A stretch of DNA of 64,000 nucleotides from an uncultured Bryobacteraceae bacterium (lineage in GTDB: Bacteria; Acidobacteriota; Terriglobia; Bryobacterales; Bryobacteraceae): contig CALJAM010000010.1 in assembly GCA_938027685.1 (NCBI GenBank), positions 1 to 64,000 on the forward strand. The letters run 5' to 3'. Made by a program: the position numbers and the translations under genes. Shown here piece by piece: positions 1-64,000 of this stretch. Under the pieces are notes generated by a model. That model was given only the letters and a program-made list of their open reading frames with translations, was not told where the DNA came from and did no database searches. Each line of letters starts with the position of its first letter. Position 1 is the first letter of the stretch.

Positions 1-350
1 CCCCGCTTTTTGTTTCGTACCGAAGCTGGGCGGCCTCAGGTATGCCTGATGATCACAACCACGCCGGGCTGACCCTGCACGCAATCGCATTTCGTCCACC
101 CCCGTTGCCGCAAAATCCCACGGCGTCAATCAGCAGCACAAGATCTGCACCTAAGCCGGCCGTTGCTACCGCAGCATCCTGTGAGCGCCGAGTTTACCCC
201 GGCGCCAGAGGGAGCCCGCGCCAATGAAAGCGCTGCCGAGAGACAATTGCCCCTCCGTTCTTCACCTCTGCCTCTGATTCAACCTGGCCCGGACGACCAG
301 CGAGGACCGGGCACGTCCGCTTCGGAGCCCCCTCTCAGCCCCGTCGCCCC

Positions 351-1034
351 TTACGCGACCTCCGGCTTGGGGAACCACGGATCTGAATCCTCCAGCTGCC
401 CAAGGTAGATGTAACGCAGTTCGTCCCTTGCAACCATGGGTGCAAACATAGCACGCCACTCGTTCACGTAAAACCGCCCGCCCAAATATCCCTTGTATTC
501 GCGAATCCTGCCCGCCATTTGAGCCGCGCCTTCCCGGCCAACGATATCCGACAGGCAGATCTCGCGAGTGCGATTGGCGGACAGCCGCACCTCATACGAT
601 ATGTCTTTTCCACCGGCCCGCAGTTTATACGGAATTCCGGGGTGAGGACCGTACCACTCATCCCCCGGGCTTAGCCGCTGCCCATCGCGGCCCACAGGAC
701 GCCCGCTCAAAACATGACCGTCCAAATCGAATTCGAGAGATCCGTCATATTCGCCGGCATAAAAATAATCAATCTCGCCAGCCACCGGCACAATTACCTG
801 GTGCCATTCGTTGATATAAAAGACGCCGCCGAGCGTTTCCGAGTATTCTTCCTTAACTGCGTTAACCATCTCAACTAACCGCCGGTGCTCCGCCGTCGAT
901 AGATACACACGCTCGGCCTTGCCAATCCGATAAACGAGAGACACCACTTGCTCGCCCCGGTGCCAGCGAATCGAATACTTTGCGTCTTTCGGTGCCAAGC
1001 GAGGGCAGTTGCCAGGAAACTGTGGGAACGGCAT
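351..1034 (-). CDS. Hypothetical protein made of two copies of a ~100-aa repeat module shared with the neighbouring helicase C-terminus
   Basis: ORF track 351..1097; start trimmed to MPFPQFPGN (ATG 1034), overlapping the upstream stop (TAATG). Units end in GGVFYINEWHQVIVPV...YFYAGEY and GGRFYVNEWRAMFAPM...YIYLGQL. Confidence 0.75.
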   Translation of the reverse strand: MPFPQFPGNCPRLAPKDAKYSIRWHRGEQVVSLVYRIGKAERVYLSTAEHRRLVEMVNAVKEEYSETLGGVFYINEWHQVIVPVAGEIDYFYAGEYDGSLEFDLDGHVLSGRPVGRDGQRLSPGDEWYGPHPGIPYKLRAGGKDISYEVRLSANRTREICLSDIVGREGAAQMAGRIREYKGYLGGRFYVNEWRAMFAPMVARDELRYIYLGQLEDSDPWFPKPEVA

Positions 1035-1738
1035 TACGGAACCTCCTTTGCAAACCATCTCGCGTAATCGATCTTCCCGACGTAAACGGGATCCCAATCA
1101 TCCTCGCACCACCGGCCAGGCACTGGCCGCTTTGTCAGCACTAAACCAAACGGGTTCACGATGAATCTCACCGCGCCCCAGCGCCTACATCGCCGAAGCG
1201 CCGCTATCAAACGCGCATCCTGATACGGCGCGTACTGAATCAGATCTCGTTCCAGTCCCCGGTGGACGAAGTAGAGCCGCCCGGTCTTCGACAAATGGTA
1301 CGGTACGCCCACATACGGCAGTTCCCACGGGTCGCCGCACCCCAACCCGTGATCGTCGTACAGACCCACACGCTTACCTTCGTTCTCGGGATCGAGAAGA
1401 TCCCAGGTGCCCAGAAGGTCCCCGACAAAGTACCTGCGGCGGTCGTGGACCGCTGAAGGTACGATCACCTGGCCCCACTCGTTGATCGTGAAGGATCCCC
1501 CTTCCATGCCATTGAATTCAAGCTGCACCTTCGCGATCGCCTCGGCCAGCTCCTGAACGGCCTGCGTTTCTTCGAACCAGTACTCCCGGGTCTCGTTGCC
1601 CCGTCTCAGCTCAGCCATCGGCCAAAATTTTCCCAGATCTCCTCGAAAACGGAGATGGAAAACGCTCGCGGTACCCGGAATTCGATCGTATCGTCCAGTC
1701 CAGGTTAGTGGTCGTGACCTGATGAAGCGACACGGCAT
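1034..1738 (-). CDS. Hypothetical protein, paralogous two-repeat architecture to the 351-1034 product
   Basis: ORF 1034..1789; start MPCRFIRSRP (ATG 1738) is 5 nt after the helicase stop. Units contain GGSFTINEWGQVIVPS...YFVGDL and VRFIVNPFGLVLTKRP...VYVGKI. Confidence 0.75.
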   Translation of the reverse strand: MPCRFIRSRPLTWTGRYDRIPGTASVFHLRFRGDLGKFWPMAELRRGNETREYWFEETQAVQELAEAIAKVQLEFNGMEGGSFTINEWGQVIVPSAVHDRRRYFVGDLLGTWDLLDPENEGKRVGLYDDHGLGCGDPWELPYVGVPYHLSKTGRLYFVHRGLERDLIQYAPYQDARLIAALRRCRRWGAVRFIVNPFGLVLTKRPVPGRWCEDDWDPVYVGKIDYARWFAKEVP

Positions 1739-1743
1739 GCCGA

Positions 1744-3954
1744 CTACTCGGGAAACTCGAGCCCTTCCTTCAGCGTAGTGAGGAACCAAAGTCGTCCGTC
1801 CCTCCGAAATACCGCATCTCCTCGCGAATCGACTTCGAAGTGGGTAATGGCCTGCCCAGGCGCCTGAACGGATTTCAGCACCTGAAGTAACGTCTCGGCA
1901 TCGCGCCCCTTTGCCTTGTTGCAGGCTTCGTCACCCACCAGGGCAAAGACCTCGCCGCGCGGAATTTTCTTGACAATCACGCCCCCCCGTTTCTGGCTGT
2001 ACCGCAACTTCTGGATGGGACCCTGCAGCGCAAATGGATAGGGATCGCCAGGCTTCGCGGTCTTGAGCCATTCGGCGCGGTCTACCGCCGAGCCGGCTTG
2101 CTCATACATGTCGGCAGGTACGAGCGGAGAGTCCAGGGCCGTCACGAACCGCGTTTCCCAATCGTCTCCGGCTAGAACCCGCACCAGGCAGTAGTGCTTC
2201 ACCGGCGTGACGTAGAAGCGTCCGGGACGCCCGAGGACACGCCGGACGGCATCGTAGACCGGCTTTGGGTTCGCTATCAAACGATCCCGTTGATCACGGA
2301 TGTTACCCTGAGAGTCGCAGGAATAGATTTCACCTTCGAGCCGTCCCGGATAGAGGTCGCCCGGTTTCAGATCCGAAATTCTTAGTTCGTAATCCGGCGG
2401 GAGGCACACACGAGGAGGACCAGGTTGGAGTTCAGGGTCCCCTTCAAGATCCCACCGGTAGTACAGGTTGCGCTCGGCACCCGTAATCCTGCTCCAGTCT
2501 TCCCGTTCGTATATCAACTCGTCAACGGTGTCACGAATGTAGAGTATGTGAATGGTCGGGTTTTTTTCTTCCCCGACTGCGGTCCTGTGCCGACGCAGAA
2601 CACGGCCCATGCTTTGGATCCTTTGGCGCACCGAGGTCGAAGAGGCCACGATGATCGCAAGGTCAACCGCAGGCACGTTGAACCCCTCGATGAGCGATTT
2701 TGCCGACACCATGACCCGCGCAATGCCCCTTCGAAAAAGATCTAGACTGATCTCGCGCAGCTCCTGGGGGAGTTTACTATGCTCCAAGACCGCAGGATAT
2801 CCCCCAACCTGCAGCCTAACGAAAAGTTCGTTCACCGAATCCACGCTTTCGTGAAAGAGAATCGCCATCGACTCGGGGTTCGGGTAAAGCTCGCGCCTCA
2901 GGATCTCTAGAACCGCTTTATAACGAGCTTCCGCCCCGTACAACAACATCTTCCGCTCGGCCGTGTCTGCCAGGAAGCGTTGGGCAGCCTGGGAGACGTC
3001 CTGCGCGCCGCTTTGGGCAGCACGTTGTACCCAGGAGAAAAAGCGGCCTCCCGAGCCTGCCTTGGGCGGGGCATGATTCTGCAAGTAAAGGCGGGATTCA
3101 GAGATAGATCTGGAGAGACGCTCGTAAGAGGCACGCTCCGACGGGGTCAAGTCTAGGCCGTAGTGCTTGATCGTGTAAGGCGGAACGATGCCCATCTGCA
3201 GAGCTTCTAACAGCGTTAGCTCGAAGAACACATCTCCCAGTTCTTTCCCGAGAAGGGATGCTCCGAAATCGCCGGAAGAGCGGTCCTCAGTGTCCTCTCG
3301 CTCCGGCGTTGCGGACAATCCGAGCGAAGCCATCCTAGGAGTTTTCAATACGCGTGACATCTGCGGTGCACCGGCGCGGTGGCATTCGTCCGCTATCAAA
3401 AGCAGTCGGTCGCCAAGGCCCTGCTTGGCTACCATTTCGGGAAGTGTAGCCCGAGCCGTATCGAGGACTGCGATCAAAAAACGGCAGCGGTCCGAGAAGG
3501 AGTCCTGAAATCCGCCTCCTAAGCGGCCAAGCGCGCTCAGTGGGAGGTTCGATTGTCGAGCGACCTGCTCATACCACTGATTCATGAGCACGATCGTGGG
3601 TACGACCACCGCCACCCGCAGCTCGCGGCAGTCTCGGTTCTGAAGGGCTTCTGCGATAGCCAAGCCCAAAATGGTTTTACCAGCCCCCGTGACGACTTTA
3701 ACCGTTCCCCTCCGGCCATTCTTGAACCACGCGTCCCGACACCGAACTTGCCATTCCGACAATTGAATACCTGGCGTGAGATTCCAAGGCTCGGAGAGAT
3801 CCATTAGCTTCGGAATGCTGGGGTCGATCATGACTCGTGATTCTTCTTCACGAGGCTCTTGGTCCGCGATCCATTCCAAAAGCCGCAATTGATGTAGAAG
3901 CAGTCGCTGCTCAGCTGTAAACCTGATGGCCAGCGGATCCCTTCTCGCCTGCAA
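1744..3954 (-). CDS. SF2 DEAD/DEAH-type (SSL2/XPB-like) helicase with C-terminal repeat modules
   Basis: Walker A VVTGAGKT, DEAH-like IADECH, motif III LGLSATPER, motif VI QSMGRVLRR. C-terminal ~215 aa lie outside the helicase core. Confidence 0.9.
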   Translation of the reverse strand: MQARRDPLAIRFTAEQRLLLHQLRLLEWIADQEPREEESRVMIDPSIPKLMDLSEPWNLTPGIQLSEWQVRCRDAWFKNGRRGTVKVVTGAGKTILGLAIAEALQNRDCRELRVAVVVPTIVLMNQWYEQVARQSNLPLSALGRLGGGFQDSFSDRCRFLIAVLDTARATLPEMVAKQGLGDRLLLIADECHRAGAPQMSRVLKTPRMASLGLSATPEREDTEDRSSGDFGASLLGKELGDVFFELTLLEALQMGIVPPYTIKHYGLDLTPSERASYERLSRSISESRLYLQNHAPPKAGSGGRFFSWVQRAAQSGAQDVSQAAQRFLADTAERKMLLYGAEARYKAVLEILRRELYPNPESMAILFHESVDSVNELFVRLQVGGYPAVLEHSKLPQELREISLDLFRRGIARVMVSAKSLIEGFNVPAVDLAIIVASSTSVRQRIQSMGRVLRRHRTAVGEEKNPTIHILYIRDTVDELIYEREDWSRITGAERNLYYRWDLEGDPELQPGPPRVCLPPDYELRISDLKPGDLYPGRLEGEIYSCDSQGNIRDQRDRLIANPKPVYDAVRRVLGRPGRFYVTPVKHYCLVRVLAGDDWETRFVTALDSPLVPADMYEQAGSAVDRAEWLKTAKPGDPYPFALQGPIQKLRYSQKRGGVIVKKIPRGEVFALVGDEACNKAKGRDAETLLQVLKSVQAPGQAITHFEVDSRGDAVFRRDGRLWFLTTLKEGLEFPE

Positions 3955-4751
3955 GGCTCACCCCTTATGACGTCGGCTTGTGTTCTTTTTACCCGTTCGA
4001 CCGTTTACCGCAATTTCCCTCCCCGCACCTGCACAATACGAACGTATACAAACCTGATTCCTTGGATGTCAACCAACCGCCCCTTCTCACCTCCAAGTCC
4101 TGACCTCTGGCCGTGGCTGGGCCGTCAGTGCCGCGACTTCACCCCAGCCGAGCGCACCCGCAGCCGCGTGCTCACCATCGGGGATGGTCACAGCCTCAGC
4201 CTTCAATCGCCGGGCGCCGCCACCGGCAATAGTTCGCGCCGCAAACCGGACTATCTCACGACACGACTGTCCGGGTCAGGCAACAAAAACGCCAACAACG
4301 CCCGGCGGGCCTCCCCCTCGGCCAAGCAAGACCCCCTGGAAGCACACGCCGCCACCGTAGATGACCCGCTGCGCCCCTTGCCACGCTCCACCTCGGCCGC
4401 CTGCTTCGCACCAAGGCTAAGCCGCCCCCACCCTACCCGGCGGTCAGGTCCCAGGAAAGCTCACCCAGCCCCCATTGGCATTCCGCGCGCACCGGTTGTC
4501 GAACAATCCCATCGCGCTCGTTAGCTGCGCAAGATGGGGCAAGATTCGCCGGGTACCAGGCAATTTTGTGCCGCGCCTGAAATGTCCTCCCCATGTCCTC
4601 TCCTTCACTGGAACGCACAGCCCTCACACCCATCGAGCCTGCCGAACATTTTTGCGCCACCCGAACTCAGAAATTTCTCGACCGCCTCATCGCAACTGGG
4701 GGATGGCCAGCCCTCTCCGGCCCCTCTACACCCTCGCCCGCCGCGCCCGTC

Positions 4752-5012
4752 CTAGGCCCCGCCGCCACGGTGACGCCCGTGCAGGAAGATCTCGCCCAAA
4801 CCCCACGTCATCAGGAAAACGAACAGGCTGCCTACCGTCAGATCGAAAACGCGGCTGCCCACGAAGACCTCCGGAGTGGGAATCAGTCCGAGGATCAACG
4901 CCAGAACCACCGCCGCCGCATGCCAGTACCAGGCCACGTGGCGTCTGTACAGCAGCCACAACGCCAACAGGAACGCAGCCGCATATGCGCTGAACACCAC
5001 CGTCGTCGTCAC
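4752..5012 (-). CDS. Small hypothetical membrane protein (2-3 predicted TM helices)
   Basis: VTTTVVFSAYAAAFLLALWLLYRRHVAWYWHAAAVVLALILGLIP...; GTG start preceded by AGGAGGA. Confidence 0.6.
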   Translation of the reverse strand: MTTTVVFSAYAAAFLLALWLLYRRHVAWYWHAAAVVLALILGLIPTPEVFVGSRVFDLTVGSLFVFLMTWGLGEIFLHGRHRGGGA

Positions 5013-5139
5013 GTGTCCTCCTCGTGCGAAGTTCCCATTACATTCGAAAACCCCCCGCACTTTCAAGCCGCCCCGCAGTCCCCTCCCCGCGCCCCGCGCT
5101 GACCCCGGCCGCCGCGCGCTCCATTAGAATATCCCTCTT

Positions 5140-5985
5140 GTGGAAATGAAACGCATCGCCGTGTTGGGCGCCGGCAACATCGGCGCAGCCATGATCGGCG
5201 GCATCCTCAAGAGCGGCCTCGCCGACCGCGATCACCTCATCGCCACCGAGGCCTCCCCCGAAAGGGCCGAACAGATCGCCGCCCGCTTCGGCATCCCCGT
5301 GCGCTTGCGGGCCAATCGCGAAGCCGCCGGCTGGGCCGAGATCATCATGCTCGCGGTCAAGCCCCTCACCGTGCCGCACGTGCTCGAAGAGATCCGCGAC
5401 GAACTCCGCCCCGACCAAATCCTGGTTTCCCTGGCCGCCGCCGTGCCCATCGCCCTCATCGAAAAACTCGTGGCCAAGCGCATGCCCATCTTTCGCGCCA
5501 TGCCCAACATCCCCGTGGTCGTCGACGAAGGCGCCACCGCCGTGGCGGCCAACGGCGCAGTCACTCTGGAACAGCGCCGCCTGGTCGAGGATATTTTCGC
5601 CGCCGTCGGCTACGTCGTCTTTGTCGAAGAGGAACTCATGCACGCCGTCACCGCGCTCTCCGGCAGCGGCCCAGCCTACATCTACATGGTCATCGAAGCC
5701 CTGATCGACGGCGGCCTCAAGATGGGCCTCTCGCGCGAGGTCGCCACCCGCTTGACCGAACAGACCGTCCTCGGCGCCGCCAAGCTCGTGCGCGAGACCG
5801 GCCTCCACCCCGCCATCCTCAAAGATCAGGTGATCACCCCGGGCGGAGTCACCATCTCCGCCATCCACGAACTCGAAAAACACGGGCTGCGTTCCATGCT
5901 TATCTCGGCGATTGAGACCGCCACTCTGCAGTCCCGACGCCTGACCGAATCCCTCACCAGCAAGCTCCTGAGCCGAAACCCATGA
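5140..5985 (+). CDS. proC: Pyrroline-5-carboxylate reductase
   Basis: MKRIAVLGAGNIGAAMIGGIL Rossmann start; ALSGSGPAY and PGGVTISAIHELE motifs. Confidence 0.95.
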   Translation: MEMKRIAVLGAGNIGAAMIGGILKSGLADRDHLIATEASPERAEQIAARFGIPVRLRANREAAGWAEIIMLAVKPLTVPHVLEEIRDELRPDQILVSLAAAVPIALIEKLVAKRMPIFRAMPNIPVVVDEGATAVAANGAVTLEQRRLVEDIFAAVGYVVFVEEELMHAVTALSGSGPAYIYMVIEALIDGGLKMGLSREVATRLTEQTVLGAAKLVRETGLHPAILKDQVITPGGVTISAIHELEKHGLRSMLISAIETATLQSRRLTESLTSKLLSRNP

Positions 5986-6770
5986 CGCGAATCCTCGCCA
6001 TCCACGCCCACCCCGACGACGTCGAGTTCCTCGCCGGCGGCACCCTCGCCCTGCTCGCCGCCCGCGGACACGCCGTCACCATCGTGACCATGACTCCCGG
6101 CGACTGCGGCACCACCGAATACTCGGCCGAGGAGATCGCCTCCATCCGTCGCCGCGAAGCCGGCTCCGCTGCCGCACTCATCGGCGCAACCTATCGCTGC
6201 GCCGAGTTCCGCGATCTGGCCATCTTCAACGACCATGAATCGCGACGACGCGTCACCGAGATCCTTCGCGAATTCCGTCCCGAAATCGTGCTGACCTCCT
6301 CGCCGATCGATTACCTCTGCGATCACGAGACCACCAGCGTGCTCGTGCGCGACGCCTGCTTCGCCGCCCCGGCGCCGAATTACTCAACCGGCGCCCTTCA
6401 GCCCAATCCGCCCCTGCCCGCCATACCCCACCTCTACTTCATGGATCCCGCCGGCGGCGTCGACCGCGACGGCCGGCCCATCATCCCGGACTTCGTGGTC
6501 AACATACAGTCCGTCTTCGAACTCAAGAAACGCATGCTCGCTGAACACCGCAGCCAGCGCGAGTGGCTCATGAAACAACACGGGATCGATGACTACATGC
6601 TCATGATGGAAGAGTGGACCCGCCGGGCAGGCAGCCACGCCGGCATCGCCCTCGGCGAGGGATTCCGCCGCTACAAGGGTCACCCCTACCCGCAGACGCC
6701 GCTGCTCGAACAGTTGCTCGGACCCGAGCTGGTCGTGCCCGTCCGCCCGCCGGCCGCACCAGCGCCGTAA
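5982..6770 (+). CDS. PIG-L/LmbE family deacetylase
   Basis: AIHAHPDDVEFLAGGTLALL motif, TMTPGDCGT, SPIDYLCDHE. Confidence 0.9.
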   Translation: MTRILAIHAHPDDVEFLAGGTLALLAARGHAVTIVTMTPGDCGTTEYSAEEIASIRRREAGSAAALIGATYRCAEFRDLAIFNDHESRRRVTEILREFRPEIVLTSSPIDYLCDHETTSVLVRDACFAAPAPNYSTGALQPNPPLPAIPHLYFMDPAGGVDRDGRPIIPDFVVNIQSVFELKKRMLAEHRSQREWLMKQHGIDDYMLMMEEWTRRAGSHAGIALGEGFRRYKGHPYPQTPLLEQLLGPELVVPVRPPAAPAP

Positions 6771-7079
6771 TCAGTCCAGATCAATATCGCGCGTCGGCGG
6801 CCCCACATCGGGCTTCTCTTTGGCCTGCCGCAACAGTTCCTCGAACTTCCGCTCGAGCACCTCGCCGTGACGCTTCTCGGCCTCCAGTGAACGCTGGAAG
6901 AGCTCCTCACGCCGCGCCGCCTCCCCTTTCAGCCGCGCGACCGCAGCCTCCAGGCTCTCCACCGTCCGCGGCTTCTCCGGCGCCTCGTGCGAGATCACCG
7001 CCTCGGTCGCCGGATCGATCTTCAGGCGCGCCTGGCAGCAGGGACACTGGACTTCGATCAGACGCTTCGCCCTCGCCAT
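6771..7079 (-). CDS. Hypothetical protein with N-terminal CPCC motif and coiled coil
   Basis: MARAKRLIEVQCPCCQARLKIDP followed by a heptad-rich region; codon use consistent with the genome. Confidence 0.65.
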   Translation of the reverse strand: MARAKRLIEVQCPCCQARLKIDPATEAVISHEAPEKPRTVESLEAAVARLKGEAARREELFQRSLEAEKRHGEVLERKFEELLRQAKEKPDVGPPTRDIDLD

Positions 7080-7147
7080 ACCGCCGATGGTAGCACGTCG
7101 TGAACGCCATGCCCCGGTGCCCGGCCCTCCCGTGGTATCGTGAGGGC

Positions 7148-7684
7148 ATGATCGCTAGATGGCTGATCGCCGCTGCGCTCGCACCGCTGCTCGCCGCCCA
7201 GGGCTCCCTCTCCAACCGCCGGGCCCCCGGCTTCTCCCTGCCGGACGTCGATCTGCGGCAACACGATCTAGCCGACTACCGCGGTCGCATCGTCCTGCTG
7301 GACATCATGCGCACGCAGTGCCCCCACTGCCAGACTCTCTCCCGCACGCTCGAACGCATCAAGGCGCACTACGGCGACCAAGTCGCGGTCCTCTCCATCG
7401 TGAACCCGCCCGACAACCTCGACTCAGTGCGGGCTTACATCCGCGAAAACAAGATCACCACGCCCATCCTCTTCGATTGCGGCCAGGTCGCCGCCTCCTA
7501 CATGAAGGCCACGCCGCAGCGACCCACCGTCAACGTGCCCCACCTCTTCGTCATCGATGCCAACGGCTGGATCCGCCACGACTACGCTTATACCCCTGAG
7601 AATCGAGCCATCTTCGAAGGCCGCGGACTCTTCGCTGTCCTCAACCGGCTGCTCGCCGAAAAACCCGCCTCCGCCTCCAAGTAG
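7148..7684 (+). CDS. TlpA/redoxin-like thioredoxin-fold protein, secreted
   Basis: Signal peptide MIARWLIAAALAPLLAAQG; PGFSLPDVDL, LLDIMRTQCPHCQTLSRTLERI. Confidence 0.85.
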   Translation: MIARWLIAAALAPLLAAQGSLSNRRAPGFSLPDVDLRQHDLADYRGRIVLLDIMRTQCPHCQTLSRTLERIKAHYGDQVAVLSIVNPPDNLDSVRAYIRENKITTPILFDCGQVAASYMKATPQRPTVNVPHLFVIDANGWIRHDYAYTPENRAIFEGRGLFAVLNRLLAEKPASASK

Positions 7685-7699
7685 GCCCCGCCATCCCCG

Positions 7700-8176
7700 T
7701 CACGCCGTTCGTCGCGATCGACTCCGCGCCCCACGCTTGGCCGCCGCCAACGCCCCCGTGGCCTCCAGTTCCTGCCGGATCGCGTCCAGCACCCCGTTCA
7801 CAAAAGGCACCGCCTGCTCGCCCGAAAACCGTCGCGCCAGCTCGAGCGCTTCGTTGATGGCCACCGCCGGAGGCGACCCCAAAGCGATCATCTCGAACAC
7901 CGCCAGGCGCATCACGTTGCGATCCACCGCGGGCATTCGCTCCAGACGCCAATTGTGCGCATGCCGCGCAATGAGCTCGTCGATTTCCTGCCGCCGCGTC
8001 TGCACGCCGCAAACCAGCTCCGTCACCAGAGGGTCGGGCTCCTCCGCCGCGCCTCCCGGCTCCGAGGAAAGCGACTCGTAAAAGGCACGGATCGCCTGCT
8101 CTGCAGGCTGCGGCGTCAGGTCCAGTTGAAAGAGGATCTGCAAGGCGTGCCGGCGCGCCCTGCGTCGCGATGCCAT
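7700..8176 (-). CDS. nusB: Transcription antitermination factor NusB
   Basis: RRRARRHALQILFQLD, LERMPAVDRNVMRLAVFEM, AINEALELARRFSGEQAVPFVNGVLDAI. Confidence 0.95.
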   Translation of the reverse strand: MASRRRARRHALQILFQLDLTPQPAEQAIRAFYESLSSEPGGAAEEPDPLVTELVCGVQTRRQEIDELIARHAHNWRLERMPAVDRNVMRLAVFEMIALGSPPAVAINEALELARRFSGEQAVPFVNGVLDAIRQELEATGALAAAKRGARSRSRRTA

Positions 8177-8183
8177 GCCGCCC

Positions 8184-8675
8184 TCAGCCGCCCGTACGCA
8201 GCCGGCGCATGAGGTTGCCCATCTCGACCGCGCTCATGGCAGCGTCGAAACCCTTGTTGCCCGACTTGGCTCCCGCACGATCGATCGCCTGTTCCAGGGT
8301 GTCGCACGTGAGCACTCCGAAAGTCACCGGTGTCCCCGTCTCCAGCGCCACCTGGGCCAGCCCCTTGGCCGCCTCCGACGCGATGTACTCGTAATGCGGC
8401 GTGTCGCCGCGAATGACCGCGCTCAGGCAAATGATTGCGTCGTACGTCCCCGCCCGCGCCAGCTCGCGCGCCACCACCGGCAGCTCCCACGATCCCGGCA
8501 CGCGTACGACCCGAATCGCATCCGCATCGCAGCCGGTGCGGTTCAGCGCATCGAGCGCGCCCGCCAGCAGCCGTTCCGTGATCAGGCTGTTGAATCGGCT
8601 CACGACGATGGCGAACTTCAGACCTGCCGCGTTGAGCTGCCCTTCAATGATCTTTTCCGGCATGGACTCCCCCAC
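8184..8675 (-). CDS. ribH: 6,7-dimethyl-8-ribityllumazine synthase
   Basis: [54 protein letters not shown]. Confidence 0.95.
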
Positions 8676-8766
8676 GCCGGCCGCCGGTTTTTTTCCGCGC
8701 CGCCGGCTCAGAGCCTCATCATAGCGCAGGGGCCGGACGCCTTCACGCGTCGGCCCCCCACAGCCT

Positions 8767-10050
8767 TCATGGGTACAGACCGCGCACCGCCACGGCCTCG
8801 GCCACCCGCCCCACGCCCAGCATGTTGGCCGCCAGCCGCATGCTGACCTTCCGTTCCAGATGCAGACTGAGCACCTCGTGAAACGCGTTCTTCATGACCC
8901 GTTCCAGGCGCTCGTGCACCTCATGCAGCTCCCACATCAGATGCTGCTCGTTCTGCACCCACTCGAAGTAGGAAACGGTTACGCCGCCCGCATTGCAGAG
9001 GATGTCCGGGATGATGAAAACCCCCTTCTCCTCCAGAATCCGGTCGGCCTCGGGCGTGAGCGGTCCGTTGGCAGCCTCCGCGATGATCTTGGCCCGGACG
9101 CCGGCGGCATTGCCACCGTGAATCGCGTTCTCCAACGCCGCCGGAATCAGCACGTCGCACTCCAGCGCCAGCAGCTCCTCGCTCGAGATCGGTTCGGCGC
9201 CCGCAAAGCCGACGACGCTCCCCGTCCGCTCCTTGTGCATCATGAGCTTGGGAATGTCCAAGCCGTTCTTGTTGTAAACGCCGCCGCGCGAATCGTTCAC
9301 GGCAATCACCAGGGCCTGGTGCGAATCCAGCAGCAGAGCGGCTACCGACCCGGCATTGCCGAATCCCTGAACGACCACCCGCGCGCCCTTCATCTTCATC
9401 CGCAGGTGTTCGAAGGCGCACTCCAGCGTGTGGAACACGCCCCGGCCGGTGGCCTCGTCGCGCCCCCGCGAGCCGCCCGCGGCCAGCGGCTTTCCCGTCA
9501 CTACCCCGGGCACCGGGTAGCCTTCCCGCTTCATCATGCTGTAGGTGTCCATGATCCACGCCATGATCTGGGCGTTCGTGTAGACGTCCGGCGCGGGGAT
9601 GTCCTGCTGCGGCCCGATCAGGGGCGTAATGCTGGCCGCGTACCGCCGGGTCAGGCGTTCCAGCTCCCCGGGCGAGAGCTTTTTGGGGTCGCAGGCCACC
9701 CCACCCTTGCCGCCGCCGAACGGGATGTTCACGACCGCGCACTTCCAGCTCATCCACATGGCGAGCGCTTTCACTTCGTCCAGAGTCACGGCCGGGTGAT
9801 AGCGGATGCCGCCCTTGGCCGGCCCCCGGACGGTGCTGTGTTGCACGCGGTAGCCTTCGAAGTGCAGCACTTCGCCGTTATCCATGCGGATCGGCAGGTT
9901 GACGATCAGGATCCGCTCCGGGTACTTGATCATGGCCCGCAGATCTTGCGGCAGCTCCAGCGCATCGGCCGCGGCATCGAAATTCTCCAGCGCCACTTGA
10001 TAGGGCGACTTGTGATGGTTTGGCTGAACAGACGACATTCCCTTAGCCAT
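8767..10050 (-). CDS. gdhA: Glutamate dehydrogenase (Glu/Leu/Phe/Val dehydrogenase family)
   Basis: [43 protein letters not shown] signature. Confidence 0.95.
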
Positions 10051-10118
10051 TGACCTCCTATACGGTGATAAAACCTGTTTATCCTAGCGCAACCCGACCC
10101 CTTCTGCAACCGGAGGCT

Positions 10119-10967
10119 TCATAGCACGTCCGCGAACCCGCGCTTCAGGTGCCGAAAGAACAGCCCGCCCGCTACGAACGTCACCGAGGCCGCTGCCGCC
10201 AGCGCCCCCAGCTCGCGCAGGTTCACGGGTAGGTCGGTAAGCAGTCGCTCCCGGTACGCCTCCACGAAATGGGTCATCGGGTTGTATCTCACCAGCCACA
10301 ACAAATGAGACGGGATTTGTTCTTTCGTGATGAAGATCGGCGTCAGCCAGAACCAGCCCGTCAGCACCACCATCAGCACGTGCGCCGTGTCCCGCACATA
10401 CACGTTCAGGCTGGAAACGATCCAACCCAGCCCCACCGCAAACAGCCCCAGCAGAAACATGTACACGGGCAACAGCAGCACCATCAACCCCACGTGCCCG
10501 CCCCAGACGGCGATCGCCGCCGCCGCCATGGCCACCGCCATCAGGTGGTTGATCAGCGACGAAAGAAAAATCGAAACCGGCGCCAGCTCCGCGGGAAATA
10601 GCGTCTTGGTGATCAGATTCTTGTGATCGAGCAGACAACCTACCGACCGCTGCACGGTCTCCTGGAACAACAGCCACGGCAGGAAGCCGGCGAAAAGAAA
10701 CAGCGTGTAGTTCTGCGTGATCTCGCTCGGCGGAAGCCGTACGCGCAGGCAGGTCTGGAAGACGAACGTCCAGCTCGCCAGCAGCACCAGCGGGTGAATC
10801 AGTCCCCACAGCCATCCCGCCGCCGAACCCACGAATCGCTGCTCGAAATCGCGCCGTACGAGCTGGAACAGCAGGCTGCGCCGCTCCACGAGGTTGCGCA
10901 GGAAATGCATCCCGGGCAGGCGGTTCATCAGATCGTATTGTAGCGGCCGCGCCAAGCATGCTCGCAT
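10119..10967 (-). CDS. ABC-2 type polysaccharide/O-antigen export permease
   Basis: Hydrophobic ~6 TM protein; [39 protein letters not shown] typical of Wzm/TagG permeases. Confidence 0.88.
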
Positions 10968-11002
10968 CGCCGTACTTGCGCCATAATGGATCCATAACCG
11001 GG

Positions 11003-11662
11003 ATGTTCCGCACCGTCAAGGAGCAGATCGAGACCATCTTCCGTGCAGACCCTGCTGCGCGTAGCGTCCTCGAGATCCTGCTCTGTTATCCCGGCTTCCA
11101 CGCCATCCTCCTCCACCGGCTGGCGCACAAGCTCTGGTGCTGGCGCATACCCCTCCTGCCGCGCCTGATCTCGCAGTTCAGCCGCTGGCTCACCGGCATC
11201 GAAATCCATCCCGGCGCGCGCATCGGGCGCCGCTTCTTTATCGATCACGGCATGGGAGTCGTCATCGGCGAAACCACCGAAATCGGCGACGACGTGCTCC
11301 TGTATCAGGGCGTCACCCTGGGCGGCACCGGCAAGGAGAAAGGTAAGCGGCACCCCACTATCGGCAACCACGTCGTCATCGGCGCAGGAGCCAAGGTGCT
11401 CGGCAACATCCGCATCGGCGATTACGTGAAGATCGGCGCCGGCTCCGTCGTCATCCGCTCGGTCCCCGACCACTCGACCGTCGTCGGCGTCCCCGGACGC
11501 GTCGTCCGCATCGCCGGCGTCTCGATCAACGACGAGCTCGAGCACGGCAAACTGCCCGACCCTGAAGGCCAGGCCATCGAGGAGCTCACCCGCCGCGTCG
11601 AACAGCTCGAACAGCAGGTGCGCGCACTGTTGCAACAGAAAGTGGGCCCGCGCGATTCCTGA
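11003..11662 (+). CDS. cysE: Serine O-acetyltransferase
   Basis: Left-handed beta-helix hexapeptides; [57 protein letters not shown]. Confidence 0.95.
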
Positions 11663-11671
11663 CCGACACCC

Positions 11672-12970
11672 TCAGCTCGCCAGGTAGGGCAGCGACCACG
11701 GCTTCCGATAAACCCGCGTCACCAGAGCCTGCGCTTCCGCGTTGCCTCGCACCCGCTCGGCGGCCCCCTCCCACTCGATGCGTGAACGGCTACGCAGCGC
11801 GATGTTGCCCAGGGCCGCCACCGTGGAGACATAATGTCCCGTCTCGACGTCGGTCACCGGCCGCCGCCGCGATCGGACGCATTCCAGAAAGTTCCCTACG
11901 TGCGCCCGACGCCCGTCCGCCTCCCGGTCCTGCGGATCCACTACCCGCTTGATGCTCAGGTTCTTCTTCTTCGGCTCCGGAATGACTTCCCACCCCCGTT
12001 GGTCCACCACCAACGTGGCTTCGCTGCCGCTGAACGCCAGGCCGTGGGGACGACCCCCGATGCCCACGCCCCCCAACATCTGGTGCTCCCAGATCAGCGT
12101 ATAACCGGGAAACTCGTACACGGCCACCTGCGTGTCGGGCGTCTCGGCGTTGTCCTCGCAAACGTACTTGCCGCCCGTGGAGGTCACCGCGCGCGGCGGC
12201 TCCGGCCCCATCGCCCACAGCGCCAGATTGATCAGATGCACGCCCCAGTCCGTCATCAACCCGCCGGCATAATCCCAGAACCAGCGAAAGTTGAAGTGGA
12301 ATCGGTTGGGATTGAACGGCCGCAGCGGCGCCGGCCCCAGCCAGAAATCGTAATCCACCCCCGCGGGCGGATTCGAATCGGGCGGATTACCGATGCCTCC
12401 TACCCAGTCCAGGTAAGCCCAGGCGCGCACCTGCCGGATCTTGCCTAGCTTGCCCGACTGCACGAACTCGATCGCCTCCTGATAGTGCGGACCGCTGCGC
12501 CACTGGGTACCCATCTGCACGATGCGGCCGTGCCGCCGCGCCGCCTCCACCATCGCCCGCCCCTCCGCAATCGTCGTCGCCAGCGGCTTCTCCACGTACA
12601 CGTCCTTGCCCTCCTGGCAGGCCAGTACCGTGGGCAGCGCGTGCCAATGATCGGGCGTGCAGACCACCACCACGTCCACATCCTTCCGCTCGATCACGCG
12701 GCGGAAGTCTTTCACTCCCTCCGGCCGATACTTGCGCAGCTTCTCCACCAACGCCATGCCGCCGGCGATGCGCGACTCGTCTACATCGCACACCACCGGA
12801 CAATCCACTTCCGGATAACTCAGGAAGGCCGTCAGGTCGCCCCGGCTGATGCCTCCGCAGCCGATCAGCCCGACGCGGATTTTCTCCAGCGCCGAAATCG
12901 ACCGCGCCGGACGCACCAGCGCCAGCGAAGAACCGAGCAGAATGAAACTACGACGGGTGCCGCCTTTCAT
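11672..12970 (-). CDS. Gfo/Idh/MocA family oxidoreductase, Tat-type signal
   Basis: MKGGTRRSFILLGSSLAL, VGLIGCGGISRGDL, CTPDHWHALPTVLACQEGKDVYVEKPLATTIAEGRAM. Confidence 0.92.
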   Translation of the reverse strand: MKGGTRRSFILLGSSLALVRPARSISALEKIRVGLIGCGGISRGDLTAFLSYPEVDCPVVCDVDESRIAGGMALVEKLRKYRPEGVKDFRRVIERKDVDVVVVCTPDHWHALPTVLACQEGKDVYVEKPLATTIAEGRAMVEAARRHGRIVQMGTQWRSGPHYQEAIEFVQSGKLGKIRQVRAWAYLDWVGGIGNPPDSNPPAGVDYDFWLGPAPLRPFNPNRFHFNFRWFWDYAGGLMTDWGVHLINLALWAMGPEPPRAVTSTGGKYVCEDNAETPDTQVAVYEFPGYTLIWEHQMLGGVGIGGRPHGLAFSGSEATLVVDQRGWEVIPEPKKKNLSIKRVVDPQDREADGRRAHVGNFLECVRSRRRPVTDVETGHYVSTVAALGNIALRSRSRIEWEGAAERVRGNAEAQALVTRVYRKPWSLPYLAS

Positions 12971-12979
12971 AGCACGCCC

Positions 12980-12985
12980 AGTATA
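12980..12985 (-). promoter_or_regulatory. Putative -10 element TATACT for the Gfo/Idh gene
   Basis: RC of AGTATA; 9 nt before ATG 12970; divergent to the 13004 element. Confidence 0.4.
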
Positions 12986-13003
12986 ACGCCCCCAAAATCC
13001 CGC

Positions 13004-13009
13004 TAGACT
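13004..13009 (+). promoter_or_regulatory. Putative -10 element TAGACT, 7 nt before ATG 13017
   Basis: GCTAGACTCGGATGCATG; spacing implies leaderless mRNA; no SD seen. Confidence 0.4.
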
Positions 13010-13016
13010 CGGATGC

Positions 13017-14453
13017 ATGAAAAGGCTTGGGATCGCCCTGCCCGCCGCCCTCCTGCTGCCCGCGCAGGTCATTCAGCTCGGTTCGCGCAGGGAACTCTTC
13101 CTGGATCGCTTCCTCATCGACCGGCTCGACCAAGCACAACTGCGCGTCGCACAGCCCGTGGAAGCCGGCCCCGTCCTTCGCCTGGATCAGCCCTGGGAAG
13201 GACCGTTCAGCGGCTACTTCACCGTCATCTACGACCCGCCCGTCTACAGGCTCTATTACCGTGGCCTGCCCGCAGCCGGACCGGACGGCAGCCCCCGCGA
13301 AGTCACTTGCTACGCCGAATCGCAGGACGGGATCCGCTGGGTCAAACCGCAGCTCGGCCTCTTTGAAGTGGCAGGCACTCGCCGCAACAACGTTATCCTC
13401 GCCGATCAGCCGCCTTTCTCGCATAACTTCGCTCCCTTCCTCGATCGCCGTCCCGGCGTGCCTGCCGCCGAGCGCTACAAGGCCCTTGCCGGAACCGCCC
13501 GCACCGGCCTACACGCCTTCGTCTCCGCCGACGGCATCCGATGGCGCCGCCTGCGCGAAAGCGCCGTGATCCCCGCTCCCGACCCCTCCGCCTTCGACTC
13601 CCAGAACGTCGCCTTCTGGAGCGAAAGCGAAGGCTGCTATGTCTGCTACTTCCGCAGCTGGAAGCGGATCGGCCAAGTCAACTATCGCTGGATCTCCCGA
13701 ACTACCAGCACGAACTTCCTCGACTGGAGCCCTCCGGTCGAAATGGACTTCGGTCAAGCGCCGCCCGAGCAGTTCTACACCAACCAGACCGCCCCTTACT
13801 TCCGTGCACCCCACCTTTACATCGGATTGGCGGCTCGCTTCATGCCCGGCCGACGCGCGCTCGGCGAAGCCCAGGCGCGCCGGCTCCTGGCGGATCCGCG
13901 TTACGCCGCGGATTGCTCGGACGCCATCCTGCTTACCAGCCGCGGCGGCCACCGCTACGAACGTACCTTCCTGGAAGCCTTCCTCCGACCCGGCCTCGGC
14001 TGGCAGAATTGGGTCTCGCGCACCAACTACCCCGCTCTCAACCTCGTTCCCACCGGCGCAAACGAAATGTCCTTTTATGTGGCGCGCCATTACGCGCAAG
14101 CCACCGCGCATCTGAGCCGCTACGTGCTCGCCCTCGACCGCATCGCCTCCATCCACGCAGGATATGCGGAAGGAGAGGCGCTCACGCACCCCTTCGTCTT
14201 CGCCGGCCGCGAACTTGAAATCAACTACGCGACCTCAGCCGCCGGCTGGCTGCGCATCGAAATCACCGACGAAGCCGGCCGCGCCCTGCCGGGCCGCTCC
14301 CTCCATGACAGCCTCGAGATCCTCGGCGATGAGATCGAAGGCGTCGCGCGTTGGAAAAACGGAAGCGACCTTTCCCCGCTGGCGGGAAAACCCATAAGGC
14401 TCCGCATCCGCCTCAAAGAAGCCGATCTGTACGCCTTGCGCTTCCGTCCTTAG
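13017..14453 (+). CDS. Secreted hypothetical protein, possibly a five-bladed propeller glycosidase-like fold
   Basis: Signal peptide; LGSRRELFLDRFLIDRL, YDPPVYRLYYRG, YAESQDGIRWVKPQLGL. Resembles conserved proteins of Acidobacteria/Planctomycetes; function inferred. Confidence 0.75.
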   Translation: MKRLGIALPAALLLPAQVIQLGSRRELFLDRFLIDRLDQAQLRVAQPVEAGPVLRLDQPWEGPFSGYFTVIYDPPVYRLYYRGLPAAGPDGSPREVTCYAESQDGIRWVKPQLGLFEVAGTRRNNVILADQPPFSHNFAPFLDRRPGVPAAERYKALAGTARTGLHAFVSADGIRWRRLRESAVIPAPDPSAFDSQNVAFWSESEGCYVCYFRSWKRIGQVNYRWISRTTSTNFLDWSPPVEMDFGQAPPEQFYTNQTAPYFRAPHLYIGLAARFMPGRRALGEAQARRLLADPRYAADCSDAILLTSRGGHRYERTFLEAFLRPGLGWQNWVSRTNYPALNLVPTGANEMSFYVARHYAQATAHLSRYVLALDRIASIHAGYAEGEALTHPFVFAGRELEINYATSAAGWLRIEITDEAGRALPGRSLHDSLEILGDEIEGVARWKNGSDLSPLAGKPIRLRIRLKEADLYALRFRP

Positions 14454-15211
14454 CCGCCCTGCCGGCCGGCGGCGGCCGCCTGCGCCGCACTCGCCGCCTG
14501 GTAGGCCTCCAGGACCTCGCGAACCGGACCCTCTCGCACCACGCGCCCGGCATCCAGCCAAAGCGCGCGCGTGCAAATGCGCTTTAGAATTTCACCCGCA
14601 TGAGAAACGCAGACGAAAGTGCAGCCCCGACGGCGCAACTCCTCGATCCTCTCGAAACAAGCGGCCTGGAAAGCCTGATCGCCCACCGCCAGGATTTCAT
14701 CGAACAGCATCACCTCCGCTTCGACGTGTATGGCCACCGAAAAGGCCAGCCGCAGAATCATGCCCGCCGAGTAGGTCCGTAAAGGCTCGTCGAGAAACTC
14801 GCCGATGCCCGAAAACTCGACGATTTCGTCGAAGCGCCGCCGTAATTCCGTACGGCTGAGCCCCAGCAGCGACGCATAGACGGCCAGATTCTCCCGGCCC
14901 GTCAAATCCGGATGAAAGCCCGAGCCCAGTTCGAGCAAACCCGCCACGCGGCCCCGCACCCTCACCTCGCCCTCGTCCGGAAACGACAGGCCGGCGATCA
15001 GACTCAGCAGCGTGCTCTTGCCCGCCCCGTTCGAGCCTACCACCGCCAGGCTGCCGCCCTCCTCCAGCTCGAAGGAAACCTCGCGCAGAGCGTAGAAACG
15101 CTCCTTCCGCTTGCGCCTCCATTTATCCATCAGATAGCGGTGGAGGAAGGCGCGGCTCGGATGCCGGTAATAGATCTTCGAAACTTTGCGAAATTCGATC
15201 GCAGGCGGCAT
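14450..15211 (-). CDS. ABC-2 polysaccharide exporter ATP-binding protein (Wzt/TagH-like, no C-terminal sugar-binding domain)
   Basis: Walker A VGSNGAGKSTLL, signature YSAGMILRLAF, Walker B EVMLFDEILAVGDQAF. Confidence 0.93.
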   Translation of the reverse strand: MPPAIEFRKVSKIYYRHPSRAFLHRYLMDKWRRKRKERFYALREVSFELEEGGSLAVVGSNGAGKSTLLSLIAGLSFPDEGEVRVRGRVAGLLELGSGFHPDLTGRENLAVYASLLGLSRTELRRRFDEIVEFSGIGEFLDEPLRTYSAGMILRLAFSVAIHVEAEVMLFDEILAVGDQAFQAACFERIEELRRRGCTFVCVSHAGEILKRICTRALWLDAGRVVREGPVREVLEAYQAASAAQAAAAGRQGG

Positions 15212-15212
15212 C

Positions 15213-15977
15213 TTACAAGTAATCCGCGAATTTCGCCTTCGAGCGACGGAAAATGACAAGGCCCGCCCCCAACGCCAGCAAGGAAACAAACGCCAGCTTC
15301 CACACCAACGAAAACGGCGGCTCGCGGTTTTCCAGTAAAACCAATCGGCAGGCCATCACTACCGCCGCGATAGGATTGAACTGGTACACCGTGCGGTACT
15401 GATCGGGAATGATGGCGAACGAGTAGAAAATCGGCACCAGCCAGAACAGTACCGTGTTCGCCGATTCCACTACGTATCGCACGTCGCGAAAGAAAACGTC
15501 CAGCGCCGAAGACGCCAGCGAAAGGCCGCAGACGAAGATGATCTCCATGCCGAAGACAAACGGCAGCCAGAGCCAGTTTCGGTTGACCCCGTAGCCGGCC
15601 CCCAGCACGAACGCCACCAGCAGGGCAATCTGAATCAGGAAATGAACCCCGTTGGCGAGCACCACCGAAACCGGCACGATCTCGCGCGGCATGCGCACTC
15701 GCTTGACCAACGCGGCGTTATTCAGCAGCGACGTCGTGCCGCTCACCCAGGCCACGGCGAAGAAATTGTATGGCACCAGACCGCAAAGCACGAATACCCC
15801 GAAGTTCTTGATCGAAGGGCTGGGGAAGATCTTCGTGAAGATGAACGTCAGCACGCCCATCATCACCAGCGGATTCAGCAGCGACCAGAAAACCCCCAGC
15901 GACATGTTGCGGTAGCGGATTTTGAAATCCCGCAGAATCAGGTTCTGTAACAGGAAACCGTGTCGAAGCACCGGCAT
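15213..15977 (-). CDS. ABC-2 polysaccharide export permease
   Basis: [40 protein letters not shown], ~6 TM, adjacent to cognate ATPase. Confidence 0.92.
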
Positions 15978-16096
15978 GACCGCTGCGCTATCGGGCCTCG
16001 CTGAACCCGCTTAGTTTAACACACGGAACCGAAGCGCCCGCCTTCCCTGTTGACGCCGACGCGGGTTCCCGGTTCATACTGGCGGGGGAGGGCCCT

Positions 16097-17341
16097 ATGC
16101 ATCGCAGGCATTTCCTGGCTTCCGCAGCTCTGAGCTCTGCCGTTGCGCCCCGCGCCCTCGCCTTTCAGGGCGAAAAAAGCCGGTTGAAAATCACCAGCGT
16201 GCGTGTGGTTCGCACCCGCCCGAAACGCCCCTTGCCCGCCTACCAGCCCGCCCCAGGCTCCTGGTCCACGCAGGGCGCCGAGGTCGCCAGCCCCATGTCC
16301 ATTTACCCCAAGTACAAGGCGCGCCGCTCCCTCTATTTCCCGGATCCCGGCAGGCTCGATAGCTTTACCGTCGAGATCGCCACCGACAAGGGCCTGAAAG
16401 GCTACGGACAGGGCGGCCCCGGCGGCGCCGCCGTCGTCGAGGGACACCTCGCCAAGCTCCTCGTCGGCGAGGACCCCTTCGACATCGAGAAACTCTGGGA
16501 CATCATGTGGCGCGCCACCATGCACTACGGACGCATGGGCATCGCCATCAACGCTATCAGCGGCGCGGATCTGGCGCTCTGGGACCTGATCGGAAAGGCC
16601 CTGAACGAACCCGTCTACCGCCTGCTCGGCGGAGCCACCAAGGAACGCATCCCCGCCTACTGCACCGGCAACGATATCGAGCAGCACGTCGAGTTCGGCT
16701 TCCGCCGCCTCAAGCTCGCCATGCCTCACGGGCCCGCCGACGGCCGGGCGGGCATGAACAAGAACGTCGAACTGATACGTCGCGCACGCCGGGCGCTGGG
16801 CGAAGACGGCGACATCATGCTGGATTGTTGGATGGCATGGACCGAGGATTACGCGCGCGAAATGGCCGAGCTGGCCGCACCCTACCGCGTCTACTGGATG
16901 GAGGAATGTCTCCCGCCTCACGATTACGAAGGCTTCGCCCGGCTCCGCGCCGCCGTACGAACAACCCGCATCGCCACCGGCGAACACGAGTACACTCGCT
17001 ACGGGTTCCGCCGGCTGCTCGAACATCGCGCGGCCGATATCTGGCAACCGGACATTCACTGGTGTGGCGGCCTCACTGAGTTGCGCCGCATCGCCGCCCT
17101 CGCCGCTGCCTACGACATCCCGGTCATTCCCCACGTGGGCGGCAGCCGCGACGCCATCCATTTCGTGATGGCCACGCCCAACAGCCCGTGGGCCGAGCTC
17201 TTCATGCCGCCGCCCGGTGGACCGCCCGAAGTATACCGCCGCTATGAGGAGGACAACCTCCTCACGCGCGGACCGGAGGGAATTTACACGCGTCCCTCCG
17301 ACGCACCCGGCTTCGGCTGGGACTTCGAGGTCATTTCCTGA
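16097..17341 (+). CDS. Enolase-superfamily mandelate racemase/muconate lactonizing-type enzyme, Tat-like signal
   Basis: MHRRHFLASAALSS; DLALWDLIGKALNEPVYRLLGG; DIMLDCWMAWT, YWMEECLPPHDYEG, IATGEHEYT. Confidence 0.9.
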   Translation: MHRRHFLASAALSSAVAPRALAFQGEKSRLKITSVRVVRTRPKRPLPAYQPAPGSWSTQGAEVASPMSIYPKYKARRSLYFPDPGRLDSFTVEIATDKGLKGYGQGGPGGAAVVEGHLAKLLVGEDPFDIEKLWDIMWRATMHYGRMGIAINAISGADLALWDLIGKALNEPVYRLLGGATKERIPAYCTGNDIEQHVEFGFRRLKLAMPHGPADGRAGMNKNVELIRRARRALGEDGDIMLDCWMAWTEDYAREMAELAAPYRVYWMEECLPPHDYEGFARLRAAVRTTRIATGEHEYTRYGFRRLLEHRAADIWQPDIHWCGGLTELRRIAALAAAYDIPVIPHVGGSRDAIHFVMATPNSPWAELFMPPPGGPPEVYRRYEEDNLLTRGPEGIYTRPSDAPGFGWDFEVIS

Positions 17342-17361
17342 GGTCAGAGGCAGCGCCTCCC

Positions 17362-17367
17362 TATACT
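17362..17367 (+). promoter_or_regulatory. Putative -10 element TATACT upstream of dinG
   Basis: CCCTATACTGGCATTAGGCGATG; 11 nt to ATG 17379. Confidence 0.4.
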
Positions 17368-17378
17368 GGCATTAGGCG

Positions 17379-19307
17379 ATGCCTGCCCGCACGCACCAGT
17401 TCACGGTCCGCCAGTTCTTTTCTCCCCGCGGCTTGCTGTCGCGCTGGCACCCCAATTACGAGTACCGTCCCGGCCAGCTTCAAATGGCGGAGGCGGTCTG
17501 GGAAGCCTTGAACCGCGGGCGGCACCTCATCGTCGAGGCCGGCACAGGCACCGGCAAGACTCTGGCCTACTTGGTGCCCGCCATCCTTTGGGGAAAGCGG
17601 ATCGTCATTTCCACCGGCACCAAGAACCTTCAGGACCAGCTCTTTTACAAGGACATTCCCTTCCTGGAGAAGCTCCTGGGCAGACGGCTCGCCGCCTGTT
17701 ACATGAAAGGCCGCAACAATTACGCCTGCCGGCAAAAGATCTACGACGCCGATAAGGAGCTGCTGCTCGAAGGCCTGGACGAGCTCAGCGATTTCCAGCT
17801 GATCCGCGAGTGGGAGAAGACCACTGAAACGGGCGATCGCGCCGAGATCCGCGGCCTGCCTGAAGACAGCAGCGCCTGGGCGAAAATCGATGCGCGCCGC
17901 GAGCGCTGCCCCGGCCAGAAATGTCCCCAGTTCGAGCGGTGCTTCCTTACCCTGATGCATCAGCGCGCACTCGCCAGCGACATCATCATCGTCAACCATC
18001 ACCTCTTCTTCGCCGACCTGGCCCTGAAGGAAAACGAGGCCGTCTCCGTTATCCCGGACTACTCCGCCGTCGTGCTCGACGAAGCCCACGAGATCGAGGA
18101 GATCGCCGGCCAGTACTTCGGCGTGCAGGTCTCCAACTACCAGTTCGACGAGCTGCGGCGCGACATCGCCGCACTGGCCCGCCGCAAACAGTTCGGTTCC
18201 CAGGAACTCGACCGCGTTCTCCAGCGCATGGACGAGCTGTCGGCCCGCTTCTTCGCCCTCTTCGGTGAGGACGAAGGTCGTTGGACCTTCCGCGAACAGA
18301 CGGAGTTTCTCGCGCGCCACGGGGAGGCCTACGAGGATCTGCTGCGCATCCTCCAAGTGGTCGCATCCCATCTGAATCTGATCGAGAACCCGCCCGAAGA
18401 AGTCGCGCCCCTGACCCGCCGCGCCGCCGAACTCGCCCGCCAGCTCGCCTTCTGGATGGAAGCGGCCGAGCCCGGCTACGTCTACTGGGTCGAGCGTCGC
18501 GGCCGCGGTTGCTTCCTGCAGGCCACACCCATTGACGTCGGCCCCATCCTGGCCGAAAAACTCTTCGCTCGCGTCGACGCCGTCATCCTCACCTCCGCCA
18601 CCCTCGCCGTCGGCGGCAGCTTCGAGTACATCCAGAAACGACTGGGCGTCGAAGAAGCCGAAACTCTCATCGTGCCCGGACACTTCGATTACCGCCGCCA
18701 GGCCCTGCTCTATGTGCCTCTGCATCTGCCGGACCCGAGGGACCGCGAGTTCCCCGCGTGCGCGGCCGAGGAGATCCTGCGCATCCTGCGCATCAGCCGC
18801 GGCCGCGCCTTCGTCCTCTTCACTTCCCACCAGCAAATGCGGCAGATCTACGACCGCGTCTCGCCCGCGCTCGAATATCCCTGCCTGCTCCAGGGCACCG
18901 GACCCCGAACCGCGCTGCTCGAGGAGTTCCGCACCACGCCGCACGCGGTGCTCTTCGCCACCGCATCCTTCTGGCAGGGCGTGGACGTGCCCGGCGAGCA
19001 GTTGAGCTGCGTCATCGTGGACCGCCTGCCCTTCGCCGTGCCCACCGACCCCGTGGTCGAGGCCCGCATCCGCGCCATCCGCGAGGAGGGCGGCAATCCC
19101 TTTTACGAGTATCAGATCCCGCAAGCCGCTCTCGCCCTCAAGCAGGGCTTCGGGCGGCTGATCCGCTCCGCCCAGGACCGCGGCGTGCTCGTGCTGTTGG
19201 ATAATCGGATCAGCAGACAACGCTACGGCCGCGTCTTCTTCGAAAGTCTGCCCGACTATTGCTTCACCACGCGGCTGGAAGACGTGGAGAAATTCTTTCA
19301 TGTTTGA
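17379..19307 (+). CDS. dinG: DinG-family ATP-dependent DNA helicase (XPD-like SF2)
   Basis: VEAGTGTGKTLAYLVPA, VLDEAHEIEE, four-Cys FeS region, FWQGVDVPGEQLSCVIVDRLPF, QGFGRLIRS. Confidence 0.92.
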   Translation: MPARTHQFTVRQFFSPRGLLSRWHPNYEYRPGQLQMAEAVWEALNRGRHLIVEAGTGTGKTLAYLVPAILWGKRIVISTGTKNLQDQLFYKDIPFLEKLLGRRLAACYMKGRNNYACRQKIYDADKELLLEGLDELSDFQLIREWEKTTETGDRAEIRGLPEDSSAWAKIDARRERCPGQKCPQFERCFLTLMHQRALASDIIIVNHHLFFADLALKENEAVSVIPDYSAVVLDEAHEIEEIAGQYFGVQVSNYQFDELRRDIAALARRKQFGSQELDRVLQRMDELSARFFALFGEDEGRWTFREQTEFLARHGEAYEDLLRILQVVASHLNLIENPPEEVAPLTRRAAELARQLAFWMEAAEPGYVYWVERRGRGCFLQATPIDVGPILAEKLFARVDAVILTSATLAVGGSFEYIQKRLGVEEAETLIVPGHFDYRRQALLYVPLHLPDPRDREFPACAAEEILRILRISRGRAFVLFTSHQQMRQIYDRVSPALEYPCLLQGTGPRTALLEEFRTTPHAVLFATASFWQGVDVPGEQLSCVIVDRLPFAVPTDPVVEARIRAIREEGGNPFYEYQIPQAALALKQGFGRLIRSAQDRGVLVLLDNRISRQRYGRVFFESLPDYCFTTRLEDVEKFFHV

Positions 19308-19680
19308 AGTCTCCGTCGAGGAAACCTTCGCCGCCGCCCACGCCCTCCGCGCCTATCGCGGCAAATGCGAGAACCTGCACGGCCACAACTACAAAGTCGA
19401 GGTCACCCTGCAGGGCGATGAGCTGGACGGCGCCGGTCTGTTGGTGGATTTCGTGGAGCTGAAACGCTGGCTGCGCGCCGTCATCGAGCGGCTCGATCAC
19501 CGTCTGCTCAATGACGTCGAGCCCTTCGATCGGCTCAATCCCACGGCCGAGAATATGGCCCTCTACTTCTACCAGGAGATCTCACGCGCGCTCGCCGCCA
19601 GTCCCCACGCCGGCAGGGTGCGCGTCGCCCGCGTCACGGTCCGCGAAACTGACTCCGCCAGCGCGGTCTACCGCCCGTAA
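19300..19680 (+). CDS. queD: 6-carboxy-5,6,7,8-tetrahydropterin synthase / 6-pyruvoyl tetrahydropterin synthase family
   Basis: EETFAAAHALRAYRGKCENLHGHNYKVEVTL, LVDFVELK, LDHRLLNDV, PTAENMA. Confidence 0.93.
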   Translation: MFEVSVEETFAAAHALRAYRGKCENLHGHNYKVEVTLQGDELDGAGLLVDFVELKRWLRAVIERLDHRLLNDVEPFDRLNPTAENMALYFYQEISRALAASPHAGRVRVARVTVRETDSASAVYRP

Positions 19681-19928
19681 TACTCCGCGTTGATCCGGGC
19701 GTAGTGCGCCCACTTCTCCGGAAGGTCGTCGATCGCGAAAATCGCCGAGACCGGGCAGACGGGCACGCAGGCCCCACAGTCGATGCACTCGTAGGGATCG
19801 ATGTAAAGCATCTGGGACTCGGCAAATCCCGGCTCGTCTTTCTTAGGATGGATGCAATCCACAGGGCAGGCATCCACGCAAGCCGTGTCCTTCGTCCCAA
19901 TGCAGGGTTCCGCAATCACATAAGCCAT
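19668..19928 (-). CDS. Ferredoxin (4Fe-4S / 7Fe type)
   Basis: MAYVIAEPCIGTKDTACVDACPVDCIHP...YIDPYECIDCGACVPVCPVSAIF. Confidence 0.95.
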   Translation of the reverse strand: MAYVIAEPCIGTKDTACVDACPVDCIHPKKDEPGFAESQMLYIDPYECIDCGACVPVCPVSAIFAIDDLPEKWAHYARINAEYYGR

Positions 19929-20107
19929 CTCTCATCCCCTCCAGCCCCTCTCGAATGGAGGCGTCGTCCTTTTCAGGATAGCGCGGCCCTCGCCCGGCCC
20001 ACTTGTGACTTCGGTCACAGCCACGGGCCTCTCTCCGTCTTAGACTGACATTGCCGACGCCGACCGCGGCTGGGCCTCGGATAGGGTCGTCGTCGCGCGC
20101 TGGGCCC

Positions 20108-22020
20108 ATGATACGGCTCCGAGCGGAGCTTCCTGGTACGGACCACTTCCGCACGCTGATCGCTTGTCAGCTCGCCTGCCCCGTAGGCACCGACGCGCGC
20201 GGTTACGTGCGCGCCATCGCCGAGGGCCGATTCGAAGAAGCCTACCTGATCGCACGCGGACCTAACCCTTTCGCCTCCATTTGCGGCCGGATCTGCGGCG
20301 CCCCCTGCGAGGCGGCCTGCCGACGTGGCCGCATCCCGCGTGTGGATGACGACGGCTGGTATGTGGCCGACGACCGTCCCGTAGCCATACGCGCCCTCAA
20401 GCGCTTCGCTTGCGAGCAGGCCGGTCTGGAGACCCGACCCCGGATGAGCTCTGGCGCCTCCTCCGCAATTACGTGCCGCGCGTGGCTGCCGGAGCCGAGG
20501 AACTGGCCGCCCTCCTGCGTGCCTCCGTCGACGGGCGAATTCAGCCCGCCCGCGGCGAGAAAATCGCCATCGTAGGCGCAGGCCCCGCCGGCCTCTCCGC
20601 CGCCCACGACCTGGCCCTGCTCGGCTTCCGTCCCGTAGTCTTCGAAACCGAACCCGTGCCCGCCGGCATGCTCGCCGTGGGAGTGCCGCCCTACCGGCTG
20701 CCCCGCGAGTTGATCGCTCGCGAGGTCGCCGTCATCGAAGCCCTCGGCGTCGAAATCCATTGTGCAGTCACCGTGGGTCGCGACATCAGCCTGCGCCGCC
20801 TCCGCCGCGATCATGCCGCCGTGATCCTGGCCGCGGGCGCCAAGTCCTCGCGCAGGCTCGGCCTGCCGGGAGAGCACGGCCCCCGCGTCTATGGCGGCGT
20901 CGACCTCTTGCGCAGCGTGGCCCTGGGTAAACCCCTCGAGTTGGGTCGCGAGGTCGTCGTCATCGGCGGCGGCAACGTCGCCTACGACGTCGCTCGCACC
21001 GTGCTCCGCCAGATCGCTTATGATACGGCCCGCACCGCCGCACGCCTGCCCGAGACCGCACGCGTGCGCCTGGTCTCGCTGGAAACGCTGGAGGAAATGC
21101 CCGCCGACACCGTCGAAATCCTCGAGGGTGACGAAGAAGGCATCGAGCGCTGGAACGGCTGGGGACCCCTCGAGATCCTGCGTCACCACGACGGCAGTGT
21201 GCGCGGCGTCCTCCTGCGGCGCTGCCTGAGGGCCTACGACGAGCAGCGACGCTTCGCTCCCCTCTTCGACGATTCCGTGCGCGAAATCATTCCCTGCGAC
21301 ACCGTGCTGCTCGCCGTCGGCCAATCCCCCGTGCTCGATTTTCTCCACGATGGCGGCGACGACATCGAGCTGAGCCGACCCGGCTGGCCCAAGGTCGATC
21401 CCAACACCCTCGCCACCACCGCACCCGGCGTCTTCGTAGCCGGAGATCTCGCCCACGGAACGCGCCTTCTGATTGACGCCGTCGCCTCCGGCAAGGCGGC
21501 CGCCCGGTCCGTCTACTGCTGGCTGACCGGCCGCACCCTGAAAGCCGAGACGCTCACCGCTCACCTGGTGCTCGAAGGCTACCGCCGCGAGCACGGCTAC
21601 GAGGTCATCCGCCGCGTGCCCGTGCCCACGCTTCCGCCCGAAGAACGCCTGCAACGCCCCGACCTGCTGGTGGAGATCGGCTACAACGCCACTCAGGCCA
21701 TGGAGGAAGCCTCTCGCTGCCTCGACTGCGGCGTCAGCCCCGTCTTCGACGGCGGCCGTTGCATCCTTTGCGGAGGCTGCGTGGACGTTTGCCCCACCCG
21801 CTGTCTAAAGCTCGTGCCGCTCGCCTGGCTGGAAGCGGAACCGGCGCTCGAGCAGGCCATAGAAGAACTGCTCGGACCCGATGCCGACCGCGAAACGAAT
21901 TCCGCCATCCTCAAGGACGAGGACCGCTGCATCCGCTGTGCGCTCTGCGCCATGCGCTGCCCGGCGGACGCCATCACCATGGAACGCGTCACGTTCCACA
22001 CCTTCTGGAGCTCGACATGA
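20108..22020 (+). pseudogene. GltD-like NAD(P)/FAD oxidoreductase with N- and C-terminal [4Fe-4S] domains; apparent frameshift near 20437-20441
   Basis: Frame 2 encodes CQLACPVGTDARGYVRAI...GRICGAPCEAACRRG...LKRFACEQAGLETRP; frame 1 continues PTPDELWRLLRNYVP...AIVGAGPAGLSAAHDLALLG...CILCGGCVDVCPTRC...CIRCALCAMRCPADAI. Could be a sequence error at the CCCC run. Confidence 0.8.
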
Positions 22021-22502
22021 CGATTCGCGCTGCAGGAACTCGCTCCCGTCTGGATCCTGAGCCGGTGGCGCGGCGCGACGTGCTCGGACTGGCCTCGCTG
22101 CTCAGTGCCGCCGCGGCCTTGCTGCTTTCTGCCTTCGGCATGCTGCGACTACCCAAGCCCGGCGTCCTCGCTTCCGCCGGCAAAAAATACCGCGTCAGCC
22201 TCCCCGAGGCGTTGCCCGCTGGCGAACCCTACACGCCCCCCGGCCGCGCCGTGGCGCTGTTCCGCGACGCTCAAGGCGTTTGGGCTGTCTCCCTGGTCTG
22301 CACCCACCTGGGTTGCATCGTACGTCCTTCGGCTCAGGGATTCGAATGCCCCTGTCACGGCTCCCGCTTCGGCCCCGACGGCTCCGTGATCAAAGGCCCG
22401 GCGCCTAAGGCGCTGCCTTGGTTGAAAGTAACTGCGAGCGGCGGCGGGTTCTTGGTGGACGAAGGCGCAACCGTCGCCCCCGGAACCAGGGTTTCCTCAT
22501 GA
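22017..22502 (+). CDS. Rieske [2Fe-2S] protein
   Basis: N-terminal TM; CTHLGC...CPCHGSRF Rieske motifs; starts within the ATGA overlap. Confidence 0.95.
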   Translation: MTIRAAGTRSRLDPEPVARRDVLGLASLLSAAAALLLSAFGMLRLPKPGVLASAGKKYRVSLPEALPAGEPYTPPGRAVALFRDAQGVWAVSLVCTHLGCIVRPSAQGFECPCHGSRFGPDGSVIKGPAPKALPWLKVTASGGGFLVDEGATVAPGTRVSS

Positions 22503-24052
22503 ATCGGCAACTCACCGCTTCCCGCGCCCTGCAGGAGTTCCGGAACAACCTGCGCCAGGCCCCTCGACGAATCCTCGAATCGGCCTTCCGCAGCGGCAGG
22601 CCGGTTAGCGACCGCGCCCGCGCGCTGTTCGTCTTCGGCAATGTCTTTCTCCACTTGCACCCGGTCCGCGTGCATCGCTGGAGTCTGCGCTGGACGACCA
22701 CCCTCGGCCTCGGCGTCGCCGGCGCCGCCGCCTTCCTGCTCACCCTCGTCACCGGCGTGCTGCTGATGTTCTACTACAAACCCTACCCCGACGTCGCTTA
22801 CCAGTCCATCAAGGATCTGCACTTCGTGGTGCCCACGGGCCGCTTCATACGCAACATCCACCGCTGGGCCGGCAACGTGATGGTCGTCACCGTGCTCCTC
22901 CATATGGCTCGCGTCTTCTACACAGCGGCCTACCGCAAGCCCCGCGAATTCAACTGGCTCGTCGGCCTCGCTCTGCTCGTGCTCACGCTCGCCCTTGCCT
23001 TCACCGGTTACCTGCTGCCTTGGGACCAGCTCGCTTACTGGGCCATTACCATCGGCGCCAACATCGCGCAGTCACCGCGCGAGCTGACCGATGCGCTGGG
23101 CATCACAAGCTGGTTCGACCCCGGCGGACTGCAACGCCTGCTGCTTTTGGGTTCCGACACCGTGGGCGCCGAAGCGCTCATCCGTTTCTATCTCCTGCAC
23201 GTCATGATCCTGCCGCTCGTGCTCGCCGCACTGTTGGCCGTTCACTTTTGGCGCGTACGCAAGGACGGAGGGCTGGCACGTCCCCCCGATGCCGACCGAC
23301 GCCTCCCACCGCTGCCCGGCAACACCTATCCGGTCTTCACGGAAGCGCCCCAAAAAACCTACCAGGTCGTCGCCATCGTGCGCGGCCGCACGCCTGTCGT
23401 CGGCGCCGGGCCCGAAAACACGCTGCCCTCGATGCCCCACCTCCTTTACGCCGAACTGGCCGTATTCATGCTCGTCGTCTTCATCTGCCTTGCGCTTTCC
23501 CTCGCCTGGGATGCGCCGCTCAAGGAAATCGCCAACCCCTTGGTGCCCGAAAATCCCGCCAAGGCGCCCTGGTACTTCCTCGGCATCCAAGAGCTGGTGT
23601 CTTACTCCGCTTTCATGGGCGGCTTGGGGATCCCGCTGCTGGCCCTGCTCGGCTTGGGCCTCATCCCCTACCTCGACCGCGAACAGGAAGGCACCGGGGA
23701 GTGGTTTGCCGGGCCCGGCGGAGCGCGCTTAGCAGGCCTCTCCGCGCTCTTTGGCTTCGCCGCGGTCGTCGCGGTCGAGGCCTTCGCCATCCGCTTCGGG
23801 TGGATCCGCGAGTGGTTCCCCGAGGCTCCCCAACTGCTCGTCACGTTGATCAACCCGGCGACCCTGCTGACCCTCGCCTATGCCCTTTTCTCCTTGTGGA
23901 TCCTGCGCCGCTACGACTCCGTGCGCGCCGGCGCCGTCGCCCTGTTCACCTGCTTTCTGTGCGGCTTCGTGGTTACGACGGTGATCGGTACCTTCTTCCG
24001 CGGTCCCAACTGGGTCTTTTACTGGTCAGCGGCGGATTGGCCCGCACACTGA
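22499..24052 (+). CDS. Cytochrome b of a bc-type complex (cyt b6 N-terminal plus subunit IV-like C-terminal fused)
   Basis: HRWAGNVMVVTVLLHMARVFYTAAYRKPREFNW, GYLLPWDQLAYWA, KAPWYFLGIQEL. Confidence 0.95.
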   Translation: MNRQLTASRALQEFRNNLRQAPRRILESAFRSGRPVSDRARALFVFGNVFLHLHPVRVHRWSLRWTTTLGLGVAGAAAFLLTLVTGVLLMFYYKPYPDVAYQSIKDLHFVVPTGRFIRNIHRWAGNVMVVTVLLHMARVFYTAAYRKPREFNWLVGLALLVLTLALAFTGYLLPWDQLAYWAITIGANIAQSPRELTDALGITSWFDPGGLQRLLLLGSDTVGAEALIRFYLLHVMILPLVLAALLAVHFWRVRKDGGLARPPDADRRLPPLPGNTYPVFTEAPQKTYQVVAIVRGRTPVVGAGPENTLPSMPHLLYAELAVFMLVVFICLALSLAWDAPLKEIANPLVPENPAKAPWYFLGIQELVSYSAFMGGLGIPLLALLGLGLIPYLDREQEGTGEWFAGPGGARLAGLSALFGFAAVVAVEAFAIRFGWIREWFPEAPQLLVTLINPATLLTLAYALFSLWILRRYDSVRAGAVALFTCFLCGFVVTTVIGTFFRGPNWVFYWSAADWPAH

Positions 24053-24056
24053 CGCC

Positions 24057-25763
24057 ATGGCCCGCAACAAGTACCTCTTGCTGATCTCCAGCCTCGGGGT
24101 CCTGGCCCTGCTGGTGGCTGCCATCGTCCAAGAGCATTGGCTGCGGGAATGGCGCCGCATCCAGCGCCGTGCCCGCAGCGCAGAAGGCCCGGTGCCCGTC
24201 TACCTGCGGCAGGTGGTCAACACCACCTTGGGCCGTGCCGATCGCTGCGTCAGTTGCCACCTCCGCATGGCCCCCGGCGAAACTCCTCTGGCCACCGAGC
24301 CCGTGCTCGCTGCCCACCCGCCCCTGCCGCACGATCCCCTTGAGTTCGGCTGCACCACTTGCCACGGAGGGCAGGGCCAGGCTACCGACGAAGCCCACGC
24401 GCACGGCAACGTCCCTTTCTGGCCCGAGCCCATGCTCCCCTTGCGCTTCGCCGAGGCCGGTTGCGGCACTTGCCATAGTCCCTCAGGCATCCCGGAAGCA
24501 CAGACGCTCGCTGAGGCACGGCTGGCCTTCGAACGCCTCGATTGTCTCGCCTGCCATCGGGTCGATGGACGCGGCGGCACCCTGCGTCCCGGCGCCTTCG
24601 GCATGGAAGGACCGGATCTGTCTTACGTGGGCTTGAAGGGTTTTGACCACCAGTGGTACGCCAAACATCTGGCCAAAGTCCGCCACGCTCCCGCCGGCCC
24701 CTGGAGCGCCTTTCGAGAGATCGACGAGGACGATCTAGAACGGTTGCGCATCTTCCTCGAATCCCGCATCGGCGCACCCCGGCTGGTGGAAGGTCAGGCC
24801 GTCTTCTACAAAGCCGGCTGCCTCGGCTGCCATAAGGTCAGCGGCGTCGGCGGCGACGAGGGACCCGACCTCTCTCAGGCCGGCCTCAAGGACCCCGGCA
24901 GGCTCAACGCCCAGGGAGGTCACGGAAGCCCTCGCTTGGTCAACTGGCTCCTCGAACACTTCCGCTCGCCCTCGTCCGTGGTCGCCAATTCGCAGATGCC
25001 CGCGGTCACGCTCTCGGACCGCGAACTCGAGCTGCTGACCCTCTACACCCTTTCGCTGCGCCGCCGCGATCTGCCCTCCTCGTTCACGCCGCGGGACCGC
25101 ATCCGGACCACCCGTTTGGGAGAACGGGAGTTTCGCACCGACGGCGCCACGCTCTACGCCGCTTTCTGCTCCGGCTGCCACGGCTCCCGCGGACTCGGAC
25201 TGCGCTCCGCGGGCATGCCTGCCTTCCCCGCCGTAGCCCACCCCGATCTGCTGCAACTCGTCTCCGACCAGTTCCTGATCGCCACGATCGCGCGCGGAAG
25301 ACCCGGCCGTCGCATGCCCGCCTGGGCCCGGATCAACGGTGGACTCAGCGCGCAGGAGATTCGCACCGTGGTCCTCTGGCTGCGGCGTTTGGGAGGCGCA
25401 GACTTCAAGCCGGACGGCCGCCCCCGACGCTGGGTGAACGCCGACGCCTCTCACGGGCGTCGCCTCTACCGCCTCGCCTGCGCCGGCTGCCACGGCCCCA
25501 ACGGCGAAGGCGGCGAGGGGCCGGCCCTCAATAACCCCGTCTTGCTTGAAGCGGCTACCGACAGCTTTTTGTTCGAAACCATCCGGCGCGGCCGCCGCGG
25601 TACCGCAATGCCGGCCTTCTCTCAACCCTCGCCCGCCCATCCCACGCTCGCAGCCGAAGAAATCGCCTCCGTGGTTGCCTTCCTGCGAAGCTGGGAACGA
25701 CCTGCGCCTCCGAACGTCGCATCCACCGCGCACCCTGCTTCGGGAGAAAGGAATCTGCCATGA
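24057..25763 (+). CDS. Membrane-anchored multihaem c-type cytochrome, 7 CXXCH motifs
   Basis: CVSCH, CTTCH, CGTCH, CLACH, CLGCH, CSGCH, CAGCH counted in the translation; N-terminal TM helix. Confidence 0.93.
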
Positions 25764-28700
25764 ACGACGAACTCGCTCGCCGTGACTTCCTCGCCATGCT
25801 GGCTTCGGCTGGCTTGTCCGGCTTCGTCGCTTCCGTCAGCCAGGCCTGGAGTCTGGACGCACCCGACAACCCGCTGGCCGTCTACCCCCGGCGCGGCTGG
25901 GAACGCGTCTACCGCGATCTCTGGCGCTACGATTCGCGCTTCACCTTCCTGTGCGCGCCTAACGATACGCACAATTGCCTCCTCTATGCCTACGTGCGCA
26001 ACGGCGTCATCACGCGCATCGGCCCCACCATGCGCTACGGCGAGGCGGTCGACCTCGATGGCAACCGCACCAGCCACCGCTGGGATCCTCGCGTCTGCCA
26101 GAAAGGCCTCGCCTTGACCCGTCGCTTCTACGGCGATCGCCGCATCAGCCAGGCCATGGTCCGCGCCGGTTTCAAACGTTGGTGCGAAGACGGATTCCCG
26201 CGCGAAAAGGACGGCCTTCCACCGCGCAAGTACTTCCAACGCGGCCGCGACGAGTGGATTCGCGTCTCGCACGAAGAGGCCGCCCGTCTGGTCGCGGCCG
26301 CACTTTACAACATCGCCGCCACTTACAGCGGCGAGGAAGGCAAGCGCCGCCTGCGAGCTCAACACTACGACGAGGTGACCGTCGAAGCCACCGCCGGCGC
26401 AGGGACGCAGACCCTGAAGTTCCGAGGCGGCATGCCCTTGCTCGGACTCACTCGCGTCTTCGGCCTGTACCGCATGGCCAACTCCATGGCCCTGCTCGAC
26501 GCCCACATCCGCCAGGTCGGCCCTGACCAGGCCCTCGGCGCGCGCGGCTTCGACAACTACTCCTGGCACACCGACCTGCCGCCCGGGCATCCCATGGTCA
26601 CCGGACAACAGACCGTCGAGTTCGATCTCTCCGCCGTCGAACACGCTGGCACCGTCGTCGTCTGGGGCATGAACTGGATCACCACCAAGATGCCCGACGC
26701 CCACTGGCTCACGGAAGCCAGACTCAAAGGAGTTCGCGTGGTCGTCATCGCCTGCGAATACTCCGCCACCGCGTCCAAAGCCGACCTGGTGCTCGTCGTG
26801 CGGCCGGGCACCACGCCGGCGCTGGCTCTCGGCCTCGCTCACGTCATCCTCCGCGAAAAGCTCTACGACGTCGACTACGTGAAGCGATGGACCGACCTGC
26901 CCGTGCTCGTGCGCATGGACACCCTGAAATACCTACGCGCCGAGGAGGTCTTCGGAACCCCGCCCGCCCCTTGGAAACAGGCGCGTGTGTTACCCGCCGG
27001 CGAACGCGAGCCGCCTGCCGCCGCTCACCGCGAAACCATTGTGCCCGAGAACCTGCGGCGCGAATGGGGCGACTTCGTGTGGTGGGATCGCGCCACCGGT
27101 TCGCCTCGCCCGCTCACGCGCGACATGGTCGGCAAATTCTCCCCCGTCGGTGACCCCTTGCTCGAGGGTGCTGTCGAAGTCACCCTCGCCAATGGCAAGC
27201 GCGTCCGCTGCCGCCCCGTCTTCGACCTCGTCAAAGAATATGTCGCCCACTTCGATCCTGCTACCGTCGAGCAGATCACCTGGGCCCCGGCCGCCGCCAT
27301 CGAAGCTCTCGCCCGCGATCTGGCCCGCAGGCCCGGAACCACCCTCTTCGCCGTGGGCATGGGGCCCAACCAGTTCTTCAACAACGACAACAAGGACCGC
27401 GCCATCTTCCTGCTCGCCGCCCTCACCGGCAACGTCGGACGCCTCGGCGGCAACGTCGGCTCCTACGCCGGCAACTACCGTGTCGCACTCTTCAACGGCG
27501 CGCCGCAATACATCAACGAAAACCCCTTCGATATCGAACTCGATCCCACCCGGCCCGCCCGCGTGCGCCAGTACTGGCGACCCGAATCCGCCCACTACTA
27601 CAACCACGAAGACCATCCGCTGCGCGTGGGCAAACGCTTGCTCACCGGCAAGACCCATATCCCCACCCCCACCAAGGCCCTCTGGTTCGCCAACGCCAAC
27701 TCCATCCTCGGCAACGTCAAGTGGCATTACAACACCGTCATCAACGTCCTCCCGCGCATCGAACTCATCGCCGTGCAAGAGTGGTGGTGGACCGCCTCCT
27801 GCGAATGGGCCGACGTCGTCTTCGGAGTGGACTCCTGGGCCGAGCTCAAACACCCGGATATGACCGCCTCGGTAACCAACCCCTTCCTGCAGATCTTCCC
27901 CCGCACGCCGCTGCCCCGCATCTTCCGCACGCTCGGCGACATCGAAGTTCTGGCGCTGGTAGCCGCCGAGCTGGCCAAGCTCACCGGCGATCGGCGCTTC
28001 GAGGATTACTGGAAATTCGTCCGCGCGAATCGCACCGACGTCTACCTGCAGCGCATCCTCGATCACTCCACCAACACGCGCGGCTATAGCATCCGGGAGT
28101 TGGAGGCCCGCGCCCGCGAGGGCATCCCCGCTCTGCTGATGAGCCGGACTACGCCCAAGGTCGTCGGCTACGAGCAAGTCGTCGACTCCAGACCCTGGTA
28201 CACCAAGACCGGCCGCCTCGAGTTCTATCGCGAAGAGGACGAATTCATCGAAGCCGGCGAAAACCTCCCCGTCCACCGCGAGCCGGTGGACTCCACTTTC
28301 TACGAGCCGAACATCATCGTCGCGCCGCCGCACGAGGCCGTCCGCCCGGCCCGTCCCGAGGACTACGGCGTCTCGCGCGACGATCTCTCCTGCGAAGTCC
28401 GCTGCGCACGAAACGTCGTCCTGGCCTGGGACCAGGCCGCGCGCACGCAGCATCCGCGCGCCCGCCAAGGCTTCCGCTTCATCTTCCATACCCCCAAGTA
28501 CCGCCACGGCGCTCACACCACCCCCGTGGACACCGACATGATCGCCATCCTCTTCGGCCCCTTCGGCGACATCTACCGCCACGACAAACGCTGCCCCTTC
28601 GTCACCGAAGGCTACGTCGACATCAATCCCGCCGACGCGCGCGAGCTCGGTATCGAGGACGGAGATTATGTCTGGATTGATCCCGACCCCGAAGACCGCC

Positions 28701-29203
28701 CCTTCCGCGGCTGGCAACGCAACTCGCGCGACATGCAGTTCGCCCGCTTGCTCTGTCGCGCCCGCTACTACCCTGGTACCCCGCGCGGTGTGACCCGGAT
28801 GTGGTTCAACATGTACGGCGCCACGCCCGGCTCCTTCGAGGGCCAAAAGAACCGGGCCGACGGGCTGGCCAAGAATCCCCGTACCGGCTACCAGGCCATG
28901 TTCCGCTCCGGCTCGCATCAGTCCGCCACTCGCAGCTGGCTCAAGCCTACCTGGATGACCGACTCGCTGGTGCGCAAGAACCTCTTCGGCCAAAGCATCG
29001 CGAAGGGCTTTCTTCCCGACGTGCACTGCCCCACCGGCGCCCCCAGGGAAGCCATCGTGCGGATCAGCCGCGCCGAACCCGGCGGCATCGACGCTCGCGG
29101 GTTGTGGCGTCCCGCCGCGCTCGGACTTAGGCCGCGCTACGAGTCCGCAGAAATGAAGAAATACTTGGCCGGTGATTTCCTCATCCGTCCCGAGGAGAAA
29201 TAA
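25760..29203 (+). CDS. Molybdopterin oxidoreductase catalytic subunit, type II DMSO reductase family (NxrA/NarG-like)
   Basis: 1147 aa; Tat-like [58 protein letters not shown]. Confidence 0.9.
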
Positions 29204-29205
29204 AC

Positions 29206-30333
<1,128 letters not shown>

Positions 30334-30346
30334 AGGAGACAAAGCC

Positions 30347-31204
30347 GTGCCCGCGAAGTCGTGCTTGTTCACTGGGCTCGTCGCCCTGCTGGCGCTCGCA
30401 GGCTGCCGGCGCTCACCCCAGCCCTCCCTCGACGTAATCGCTAAGAACGTCGAGAAACTCTCGCTTGATCCGGAGGACCGAGCCTGGCGCCACGCGTCCG
30501 AACACGTGGCCGCCCTGCTCCCCCAGGACGTCGTCGATCCCCGGCTCCTAAAGCCTTCCACCGCCTTCGTCCGCGTGCGAGCTCTCGCGGATCGCAATCA
30601 GGTCGCCTTCCGTCTCGAATGGCAGGATTCTTCACGTGACGACCTCGCCGCTCCCGGCCGCTTCCCCGACGCCTGCGCCGTCCAATTGCCCGCCACTGCC
30701 TCGCCCGAACCCCCCAACCCGCAGATGGGCGAGCCGGGACGGCCGGTCCAAATCACCTTCTGGCGCGCCGACTGGCAAAGCTGGACCGATGGCCGCAAGG
30801 ATGACATCCGTGAGCTCTACCCCAATGCAGCCGTGGACCACTATCCCTTCGCCGCCCCGTCGCTGCCGAAGGCATCGCCCGCCCAAAAAGAGCTCCTCCG
30901 GCTCTATGCACCCGCCGAAGCCGCCGGAAACCGTCGCTCCGGCCCTCGCGCTTCGCCTGTCGAGGATCTGGTGGCCGAAGGCCCCGGCACCCTCGCTCCC
31001 GCTCCTAAAACCGTCTCACACGGCAAGGGCATCTTCACCAACGGCGCCTGGCAGGTTGTCATCGCCCGACCGCTGGAGCCGGCCCTCAACCCCGGTTCGC
31101 GCACCGTGGTCGCCTTCGCCGTCTGGCAAGGCTCCCAACTGGAAGCCGGAGCGCGCAAAATGCGCACGGGTTGGATCCCCCTGCGGTTGGAGCCCCGCCG
31201 GTGA
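30347..31204 (+). CDS. Haem-b gamma subunit-like (ethylbenzene dehydrogenase family) lipoprotein
   Basis: GTG start after AAAGGAGAC; lipobox LLALAGC; AFRLEWQDSSRDD and QITFWRADWQSW typical of type II gamma subunits. Confidence 0.75.
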   Translation: MPAKSCLFTGLVALLALAGCRRSPQPSLDVIAKNVEKLSLDPEDRAWRHASEHVAALLPQDVVDPRLLKPSTAFVRVRALADRNQVAFRLEWQDSSRDDLAAPGRFPDACAVQLPATASPEPPNPQMGEPGRPVQITFWRADWQSWTDGRKDDIRELYPNAAVDHYPFAAPSLPKASPAQKELLRLYAPAEAAGNRRSGPRASPVEDLVAEGPGTLAPAPKTVSHGKGIFTNGAWQVVIARPLEPALNPGSRTVVAFAVWQGSQLEAGARKMRTGWIPLRLEPRR

Positions 31205-31794
31205 CTCTCACTAGCGACCTGGGAAGCCCGCAGCAGCTGGCGCGACTCGCAGCCCAGTGGCGCCTGCTAAGCCTCCTCTTCGAATGCCCCGTCGGCAACT
31301 GGCGCGCGGAGGTATCCTCCCTGATGAGCGAAGTGGACTGCCCTGAACTGCGGACCGCCTGCGCTATGGCGCTCAACCAAGCCGACGAAGCTCTCTATCA
31401 CTCTCTCGTCGCGCCGCGCGGACCGCTTCCTGTGCGTGAAGTCGGCTGCAGTCCGCTCATCGAACCAGGCAGGCTGCTGGCCGAGGTGCTGTCCTACTAT
31501 CACGCCTTCGGCTACCGCACCGACTCGGCCGAACCGCCGGACCACATCGCCGTGGAAACCGGGTTCGTGGGCTACCTCCTCTTCAAACGCGCTTATGCGC
31601 TCGCCGCCGGCGCCCTCGAGATGGCCGCGATCGTCGAACAGGCGGCCGCGACATTCGCCCGCGATCACGTGGCGCCGCTCGCCGCTGCCCTCAGTAAAGC
31701 CCTCGCAGAGCACGGTCCCGCTTACCTGCGCCTGGCCGTCGCAGAACTGCTCCGCCGTGCGCACTCGCTCGCCCCGATCGGTGCGCAAGGCTGA
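31201..31794 (+). CDS. TorD/NarJ-like molybdoenzyme maturation chaperone
   Basis: All-helical ~198 aa; AVETGFVGYLLFKRAYALAAG; last gene of the molybdoenzyme operon with 4-nt overlap. Confidence 0.75.
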   Translation: MTLTSDLGSPQQLARLAAQWRLLSLLFECPVGNWRAEVSSLMSEVDCPELRTACAMALNQADEALYHSLVAPRGPLPVREVGCSPLIEPGRLLAEVLSYYHAFGYRTDSAEPPDHIAVETGFVGYLLFKRAYALAAGALEMAAIVEQAAATFARDHVAPLAAALSKALAEHGPAYLRLAVAELLRRAHSLAPIGAQG

Positions 31795-31841
31795 GGTCCG
31801 TCGGGGGTCGCCCGCCCGCGCGCTAAAATGGAATCAGCCCC

Positions 31842-32417
31842 ATGCCGCTGACCCTTCAGCGCCACCGGCCCGCGCGGGCCAGGCGGCGCGTCCGCTCCAC
31901 CACCATCCTCTGCATCCGGCGTAACGGCAAGGTGGTCATGGCCGGCGACGGCCAGGTCACCATCGGCCAGGAGGTGCTAAAAGCCTCCGCACGCAAACTG
32001 CGCCGCCTTTACGGCGACAAAGTGCTGGCCGGCTTCGCCGGCTCCACCGCCGACGCCGTCGCTTTATTCGCTCGCTTCGAGTCCAAACTCGAAGCCCACA
32101 GCGGGAACCTCACCCGCGCCGTCATCGAGCTGGCCAAGGAGTGGCGCACGGACCGCGTCCTTCGCCATCTCGAGGCCCTCCTGCTGGTGGCCGACGCCCA
32201 AAACACCTACATCGTCAGCGGCTCCGGCGACGTCATCGAGCCTGACGAGGGCGTCGCCGCCATCGGCTCCGGCGGCCCCTTCGCCAAAGCCGCCGCCCTC
32301 GCCCTCATGCGCAACACCAATTTGGACGCCCGTCGCATCGCCGAGGAAGCCATGCGCGTGGCCGGCGAAATCTGTATCTTCACCAACGACAGGATCACTT
32401 TCGAGGAGCTGGGCTGA
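31842..32417 (+). CDS. hslV: ATP-dependent protease subunit HslV (ClpQ)
   Basis: [38 protein letters not shown]; upstream of hslU. Confidence 0.96.
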
Positions 32418-33775
32418 TGGTCATCTACCTCCCCGTTCAGTCCGTCGAGGAAGAACCCGCGCTGGACGAGTTGACGCCGCGCGAAATCGTGCGCGAACTC
32501 GACAAATACGTCATCGGCCAAACCGAGGCCAAGCGCGCGGTCGCCATCGCCTTGCGCAACCGCATCCGGCGCCAACGGCTCGACCCGGAAATGGCCGAGG
32601 AGGTCATGCCCAAGAACATCCTCATGATCGGCCCCACCGGCGTCGGCAAGACCGAGATCGCACGCCGCCTCGCCAAACTCGCCAACTCCCCCTTCCTCAA
32701 GGTCGAAGCCAGTAAATTCACCGAGGTCGGCTACGTCGGCCGCGACGTCGAGTCCATGATCCGCGACCTGGTCGAAATCGCCATCGACATGGTCCGCGAG
32801 GAACGCGCCGAGGAAATCGGCGATCGCGCCGAACGCAACGCCGAGGAACGCCTCCTCGATATCCTCATGCCCCCTCAGCCCGAGGGCAGCGAAAGCTACG
32901 AACGCACGCGCGAAAAACTGCGCGAGCGCCTCCGCGCCGGCAAACTCGATGACCGCATCGTCGAAATCGACGTCCGCGAACCCGGCCCCACCTTCCAGAT
33001 CACCACCAGCACCGGCGTCGAGGAAATGGACGTCTCCATCCGCGACATGCTGCCCGGCCTCTTCGGCGGCCGCACCCGCAAGCGCAAAATGCGCGTCAGC
33101 GAAGCCCTCGACTACCTCACCCAGGAGGAGGAACAGAAACTGATCGACATGGATCAGGTCACCCGCGTGGCCCTCGAACGCGTCGAACGCAACGGCATCA
33201 TCTTCCTCGATGAAATCGATAAAATCGCGGGCCGCGAAACCGGCCACGGCCCCGACGTCAGCCGCGAAGGCGTCCAACGTGACATCCTCCCCATCGTCGA
33301 GGGCACCACCGTCAACACCCGCTACGGATTCGTCCGCACCGACCACATCCTCTTCATCGCTGCCGGCGCCTTCCACGTCTCCAAGCCCAGCGATCTCATC
33401 CCCGAGCTCCAGGGCCGCTTCCCCATCCGCGTCGAACTCAAGCCGCTCACCGAGCAGGACTTCATCCGCATCCTCAAGGAGCCCAAGAACGCCCTCGTCA
33501 AGCAGTACACCGCGCTGCTCGAAACCGAGGGCATCAAGCTGACCTTCACCGACGATGCCCTCGAGGAGATCGCCCGTTGCGCCGCCTACGTCAACGAAAC
33601 CACCGAAAACATCGGCGCCCGTCGCCTGCACACGATCATGGAAAAGGTTCTCGAGGAGGTCTCCTTCGAAGGTCCGGACCTCAAGAAGAAACACGTGCGC
33701 ATCGACGCCGCCTACGTGCGCAAGCAACTGGCCGACATCATCAAGGATCAGGACCTGACCCGCTACATCCTGTGA
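32417..33775 (+). CDS. hslU: ATP-dependent protease ATPase subunit HslU (ClpY)
   Basis: [65 protein letters not shown]. Confidence 0.97.
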
Positions 33776-34767
33776 GTCGGCCCCTGGCTTCGCTGATCCT
33801 CGCAGGCTTGTTCGCGGCCGGTTGCGGCTCACCCGGCGATCCCCTGCCGCCCTCGCTCAACATCCCGGAAACCGTGACCGACCTGCGCGCCCAGCAGATC
33901 GGAGACCGCCTCCTGGTTCGCTTCACGCTCCCCGCACTCACCACCGACGGCGTCGCCCTGCGCCGCTTCCGCCGCATCGAGCTCCGCGTCGGCCCGCCCC
34001 CTGATGGCCAGTTCGATACCGAGCGCTGGGCCGCCCAGGCGCAGGAAATCCCCGTCGCCGCCGAACGTCCAGGCCCTGTCGAAATCGCCGTCCCCGTCAG
34101 CCAGTGGGCCGGTCGCGAACTGATCCTCGGCCTCCGGGCCTACGGCCCCAAAGGTCGCCCTGGCGCCTGGTCCAACCTCCTCGCGGTGCAGATCGCCGCC
34201 CCGCTGCCGCGTCCTGAGGACCTGCGCGCCGAAGCTACCGCTGACGGCGTCCGCCTCAGCTGGCGGACCGCCTCCGCTCCTGAAGGCCTTCGCTTCCGGA
34301 TTTTCCGCCGCGGCCCCCAACAGACGAGCCCGGAAATCGTCGGCGAATCCGCGGAGCCGGCCTTCCTCGACCCCGGAGCAGCCTTTGACACGACTTGGCT
34401 CTACTCCGTCCAGGCCTTTCTCAAAAGCGGCGAACAGGAGGCCCTCAGCGAGCTCTCCGACACGGTCGGCATCAGGCCCGAGGACCGCTTCCCGCCCGCA
34501 CCGCCCTCCGGCCTCCAGGCTACGCCCGGACTAGGCTCCATCGAACTGCTCTGGGAGCCAAACCAGGAGCCCGATCTCCAGGGTTACCGCGTCTGGCGCG
34601 CTGCCCCGGACGAGACACTAGCGCCCATCACCGGCATCCTCGCCCTGCCGGCTTACTCGGACCGCAACATCGAGCCCGGAAAGAAATATCGTTACGCGGT
34701 CTCGGCCGTCGATCTCCGCGGCAACGAGAGCGCTCCGTCAACTCCTGTGGAGGTGCTTGCCCCTTGA
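33772..34767 (+). CDS. Fibronectin type III-repeat lipoprotein
   Basis: Lipobox LFAAGC; FN3-like [35 protein letters not shown]...[15 protein letters not shown]. Confidence 0.8.
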
Positions 34768-35552
34768 GACTCGTGCGTTTCACGCTGGATCGCCATTTGC
34801 CCGCCACTACGCCCGATACCTCACCCCTCGTTAGGTACGGCGTGGTGGACAATGAAACCGTCTACGAAACCCGCGCCTGGTGGGCCGAGCGGACCGGCGC
34901 TGCCTGGCCGCTGGCCGCCGTGCGCTTGCTGCCCCCCTGCTGGCCCTCGAAGATCGTCTGCGTCGGCCGCAACTACGAGGAGCATGCCCGCGAGCTGGGC
35001 AACCTCGCCCCCGGTGAACCCGTGATCTTCCTGAAGCCGCCTTCCGCGTTGGCCGCTCACGGCGATCCCATTCTGATGCCTCCCATCTCCAACCGCGTCG
35101 ACTACGAAGGAGAAATCGGCGTGGTCATCGGCACACGCGCGCGCAACGTGCCCGTCGAGCGAGCCCACGAATATATCCTCGGCTACACCTGCGTCAACGA
35201 CGTCACCGCCCGCGACCTTCAGAGGAAAGATGTGCAGTGGACGCGCGCCAAGGGATTCGACACCTTCTGTCCCGTCGGACCCTGGATCGTGCCCGCCTCG
35301 GAGCTCTCCCTCGAAGCGCTCCGCCTGCGCACCTGGGTCGACGGCCAAATCCGCCAGCAGGCTACGCCCGCCGAGATGATCTTCTCCGTGCCGCGTATCA
35401 TCGCCTTCGTCAGTGAGGTGATGACGCTCGAGCCGGGCGACCTCATCGCCACCGGCACGCCCGCCGGTGTCGGACCCTTGGCGCCGGGCAGCGTCGTGCG
35501 CGTCGAAATCGAGCACGTCGGAATCCTCGAAAATCGCGCCGTCGCTCCCTGA
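34764..35552 (+). CDS. Fumarylacetoacetate hydrolase family protein
   Basis: KIVCVGRNYEEHARELGN, PVIFLKPPSALAAHGDPI, DYEGEIGVVIG, GYTCVNDVTARDLQRKD; TTG start overlapping the upstream stop. Confidence 0.92.
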   Translation: MRLVRFTLDRHLPATTPDTSPLVRYGVVDNETVYETRAWWAERTGAAWPLAAVRLLPPCWPSKIVCVGRNYEEHARELGNLAPGEPVIFLKPPSALAAHGDPILMPPISNRVDYEGEIGVVIGTRARNVPVERAHEYILGYTCVNDVTARDLQRKDVQWTRAKGFDTFCPVGPWIVPASELSLEALRLRTWVDGQIRQQATPAEMIFSVPRIIAFVSEVMTLEPGDLIATGTPAGVGPLAPGSVVRVEIEHVGILENRAVAP

Positions 35553-35621
35553 GGCCCGTCACCCCGCAGGGCACGCTTGCATCGCACATAGTGGCGGGCG
35601 CCGCGCCCGCTCGGGAATCCA

Positions 35622-36512
35622 ATGCAGCTGGAACACCCCAGACACATCCTCGCGCCGGTCGATTTCAGTGAGCTCTCGGCTCTCGCCCTCCAGTACGCCG
35701 ATGCCCTCAGTCGCTGTTCCGGCGCGCGCGTTACCGTCCTGCACGCCAGCTCGTTCGAGGCTCCTCCCTACTTCACCCAGGCCCAGCTCGAAGAGCTCCA
35801 ATCGCGCCTGCGCGCCGCACAGCGTCAGGCTGAACGAGAGCTCCGCGAGTTCGTGCGCAAAAACCTCGGTCCCGGCTCCAACCTCCCCGACGTCCGCGTC
35901 GTCGAGGGCCGGCCCGCAGAGACTATCCTGCGCACCGCCGCCGAGATCGGCGCCGACCTCATCGCCATGGGCACCCACGGACGCAGCGGCTGGAATCGTT
36001 GGATGCTCGGCTCCGTGGCCGAGCGCGTGCTGCGCGAAGCCGAAATACCCGTGCTTACCGTCCGGTCGAACGCCCCTCCCCCCTCCCGACCCCTCCTCAT
36101 CCGCAACATCCTCTGCCCCGTCAACGACACCCCGATCGCCCGTCGCGCCCTCGAGTATGCTGCCGAGATGGCGCGGTGCTTGAACGCTACCCTTACCCTG
36201 CTCCACGTCGACGAGGGGCGCAAGCCCGATACCATCCCCGATCTCTGTGCCTGGGTCCCCGCCGAACAACGCCGGCGCTGCCGCATCCGCGAAATCGTGC
36301 GCCGCGGGGAGGCCGCGCGCGAGATCGTCGCGCAGGCCGCCGAAGAGGGTTGCGACCTGTTGGTCATCGGCGCCCAACACCGCCGCTTCTTCGATAGCAC
36401 GGTGATCGGCTCCACCAGCGTGCGTGTCGTACGCTACGCCCCCTGTCCGGTTCTCACCGTGGTCGCGCGCGAAAGCGCCCGCACCGCACAGTCCCACACT
36501 GAACCAAATTAG
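35622..36512 (+). CDS. Tandem universal stress protein (two USP domains)
   Basis: HILAPVDFSELSALALQYA...LIAMGTHGRSGWNRWMLGSVAERVLREAEIPVLTV, plus second USP domain. Confidence 0.92.
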   Translation: MQLEHPRHILAPVDFSELSALALQYADALSRCSGARVTVLHASSFEAPPYFTQAQLEELQSRLRAAQRQAERELREFVRKNLGPGSNLPDVRVVEGRPAETILRTAAEIGADLIAMGTHGRSGWNRWMLGSVAERVLREAEIPVLTVRSNAPPPSRPLLIRNILCPVNDTPIARRALEYAAEMARCLNATLTLLHVDEGRKPDTIPDLCAWVPAEQRRRCRIREIVRRGEAAREIVAQAAEEGCDLLVIGAQHRRFFDSTVIGSTSVRVVRYAPCPVLTVVARESARTAQSHTEPN

Positions 36513-36527
36513 TCTAGGAGGTCGTCC

Positions 36528-36911
36528 ATGTTGTTTGAAGTCGAGACGCGCAAGAGTTTGGAAGAGATCGATCGCGACCTGCACGAAGCAGCCGCCCGCC
36601 ACGGCTTCGGCATCCTCGCTGTACACAACATCCGCGAAACGATGCAGAAGAAAGGCGTCGACTACGCCGGCGACTGCCTGATTTACGAGGTCTGCAACCC
36701 GCACCAGGCCCGCAAGGTCCTGGAAGCCAACCCCGCGATCTCCACCGCCCTGCCCTGCCGCATCTCGGTTTATCGCAGCGGCGACTCTTGCAAACTCGCT
36801 ACCATCCTCCCCACCGCCATGCTGAGCCTTTATCAGACCGCCGGGCTCGAGGATGTCGCCCGCGACGTCGAGAATCACATCTGCGCCATGATGCGCGAGG
36901 CCGCTCACTGA
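36528..36911 (+). CDS. DUF302-domain protein
   Basis: Start MLFEVETRKSLEEIDRDLHEAAARHGFGILAVHNIRETMQKKG; VCNPHQARKVLEANPAISTALPCRISVYRSGD. Confidence 0.85.
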   Translation: MLFEVETRKSLEEIDRDLHEAAARHGFGILAVHNIRETMQKKGVDYAGDCLIYEVCNPHQARKVLEANPAISTALPCRISVYRSGDSCKLATILPTAMLSLYQTAGLEDVARDVENHICAMMREAAH

Positions 36912-36973
36912 GACGGCTCTCCGCGGCGCGCGCCCCCTCCTGCGCTACACTAGGCGCAGGAAGGTTCGCGGGT

Positions 36974-38461
36974 TTGCTGCGTCCGATTGCCGCTCTTCTC
37001 CTGACGGCCCTCACGGCGGCCGCCGCCGAGGAAGGCCAGCTCGATTCCAGTCTCTCGCTCTTCACCGTACTCTCCGCCTACCACGCCGCCGCCCCGCACG
37101 AGCAGTTACCGCGCGCGGCCGATGAAGAACTTCGCCGCGCGGTGGTCAACGAAATCCACGCCCGCAACCCCGCCGGCCTCCCCGCCCTCAAGACGTTCTT
37201 CGAACAGCACCGCCAACGCGATCCCGTCGAAGACCTCAGCCAGTACGTCTCCTTCTCCCTATCCGTCCAAGGCCCGCCCGATTTCAGATACAAGTTCCTG
37301 CTCAACCAGCTGCCGCCCGACGTCTTCGGTTTACAGGGCCTCGAAAAACTCCTGGCGCGCTTCTCGCGTGAAGCCCGTGTCGAGGAACTCTGGAAAAAGG
37401 CCCAGGGCCGCTACGAGCGCGAGCTCGAACGTTACCAGCCTGGAATTGCCCGCGCCGTACTGGAAGCCAACGCCTACGTTCGGAGCCCCACCAGCGGCGT
37501 GCTCGGCCGCAGATTCCAGGTCTACCTCGAACTGCTCGCCCCGGCCAACCAGGTCCACGTCCGCAATTACGGCAACGATTACTTCGTGGTCGTCACGCCG
37601 TCCGCCGAACCGCAGCTCGCCGAGATCCGCCACGCCTACCTGCACTACCTGGTGGATCCCATCGTGCTCCGACACGCCGACGAAGTCAACCAGAAAAAGC
37701 CCCTCATGGATTTCGCCTTGGGCGCGCCGCTGCTGCCTGAGACCTACAAGAAAGACTTCCTCCTGCTTGTTTCCAAATGTCTCGTGAAGGCGATCGAAGC
37801 TCGCCTGGCGCCCCCTTCCCGCCGGCAGACTCTCCTCGATCAGGCACTCCGCGAGGGTTATATCCTCACCCCCTACTTCGCCGAGGCGCTACCCGCCTAC
37901 GAGAAGCAGGAACAAGCCCTCCGCTTCTACTTCCCCGAGATGATCAAGGGAATCGATCTCCGCCGTGAGACCGCACGGCTGGATCGGGTCGAGTTTGCGC
38001 AATCCGCCCCGCCCGCACCGCCGCGGCCCGCACCCGCTCCGCCTAAGCCCGCGCTAAGCGCTCCTGCCCTCCGCCTCGAAGAGGCTGAAGAGCTCTATTC
38101 CAGGCGGGAGCTCGAAAAAGCCCGCGAGGCCTATCTGGAGGTCCTCCGCCAAACCGACGACAAAAGCCTCCACGCACGCTGCTATTACGGTCTGGCCCGC
38201 ATCGCTGCCCTCGAGAAGAATCCCGAGCTCGCCGAGAAGCTCTTCGAGCGTACCCTCGAGCTCGATCCCGACCCCCAGACCCGCGGCTGGACCCATGTCT
38301 ACCTCGCCCGCTTGGCCGAAGCGGCCGACGAACCCGAGCGGGCCCGAAAACACTACCAGGCGGCGCTCACCATCCAGGGCGCCACGGCGGCCGCGCGTGC
38401 TGCCGCCGAAAAAGGTCTTGCAGGCTTGAGCCGCGACCGCAGCCGGCCTGCCCCCAACTAA
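36974..38461 (+). CDS. Secreted TPR-containing hypothetical protein with Pro/Ala-rich linker
   Basis: ORF 36788..38461; likely start near the signal peptide LLRPIAALLLTALTAAAAE (TTG 36974, uncertain); C-terminal TPRs. Confidence 0.65.
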   Translation: MLRPIAALLLTALTAAAAEEGQLDSSLSLFTVLSAYHAAAPHEQLPRAADEELRRAVVNEIHARNPAGLPALKTFFEQHRQRDPVEDLSQYVSFSLSVQGPPDFRYKFLLNQLPPDVFGLQGLEKLLARFSREARVEELWKKAQGRYERELERYQPGIARAVLEANAYVRSPTSGVLGRRFQVYLELLAPANQVHVRNYGNDYFVVVTPSAEPQLAEIRHAYLHYLVDPIVLRHADEVNQKKPLMDFALGAPLLPETYKKDFLLLVSKCLVKAIEARLAPPSRRQTLLDQALREGYILTPYFAEALPAYEKQEQALRFYFPEMIKGIDLRRETARLDRVEFAQSAPPAPPRPAPAPPKPALSAPALRLEEAEELYSRRELEKAREAYLEVLRQTDDKSLHARCYYGLARIAALEKNPELAEKLFERTLELDPDPQTRGWTHVYLARLAEAADEPERARKHYQAALTIQGATAAARAAAEKGLAGLSRDRSRPAPN

Positions 38462-38499
38462 AGTAAAATCAACGTATAAACACTAGGAAGGATTCGTTC

Positions 38500-39333
38500 A
38501 TGACTAAGCGTTACCCCATGCTGGCCGGCCTCCTGCTGGCCGGTGCACTGTCGCTTCCCACTTCGGCTGCTCAGGAAGTGCAAAAGCAGCCGCAGGTCAA
38601 ATCCCAAAAAGAGGCCGAAGCGGTGATGGCCATCTTCGAGGCGCCCGATGCCGACTCCCGCATCAAGGCCGCCCAGGAACTGCTCACCAAATTCGCCGAC
38701 ACCGAGTTCAAGGCCATCGCCATGCAAATGATCGCCGCCTCCTATCAGCAAAAGAATGACTTCGAGAACATGGTGGTCTGGGCCGAGCGCACGCTCGAGG
38801 CCGACCCCAAAAGCTATCACGCCATGCTCATGCTGGCCAGCGGCATCGCCCAGCGCACCCGCGAGTTCGATCTCGACCGCGAAGAAAAGCTCGCCCGCGC
38901 GGAAAAGTACGCCCGCGACGCCATGGAGATTCTGAAAACCCTCCCTAAGCCCCGCCCCGATGTGCCCGACGATCAGTGGGAGGCCGCTAAGAAGGATTTC
39001 ACCGCGCAGGCCCACGAAGCTCTGGGCCTCGCCGCCTTGGCGCGCAAAAACTACGACGTGGCCATCGCTGAGTTCAAACTCGCCATCGAGGGCGCGGCCA
39101 ATCCCGACCCCGCCACCATGGTCCGCCTCGGCGCCGTCTACAACATGACCGGTAAGCACGACGAGGCCATCGCGATCCTCGACAAGGTCATGAACGACCC
39201 CGAGGTTCACCCTACGATCAAACAGTTTGCTCAGGCCGAACGCGCACGGGCCTACCAGATGAAACAGGCCGCGCAGAAACCGGCCGAGGCCAAGCCCGCA
39301 CCCGAGCCCCAACCCGAAGCCCCAAAACCCTAA
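38500..39333 (+). CDS. Secreted TPR-repeat protein
   Basis: Signal MTKRYPMLAGLLLAGALSLPTSAAQ; helical repeats; upstream AGGAAGGA. Confidence 0.8.
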   Translation: MTKRYPMLAGLLLAGALSLPTSAAQEVQKQPQVKSQKEAEAVMAIFEAPDADSRIKAAQELLTKFADTEFKAIAMQMIAASYQQKNDFENMVVWAERTLEADPKSYHAMLMLASGIAQRTREFDLDREEKLARAEKYARDAMEILKTLPKPRPDVPDDQWEAAKKDFTAQAHEALGLAALARKNYDVAIAEFKLAIEGAANPDPATMVRLGAVYNMTGKHDEAIAILDKVMNDPEVHPTIKQFAQAERARAYQMKQAAQKPAEAKPAPEPQPEAPKP

Positions 39334-39392
39334 CGCGGGCGCCCGCCACCCCGGCCGGGTTTCTGCGGGCATGAGCGTAACGGCGCTGCGCC

Positions 39393-40094
39393 ATGACCGC
39401 TGATCTCGAGCGCTTGGAAACCGCCATCGGCTACCGCTTCTCCAACCGCGAATTGCTCGCACGCGCCCTCACGCATCCTTCCCACGCTTACGAAGCCCCG
39501 CCGGGCGCTGAAACCGATAACCAGCGCCTCGAGTTCCTTGGGGATGCCGTGCTCGGTCTGCTGGCCAGCGAACATCTGGTGCGCCGCCATCCCGACTGGC
39601 GCGAAGGTCGGCTCTCAATCCTCAAAAATTACCTCGTCAGCTCGCCCCATCTGGCCCGCATCGCACAGCGCGTGGGGCTGGGCGAGCACCTACGACTCGG
39701 GCGCGGCGAGGAAATGAGCGGCGGTCGCGAAAAGACTGGCCTGCTCGCCGATGCCCTCGAGGCCCTCATCGCTGCAATCTATCTGGACGGCGGGCTCGAG
39801 GCCGCCCGCCGCTTCGCCGAAACCTACGTCTTCGTCGACGACCCCGCCGGTGAAAACAGTCCCTCCTGGACCAACTACAAGGGCGCATTGCAGGAGACGG
39901 CCCGCGAGATGAACCTCCCCGCCCCGCGCTATGCCGTCGTGGCCGAAGAAGGACCGCCCCACGCCAGACGCTTCACCGTCGAAGTGCGCCTAGGCGCGGA
40001 ATGGTCCGCGCGCGGCCAGGGCTCCACCAAAAAGGCCGCCGGCCAGCAGGCCGCACGCCTGCTGCTTATGCGCCTGCTCGCCCAAAAACCCTGA
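39393..40094 (+). CDS. rnc: Ribonuclease III
   Basis: NQRLEFLGDAVLGLLASEHL; KTGLLADALEALIAAIYLDGG; C-terminal dsRBD GQGSTKKAAGQQAARLLL. Confidence 0.96.
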   Translation: MTADLERLETAIGYRFSNRELLARALTHPSHAYEAPPGAETDNQRLEFLGDAVLGLLASEHLVRRHPDWREGRLSILKNYLVSSPHLARIAQRVGLGEHLRLGRGEEMSGGREKTGLLADALEALIAAIYLDGGLEAARRFAETYVFVDDPAGENSPSWTNYKGALQETAREMNLPAPRYAVVAEEGPPHARRFTVEVRLGAEWSARGQGSTKKAAGQQAARLLLMRLLAQKP

Positions 40095-40132
40095 GGCCGG
40101 ACCGGCGCCCGCCCGCAGCGCCCGCACCCGCC

Positions 40133-41320
40133 CTAAAACGTCTTCCAGAACCGCCGCAGGCTCTCCGGCTCCGAGAGCGGCAGCCGCTGCTCGGCCGCCG
40201 GCAGCGCCGGGAAACGTGCGTGCGGCTCGCGCTGGTACCAGTAGGCCACCGACGAAATGTCGTTGGCGTGGGCGTTGGCATGACCGCTTTCGATCGTCAC
40301 CCGAATTGACTTCTCGAAACAGATCGGGTCTTCGATGTGGAAGCGGAACATGCTCCACTTGCCCGCATACACCTCCGGGCCCGACGTCCTGCCCGCCAGC
40401 GACACCCCGTGATAAGGCGTCGAGTATGCTCCACCCGGAAAGCCCCACGCGGCGCAAAAGTAATCCTCCGTTCCCGTGCCGTGCAGCGAAGGCTCGCTCT
40501 CGCCGTCGATGAAAATCATGTCGTCGCCTTCGCCGAACCAGCTGAAACCCGGATGCGGGTTGATGTGGTCCACCGAAAGCACGCACCCGACGTAGTGCCC
40601 GCGCCCAGTCGCCTCCAGAATCACGTAATTGTGCCGGCCGTCGCGATTGAGCCGCTTCACGGGGCTGCGCTCGGCCGCGTCGTACTGCGCCGGAAACGGA
40701 AACTGCCGGCGCCACTGTGCGTGGAAACGCAGCGCGTTCTCGGGCAGGCTGTCGTACTGCTCCCAGTCCACGTAGTAATAGAGCGCGCGCAGCGGCTGCG
40801 TGCCCTGGTTCTCGACCGTGATGCGGGCCGAACTGGCAAACGGCATGGGGAAAAAGCAGTTCATCGCCGCCCGATGCTTCGCGATCGAGTCGCCGCCGGT
40901 CACCATATTCAGCGGCAGCGACCAGAAATTCGCGATGCCCCCGTGGCCCACCCCGAAGAAGTCGGCAATCGGACACTCGATGCTCGGCTCGGATTCTCCG
41001 TCCCACCACGCCCGCAACACGCACCGTCGCAGATAATGCTCCTCCAGCGAGTGCAAGGTGATCCACAGGTGCCGGATGCAACCCGGCCCCCTCAGATCCG
41101 CCAGCACGTGTGTGGCGCCCGCCGCCAGCGGTACGCCGTCGGCGTTGCCGCCCTCGCGGTCGTAACTGGACGAACGCCGCGTGCGCGCCCGCCGCTCCAG
41201 GAACAGGTGCGAAAGTCCGCCCGGAATTTCGATCGGATGCGGAGTGCGCGCCCCTGCAGCGGCGCCTGCCAACGGCGCCCCGGCCGCCAGTGCCAGAAAC
41301 TGTCTCCGTGCTCTGGTCAT
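40133..41320 (-). CDS. DUF2961-domain secreted protein
   Basis: Tat-like signal MTRARRQFLALAAG; GPGCIRHLWITL, VLRAWWDGESEPSIECPIADFFGVGHG, SWFGEGDDMIFIDGE...GTGTEDYF. Confidence 0.88.
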   Translation of the reverse strand: MTRARRQFLALAAGAPLAGAAAGARTPHPIEIPGGLSHLFLERRARTRRSSSYDREGGNADGVPLAAGATHVLADLRGPGCIRHLWITLHSLEEHYLRRCVLRAWWDGESEPSIECPIADFFGVGHGGIANFWSLPLNMVTGGDSIAKHRAAMNCFFPMPFASSARITVENQGTQPLRALYYYVDWEQYDSLPENALRFHAQWRRQFPFPAQYDAAERSPVKRLNRDGRHNYVILEATGRGHYVGCVLSVDHINPHPGFSWFGEGDDMIFIDGESEPSLHGTGTEDYFCAAWGFPGGAYSTPYHGVSLAGRTSGPEVYAGKWSMFRFHIEDPICFEKSIRVTIESGHANAHANDISSVAYWYQREPHARFPALPAAEQRLPLSEPESLRRFWKTF

Positions 41321-41426
41321 CTTCGATGATCCCTCCTGCGTAGTTCCGGCTCATTATACCGGCCCGAGCGCGCCTTCCCCGTCCGTTGTACATTCGTTGT
41401 GTTTGGATCTGCTTCGGAGGCGGCCT

Positions 41427-42737
41427 ATGAAGGCCTGGATGGAGCAGTACTTCCGGTTCCGCGAGTTGGGCACGAACTGGCGCACCGAGGTGCTCGCAGG
41501 CGCCACCACCTTCCTCACCATGGCCTACATCGTCTTCGTCAATCCCGCCGTCCTCGCAGCCGCCGGTATGCCCCCGCAGGCCGTCATGGCTGCAACCTGC
41601 TTCTGCGCCGCCCTCGGCAGCATCCTCATGGGACTCTTGGGCCGCTACCCCATCGCTCTGGCGCCCGGCATGGGCATCAACGCCTACTTCGCCTACACCG
41701 TGGTCAAAGGTATGGGAGTACCGTGGCAAACCGCCCTCGGCGCGGTCTTCCTCTCCGGCGTCCTCTTCCTCGCCCTCACCGCCGCCCGCATCCAGCAGCG
41801 CATCATCGCGGCCGTGCCCGTCGAGCTCCACGCTTCCGTCGCCGCCGGAATCGGCCTCTTCCTCGCCCTAATCGGCCTGCGCAACGCCGGCATCGTCGTT
41901 CCCAACCCCGAAAGTACCGTGGCCCTGGGCAACCTGCGCGAACCCAACACCCTCCTCGCCCTCGCCGGCCTGCTCCTGATTGCCGCCCTGACCACCTGGG
42001 GCGTCCGCGCCGCCATGTTGCTCGGCATCCTCGCTACCACCGCGTTAGGCGCTCTCTTCGGCCTTGCGCGCTGGCACCCTCAGCCGCTCGACTGGCGCCA
42101 AATGACCGCCGCCGCCGCTCGCCTCGACCTCCGCGCGGCCCTGGATGTCGGCCTGCTCGAGATCATCTTCGTCTTCTACTTCGTCATCCTTTTCGACAAC
42201 GTCGGCACCCTGATCGGCGTGGCGAAAAGGGCGGGATTGCTCGAGCCGGGAGACCGCCTCCCGCGCGCCGGCGCCTTGCTCGGCGTCGCCGGAACCGCCA
42301 CCCTCGCCGGCGCCCTCACCGGAACTTCCCCCGTCGTCTGCTATATCGAAAGCGCGGCCGGAGTCAGCGCAGGCGGGCGCACCGGCCTCACTGCCGTCGT
42401 CACCGGCCTGCTCTTTGTGATCGCGCTGCTGGCCGCTCCCTTGGCAGGCGTCATCCCCGCTGCCGCCACCGCTCCCGCCCTCATCGTCGTGGGCAGCCTC
42501 ATGGTCGGCGCCGTGGCTGAAATCCGCTGGTCCGATCCGCTGGTCGCCATGCCCGCCTTCCTTACCATGATCACCATCCCCCTCACCTCCAGCATCGCCA
42601 ACGGGATCGCCATCGGCTTCATCGCCTTCGCCGCCCTGAAGACGCTTCGCGGCCGCTGGCGCGAGGTCCACTGGCTGGTCTACCTGCTCGCCGGGCTCTG
42701 CGTGCTCCGCTTCGCTTATCTTTCAGGCGCCCACTGA
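41427..42737 (+). CDS. NCS2/AzgA-type nucleobase permease
   Basis: NWRTEVLAGATTFLTMAYIVFVNPAVLAAAGMP, LAPGMGINAYFAYTVV; ~12 TM. Confidence 0.93.
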   Translation: MKAWMEQYFRFRELGTNWRTEVLAGATTFLTMAYIVFVNPAVLAAAGMPPQAVMAATCFCAALGSILMGLLGRYPIALAPGMGINAYFAYTVVKGMGVPWQTALGAVFLSGVLFLALTAARIQQRIIAAVPVELHASVAAGIGLFLALIGLRNAGIVVPNPESTVALGNLREPNTLLALAGLLLIAALTTWGVRAAMLLGILATTALGALFGLARWHPQPLDWRQMTAAAARLDLRAALDVGLLEIIFVFYFVILFDNVGTLIGVAKRAGLLEPGDRLPRAGALLGVAGTATLAGALTGTSPVVCYIESAAGVSAGGRTGLTAVVTGLLFVIALLAAPLAGVIPAAATAPALIVVGSLMVGAVAEIRWSDPLVAMPAFLTMITIPLTSSIANGIAIGFIAFAALKTLRGRWREVHWLVYLLAGLCVLRFAYLSGAH

Positions 42738-42742
42738 ATCCC

Positions 42743-43984
42743 CTACTCCGTGTAGCGCTTGAACACCAGACAACCGTTGGTCCCCCCGAAACCGAACGAG
42801 TTCGACATCGCGTACTCGATCTTCATCGGCCTCGCCTGGTTCGGCACGTAATCCAGATCGCAGTCCGGATCTGGCACCTCGTAGTTGATCGTCGGCGGCG
42901 CAATCTGGTCGCGAATGGCCAGCACCGTGATCCCCGCCTCCAGGCCCCCGGCCCCGCCCAGCAGGTGTCCCGTCATGGACTTGGTCGAGCTGACCGCCAG
43001 CTTGTAGGCGTGTTCGCCGAAACACCGCTTGATGGCTAGCGTCTCGATGCGATCGCCTACGTCCGTCGAGGTGCCGTGCGCGTTGATGTACTGCACCTGC
43101 GTGGGTTCGATCCCCGCATCCCGCAGAGCGTTCCGCATCACGCGATAGGCGCCGTCGCCGTCGTCGCACGGCGCCGTGATGTGGAACGCGTCGCCGCTCA
43201 TGCCGTAGCCGACGATCTCGGCCAGGATCGGCGCCCCGCGACGCCGCGCGTGCTCCAGCTCCTCCAGAATGAGCAGGCCCGCCCCTTCTCCCACCACAAA
43301 GCCGTCACGCAGCTTGTCCCACGGGCGGCTGGCGCGCTCCGGCTCGTCGTTGCGCGTCGAAAGCGCGCGCATCGCAGCAAAACCACCGATCCCCATCCGG
43401 CAGATCGGCGCCTCCGAGCCGCCGCATATCATCACGTCCGCGTCACCCCGCTGGATGATCTTGAACGAATCCCCGATCGCGTGCGCCCCCGTCGTGCAGG
43501 CTGTGGCCGTGGCCGAGTTCGGCCCCCTCGCCCCCAACCGGATCGAAACGTAGCCCGCCGCCAGGTTGATGATGGTCGCCGGAATGAAAAATGGCGAAAT
43601 TCGGCGCGGCCCATGCTGCAACAGCGCCTCGAACTCCCGCTCGATGATCTCGAAGCCCCCGATCCCGCTGCCAATGTAAACGCCCACCCGCTCGCTGTTC
43701 TCCGCCGTCACCTTCAGGCCCGACGCCTTCACCGCGAACTCCGTGGCCGCAATCGCGAACTGGATGAAACGGCCCATCTTTCGGAGCTCTTTCCGCTCGA
43801 TGAAATTCTCCGGCTGGAACCCCTTGACCTCCGCCGCGATCCGCGTCGGAAAACCCGAGGCGTCAAAACTCGTGATCGGGCCCACCCCGCTGCGCCCTTC
43901 CAGTATGGCTCGCCAGGTCTCCTCGGTTCCCACTCCCAAAGGCGACACCAAACCCACACCGGTCACTACAACCCTGCGCCACAA
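42743..43984 (-). CDS. fabF: Beta-ketoacyl-ACP synthase II
   Basis: [54 protein letters not shown]. Confidence 0.95.
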
Positions 43985-44027
43985 GACTCCCCTCCTTTGC
44001 CGCTCTTCCCCGGGGACGAGGCAGACC

Positions 44028-44267
44028 TTACTTCTTGGCCGTCTTTGACTCGATGTATTCGATCGCGTCCTTGACGGTGGTGATCTTCTCGGCGTCCTCG
44101 TCAGGAATCTCCAGCTCGAACGCCTCCTCGAAGGCCATCGTCAGCTCGACAATATCCAGCGAGTCCGCGCCGAGATCGTCCACGAACGAAGCCGTGTTGT
44201 CCACTTGGCTTTCGTCCACTCCCAACTGTTCGGCGATGATCTGTTTTACCTTTTGCTCAACCGACAT
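44028..44267 (-). CDS. acpP: Acyl carrier protein
   Basis: [22 protein letters not shown]...[35 protein letters not shown]. Confidence 0.97.
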
Positions 44268-44387
44268 GAAACCTCCGGAAATCTTCCTCCTCGGCGCCTC
44301 GCTCCGGCGCCGACATGGGCTGCAAACGGTGATTCTAGCCGTGCTCGCCCAGCCGCCGCAACTGCCCTTCGCCCGCCCCACCCACGC

Positions 44388-44393
44388 TACAAT
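44388..44393 (+). promoter_or_regulatory. Putative -10 element TACAAT, leaderless context
   Basis: GCTACAATCCGGATATG; 6 nt to ATG 44400. Confidence 0.4.
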
Positions 44394-44399
44394 CCGGAT

Positions 44400-45275
44400 A
44401 TGCTGCCGCTTTGCAGCCTCCTCGCCTTCGCTCTCGCGGCCGCCCCCCGCCACCTGCAGTTGGACCGCCTGCTGGCGCGCGTCGCCGAAGAAGCCGAGAT
44501 CTTCCGCCAGGCCGCCCTCAACCTCATCGCCCGCGAAACCCTCCGACAGCGCGCCTTGTCGCAGCCGCCCCGCTTTCGTCCCCGCATCGGTAAGCCCCCG
44601 CGCAAACCCACTCCCCTCGACTACCGTACCCGGGAGATCGTTTCCGAGTACGCCTTCGGCCTGCTGCGCGAATCCCCCGATGTGCTCCACGAGTTCCGGC
44701 AGGTTGTCTCCGTCGACGGACGCCCCGTCGGCGATCCTCCCCGCGCACGCCGCAGACTCATTGCAGGCCTGCGATCACCCGACGATCGCGCCAGGCAGCA
44801 ACTCCTGGAAGCCTTCGCCCGCTACACCCTCCGCAGCGCCGCCACGGACCTCGGCCTCGCCCTGCTCGCCTTCACCCCGCGCCGCCTCGCCGATTTCCGC
44901 TTCGAACCCGCCGGCCACGAGCGCGTCGGCGCCGAGCCCGCACTCCTCCTTCGCTTCCGCCAAATCGCCGGTGTCGGCGGGTGGACCGTCTTCGAGAACC
45001 GCCAACTGACCCGCCACCCTTTGCAAGGCCAACTCTGGGTGCGGGAAAACGACGCCCTACCGCTGCGTATCCTCCTCACCAACCGCAGACAACAGGACGA
45101 CCAGGAAGTCCTCGATACCGCCGTCGTCGACTACGCCCCTACTGCCCACGGCGTCCTCGTGCCCGTCTCCGTCGTCCGACGCCTCGCGGCCGGCGACCTG
45201 CTCATCGAGGAAGACGTCTTTCAGTACTCCGACTACCGCATGTTCGCCGCCGACGCCGAGCTCAAGTTCCCATGA
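44400..45275 (+). CDS. Secreted hypothetical protein
   Basis: Signal [16 protein letters not shown]; 291 aa; overlaps next gene by 4 nt. Confidence 0.7.
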
Positions 45276-45910
45276 AACCTGATTTCCTCTACCTGCATGG
45301 CTTCGCCTCCAGCCCCGCCTCTCAGAAGGCCCGCTTCTTCCGACAGAAGCTCGAGGCCGAAGGCTGCCGCCTCGAGGTCCCGGACCTGGCTCAGGGCGAC
45401 TTCGAGAATCTCACCATCACCGCCCAGTTGCACGTCATCGAGCGCCTCGCCGCAGGCCGCCCCCTCGTCCTGATCGGATCCAGCCTGGGCGGCTACCTGG
45501 CCGCTCTCTACGCCGCGCGCCATCCCGAAATCGAGCGCCTCCTGCTGCTGGCGCCCGCCTTCGGCTTCGCACGGCGATGGACCGCCGCGCTGGGCCCGGA
45601 GGCGGACCAATGGAAACAAAAAGGCTATAGAATGGTTTATCACTACGGCGAGGGCCGCTTCCTTCCCATCCGTTACGCCCTCATCGAGGACGGCCTCCGC
45701 TACGAGGACCAGCCCTCCGTCTCTCAACCCGTCCTCATCTTCCACGGCCTCCGCGACTCCATCGTGCCCCCATCGGTCTCCGCCGAATTCGCCCGTCTCC
45801 AGCCGAACGTCCGCCTCGAGCTGGTGGACTCCGACCACGACCTCCTCGACGTCCTCGACCGCATCTGGGCGCGCGCCAGGGATTTCCTGCTCGCCTCCTC
45901 GACCTGCTGA
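45272..45910 (+). CDS. YqiA/YcfP-like alpha/beta hydrolase esterase
   Basis: FLYLHGFASSPASQKARFF; LIGSSLGGYLAALYAARH; PVLIFHGLRDSIVPP. Confidence 0.88.
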   Translation: MKPDFLYLHGFASSPASQKARFFRQKLEAEGCRLEVPDLAQGDFENLTITAQLHVIERLAAGRPLVLIGSSLGGYLAALYAARHPEIERLLLLAPAFGFARRWTAALGPEADQWKQKGYRMVYHYGEGRFLPIRYALIEDGLRYEDQPSVSQPVLIFHGLRDSIVPPSVSAEFARLQPNVRLELVDSDHDLLDVLDRIWARARDFLLASSTC

Positions 45911-46089
45911 GCTGCCTCGCTGCCCTCCCGTCGTCTTCCAACGATTGGATTTTAGGGTGCGCGCAGGGCGGCTGTGTTACAATTTGCTGTAGACGGGTAA
46001 CGGTGGGCGGCGCGGTCACATCTAAGCTCTGGGGAGCCTAAGGGCCCGCAAGGATTCTGCGGCGCGCATCGTTCCCCTCAACGGCAACC

Positions 46090-47112
46090 ATGCCAGAAGC
46101 TTCCGCCAGGCAGCAGTCGCACCAGCTCCCAAATGATACGAGCGCCCTTGGAGTGCGCCCCGAAGATCACCTCGCCAGACTCCTGCCGGTCGAAACGCAG
46201 ATCCCTTGGTACCGCTCCTTCTGGACCAATCTGCGCGATACCATCCGCCCGCCCAAATTGCCGCCCCTCGAGCTCACCTCCAAGCCCGTCGCCGTCAAAG
46301 ACATCTGGGGCGAATACCGCTACGGACGGCAGGCCGGGCTGACCTCGGCTCTCATCCACGGCCTGGCCGTGGTCCTGCTCTTTACCGCCGCATCCAGCCC
46401 CGTGGTCCAGAAGACCGTTCGCGATACGGTCACCCTGGTCGCGCCTGACATCGCACCCTACCTGCCTCCGCTCAAGCCGAAGGACACCCAAATGGGCGGA
46501 GGCGGCGGTGGAGGTGACCGCTCCCCCTTGCCCCCCAGCAAAGGCCGCCTGCCGCGGCCCTCCTTCCGCCAGTTCACTCCGCCCACTGCTGTCATTCAGA
46601 ACCCCAACCCCAAGCTGGCGATCGAGCCCACTCTCATCATGCCGCCGGACACGCCTCTACCCAGCGTCAATCTGCCCAACTACGGCGATCCCCTCGCCAA
46701 ACTCGGCCCCCCTTCCAGCGGCCCTGGCTTCGGCGGCGGCATCGGAACCGGCTCGGGCGGCGGCGTGGGCCCTGGCCGCGGCGGCGGCTACGGCCCCGGT
46801 GAAGGTGGCGGCATCGGCGGCGGCGTCTACCGCATCGGAGGCGGCGTCTCGGCCCCCGTCGTGCTCTACAAGGTCGAACCCGAATACTCCGAGGAAGCGC
46901 GCAAGGCCAAGTACCAGGGCACCGTCGTCCTCTCCATCATCATCGACGAGCAGGGGCGGCCCCGTGACCTCAAGGTGATCCGACCCCTCGGTATGGGCCT
47001 CGACGAAAAAGCCATCGAGGCGGTCTCCAAGTGGCGCTTCCGCCCCGGCTATAAGGACGGCAAGCCGGTCGCCGTCATCGCCACCGTCGAGGTCAACTTC
47101 CGCCTGCTCTGA
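46090..47112 (+). CDS. TonB family energy transducer with Gly-rich linker
   Basis: C-terminal PEYSEEARKAKYQGTVVLSIIIDEQGRPRDLKVIRPLGMGLDEKAIEAVSKWRFRPGYKDGKPV. Confidence 0.9.
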   Translation: MPEASARQQSHQLPNDTSALGVRPEDHLARLLPVETQIPWYRSFWTNLRDTIRPPKLPPLELTSKPVAVKDIWGEYRYGRQAGLTSALIHGLAVVLLFTAASSPVVQKTVRDTVTLVAPDIAPYLPPLKPKDTQMGGGGGGGDRSPLPPSKGRLPRPSFRQFTPPTAVIQNPNPKLAIEPTLIMPPDTPLPSVNLPNYGDPLAKLGPPSSGPGFGGGIGTGSGGGVGPGRGGGYGPGEGGGIGGGVYRIGGGVSAPVVLYKVEPEYSEEARKAKYQGTVVLSIIIDEQGRPRDLKVIRPLGMGLDEKAIEAVSKWRFRPGYKDGKPVAVIATVEVNFRLL

Positions 47113-47202
47113 TGGGCCTGAATGCCACGCCCGGCCTCAGGCTGCCGGCCCGCCGCGCAAAACTCTCTTTCCGCCTTTGCTGAAGCTTCGCTCGCCCCGG
47201 CC

Positions 47203-47562
47203 TCACCCCTCGGTCCTCCGCGCCGAGTCACATTCCGGGCACGGGCAGAGGTCCCTCAGATACTCCCACGTGTAAATCCCCGTGCTGTGCCCGTCGCTCC
47301 AGATCAGGCTCAGGGCGTAGTTGCCCACCGGCTCGGCCCTCAGTAGCCGCAACGCCGGCTGGAACATGGGGAATGGCGAGCTCTGCGCCCCGCCGCGACC
47401 GCGACTTTCCGTACACGTCGCGCACGGACATCGGTCCCGAAGATAGCGCAGCCCGTACTCGCTGCGGTGCCCGTCACCCCACTCGATCACCAGCCCTCGC
47501 GATTTCGAGACCGATACCCGCGTCGCATCGTACCGCCCGCGACGCTCAGACCCGCTGGACAT
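47203..47562 (-). CDS. DUF971 (gamma-butyrobetaine hydroxylase-like N-terminal) protein
   Basis: LVIEWGDGHRSEYGLRYLRDRCPCATC...LIWSDGHSTGIYTWEYLRDLCPCPEC. Confidence 0.9.
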   Translation of the reverse strand: MSSGSERRGRYDATRVSVSKSRGLVIEWGDGHRSEYGLRYLRDRCPCATCTESRGRGGAQSSPFPMFQPALRLLRAEPVGNYALSLIWSDGHSTGIYTWEYLRDLCPCPECDSARRTEG

Positions 47563-49834
47563 CCCGCACCCCGGAGACCCGTCGCATCGCGCCCAGCAAG
47601 CGCTCCAGTTGCTTCTTGTCCCTGACCTCGATCGTCATGTCGACCACCGCGGCATCGCCGTGCGCAGCGTCCCCCCGCGCCTCCAGCGTGCGAATGTTCA
47701 CGTTCTCATTGAACAAAATCGTCGTCAAATGATTCAGCATCCCGGGACGATCCTCGATGTGCGCCACCAGCTTCACCGGATACGATTGCCCGCTCGGCGG
47801 ACCCCACTCCACATCGATCCGTCGCTCCACCTCGTACAGCAGGTTCTGCACGTTCGGACACCAGGTCGCGTGAACCGCCACGCCTTTGCCCCGCGTAATG
47901 TAGCCCACGATGGGCTCCCCGCAAATGGGATTGCAGCACTTGGCGCGGTAGATCAGAATGTCGTCCACGCCCTTCACCCGCAGAACCAGATCGCCCGCCT
48001 CCGCCGCTCGCCCCGCAGGAGGTCCGGGCGGCGCCGAGGCCGCCGTCTCCTGATTTTCCGGCCCTCCGGCCGGCGCGATCTTCTGCAGGATCTTCCGCGG
48101 CGAAAACCGCCCGTAACCCAGCGCAGCGTACAGGTCCTCCAGCTTCGCGTACCCGTACTCGTTCGCCACCCGCTCCAACTCGCCGCGCGTCGTCTTGGCC
48201 AACTGCACGCCCAACCGCCGCGCCTCCCGCTCCAGGTACTTCTGCCCGATCTCGATCGCCTTCGCTCGCTCCGCCGCGTTGATGACCGCCTTGATCTTCT
48301 GCCGCGCCCGCGACGTCTTCACCAGCGCCAGCCAGTCCTTGCTCGGCAGATGGCCCGGCTGCGTCAGAATCTCCACCACGTCCCCGTTCCGCAGCGTGTA
48401 GCGCAGCGGCACGATCCGTCCGTTCACCTTCGCCCCCACGCAGGTGTGCCCCACCTCCGTGTGAATCGCGTAGGCGAAGTCGATCGGCGTGGCCTCCCGC
48501 GGCAGCACGATCACCTTGCCCCGCGGCGTGAAGGTGTAAACCTCCTCCGGATATAGGTCCACCTTCAGCGTCGACAGGAAGTCTCGCGAATCGCGCATCT
48601 CCTGCACCCAGTCGAGCAGGTGCCGCAACCACGCGATGCGCTGCTCCTCCTGCTGACCGCTCGTCTTGCTGCCTTCCTTGTACTTCCAGTGCGCTGCGAT
48701 GCCCTCCTCGGCTATGCGGTGCATCTGCTCGGTCCGGATCTGCACCTCGAATGGCTGGCCCCCGGGACCCATCACCGACGTGTGCAGCGACTGGTAAAGA
48801 TTCGGACGCGGGATGTTGATGAAGTCCTTGATCCGCCCGGGTATGTGCGGCCAGCGACCGTGAATGATCCCCAGCGCCGCGTAGCAGTTCCTGACCGTGT
48901 CCGTGATCACCCGCACCGCCAGCAGGTCGTAAACCTGTTCGATCGTAATCTTCTGCCGCTTCAGTTTCTGATAGGTCGAGTAAACCCCCTTGATCCGACC
49001 TTCCACCCGCGCGGGAATCCCCTCGCGCGTGAGCATCTCCAGAATCTCCCGCTGGATCTGCTCCAGAAATTCCTGGCTGGCCCGCTGCCGCGACTCGATC
49101 GCATCCCGTATCTCGGCGTACGCCTCCGGCTCCAGATACGAAAAGGCCAGGTCCTCCAGCTCGCGCCGGATTGCGCCCATTCCCAACCGGTGCGCGATGG
49201 GCGCGTAGATCTCCAAGGTTTCCTCCGCCACCCGCTTCTGCTTTTCCGGCGCGCAGAACGCCAGCGTCCGCATGTTGTGCAGGCGATCGGCCAGCTTCAC
49301 CAGAATCACCCGCAGATCGTTCACCATCGCAAGCAGCATCTTGCGGACGCTTTCCGCCTGACGCTCCTCGGCCGAGTAGAACTCCAGCTTGCTCAGCTTG
49401 GTCACGCCGTCGACGCAGCGGGCCACTTCCTCGCCGAACTCCCGTCGGAGCTCCTCCAGCGTCGCCGACGTGTCTTCCGCCACGTCGTGCAGCAGCGCCG
49501 TCTGAAGACACACCAGGTCCATGTTCATCTCCGCCAGGATGGCCGCCACTCCCACCGGGTGCGTGATGTACGGCTCCCCCGAGTCGCGACGCTGATGCGC
49601 GTGGCAACGCTGCGCGAAGCGAAAGGCTTTCTCGAGTGCGGCGAGATCCTCCGCAGGAAGGGTGTTCTTCAGGCGGGCGACAAGCTCGCGGTACAGCCCC
49701 TCCCCCGGCCCCTCATCGACGACGGGCGGCCGAGAGGTCGCAATCGACGCCATGACCGGAACGGGCATCCCCGTCGCCGGACAGTTCGGATCGCCCTCCA
49801 TGTGAAGAAAGCGGGCGGCGCAGGCTCCCCGCAC
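47546..49834 (-). CDS. relA: Bifunctional (p)ppGpp synthetase/hydrolase (RelA/SpoT; HD, synthetase, TGS, ACT)
   Basis: HQRRDSGEPYITHPVGVAAILAEM; LLHDVAEDTSATLEEL; YQSLHTSVMGPGGQPFEVQIRTEQMHRIAEEGIAAHWKYK; C-terminal ACT. Start GTG 49834 or ATG 49801. Confidence 0.96.
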   Translation of the reverse strand: MRGACAARFLHMEGDPNCPATGMPVPVMASIATSRPPVVDEGPGEGLYRELVARLKNTLPAEDLAALEKAFRFAQRCHAHQRRDSGEPYITHPVGVAAILAEMNMDLVCLQTALLHDVAEDTSATLEELRREFGEEVARCVDGVTKLSKLEFYSAEERQAESVRKMLLAMVNDLRVILVKLADRLHNMRTLAFCAPEKQKRVAEETLEIYAPIAHRLGMGAIRRELEDLAFSYLEPEAYAEIRDAIESRQRASQEFLEQIQREILEMLTREGIPARVEGRIKGVYSTYQKLKRQKITIEQVYDLLAVRVITDTVRNCYAALGIIHGRWPHIPGRIKDFINIPRPNLYQSLHTSVMGPGGQPFEVQIRTEQMHRIAEEGIAAHWKYKEGSKTSGQQEEQRIAWLRHLLDWVQEMRDSRDFLSTLKVDLYPEEVYTFTPRGKVIVLPREATPIDFAYAIHTEVGHTCVGAKVNGRIVPLRYTLRNGDVVEILTQPGHLPSKDWLALVKTSRARQKIKAVINAAERAKAIEIGQKYLEREARRLGVQLAKTTRGELERVANEYGYAKLEDLYAALGYGRFSPRKILQKIAPAGGPENQETAASAPPGPPAGRAAEAGDLVLRVKGVDDILIYRAKCCNPICGEPIVGYITRGKGVAVHATWCPNVQNLLYEVERRIDVEWGPPSGQSYPVKLVAHIEDRPGMLNHLTTILFNENVNIRTLEARGDAAHGDAAVVDMTIEVRDKKQLERLLGAMRRVSGVRDVQRV

Positions 49835-49845
49835 CGCCCGCTTGT

Positions 49846-49851
49846 ATTATA
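49846..49851 (-). promoter_or_regulatory. Putative -10 element TATAAT for relA
   Basis: Perfect TATAAT on the minus strand just upstream of the GTG 49834 / ATG 49801 candidate starts. Confidence 0.4.
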
Positions 49852-49872
49852 ACTCGCGTCTCCGGATCGGCG

Positions 49873-50667
49873 TTACGGAACGCCTCCCAGCGCGCCGCCC
49901 GTCTTCTGCTTCTTCGTCTCCAGCGTCTTCTGCACCCAGTTATCCGCCGTGTCCCAGTCCCGCTTGTACGCCTGCTCCGTCTCCTGCAGGTCCGCCCGCT
50001 GCCGATAGAGCAGGTTCATGTAGGCCATCGCGTCGTCGTACTGCGGGTCCAGCTCCAGCGCCTTCTCCAGATGCTTCATGCCCGCTTCGATCATCTCCAG
50101 GTTCTTCTGCCGGAGCTGATCGCGCACCTTCTTGTCCTTCAGCGGACCCGGATCCTCCGGCCTCATGCCCAGCTTGGCGCGCGCTTCGGCGTTGTCCTGG
50201 AACGCCTTCGTCCACGCGATCACGCCCAGCGTGTAGTAGGCCTCCTTGTTGTTGGGATTCACCTCGATCAGCTTGTTGTACCACTCCGCCGCCTCGTCGA
50301 ACTTCTTCTGGTTGAAGTAAAGCGACGCGATCGAGGCGATCGCAACCTCGTTCTTCGGATCCTGCTCGAGTACCCGCAGGAACTCCTGGTGCGCGTTTTC
50401 CGCGAACTGGAGATTCTCCGGCGACTCCGCGCCCGGAATGTACTGCACCATGTACGCCGTCGCCAAGTACAGACGCGCGGTGGGGAAAGTGGGATCCAGC
50501 GCGATCGCTTGCTTGAAATGCTCGATCGCCTCCGGATAGCGCGCATTCTTGTACGCTTGCACCCCCTTGTTCAGATGATCCCGCGCCCTCAGCTTCTGGC
50601 AACCGGCGCTCACCATCAGCGTCGCCGCAGCACAAACCAATGCCGCAATCCTTCGCTTGCTGCTCAT
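49873..50667 (-). CDS. TPR lipoprotein
   Basis: Lipobox MVSAGC; NKGVQAYKNARYPEAIEHFKQAIALDPTFPTARLYLATAY. Confidence 0.88.
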   Translation of the reverse strand: MSSKRRIAALVCAAATLMVSAGCQKLRARDHLNKGVQAYKNARYPEAIEHFKQAIALDPTFPTARLYLATAYMVQYIPGAESPENLQFAENAHQEFLRVLEQDPKNEVAIASIASLYFNQKKFDEAAEWYNKLIEVNPNNKEAYYTLGVIAWTKAFQDNAEARAKLGMRPEDPGPLKDKKVRDQLRQKNLEMIEAGMKHLEKALELDPQYDDAMAYMNLLYRQRADLQETEQAYKRDWDTADNWVQKTLETKKQKTGGALGGVP

Positions 50668-50701
50668 GCTGACTCCTGTTCGCGCAAATGCGGTCCGACC
50701 G

Positions 50702-51127
50702 TCACTGCCCGGCCTCGATCTTGGCCGTCATCAGTCCCACCTTGTCGATGCCGGCCCCCTTCGCGATGTCGATCGCCCGCGCCACGTACTGGAACTCCAG
50801 ATCGGGATCGCCCTTCACGAACACTACCCGCTCGGCACGCGTCTTGAAGATCTCTTCCAGCCGCCGGCCAAGGCGATTGAAATCGCTCGGCTCCTGGTTG
50901 ATCATCACCGAATGGTCCTTGTTGATCACGATCACCACCGTGCGCTGATCCGCCGCGTCCGCCTTCGAACCCGGCGGCGGCGGCTGCGGCACCAGCGTGT
51001 CCAGCCCATAAGGCGTCGTGGGCGTGATCACCATGAAGATGATCAACAGCACCAGCAGCACGTCAATGAACGGCACGACGTTGGGGTCGGCCACCGGGCC
51101 TTTGCCAGTACCGACTTGCATTCCCAT
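50702..51127 (-). CDS. exbD: ExbD/TolR biopolymer transport protein
   Basis: PNVVPFIDVLLVLLIIFMVITP; periplasmic domain. Confidence 0.93.
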   Translation of the reverse strand: MGMQVGTGKGPVADPNVVPFIDVLLVLLIIFMVITPTTPYGLDTLVPQPPPPGSKADAADQRTVVIVINKDHSVMINQEPSDFNRLGRRLEEIFKTRAERVVFVKGDPDLEFQYVARAIDIAKGAGIDKVGLMTAKIEAGQ

Positions 51128-51163
51128 AGACCAATCTCCTCCCGCAGCAGCTCCCTCGCGCGC

Positions 51164-51604
51164 TCACGGCGTCGCCGCCGCTGCCGCTCCCTTCTCCTTG
51201 ATCTGTTCCGTCAGTAGACCGATCTGATCCACTCCCGCCGAGCGCAGATTGTCCACCACTTCCACCACCCGCTCGTAGCGGGCCCGCGCGTCGCTGCGGA
51301 TGTAAACCATCTTGTCCAGCCGGTTCACCAAAAGGTCCTTCACCTTGCTGGGCAACTGGTCCGGGGGCATCTGAGTGGTGCCCAAAAACGTCCTCCCGTC
51401 GCGCGTCACCGCGATCAGAATGGCGTCATCCTTGTCGGCAGCCTGCATCGCGATCGGGTTGCGCGTCTTGACCATGTCCACGCTGATGCCCTTCGTCAAC
51501 ATCGGCGTCACCACCATGAAGATGATCAACAGCACCAGCATGACGTCCACCATGGGCACCACGTTCGGTGTGGATACCGGCGGGGGCATTTCCCTTCTTG
51601 CCAT
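51164..51604 (-). CDS. exbD: ExbD/TolR biopolymer transport protein, second copy
   Basis: PNVVPMVDVMLVLLIIFMVVTPML; trimmed to MARREMPPP. Confidence 0.93.
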   Translation of the reverse strand: MARREMPPPVSTPNVVPMVDVMLVLLIIFMVVTPMLTKGISVDMVKTRNPIAMQAADKDDAILIAVTRDGRTFLGTTQMPPDQLPSKVKDLLVNRLDKMVYIRSDARARYERVVEVVDNLRSAGVDQIGLLTEQIKEKGAAAAATP

Positions 51605-51694
51605 CGTTCTGCCTCCTCCGTGCGCGTTCCCCTGCACGGCGGGGCCGCTCCGGCCCCGCCCCGACAGGTTTTCAACTCGCCGGACTCGTCTCTG

Positions 51695-52423
51695 TTACTT
51701 GCTCACCCGCTGCGAGCGCTTCAGGAAGTAGTCGATCAACTCCGAGCTGGAGTTGCTCATCTCGACGTCGAAGCCCTCGATGCGGCTCGTGAAAGCATTG
51801 AACGCCCAAAACGCCGGCACTGCCACGAACAGACCGATCGCCGTCGCCACCAGCGCCTCGGAAATACCGCCCGCGACCGCGCCCAGACCCGTGGACTTCT
51901 CGGTCGAAATGCCGTGGAACGCGTTGATGATCCCCACCACGGTCCCGAATAGGCCCACGAACGGCGCCGTCGCTCCGATCGTCGCCAGCGTCGGCACACC
52001 GCGCTTCAGCTCCGCGTGCACGATCGCCTCGGCCCGCTCCAAAGCACGCCGCGATGCCTCGATCTCCTCGCCCGGTATCTCCGAGCTCATCTGGTGCGCG
52101 CGGAACTCCTGCAGGCCCGCCACCACCACCTTCGCCAGGTGGCTCTTCTTGTACCGATCGGCGATCTTGATCGCCTCATCCAGCTTGCCCTCGCGCAGCG
52201 CGCCCGCCACCGCCGGCGCAAACAGCCGCGACTGCTTGCGCGCGGCGTTGAACGCCAGCACACGATCGATCATCACGCCGATGGACCAGGCGGACATGAA
52301 GAACAGGATCACCACTACGATCTTCGCCACCAGGCCCATCTGGTTCCACAACGAGCGAATGTCCCAACCTACGGCCGCCTCTTGCAGCAGCAGAAACGAC
52401 CAGACTTGCAATTGTAGAAGCAT
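51695..52423 (-). CDS. exbB: ExbB/TolQ/MotA proton channel family protein
   Basis: [28 protein letters not shown]...[27 protein letters not shown]. Confidence 0.94.
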
Positions 52424-52477
52424 CTTCCTCTTCTCCTGCGAGTTGAAATTCCGTCTTGCGACGTATGGAAACCCTTC

Positions 52478-53260
52478 CTACTGGCTCAGTGTGAAGTTCA
52501 CGTCGATCTGCGTGATCACTTCCACCGGCTCGCCGTTCAGCAACGTCGGCTGGTAGCGCCACTGCTTCACCGCCTCCAGCGCCGCCGGGATCAACAGCGG
52601 GTGCCCCGAGATCACCTGCAGGTTCTGAATCGTGCCGTCGACGCCGATCACCGCCGTCAGTCGAACCACCCCCTGAATCCGCGCCTGCTTCGCCAGCGGA
52701 GGATAGATCGGCTTCGGCGCGTAGATCAGCTTGGCCTGCTGTACGTTGCCGCCCACACGGATCCGCTGGATCTCCTTCGGCTTCTGTACCTCCACCTTCG
52801 GAGGAGGAGGCGGCGGAGCAGCCACCGGAGCCGCCGAAATGATCCCGCCGATGACGCCGCCAGGCGACCCGCCGGGCACGCCACCCGGCACGCCGCCAAC
52901 CACCCCCACCGCGCCCGCCGAAGGCGGCGGAAGCTCGTCTTCCTTGATCATGGCGATTTCCTTCGGTATCTGCCTCGGCGCCATCAACCGCCCCGCGTCG
53001 AACTGCCGCGGTATCACCTTCACCACCTTCACCGGCGCTGCCGCCGGCGGCGGAGGCGGAGGCGGCGGAGGAGGAGGCGCCACCAGGAAACTCGTCAACG
53101 TCCCCCGAGGAATCGTGTCCGTGTAAATCAGGGGGATCAGAATCAGGATCATCACCAGAAACGACTGGCCGATGAAGGAAACCACCACGGTCCACGGCCG
53201 GCGGGTCTTCACCGCCGTATCCAGCAAGCTCTGCTCAAACATTTCCGTTGCCCTTCCCAA
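52478..53260 (-). CDS. tonB: TonB family energy transducer with polyproline linker
   Basis: [79 protein letters not shown]. Confidence 0.92.
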   Translation of the reverse strand: MGRATEMFEQSLLDTAVKTRRPWTVVVSFIGQSFLVMILILIPLIYTDTIPRGTLTSFLVAPPPPPPPPPPPAAAPVKVVKVIPRQFDAGRLMAPRQIPKEIAMIKEDELPPPSAGAVGVVGGVPGGVPGGSPGGVIGGIISAAPVAAPPPPPPKVEVQKPKEIQRIRVGGNVQQAKLIYAPKPIYPPLAKQARIQGVVRLTAVIGVDGTIQNLQVISGHPLLIPAALEAVKQWRYQPTLLNGEPVEVITQIDVNFTLSQ

Positions 53261-53312
53261 CCCAGGACGCCCCTCCGCCCTGCCCAGGGCGGCTCCCAGG
53301 CGCCCGTCAATC

Positions 53313-54575
53313 TCAAACCTCTCTTGCCGCCCGGCTCACTTTCCGGACAGCCTCCTTCTCTTTGGACACCGGCGCCGCTACGCGGGATCCCGCCGCCTTC
53401 TTGCGGCGCTCGGACAGTTGGTGCCAACCTACCACAATCGCGCTGGCCACGAAAATCGAAGAGTACGTCCCCACCACCACGCCCACCAGCAGCGCCAGCG
53501 CCATGTTGTTCAACACCGGCCCGCCCAATAGGTACAGCGCCAGCACCGCCACCAGCGTCGTCCCAGACGTCATCACCGTCCGCATCAACGTCTGGTTGAT
53601 GCTCAGGTTCACCACCTCCGGCAGCGCCTGCTTAAACCGCAGCTTCAGATTCTCGCGCACCCGATCGAATACCACGATCGTGTCGTTGATCGAGTAGCCG
53701 ATCAGCGTCAAAATCGCCGCGATCACCGTCAGCGAGATCTCACGGTTCAGCCACGAGAACACCCCAATCGTGACCAGAGCGTCATGGAAGCTCGCCACGA
53801 CCGCGCCCACGCCCGCCACGAACTCGAACCGGAACGCAATGTAAACCAGCATCCCGGCCAGCGCGTACAGCGTCGCCATCAAAGCCTTCTCGCGCAGGTC
53901 CGCGCCGACCTTCGGCCCCACGATCTCGACCTGACGGATGGCGAACGGCGCCACCGTGGCCTCCTGCTTGAGCACGCCCAGGATCGCCGGCGTCACACCG
54001 GGCAATGCCCCCAGCTCGTCCACGCTCCGCAGTAAGCCCGAGCGCTCCCGGTCACGAAACTCCACGATCCGATCCGCCAGCTCCTGCAACTGCCCCTCGC
54101 TCAGCGTGACGCCCGCCCGCGCCAGCGGTTCGCGCAACCGCTCCGCCAGCGCTTCCCTGCCTGCGCTGTTCAAATCCAGCTTGCCTTTCTCCGCTGCAAA
54201 ACGCTCAGCCAGCGTCTCCGTGATCATCCGCCGTGCGAGATCCAGCTCCTGCTCGCTGCGCATCTCGGTGCCGATGATCACCTCCTGCGCCCCGGTCATC
54301 TCCTGCACCGTCACCTCGCCCGGAACGCGCCCCAGCAGCGCTCGCCGGATCTCCTCGAGCGGCGGCTGTTCCCGGAACTTCACGTACACCAAGGTCCCGC
54401 CGCGAAAATCAATCCCCCACTTGGGGCCGCCTTTCAGCGCCAGGCTCAACAGCGTGCCCGCCACCAGCACCAGCGACAGAAACACGCCCGCCGGCATCAA
54501 GCGGATCCAGTTGATCTTGGGTTCTCGGAATAACTCCATCGCCTCAACGCGAGCCGGCGCTTCCCGATTGGACAC
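53313..54575 (-). CDS. secF: Protein translocase subunit SecF
   Basis: GIDFRGGTLVYVKF; EIVGPKVGADLREKAL; IGYSINDTIVVFDRVREN. Confidence 0.95.
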   Translation of the reverse strand: MSNREAPARVEAMELFREPKINWIRLMPAGVFLSLVLVAGTLLSLALKGGPKWGIDFRGGTLVYVKFREQPPLEEIRRALLGRVPGEVTVQEMTGAQEVIIGTEMRSEQELDLARRMITETLAERFAAEKGKLDLNSAGREALAERLREPLARAGVTLSEGQLQELADRIVEFRDRERSGLLRSVDELGALPGVTPAILGVLKQEATVAPFAIRQVEIVGPKVGADLREKALMATLYALAGMLVYIAFRFEFVAGVGAVVASFHDALVTIGVFSWLNREISLTVIAAILTLIGYSINDTIVVFDRVRENLKLRFKQALPEVVNLSINQTLMRTVMTSGTTLVAVLALYLLGGPVLNNMALALLVGVVVGTYSSIFVASAIVVGWHQLSERRKKAAGSRVAAPVSKEKEAVRKVSRAAREV

Positions 54576-54696
54576 CGGCGTCCCGCGGAAAGTTCCCCTC
54601 CGCAGTCAAGAAGATAGCACAAACAGCCACGCCTGAGGGTCGCCCCGCCTGCCCGGTGCGCACCCTTTCCCTCCCCACGGCCCTAAACTCCTACCA

Positions 54697-56316
54697 TCAT
54701 ATGCTCAGCGACGCCACCTGCGGCTTGCGGAACAGCACCCAGTTGAAGATCGTCCGGGAGACAAATACCGCCGTGAAAACGTTCGCCACCAGACCCACCA
54801 CCAGCGTCACCGCGAAACCCTTCACCGGACCCGTCCCGAACATGAACAGGAACGCGCACGAAACCACCGTGACCACGTGCGTGTCGATGATGGTGATGAA
54901 CGCCCGGTCGAAGCCCGCTTCCACCGCCGCAATCACGCCCTTGCCCGAGCGCAGCTCCTCGCGGATCCGCTCGAAGATCAAAATGTTGGAATCCACCGCC
55001 ATGCCCAGGCTCAGCACGAACCCCGCAATGCCCGGCAGCGTCCACACCGCTTCGAAGTAGCTCAGCGCCGCCAGCGTCAGCAGCCCGTTCATCAGCAGCG
55101 CCACCACCGCATTCACGCCGCTCAGTCGATAGTAGATCAGCATGATCGCGGCCACCAGAATCAGGCCCAGGATCCCCGCCGACACGCCCTGCCGGATCGA
55201 GTCCGAACCCAGCGAAGGCCCGATCGTCCGCTCCTCCAGGTAATCAATGCCCGCAGGCAACGACCCGGACTGCAGCACCAGCGCCAGATCCGACGCATCC
55301 TGCTCGTTGGCCGCACCCGTGATCCGCCCCTGGTCCTCGATCCGGCTCTGAATCACCGGCGCGCTGCGTACCTGATTGTCCAGAATGATCGCCAGCCGAT
55401 TGCCGATGTTACGCTCCGTGTGCTGCGCGAAACGCCGCGCGCCGTCCGGCCCCAGCGTGAAATCCGTCTCCCACTTGCCGAACTCGTCGCGGCTGGGCCG
55501 CGCCATCCGGATATCCTCGCCCGTGATCACCGGAACCCGGTTGACCAGCCACCAGCTCTCCCCCGCCTCGCCCGGCCGCCGCATCTCCGGAACCAGCTTC
55601 GTGTTCAGCGGCAGCACTCCGCCGTACTTGGCTAACGCCTGCTCGCGCGAAGAGAACGGCCCGTCCTGCACCTCGCTGATCTCCAGCACCGCCGTCGTGC
55701 CCATGATCTGCTTGACCCGCGCGGGATCGTCCACGCCCGGCAGTTGCACCAGAATCTCGTACTCGCTCTCGGCCGCCCCGTGCTGCTGGATGACCGGCTC
55801 CGTCAGCCCCAGCGCGTTGATCCGCCGCTCCAGCGTACGAATCGTCCGCTCCACCGTCTCCCGCTTCAGCGCCAGCAACTCGCTCGGCCGCATCGTGAGC
55901 CGGTAATCGTTCTCCCCGATCGCCGCCAACACCCACATCGGGAATCGCTGCGTGACGATCGCACGCAGATCCCCCGCGCGAGCCGCCGGCACGCCCCGCA
56001 GATAAATCGCGATCGTGTCCGCCTCCTCCACCCGCTGCGGATCGTTGCGTTCCAGTTGCGCGAACTCGATGCCCGCCCGCCGCAACTCTTGCCGCAGGCT
56101 CTCGATCGTCATGTCCGCCCGCGCCTTCACCGCCTCGTGCACCCGCACCTGCAGGATCAGGTGACTGCCCCCGCGCAGGTCCAGACCCAGCCGAACGTTC
56201 CGGCGCAGGTTCGCCTTGAGTTGGTCCAGCGAACGCGGCAGGCCGATCAGGCCCAGAATCGCCGCCGCCAGCACCGCCGCGATCACGATCGCACGCACTT
56301 TGACGTTTCTCTTCAT
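54697..56316 (-). CDS. secD: Protein translocase subunit SecD
   Basis: LGLDLRGGSHLILQV; LPGIAGFVLSLGMAVDSNILIFERIREELRSG. Confidence 0.96.
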   Translation of the reverse strand: MKRNVKVRAIVIAAVLAAAILGLIGLPRSLDQLKANLRRNVRLGLDLRGGSHLILQVRVHEAVKARADMTIESLRQELRRAGIEFAQLERNDPQRVEEADTIAIYLRGVPAARAGDLRAIVTQRFPMWVLAAIGENDYRLTMRPSELLALKRETVERTIRTLERRINALGLTEPVIQQHGAAESEYEILVQLPGVDDPARVKQIMGTTAVLEISEVQDGPFSSREQALAKYGGVLPLNTKLVPEMRRPGEAGESWWLVNRVPVITGEDIRMARPSRDEFGKWETDFTLGPDGARRFAQHTERNIGNRLAIILDNQVRSAPVIQSRIEDQGRITGAANEQDASDLALVLQSGSLPAGIDYLEERTIGPSLGSDSIRQGVSAGILGLILVAAIMLIYYRLSGVNAVVALLMNGLLTLAALSYFEAVWTLPGIAGFVLSLGMAVDSNILIFERIREELRSGKGVIAAVEAGFDRAFITIIDTHVVTVVSCAFLFMFGTGPVKGFAVTLVVGLVANVFTAVFVSRTIFNWVLFRKPQVASLSI

Positions 56317-56332
56317 GCCCGCAACGACTGCC

Positions 56333-56653
56333 TTACTTCTTGCTCTCGGTCGGAATCAGCGCCGCCACCGCGCTCCGTGTCACCTGCAGCTTCACGTTGT
56401 CCGGCTTGACGCGCAGCACCAGCGTGTCGTCCTCTCGGTTGATGCCCACGATCGTCCCGATAATGCCGCCGCTGGTCAACACCGTCTGCCCCGGCTCCAG
56501 GCTGGCCAGCATCTTCTGCTGCCGCTTCCGCTGCCTCTGCATGGGCAAGAACAGCAGAAAGTAAAAAATCAGGATGATGGGCAGAACCGTGAGCAGAAAC
56601 CCCACGGCGCTCGATGGGGGCTGTTGCTGCTGTAGGATCAGGCTCGACACCAC
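56333..56653 (-). CDS. yajC: Preprotein translocase subunit YajC
   Basis: ILIFYFLLFLPMQRQRKRQQKMLASLEPGQTVLTSGGIIGTIVGI. Confidence 0.95.
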   Translation of the reverse strand: MVSSLILQQQQPPSSAVGFLLTVLPIILIFYFLLFLPMQRQRKRQQKMLASLEPGQTVLTSGGIIGTIVGINREDDTLVLRVKPDNVKLQVTRSAVAALIPTESKK

Positions 56654-56800
56654 CTTCGCCTCGCTGATCTACCTGGCTTCCGCCGCGCCCGGCACCTACC
56701 GGCCTTCGCTGGCGGCGAACAGCGCGGGATCCATCCGGGGAAACCGCCGGGGACAGCAGAGCGGTTCACTCACCTAGCGTGCCTGAACCCGCTCCCGATG

Positions 56801-58408
56801 TCAAGCGCGTGCAGCCCGCCCGCTCGGACCGTACTCGACAACCAGCAGCGCGATATCGTCGGCTTGTTCCACCCCGCCGGTAAACTCCTCCACGGCCTGC
56901 AATACGGCCCGGTACAGCTCTCCGGCGCCCCCTGCGCCACAGCTCGCCGCCACGCGCTCCAGCCGCCTCAAGCCGAACAATTCGCCCTCTGCGTTGCGCG
57001 CCTCCGTCAGCCCGTCCGTGTAAAACAGCAAACGCTCCCCCGCTTCCAGTTGCACTTCCTCGGCCTCGTAGCGAGCCTCCTCGAGCAGCCCCAGCGGCGC
57101 CGAGCGCGCCGGATGTCGCTCGATGCCCGTCCTGCGCAGCCGCAGCCACGGCGGATGCCCCGCGTTCACCACGCGCAGCCGACCGCCCGCTTCCACCAGC
57201 CCGTAAATCACCGTGGCGTACTGCTCGCCCCCCGTGCGCTCCAACAGAAATCGATTCACACCCGCCATCATCTCTTCCACCCTCACACGCGTGTGCGGCG
57301 CCGCCACGAACATGCCCTGAAGCAGCGCCGCCAACAGGGCCGCGCCCACGCCCTTGCCCGAAACGTCCGCTATCGCCAACGCAAAGCCGCCCTCCCCCGC
57401 CGCGCGCAGCTCGTAATAGTCGCCCCCCACCTCGCGCGAAGGAATGCTCCCGCCGGCCGCCCGCAACCACTCCGCCGATGGCAACTGACGCGGCAGCAGA
57501 CTCTCCTGGATGCGCCGCGCTATCCTGAGTTCCTCCTCCATGTGCTGCCGCGCCCACTGCTCCTCGAGCAGTCGCGCGTTCTCCAGCACCGTCGACGCTT
57601 CGAAGGCCAACGTGGTCAGCAGCTCGCGGCTGCCCGCCGCCGGCTCGCAGGCGCCCTCAGCCTCCATGTACAGCAGCCCGATCGTCTCTGTGGCCGCCGA
57701 GACCAACCCCGTCTGCTGCCCGCCTCCCGTGCGCACTCGCACCAGCGGTATGGCCAAAGCTCCCCCTACCGCCTCCGGCGCCACCCAGAAAAGATCCTGA
57801 CGCTCGCCCACCGCCCGCTCCAGCTGCTCCGCCGGCAACCGAGGCGCCGCACCGCGCAGCGGACCCGTCCGGCTCCGCGCCACCCGCACCTGCAACCGAC
57901 CTTCGGAACCCCTCAGCAGTAAAAAGCCCCGCGCACACCCCGTCACCGCCAGCGCCGCCTCCACCACCGCCGCTAGGACTTCGTCCGTGGAAAGCGATGC
58001 TTGCAGCGCACGCGCCACCTCCAGCATCGCACGCAGCCGCACCAGGTGGCTGCCCGGCGCCTCCGCCTGCGCCAGCAGCGACGTCGCCCCGCCGACTAAC
58101 TCGAACACCAGCTCGTAGGAATCCCCAAAGCCGAACCCAATGCGATCCCCCTGCCGCAGCACGTGCCGACTCACCCGCTGCCCGTTCACGAACAAGCCGT
58201 GCCGGCTGCCCAGATCCTCGATCACGTACGCGCCCTGCTCGATGATGATCCGCGCATGCCGCCGCGAAATCCGCCCGTCGCGCAGCGCCAGCTGGTTCTC
58301 GCCCAATCGCCCGATGTGAAAAGGCACCGGCGTCACCGGCGCTTCCCAACGATCCCCCGCCGGACCCCGGACGATCAGCACCGCCGGCGGCGGCCCCTCC
58401 CCCTTCAT
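56801..58408 (-). CDS. FHA-GAF-PP2C (SpoIIE/RsbU-type) serine phosphatase
   Basis: FHA: FHIGRLGENQLALRDGRISRRHARIIIEQGAYVIEDLGSRHGLFVNG; GAF-like middle; RIQESLLPRQLPSAEWLRAAGGSIPSREVGGDYYEL. Confidence 0.93.
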   Translation of the reverse strand: MKGEGPPPAVLIVRGPAGDRWEAPVTPVPFHIGRLGENQLALRDGRISRRHARIIIEQGAYVIEDLGSRHGLFVNGQRVSRHVLRQGDRIGFGFGDSYELVFELVGGATSLLAQAEAPGSHLVRLRAMLEVARALQASLSTDEVLAAVVEAALAVTGCARGFLLLRGSEGRLQVRVARSRTGPLRGAAPRLPAEQLERAVGERQDLFWVAPEAVGGALAIPLVRVRTGGGQQTGLVSAATETIGLLYMEAEGACEPAAGSRELLTTLAFEASTVLENARLLEEQWARQHMEEELRIARRIQESLLPRQLPSAEWLRAAGGSIPSREVGGDYYELRAAGEGGFALAIADVSGKGVGAALLAALLQGMFVAAPHTRVRVEEMMAGVNRFLLERTGGEQYATVIYGLVEAGGRLRVVNAGHPPWLRLRRTGIERHPARSAPLGLLEEARYEAEEVQLEAGERLLFYTDGLTEARNAEGELFGLRRLERVAASCGAGGAGELYRAVLQAVEEFTGGVEQADDIALLVVEYGPSGRAARA

Positions 58409-58902
58409 CTCTTCGTCCGCCGCGCGTTCCGCACCCGCGCGCCCTCGGCGGCCTGCTCCATCTCACGCGCCCGCAGGACTCGGCAGTGCGAACAGTACCC
58501 GCCCGCCTCCGTCCTCACCATCAACACCTGAAAGCCCAGATGGTTCTCGATCTGTCGCCGCATCCGCCTCAGCGGTTCGCCGTAAAACTCCTCCACCTTG
58601 CCGCAGCGCAGACACACCACGTGCGCGTGCTCCTGCTTCATCCGCGTCTCGTAGTAGTGCGCCTCGCCCTCCCAGTGCATCAGATCCAGCTCGTCCACCA
58701 GCCCGCTGTCCTTCAGCAGCTTCAGCGTGCGGTAGACCGTCACCCGGTTCAGCTTGGGATCGCGTTCCCGCGCCAGCCTGTAAAGATGCTCCGCATCCAA
58801 ATGCGCCCCGGATTGCTCCAGCAGCTCCAGCAGAATCTTGCGCTGGCGCGTCATCCGCAAGCCCTGCTCGCGTAGCGACGCTTCGATCCCCCGCGTTTTC
58901 AC
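58405..58902 (-). CDS. fur: Fur-family transcriptional regulator
   Basis: LREQGLRMTRQRKILLELLEQSGAHLDAEHLYRLARERDPKLNRVTVYRTLKLLKDSGLV; HAHVVCLRCGKVEEF; YCSHC. GTG start; the longer track ORF is an antisense extension. Confidence 0.93.
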   Translation of the reverse strand: MKTRGIEASLREQGLRMTRQRKILLELLEQSGAHLDAEHLYRLARERDPKLNRVTVYRTLKLLKDSGLVDELDLMHWEGEAHYYETRMKQEHAHVVCLRCGKVEEFYGEPLRRMRRQIENHLGFQVLMVRTEAGGYCSHCRVLRAREMEQAAEGARVRNARRTKR

Positions 58903-58964
58903 CGAACGTGCCTCTCTACGCCACCATAACACGCCGCTCTCTCCGGCCAAGCCGCGCCCGGCGC

Positions 58965-58970
58965 GATAAT
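58965..58970 (+). promoter_or_regulatory. Putative -10 element GATAAT upstream of DnaC-like gene
   Basis: GCGATAATGGAAACCATG; 7 nt to ATG 58978, which favours this start over ATG 58969. Confidence 0.35.
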
Positions 58971-58977
58971 GGAAACC

Positions 58978-59745
58978 ATGGGCGAACCCCTGTGCCCCCA
59001 CTGCGGCGGTACGGGCTGGAGGATCATCGAGCGCGAGGGCATCAGCGCCGCCGAACCCTGCTCCTGCCAACAGGCCGAACGCCTGCGGATGCTCGAAGAA
59101 CGCGCCGGCATCCCGCCCCTGTACCGCAACGCCTCGCTCGACAACTTCCGCCTGCCCACCGAAGACCCCGTCGCCTACCGCCATATGGCCGCCGCCGTCC
59201 TCACCGTTCGCTCCTACGTCCGCGAATTCCCCCAACCCGACAAGCCCGGACTCTTGCTCATGGGCGATCCCGGCACCGGCAAAACCCACCTCGCCGTCGC
59301 TGCCCTTCGCATGCTCATCGCCCGCGGCTTCGAAGGCGTCTTCTTCGACTACCAGGACTTGCTGGCGCGCGTCCGCGCAAGCTGGGACCCCGCTTCCGGT
59401 ACCGGCGAACGCGATCCCTACCGCATGGCGCTCGAAGCAGAAGTCCTGCTGCTCGACGACCTCGGCTCTCAGCGCGGCCCCGAGTGGGTCGTGGACACCA
59501 TCACCGCCATCGTCACCCACCGCTGTAACTACCAGAAGCCCCTCATCGCCACCACCAACCTGCCCGACGACGCCGCCGGCGACGACCTGCTCGAACGTCC
59601 CTCCGACCTCGGCGAACGCCCCCGCTACCGCACCAGCCTCGCCGAGCGCATCGGCGAACGCGCCCGCTCGCGCCTCTTCCAAATGTGCCGCCTCGTCCGC
59701 CTCCCTCCCGTCGCCGACTACCGCCTCAAACCCCGCGCGCGCTGA
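58978..59745 (+). CDS. DnaC/IstB-like AAA+ ATPase with N-terminal zinc finger (helicase-loader-like)
   Basis: CPHCGGTGWRII...CSCQ zinc finger; LLLMGDPGTGKTHLAVAAL; EVLLLDDLGSQR. Confidence 0.88.
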   Translation: MGEPLCPHCGGTGWRIIEREGISAAEPCSCQQAERLRMLEERAGIPPLYRNASLDNFRLPTEDPVAYRHMAAAVLTVRSYVREFPQPDKPGLLLMGDPGTGKTHLAVAALRMLIARGFEGVFFDYQDLLARVRASWDPASGTGERDPYRMALEAEVLLLDDLGSQRGPEWVVDTITAIVTHRCNYQKPLIATTNLPDDAAGDDLLERPSDLGERPRYRTSLAERIGERARSRLFQMCRLVRLPPVADYRLKPRAR

Positions 59746-59751
59746 AACCTC

Positions 59752-60993
59752 TCAGGCCTCCCCCCGCGGCGCGTATCGCGCACGAACCAGAAATACGTAC
59801 GCCGCCACCCCCGTCAGCAGGAAAAACCAAATCGCCTTCATCGGCGCCTCGTAGCTCCCCGTCGAGTGCACCAGCCAGCCCGTCAACAGCGGCGCCACGA
59901 TGCCCGGCAGGTTCGCCGCGCAATTCTGCACGCCCACGATCCGCCCCACCGCCGCACCCGGAATCAGCGTCTGCGTCAACGCCCAGTAATTCGCCGTCGT
60001 CAAACCCAGCCCGCTCAGCGAGAAAATCGCGAAAAACAACGCTACCTCGTTCGAATCCGAAAGCGCTCCGATCAGCTCCGTCGAAGCCGCCAGGAATCCC
60101 GCAATCGTGAACGCCTTCCGCACCCGCACCGCATCGTGCCCCTTTTCGATCAGACGGTCCGCCGCCCAGCCCGCCAACGTCGCCACCACCGCCATGCCCA
60201 AAAAGCTGAAGCCCGTGTACACGCTGGAATCCGCCAGCGAAAGCTGTCGCCGATCCACGAAATACGCCGGCAGCCAGGTCATCGAAAAATACACGAAGTA
60301 TTGGTAGCAGAACGTCCCGATCACCGTCCCCCAGATCACCGGACTGGCCAGCACGCGAGCGAAAGGAACTCTCACGCCTGCCCGCGCCCCCGCCTGCTGC
60401 GCCTCTAACTGCCGGTCGTCATCTCGCACGAACTTCAGCCAAGGGATCAGCCACAGCAATCCGCCCAGCCCCAGGATCAAGAACATCTTCCGCCACCCGA
60501 ATTCCACGATCAGCCAGCCCGCTAGCGGCGTGCCCAGCGCCGGCCCCACCTTCGCCGCCGCCATGTACAGCCCCACCGCAAGACCGCGCTGGTTCTCGCT
60601 GCAGTGAAACCGGATCCAGCGCATCCCCGCCGGCGTCACCACCGCTTCGCCCACGCCCAACAGAACACGCAGCAGAAATAGCTGCCGCACCGAGGTCACC
60701 AGCGCCGCACCCGCCGAAACCAGGCTCCACGCCATCAATCCCAGCGCATACGGGTACTTCACCCCAAAACGATCCACCACCCAGCCGGCCGGGATCTGCA
60801 GCGCCGCGTAGGACCAGAAAAAGGCCGAATTCAACGCGCCCCGATCCTGATCGGTAAGGCCGAATTCCGAGCGCATCGAACGGCTCGGATCCTTCTCGGC
60901 CAGCGCCACCGAGAGGTTGACCCGATCAAAGTACGCAATGATCATCCCCATGCACAGCAGCCCGATAATCAACCAGCGCCGACGCGGCGTCAT
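59752..60993 (-). CDS. MFS transporter (ACS/hexuronate-like family)
   Basis: MGMIIAYFDRVNLSVALAE; GALNSAFFWSYAALQIPAGWVVDRFGVKYPYALGLMAWS; 12 TM. Confidence 0.92.
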   Translation of the reverse strand: MTPRRRWLIIGLLCMGMIIAYFDRVNLSVALAEKDPSRSMRSEFGLTDQDRGALNSAFFWSYAALQIPAGWVVDRFGVKYPYALGLMAWSLVSAGAALVTSVRQLFLLRVLLGVGEAVVTPAGMRWIRFHCSENQRGLAVGLYMAAAKVGPALGTPLAGWLIVEFGWRKMFLILGLGGLLWLIPWLKFVRDDDRQLEAQQAGARAGVRVPFARVLASPVIWGTVIGTFCYQYFVYFSMTWLPAYFVDRRQLSLADSSVYTGFSFLGMAVVATLAGWAADRLIEKGHDAVRVRKAFTIAGFLAASTELIGALSDSNEVALFFAIFSLSGLGLTTANYWALTQTLIPGAAVGRIVGVQNCAANLPGIVAPLLTGWLVHSTGSYEAPMKAIWFFLLTGVAAYVFLVRARYAPRGEA

Positions 60994-61155
60994 GGCCTCC
61001 CTTTCCGGTCCCCAACCATATCACAGCCCGCTCCGCCCTCGGCGAACTGCCGCCCGACGACGCATGCGGGCCCCTCAAAAAACTTGCCAGATCCCTCGCC
61101 CGCTGGCAAAATAACCTTTCAAGTTCGGGCCGATCGTGCCCGGGAGCGGGTTGCC

Positions 61156-62409
61156 ATGCAGATTCGCGTACTCGCCTTCGTCCTCGCCGGTGGAAAAGGA
61201 ACGCGGCTGTGGCCGCTCACCAAAGAGCGCGCCAAACCTGCCGTCCCCTTCGGAGGCAAGTACCGCATCATCGATTTCGTCCTCTCCAACCTGGTCAACT
61301 CCGGCATCTACTCCATCTACGTCCTCACCCAGTTCCGCAGCCAATCCCTGCTCCAGCACCTGCGCGACGGCTGGCAGTTCGGCGGCGTCCTCAGCCAGCA
61401 GTTCATCATCCCCGTCCCCGCCCAGATGCGCTCGCCCGGCGAAACCTGGTACCTCGGCACCGCCGACGCCATCTACCAGAACCTCAACCTCATCGAGCAG
61501 TCCGCCCCCGACGTCGTCGCCATCTTCGGCGCCGACCATGTCTACCGCATGAACATCCGCGAGATGATCGAGTTCCACTGCGAGCGCCAGGCCGACGCCA
61601 CCGTCGCCGCCGTCCCCGTCCCACGCCGCATGGCCGCTGAATTCGGCGTCATCCAGGCCGAGCCCGACGGACGCGTCACCGCCTTCTTCGAAAAACAGCC
61701 CGACGCCCCCCACATGCCCGGCGATCCCGAACGAGTCTTCGCCTCCATGGGCAACTACGTCTTCTCCACACCCGCCTTGCTCCGCGAACTCGAGCGCGAC
61801 GCCGCCGACGACTCCAGCACCCACGACTTCGGCCGCGACATCCTTCCCTCCATGACCCGCCGCTGCCGCCTCTACGCCTATAACTTCGAAACCAACCGCA
61901 TCCCAGGCGAACCACCCGGCAAGCCCAATTACTGGCGCGACGTCGGCACCATCGAAGCCTACTACGAAGCCAACATGGACCTCCGCGCCGTCGATCCCGC
62001 ACTCAACCTCTACAACCGCCAGTGGCCCCTGCGCACCGCCAGCTACGCCACCCCTCCCGCTAAGTTCGTCTTCGACGAGGAAGGCCGTCGCGGCCAGGCC
62101 ATCGACTCCATCGTCTCCGGCGGCAGCATCCTCTCCGGCGGCATGGTCCGCAACTCCGTCATCGGTCGCGGCGTGCGCATCCACTCCGGCGCCGTCGTCG
62201 AGGAATCCATCATCTTCGACAACTGCGACATCGGCCGCCGCGCGCGCATCCGCCGCGCCATCCTCGATAAGAACGTCCGCGTCCCGCCCGATACCCTCAT
62301 CGGCTACGACCTCCACGAGGACCGCAAACGCTACCACGTCAGCCCCACCGGCATCGTCGTCGTCGAAGGCGCGCGCTCGGCCGTCGAACTCGCCACCCTC
62401 AACCTCTAA
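61156..62409 (+). CDS. glgC: Glucose-1-phosphate adenylyltransferase
   Basis: [65 protein letters not shown]. Confidence 0.96.
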
Positions 62410-62439
62410 ACCCGCCCGCCCTTATGCCTAAGCGTATGC

Positions 62440-62445
62440 TACAGT
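62440..62445 (+). promoter_or_regulatory. Putative -10 element TACAGT upstream of DUF1080 gene
   Basis: GCTACAGTGTTGCCCGATG; 8 nt to ATG 62454. Confidence 0.35.
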
Positions 62446-62453
62446 GTTGCCCG

Positions 62454-63392
62454 ATGCGTACCGCGATCCTGACATGCGCTCTCTCCGCCCTCGCCTGGAC
62501 CGCCGGCGATGAGGCCTTCAACGGACGCTGGAATATCCAGCCCTCCGGCATGCGCCGCGCCTGGTGGCTCGAAATCCAGGGCGCCGACACTCCCGCCCCG
62601 AAAGGCAAGTTCGTTGGCGCACCCGGCGGTCAGCTCGACGAGATTCCCAAACTCAGCATCCGCCGCGGCCAGCTACGCTTCGAATTCGAACGCAAATGGC
62701 GCATCGGCGACCGCAGCCGCCAGGCGCGAGGCGTCTGGACCGCCCGCATCAAGGACGGCAGGCTCGTCGGCCTGTTCCGTCTCCCCGGTCAGCCCCCCGT
62801 CTCCTGGGTCGGCGAACGCGCCCCCCTCATCGACGAGCGCGACGACGGAAGCTGGCGCGAAGCTCAGCCCATCGAACTTTTCAATGGTAGGGATCTCACC
62901 GGCTGGGTGCCCGTCGGGCGTCCCGGCGAACTCCGCTGGATGGTCAGGGACGGCATCCTCGTCAACGACGCACCCGCACCCAACTTGATGACCGAGGCCA
63001 AATTCTGGAACTTCAACCTGCACGTCGAATATCGCGTCGGTCCCAAGTCCAACTCCGGCATCGGCCTCCGCGGTCGCTATGAAGTGCAGATCCTCGAGGA
63101 CTACGGACGTCCCGTCTCAGGCCACTCCAACGGCGCCATCTACAGCCGCATCCCGCCCAGCGTCAACGCCAGCAAGCCCGCAGGCCAATGGCAGACCTTC
63201 GACATCCGCCTCATCGGTCGCATGGTCACCGTCGTGCTCAACGGCGTCAAGATCATCGACAACCGCGAGATCGAAGGCCTCACCGCCATCGCCGTCGACC
63301 CCAACGAAGCCCAACCCGGCCCCATCCTGCTCCAAGGCGACCACGGCGTCGTCGAGTTCCGCAAGATCACCCTCACGCCCCTGGTGCGGTGA
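62454..63392 (+). CDS. DUF1080 (3-keto-disaccharide hydrolase family) secreted protein
   Basis: IELFNGRDLTGWVPVG; NFNLHVEYRVGPKSNSGIGLRGRYEVQILEDYG; signal peptide MRTAILTCALSALAWTAG. Confidence 0.9.
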   Translation: MRTAILTCALSALAWTAGDEAFNGRWNIQPSGMRRAWWLEIQGADTPAPKGKFVGAPGGQLDEIPKLSIRRGQLRFEFERKWRIGDRSRQARGVWTARIKDGRLVGLFRLPGQPPVSWVGERAPLIDERDDGSWREAQPIELFNGRDLTGWVPVGRPGELRWMVRDGILVNDAPAPNLMTEAKFWNFNLHVEYRVGPKSNSGIGLRGRYEVQILEDYGRPVSGHSNGAIYSRIPPSVNASKPAGQWQTFDIRLIGRMVTVVLNGVKIIDNREIEGLTAIAVDPNEAQPGPILLQGDHGVVEFRKITLTPLVR

Positions 63393-63406
63393 GCCCCTCC
63401 GCCCCT

Positions 63407-64000
63407 TCACACCAGTCCGTCGAATAGCACCGTGCTCAGATAACGCTCGCCCGAATCCGGCAAAACCACCACCATCATCTTGTCCCGAAACTCGGGCAGC
63501 TTCGCCAGACGCACCGCCACCGCCACCGCCGCCCCGGACGATATCCCCGAGAGAATCCCTTCCTCGCTCGCCAGCCGCCGCGCGTATTCGATCGCCTCCT
63601 CGTTGCTGACCTGTTCGACCCGGTCCACCAGCGTCAGATCCAGCACCTCCGGCACGAAACCCGCCCCGATGCCCTGAATCTTGTGCGGACCCGGCCGAAT
63701 CGGCTCGCCCCGTAACGTCTGCGTGATCACCGGCGAGGCCTCCGGCTCCACCCCCACCGAAATGATCGGCTTGCCCTTGACCTGCTTGATGTAACGCGAC
63801 ACGCCCGTGATCGTGCCGCCCGTTCCGATCCCGCAAACCAGAACGTCCACCCGCCCCTCGGTGTCCTCCCAGATCTCCGGCCCCGTCGTCCTGAAATGAA
63901 TCTCCGGATTCGCCGGATTCTTGAACTGCTGCGGCATCACGTAACGATCTGGATTCGAAGCCACGATCTCCTCGGCCTTGGCCACCGCCCCGCGCATCCC
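63407..64000 (-). CDS. cysK: Cysteine synthase A, C-terminal part (truncated by window edge)
   Basis: [68 protein letters not shown]. Confidence 0.95.

What the first reader, a model, noticed from the sequence alone, without database searches (positions are those of the whole stretch)
351..3954. Candidate undescribed helicase system: SF2 helicase and two downstream proteins built from one shared ~100-aa repeat module
Seen directly: the helicase C-terminus has two units and each small protein has two more, giving six copies across three adjacent genes. Each unit begins with a PGD-type motif in four of six copies (KPGDLYPGRLEGEIYSCDSQGN; KPGDPYPFALQGPIQKLRYSQKRGG; CGDPWELPYVGVPYHLSKTGR; SPGDEWYGPHPGIPYKLRAGGKD). 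A helical stretch follows, then a beta-rich end: GRFYVTPVKHYCLVRV, THFEVDSRGDAVFRR, GGSFTINEWGQVIVPS, VRFIVNPFGLVLTKR, GGVFYINEWHQVIVPV, GGRFYVNEWRAMFAPM, each followed by a Y/F-x-V/A/L-G/T-x-L-like strand. A motor fused to the module its partners are made of suggests co-assembly or shared ligand recognition. I do not recognise this architecture as a named defence system. Anti-phage or DNA-processing function is inference.
Basis: partly seen in the sequence, partly recalled or inferred. Interest (0 to 1): 0.85.

Follow-up and report, generated by a model that had tools for sequence, protein, structure and literature searches.

The report
Helicase cassette built from shared modules
Three neighbouring bacterial genes, a DNA motor and two partner proteins built from the same undescribed repeat module, form a cassette found in many phyla and often sitting inside known anti-phage systems such as BREX, which points to an unnamed motor part of bacterial immunity.

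Summary
Window 351-3954 (minus strand) encodes an SF2 helicase and two small proteins, and all six ~80-100 aa units are homologous. All 15 unit pairs give HHalign probabilities of 31-99%, against a null median of 0.2%. AlphaFold2 models of the helicase C-terminus and of gene 3 (pLDDT 92.8 and 90.8) show two beta3-alpha-beta3 units each. The small proteins match nothing in Pfam, NCBIfam, PADLOC or PDB sequences.

The order helicase-g2-g3 is conserved in about 15 other genomes of at least seven phyla. A sister clade has the helicase plus one module protein, or the helicase alone. About half of the cassettes with usable context lie in or beside a recognised modification or restriction locus: complete BREX loci, type-I-like systems, Ssp phosphorothioation genes, a PbeA/CxC system, Shedu. 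The window's closest relative follows PglZ-BrxL. The window copy lies at a contig end, and its genome shows no PglZ or N6-MTase, so its own partner is unknown.

Best reading: a mobile, nuclease-less restriction-motor cassette whose six modules co-assemble on DNA. Sub-threshold Foldseek hits to sliding clamps are only a lead. Co-assembly and defence are inferred, not shown.

The parts
1744..3954 (-). SF2 helicase/translocase (736 aa); RecA-like core about aa 62-490 (DNA about 3771-2485), Walker A VTGAGKT, DECH box, motif VI QRIQSMGRVLR
   Evidence: Pfam ResIII 1e-18 and Helicase_C 9e-14; nearest curated families PADLOC PbeA 4e-53 and NCBIfam TIGR04095 3e-39 (far below its cut-off)
2134..2367 (-). 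Module unit helC1 (PGDLYPG...GRFYVTP...), helicase C-terminus
   Evidence: HHalign to helC2 96.7%, g2b 96.3%, g3b 97.0%; beta3-alpha-beta3 in AF2 model
1774..2055 (-). Module unit helC2 (PGDPYPF...HFEVDSRGDAVF...)
   Evidence: HHalign to helC1 96.7%, to the other units 49-73%; beta3-alpha-beta3 in AF2 model
1034..1789 (-). Gene 2, small two-unit module protein (likely ATG start at 1738)
   Evidence: orthologues directly downstream of the helicase in about 15 genomes; no Pfam/PADLOC/NCBIfam match
1403..1669 (-). Module unit g2a (GGSFTINEWGQVIVP)
   Evidence: HHalign to g3a 99.4%, g3b 97.0%
1064..1339 (-). Module unit g2b (CGDPWELPYVGVPYHL...VRFIVNPFGLVLTK...VYVGKID)
   Evidence: HHalign to g3b 98.7%, helC1 96.3%
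351..1097 (-). Gene 3, small two-unit module protein (likely ATG start at 1034)
   Evidence: AF2 model pLDDT 90.8
747..980 (-). Module unit g3a (GGVFYINEWHQVIVP)
   Evidence: HHalign to g3b 97.7%, g2a 99.4%
393..671 (-). Module unit g3b (PGDEWYGPHPGIPYKL...GGRFYVNEWRAMFAP...YIYLGQLE)
   Evidence: HHalign to helC1 97.0%, g2b 98.7%, g3a 97.7%

Best explanation
A horizontally mobile three-gene cassette made of a nuclease-less SF2 DNA motor of the PbeA/dnd_restrict_1 clade and two dedicated partners. The motor's C-terminal pair of beta3-alpha-beta3 modules and the two module pairs in the partners (2+2+2) co-assemble into one DNA-engaging particle that holds the translocase on DNA. The cassette serves as an auxiliary restriction or DNA-processing arm, combined with different host-marking systems (BREX methylation, type-I-like methylation, Ssp phosphorothioation), while any cleavage is supplied in trans (for example PglZ, PbeA, DUF2130) or by an occasional PLD-like fusion. 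Shown: the homology, the conserved cassette, the contexts and the predicted folds. Inferred: co-assembly, DNA tracking and defence. For the window copy the partner is unknown.
For: Six homologous units with controls. Same predicted unit topology in two separately modelled proteins. Helicase-g2-g3 order, mostly with short or overlapping junctions, in about 15 further genomes of Acidobacteriota, Planctomycetota, Chloroflexota, Actinomycetota, Verrucomicrobiota, Lentisphaerota, Bacillota, Gemmatimonadota. Helicase tree crosses phyla: the window pairs with a Planctomycete (98/91), as expected of transfer. Contexts: BrxA-BrxB-BrxC-[hel-g2-g3]-PglX-OLD/Ppl-like-...-PglZ-BrxL (L111/L112); PglZ-BrxL-[hel-g2-g3] (L009); BrxC-like-PglXI-[hel+one module protein]-PglZ-BrxL-like (L121/L122); type I MTase-AAA-S-like-[cassette]-DUF2130 (L116) and a second AAA/S-like example (L139); SspB-SspC divergent from hel+one (L128); cassette-ABC-151 aa-PbeA at 4e-228 (L120); Shedu SduA just downstream (L125). 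Gene 3 of the BREX-embedded copy is fused to a PLD-like MIT_C domain.
Against: No interaction or activity data exist. Roughly half of the cassettes with context have no recognised defence gene beside them (for example L118, L124, L113, L129, L130, L141). The window genome shows no PglZ and no N6_Mtase, so its copy may be standalone or its partner unassembled. A sister clade has the helicase with one or no module partner, so all six modules are not obligatory. The cassette has no nuclease. The defence-association count has no formal genome-wide background.
Confidence: 0.5

Rival explanations
1. A self-sufficient defence system: the module proteins sense foreign DNA or phage products and the helicase is the effector; co-location with BREX, Ssp or type I loci is only defence-island clustering.
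For: The window genome has no detectable PglZ or N6-MTase; several cassettes lack known partners; unrelated systems (Shedu, Pbe) also lie close.
Against: In L111 the cassette lies between BrxC and PglX on one strand, and in L116, L139 and L024 the gene just upstream overlaps the helicase start by 1-4 nt, which is operon integration rather than loose clustering. L009 and L121/L122 are also within BREX gene runs.
Confidence: 0.28
2. A DNA repair or genome-maintenance helicase module (XPB- or RadD-like) whose partners load or position it at damage; occurrence in defence islands is incidental.
For: Weak core similarity to XPB/Rad25 and RadD; some copies lie among ordinary genes.
Against: Very patchy distribution (about 0.3-1.4% of sampled genomes per phylum), cross-phylum transfer, and recurrent embedding in BREX, type-I-like and Ssp loci.
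Confidence: 0.12
3. The six segments are unrelated and the resemblance is chance.
For: Pairwise sequence comparison of the helicase C-terminus with g2/g3 is not significant.
Against: Profile comparison with controls, a small-protein-only profile hitting helicase C-termini, bridging archaeal and Mollicutes sequences matching both profiles, and the same predicted topology.
Confidence: 0.01

Closest known systems
PbeA (HKD nuclease-SF2 helicase of the CxC/DndE-linked PbeABCD systems) and NCBIfam dnd_restrict_1 (TIGR04095)
   Same: Closest curated families to the helicase core (PADLOC 4e-53 over aa 54-457; NCBIfam 3e-39); both linked to DNA-modification-based defence; a true PbeA (4e-228) is encoded beside one cassette.
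   Different: The window helicase lacks the nuclease-bearing N-terminal region (PbeA model positions before about 242 are unmatched), carries a C-terminal module pair, and has two module partners; TIGR04095 is far below its cut-off (135 vs 600 bits).
BREX helicases BrxHI and BrxHII (types 2, 3, 5, 6)
   Same: SF2 helicases that accompany BrxC, PglX and PglZ; the cassette occupies a comparable place in L111, L009 and L121/L122.
   Different: Different helicase subfamily (BrxHI/HII match 4e-5, 20 bits, against PbeA 179 bits). BrxHI is Ski2-like and BrxHII a RapA-like Swi2/Snf2 protein with Tudor and inactive REase domains (PMC12839542). In L111 and L009 the cassette co-occurs with BrxL, whereas that survey describes BrxHI and BrxHII as standing in for BrxL in types 2 and 3.
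SspFGH / SspE / DndFGH restriction modules
   Same: Restriction modules paired with phosphorothioate modification; SspFGH is also a three-gene module that paired with two different SspBCD sets (PMC8092258).
   Different: g2 and g3 match no PADLOC model, and no Ssp/Dnd restriction model was among the helicase matches shown; SspH and DndH are described as FtsK-like translocases, not this SF2 helicase.
DNA sliding clamps (DnaN, PCNA, 9-1-1)
   Same: Nearly all of the best 50 PDB Foldseek rows for the helicase C-terminus, and most for gene 3, are clamps; pseudo-two-fold beta-rich proteins with long helices, and 3 x 2 units recalls the 3 x 2 domains of heterotrimeric PCNA.
   Different: No match passes E 0.001 (best 0.01); TM-scores 0.10-0.25 and rmsd 14-20 A mean no real superposition; each unit has one helix where a clamp domain has two; no PDB sequence match.

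Membership tests
BREX system (as defined by PglZ + BrxC core) | PglZ-domain protein in the same locus | tested here: not met
   Window genome: none with PF08665 or with the PglZ model that rings in the L009 and L017 genomes; the locus is truncated at the contig end. Met in relatives L009, L111/L112, L121/L122.
BREX system (as defined by PglZ + BrxC core) | BrxC/PglY ATPase next to the locus | tested here: inconclusive
   Not in the assembled flank; sequence beyond the contig end is missing. Present beside the cassette in L111 (1582 bits) and, weakly (2e-10), in L122.
BrxHI/BrxHII helicase | Best match among helicase models is BrxHI/BrxHII | tested here: not met
   20 bits, E 4e-5, against 179 bits to PbeA
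PbeA / PbeABCD | HKD (PLD) nuclease domain N-terminal to the helicase | tested here: not met
   Match covers only helicase positions 242-619 of the PbeA model; only about 55 aa precede the window core; no PLD match in Pfam
dnd_restrict_1 (TIGR04095) | Score above curated cut-off | tested here: not met
   135 bits vs cut-off 600
DNA sliding clamp fold | Significant structural superposition on a clamp (TM above 0.5 or Foldseek E below 0.001) | tested here: not met
   Best E 0.01 and 0.058, TM at most 0.25; only the ranking favours clamps
Any described module or repeat family | Match to a curated Pfam, NCBIfam or PADLOC model, or a PDB sequence | tested here: not met
   no family shared by members; single-member matches only
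SspFGH restriction module | Match to the PADLOC Ssp restriction proteins | tested here: not met
   g2 and g3: no PADLOC match at E below 1; helicase best match is PbeA (25 of 39 rows shown)

The most novel reading that the evidence does not exclude
The three proteins form a heterotrimeric, six-module ring or partial ring around DNA, analogous to heterotrimeric PCNA or 9-1-1, with an SF2 translocase built into one subunit: a self-clamping immune motor that many modification-based defence systems have borrowed.
Probability: 0.15. Interest if true: 0.92.

Novelty: new variant of a known kind. Interest (0 to 1): 0.7.

Why it matters
It defines an undescribed protein module that appears as a domain of a DNA motor and as the whole body of its two partners, and shows one cassette moving between BREX, type-I-like, phosphorothioate and other defence loci. 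That makes it a candidate interchangeable motor arm, and may help with the open question of what the accessory helicases of BREX-like systems do. The complete BREX locus in L111/L112 and the two type-I-like loci give direct experimental entry points.

Tried and rejected
Chance resemblance: rejected by profile controls. Filing as BrxHI/HII, PbeA or dnd_restrict_1: rejected on defining features. Azaca (a three-gene system recalled from memory): the literature search gave no usable description and no such PADLOC model was among the matches shown. Plasmid collection: no tblastn match for the C-terminus or g2. Viral contigs: only generic helicases, so no evidence of phage carriage. Sliding-clamp fold: kept only as a lead because TM-scores are at random level. 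An attempt to build a DnaN profile for a sequence test found only one viral locus, so profile-to-clamp comparison was not done. Basic helix surfaces: mean net charge of the unit helices is only slightly positive (0.04-0.13 per residue), not informative. PglZ, N6-MTase and SspC in the window genome: none found; the SspC search also rang in no control genome and is uninformative.
Full report
WHAT IS THERE. The window is bases 1-64000 of contig 10 (112,753 bases) of a 3.93 Mb, 45-contig genome. The cassette lies at the very end of that contig, so nothing is known beyond 351 bases downstream of gene 3. It is on the minus strand and has lower G+C (0.58) than the rest of the window (about 0.65). About 0.8-1.2 kb separates it from the next plausible genes, after which the window carries ordinary metabolic genes. 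The genes are helicase 3954-1744, gene 2 (stop at 1034; likely ATG 1738) and gene 3 (stop at 351; likely ATG 1034), with a 5-nt gap and a TAATG overlap, i.e. one transcription unit by arrangement (inference).

THE SHARED MODULE IS REAL. Pairwise, genes 2 and 3 are clearly homologous (7e-12) but the helicase C-terminus is not visibly related to them. After collecting some 25 relatives of the helicase with this C-terminus from public genomes, I split each family into its units and compared profiles. All 15 pairs of the six units scored 31-99% HHalign probability, whereas 210 reversed or column-shuffled controls had median 0.2%, 99th percentile 4.5% and one outlier at 34.7%. So the weakest single pair (g2b-g3a, 31%) overlaps the extreme of the null, but every unit is tied to at least one other by a link at 96-99%. 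A profile built only from small proteins finds helicase C-termini in two other genomes (E 4e-6 and 1e-5). Module proteins beside related helicases in a Mollicutes and a Heimdallarchaeota MAG match both the small-protein and the helicase C-terminus profiles, acting as intermediates.

PREDICTED FOLD. AlphaFold2 with alignments gives confident models: gene 3 pLDDT 90.8/pTM 0.86, helicase C-terminus pLDDT 92.8/pTM 0.81. In both, each unit is three strands, one long helix, three strands. The PGD motif lies just before the first strand of four units. The conserved GG-x-F-x-(I/V)-N-E / GRFxVTP segment is the first strand after the helix.

FOLD SEARCH: A LEAD, NOT A RESULT. Foldseek against the PDB gives no hit below E 0.001 for either model. 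Yet sliding clamps (DnaN, PCNA, 9-1-1) dominate both top-50 lists: nearly all rows for the helicase C-terminus (best E 0.010, prob 0.33) and most for gene 3 (best E 0.058). Viral PCNAs appear among the best BFVD matches of gene 3, behind a LEF-3 at 4e-3. TM-scores are 0.10-0.25 with rmsd 14-20 A, so there is no superposition, and clamps are heavily represented in the PDB (about 55 distinct DnaN sequences). The arithmetic 3 proteins x 2 units recalls heterotrimeric PCNA, but a clamp domain has two helices where a unit has one. I therefore state the clamp idea only as the novel case.

THE CASSETTE IS CONSERVED. The order helicase-g2-g3 occurs in L008-L015, L017, L018, L021, L024, L032, L033 (L008, L010 and L011 are cut or split copies) and in further genomes found by whole-genome searches (L113, L139; L140 and L143 are short contigs). 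Members span Acidobacteriota, Planctomycetota, Chloroflexota, Actinomycetota, Verrucomicrobiota, Lentisphaerota, Bacillota and Gemmatimonadota. A well supported sister clade (100/99) has the helicase with one module protein (L016, L019, L022, L026, L029) or none (L007, L020, L023, L025, L027, L030, L036). The system is rare: 1 of 297, 4 of 291, 4 of 345, 1 of 251 and 2 of 248 genomes in five phylum samples, each count including the genome it started from (the first used g2 alone). In the helicase tree the window groups with a Planctomycete (L009; 98/91) and then an Acidobacterium (L008; 100/100), which argues for horizontal transfer.

CONTEXT. Of about 17 module-bearing loci with usable flanks, 8 have a recognised modification or restriction system at hand. 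(1) L111/L112 (Opitutales): BrxA, BrxB, BrxC (1582 bits), helicase, g2, g3, PglX (1252 bits), OLD/Ppl-like, Schlafen-like, PglZ (958 bits), BrxL (1001 bits) on one strand; its gene 3 carries a C-terminal PLD-like MIT_C domain (4e-39). (2) L009 (Gemmataceae, the window's sister): PglZ C-terminal part, BrxL, helicase, g2, g3. (3) L121/L122 (Pirellulaceae): BrxC-like (2e-10), PglXI-like MTase (6e-102), helicase, one module protein, PglZ, BrxL-like. (4, 5) L116 and L139: a large AAA protein, type-I S-like subunit and cassette; in L116 also a type I MTase and a downstream DUF2130. (6) L128: SspB and SspC divergent from helicase+one. (7) L120: cassette, ABC ATPase, 151-aa protein, PbeA. (8) L125: Shedu SduA just downstream. 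L115 has only a module fragment next to a BrxL-like gene. The remaining loci have no recognised partner. I had no means of computing a formal background, but three PglZ genes within about 12 kb of the cassette in 27 genomes of megabase size is far more than random placement would give.

THE WINDOW COPY. Its genome shows no PglZ with the Pfam model or with the PADLOC model that does detect PglZ in the two related genomes, and no N6_Mtase, a family found in 13 of 14 control genomes. Either it acts alone, or its partner is in unassembled sequence, or it uses another marker. The defence reading of this copy is by relationship only.

MECHANISM. The helicase core is a ResIII-Helicase_C SF2 motor nearest PbeA and dnd_restrict_1 with no nuclease of its own. 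From the duplicated module in motor and partners I infer hetero-assembly through like-like module contacts, giving a DNA-engaging collar that positions the translocase. From the contexts I infer that the particle is a restriction-side arm that works with whichever marking system is present, with cleavage done by a neighbour. These steps are inference.

COMPARISON WITH WHAT IS KNOWN. The 2026 BREX survey (PMC12839542) lists BrxHI, BrxHII and nuclease effectors, and the passages I read do not describe this cassette or a clamp ('clamp' occurs nowhere in its main text). The phosphorothioation reappraisal (PMC10853773) describes PbeA as an HKD nuclease-helicase, which this is not. SspFGH (PMC8092258) is the nearest functional analogy: a three-gene module that pairs with more than one SspBCD set. 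Only open-licence papers were searchable, so prior description elsewhere cannot be excluded.

VERDICT. A real, conserved, undescribed (to the extent searchable) three-gene cassette with a new protein module, repeatedly built into modification-based defence loci. Co-assembly and anti-phage function remain to be tested.

Noticed in passing
window 4091-4160 and genome contig C34:49934-50001 (L002 1501-1568): A 70-bp, 86% identical repeat upstream of the helicase recurs about 250 bases from the end of another contig of the same genome; possibly an intergenic repeat or island boundary.
   Followed up: partly
window 51021-51085 and 51504-51568: A 65-bp, 83% identical direct repeat pair.
   Followed up: no
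L017 11531-12124 (L111 gene 3, 425 aa): The BREX-embedded gene 3 carries a C-terminal PLD-like MIT_C domain (Pfam 4e-39), a natural fusion of the module with a PLD-fold domain.
   Followed up: partly
L116 and L139: A recurrent type-I-like locus with a ~1390-aa AAA protein (no PADLOC match), S-like subunit and this cassette in two unrelated genomes; the S-like protein also resembles MADS MAD5.
   Followed up: partly
L034 3-641 and L035 208-990: Module proteins encoded upstream of (not downstream from) divergent helicases in a Mollicutes and a Heimdallarchaeota MAG, overlapping the helicase start.
   Followed up: partly
L118 13406-14740, L124 4709-5908: AAA_14/DUF4143 ATPases (PADLOC candidate PDC-S01 for the first) lie near two Actinomycetota cassettes.
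   Followed up: no
L024 648-3466: Two proteins without any Pfam or PADLOC match (327 and 593 aa) precede the cassette, the second overlapping the helicase start by 1 nt.
   Followed up: no
L011 2934-3695: Gene 2 is split into two ORFs by an in-frame stop in this copy, possibly a pseudogene or assembly error.
   Followed up: no
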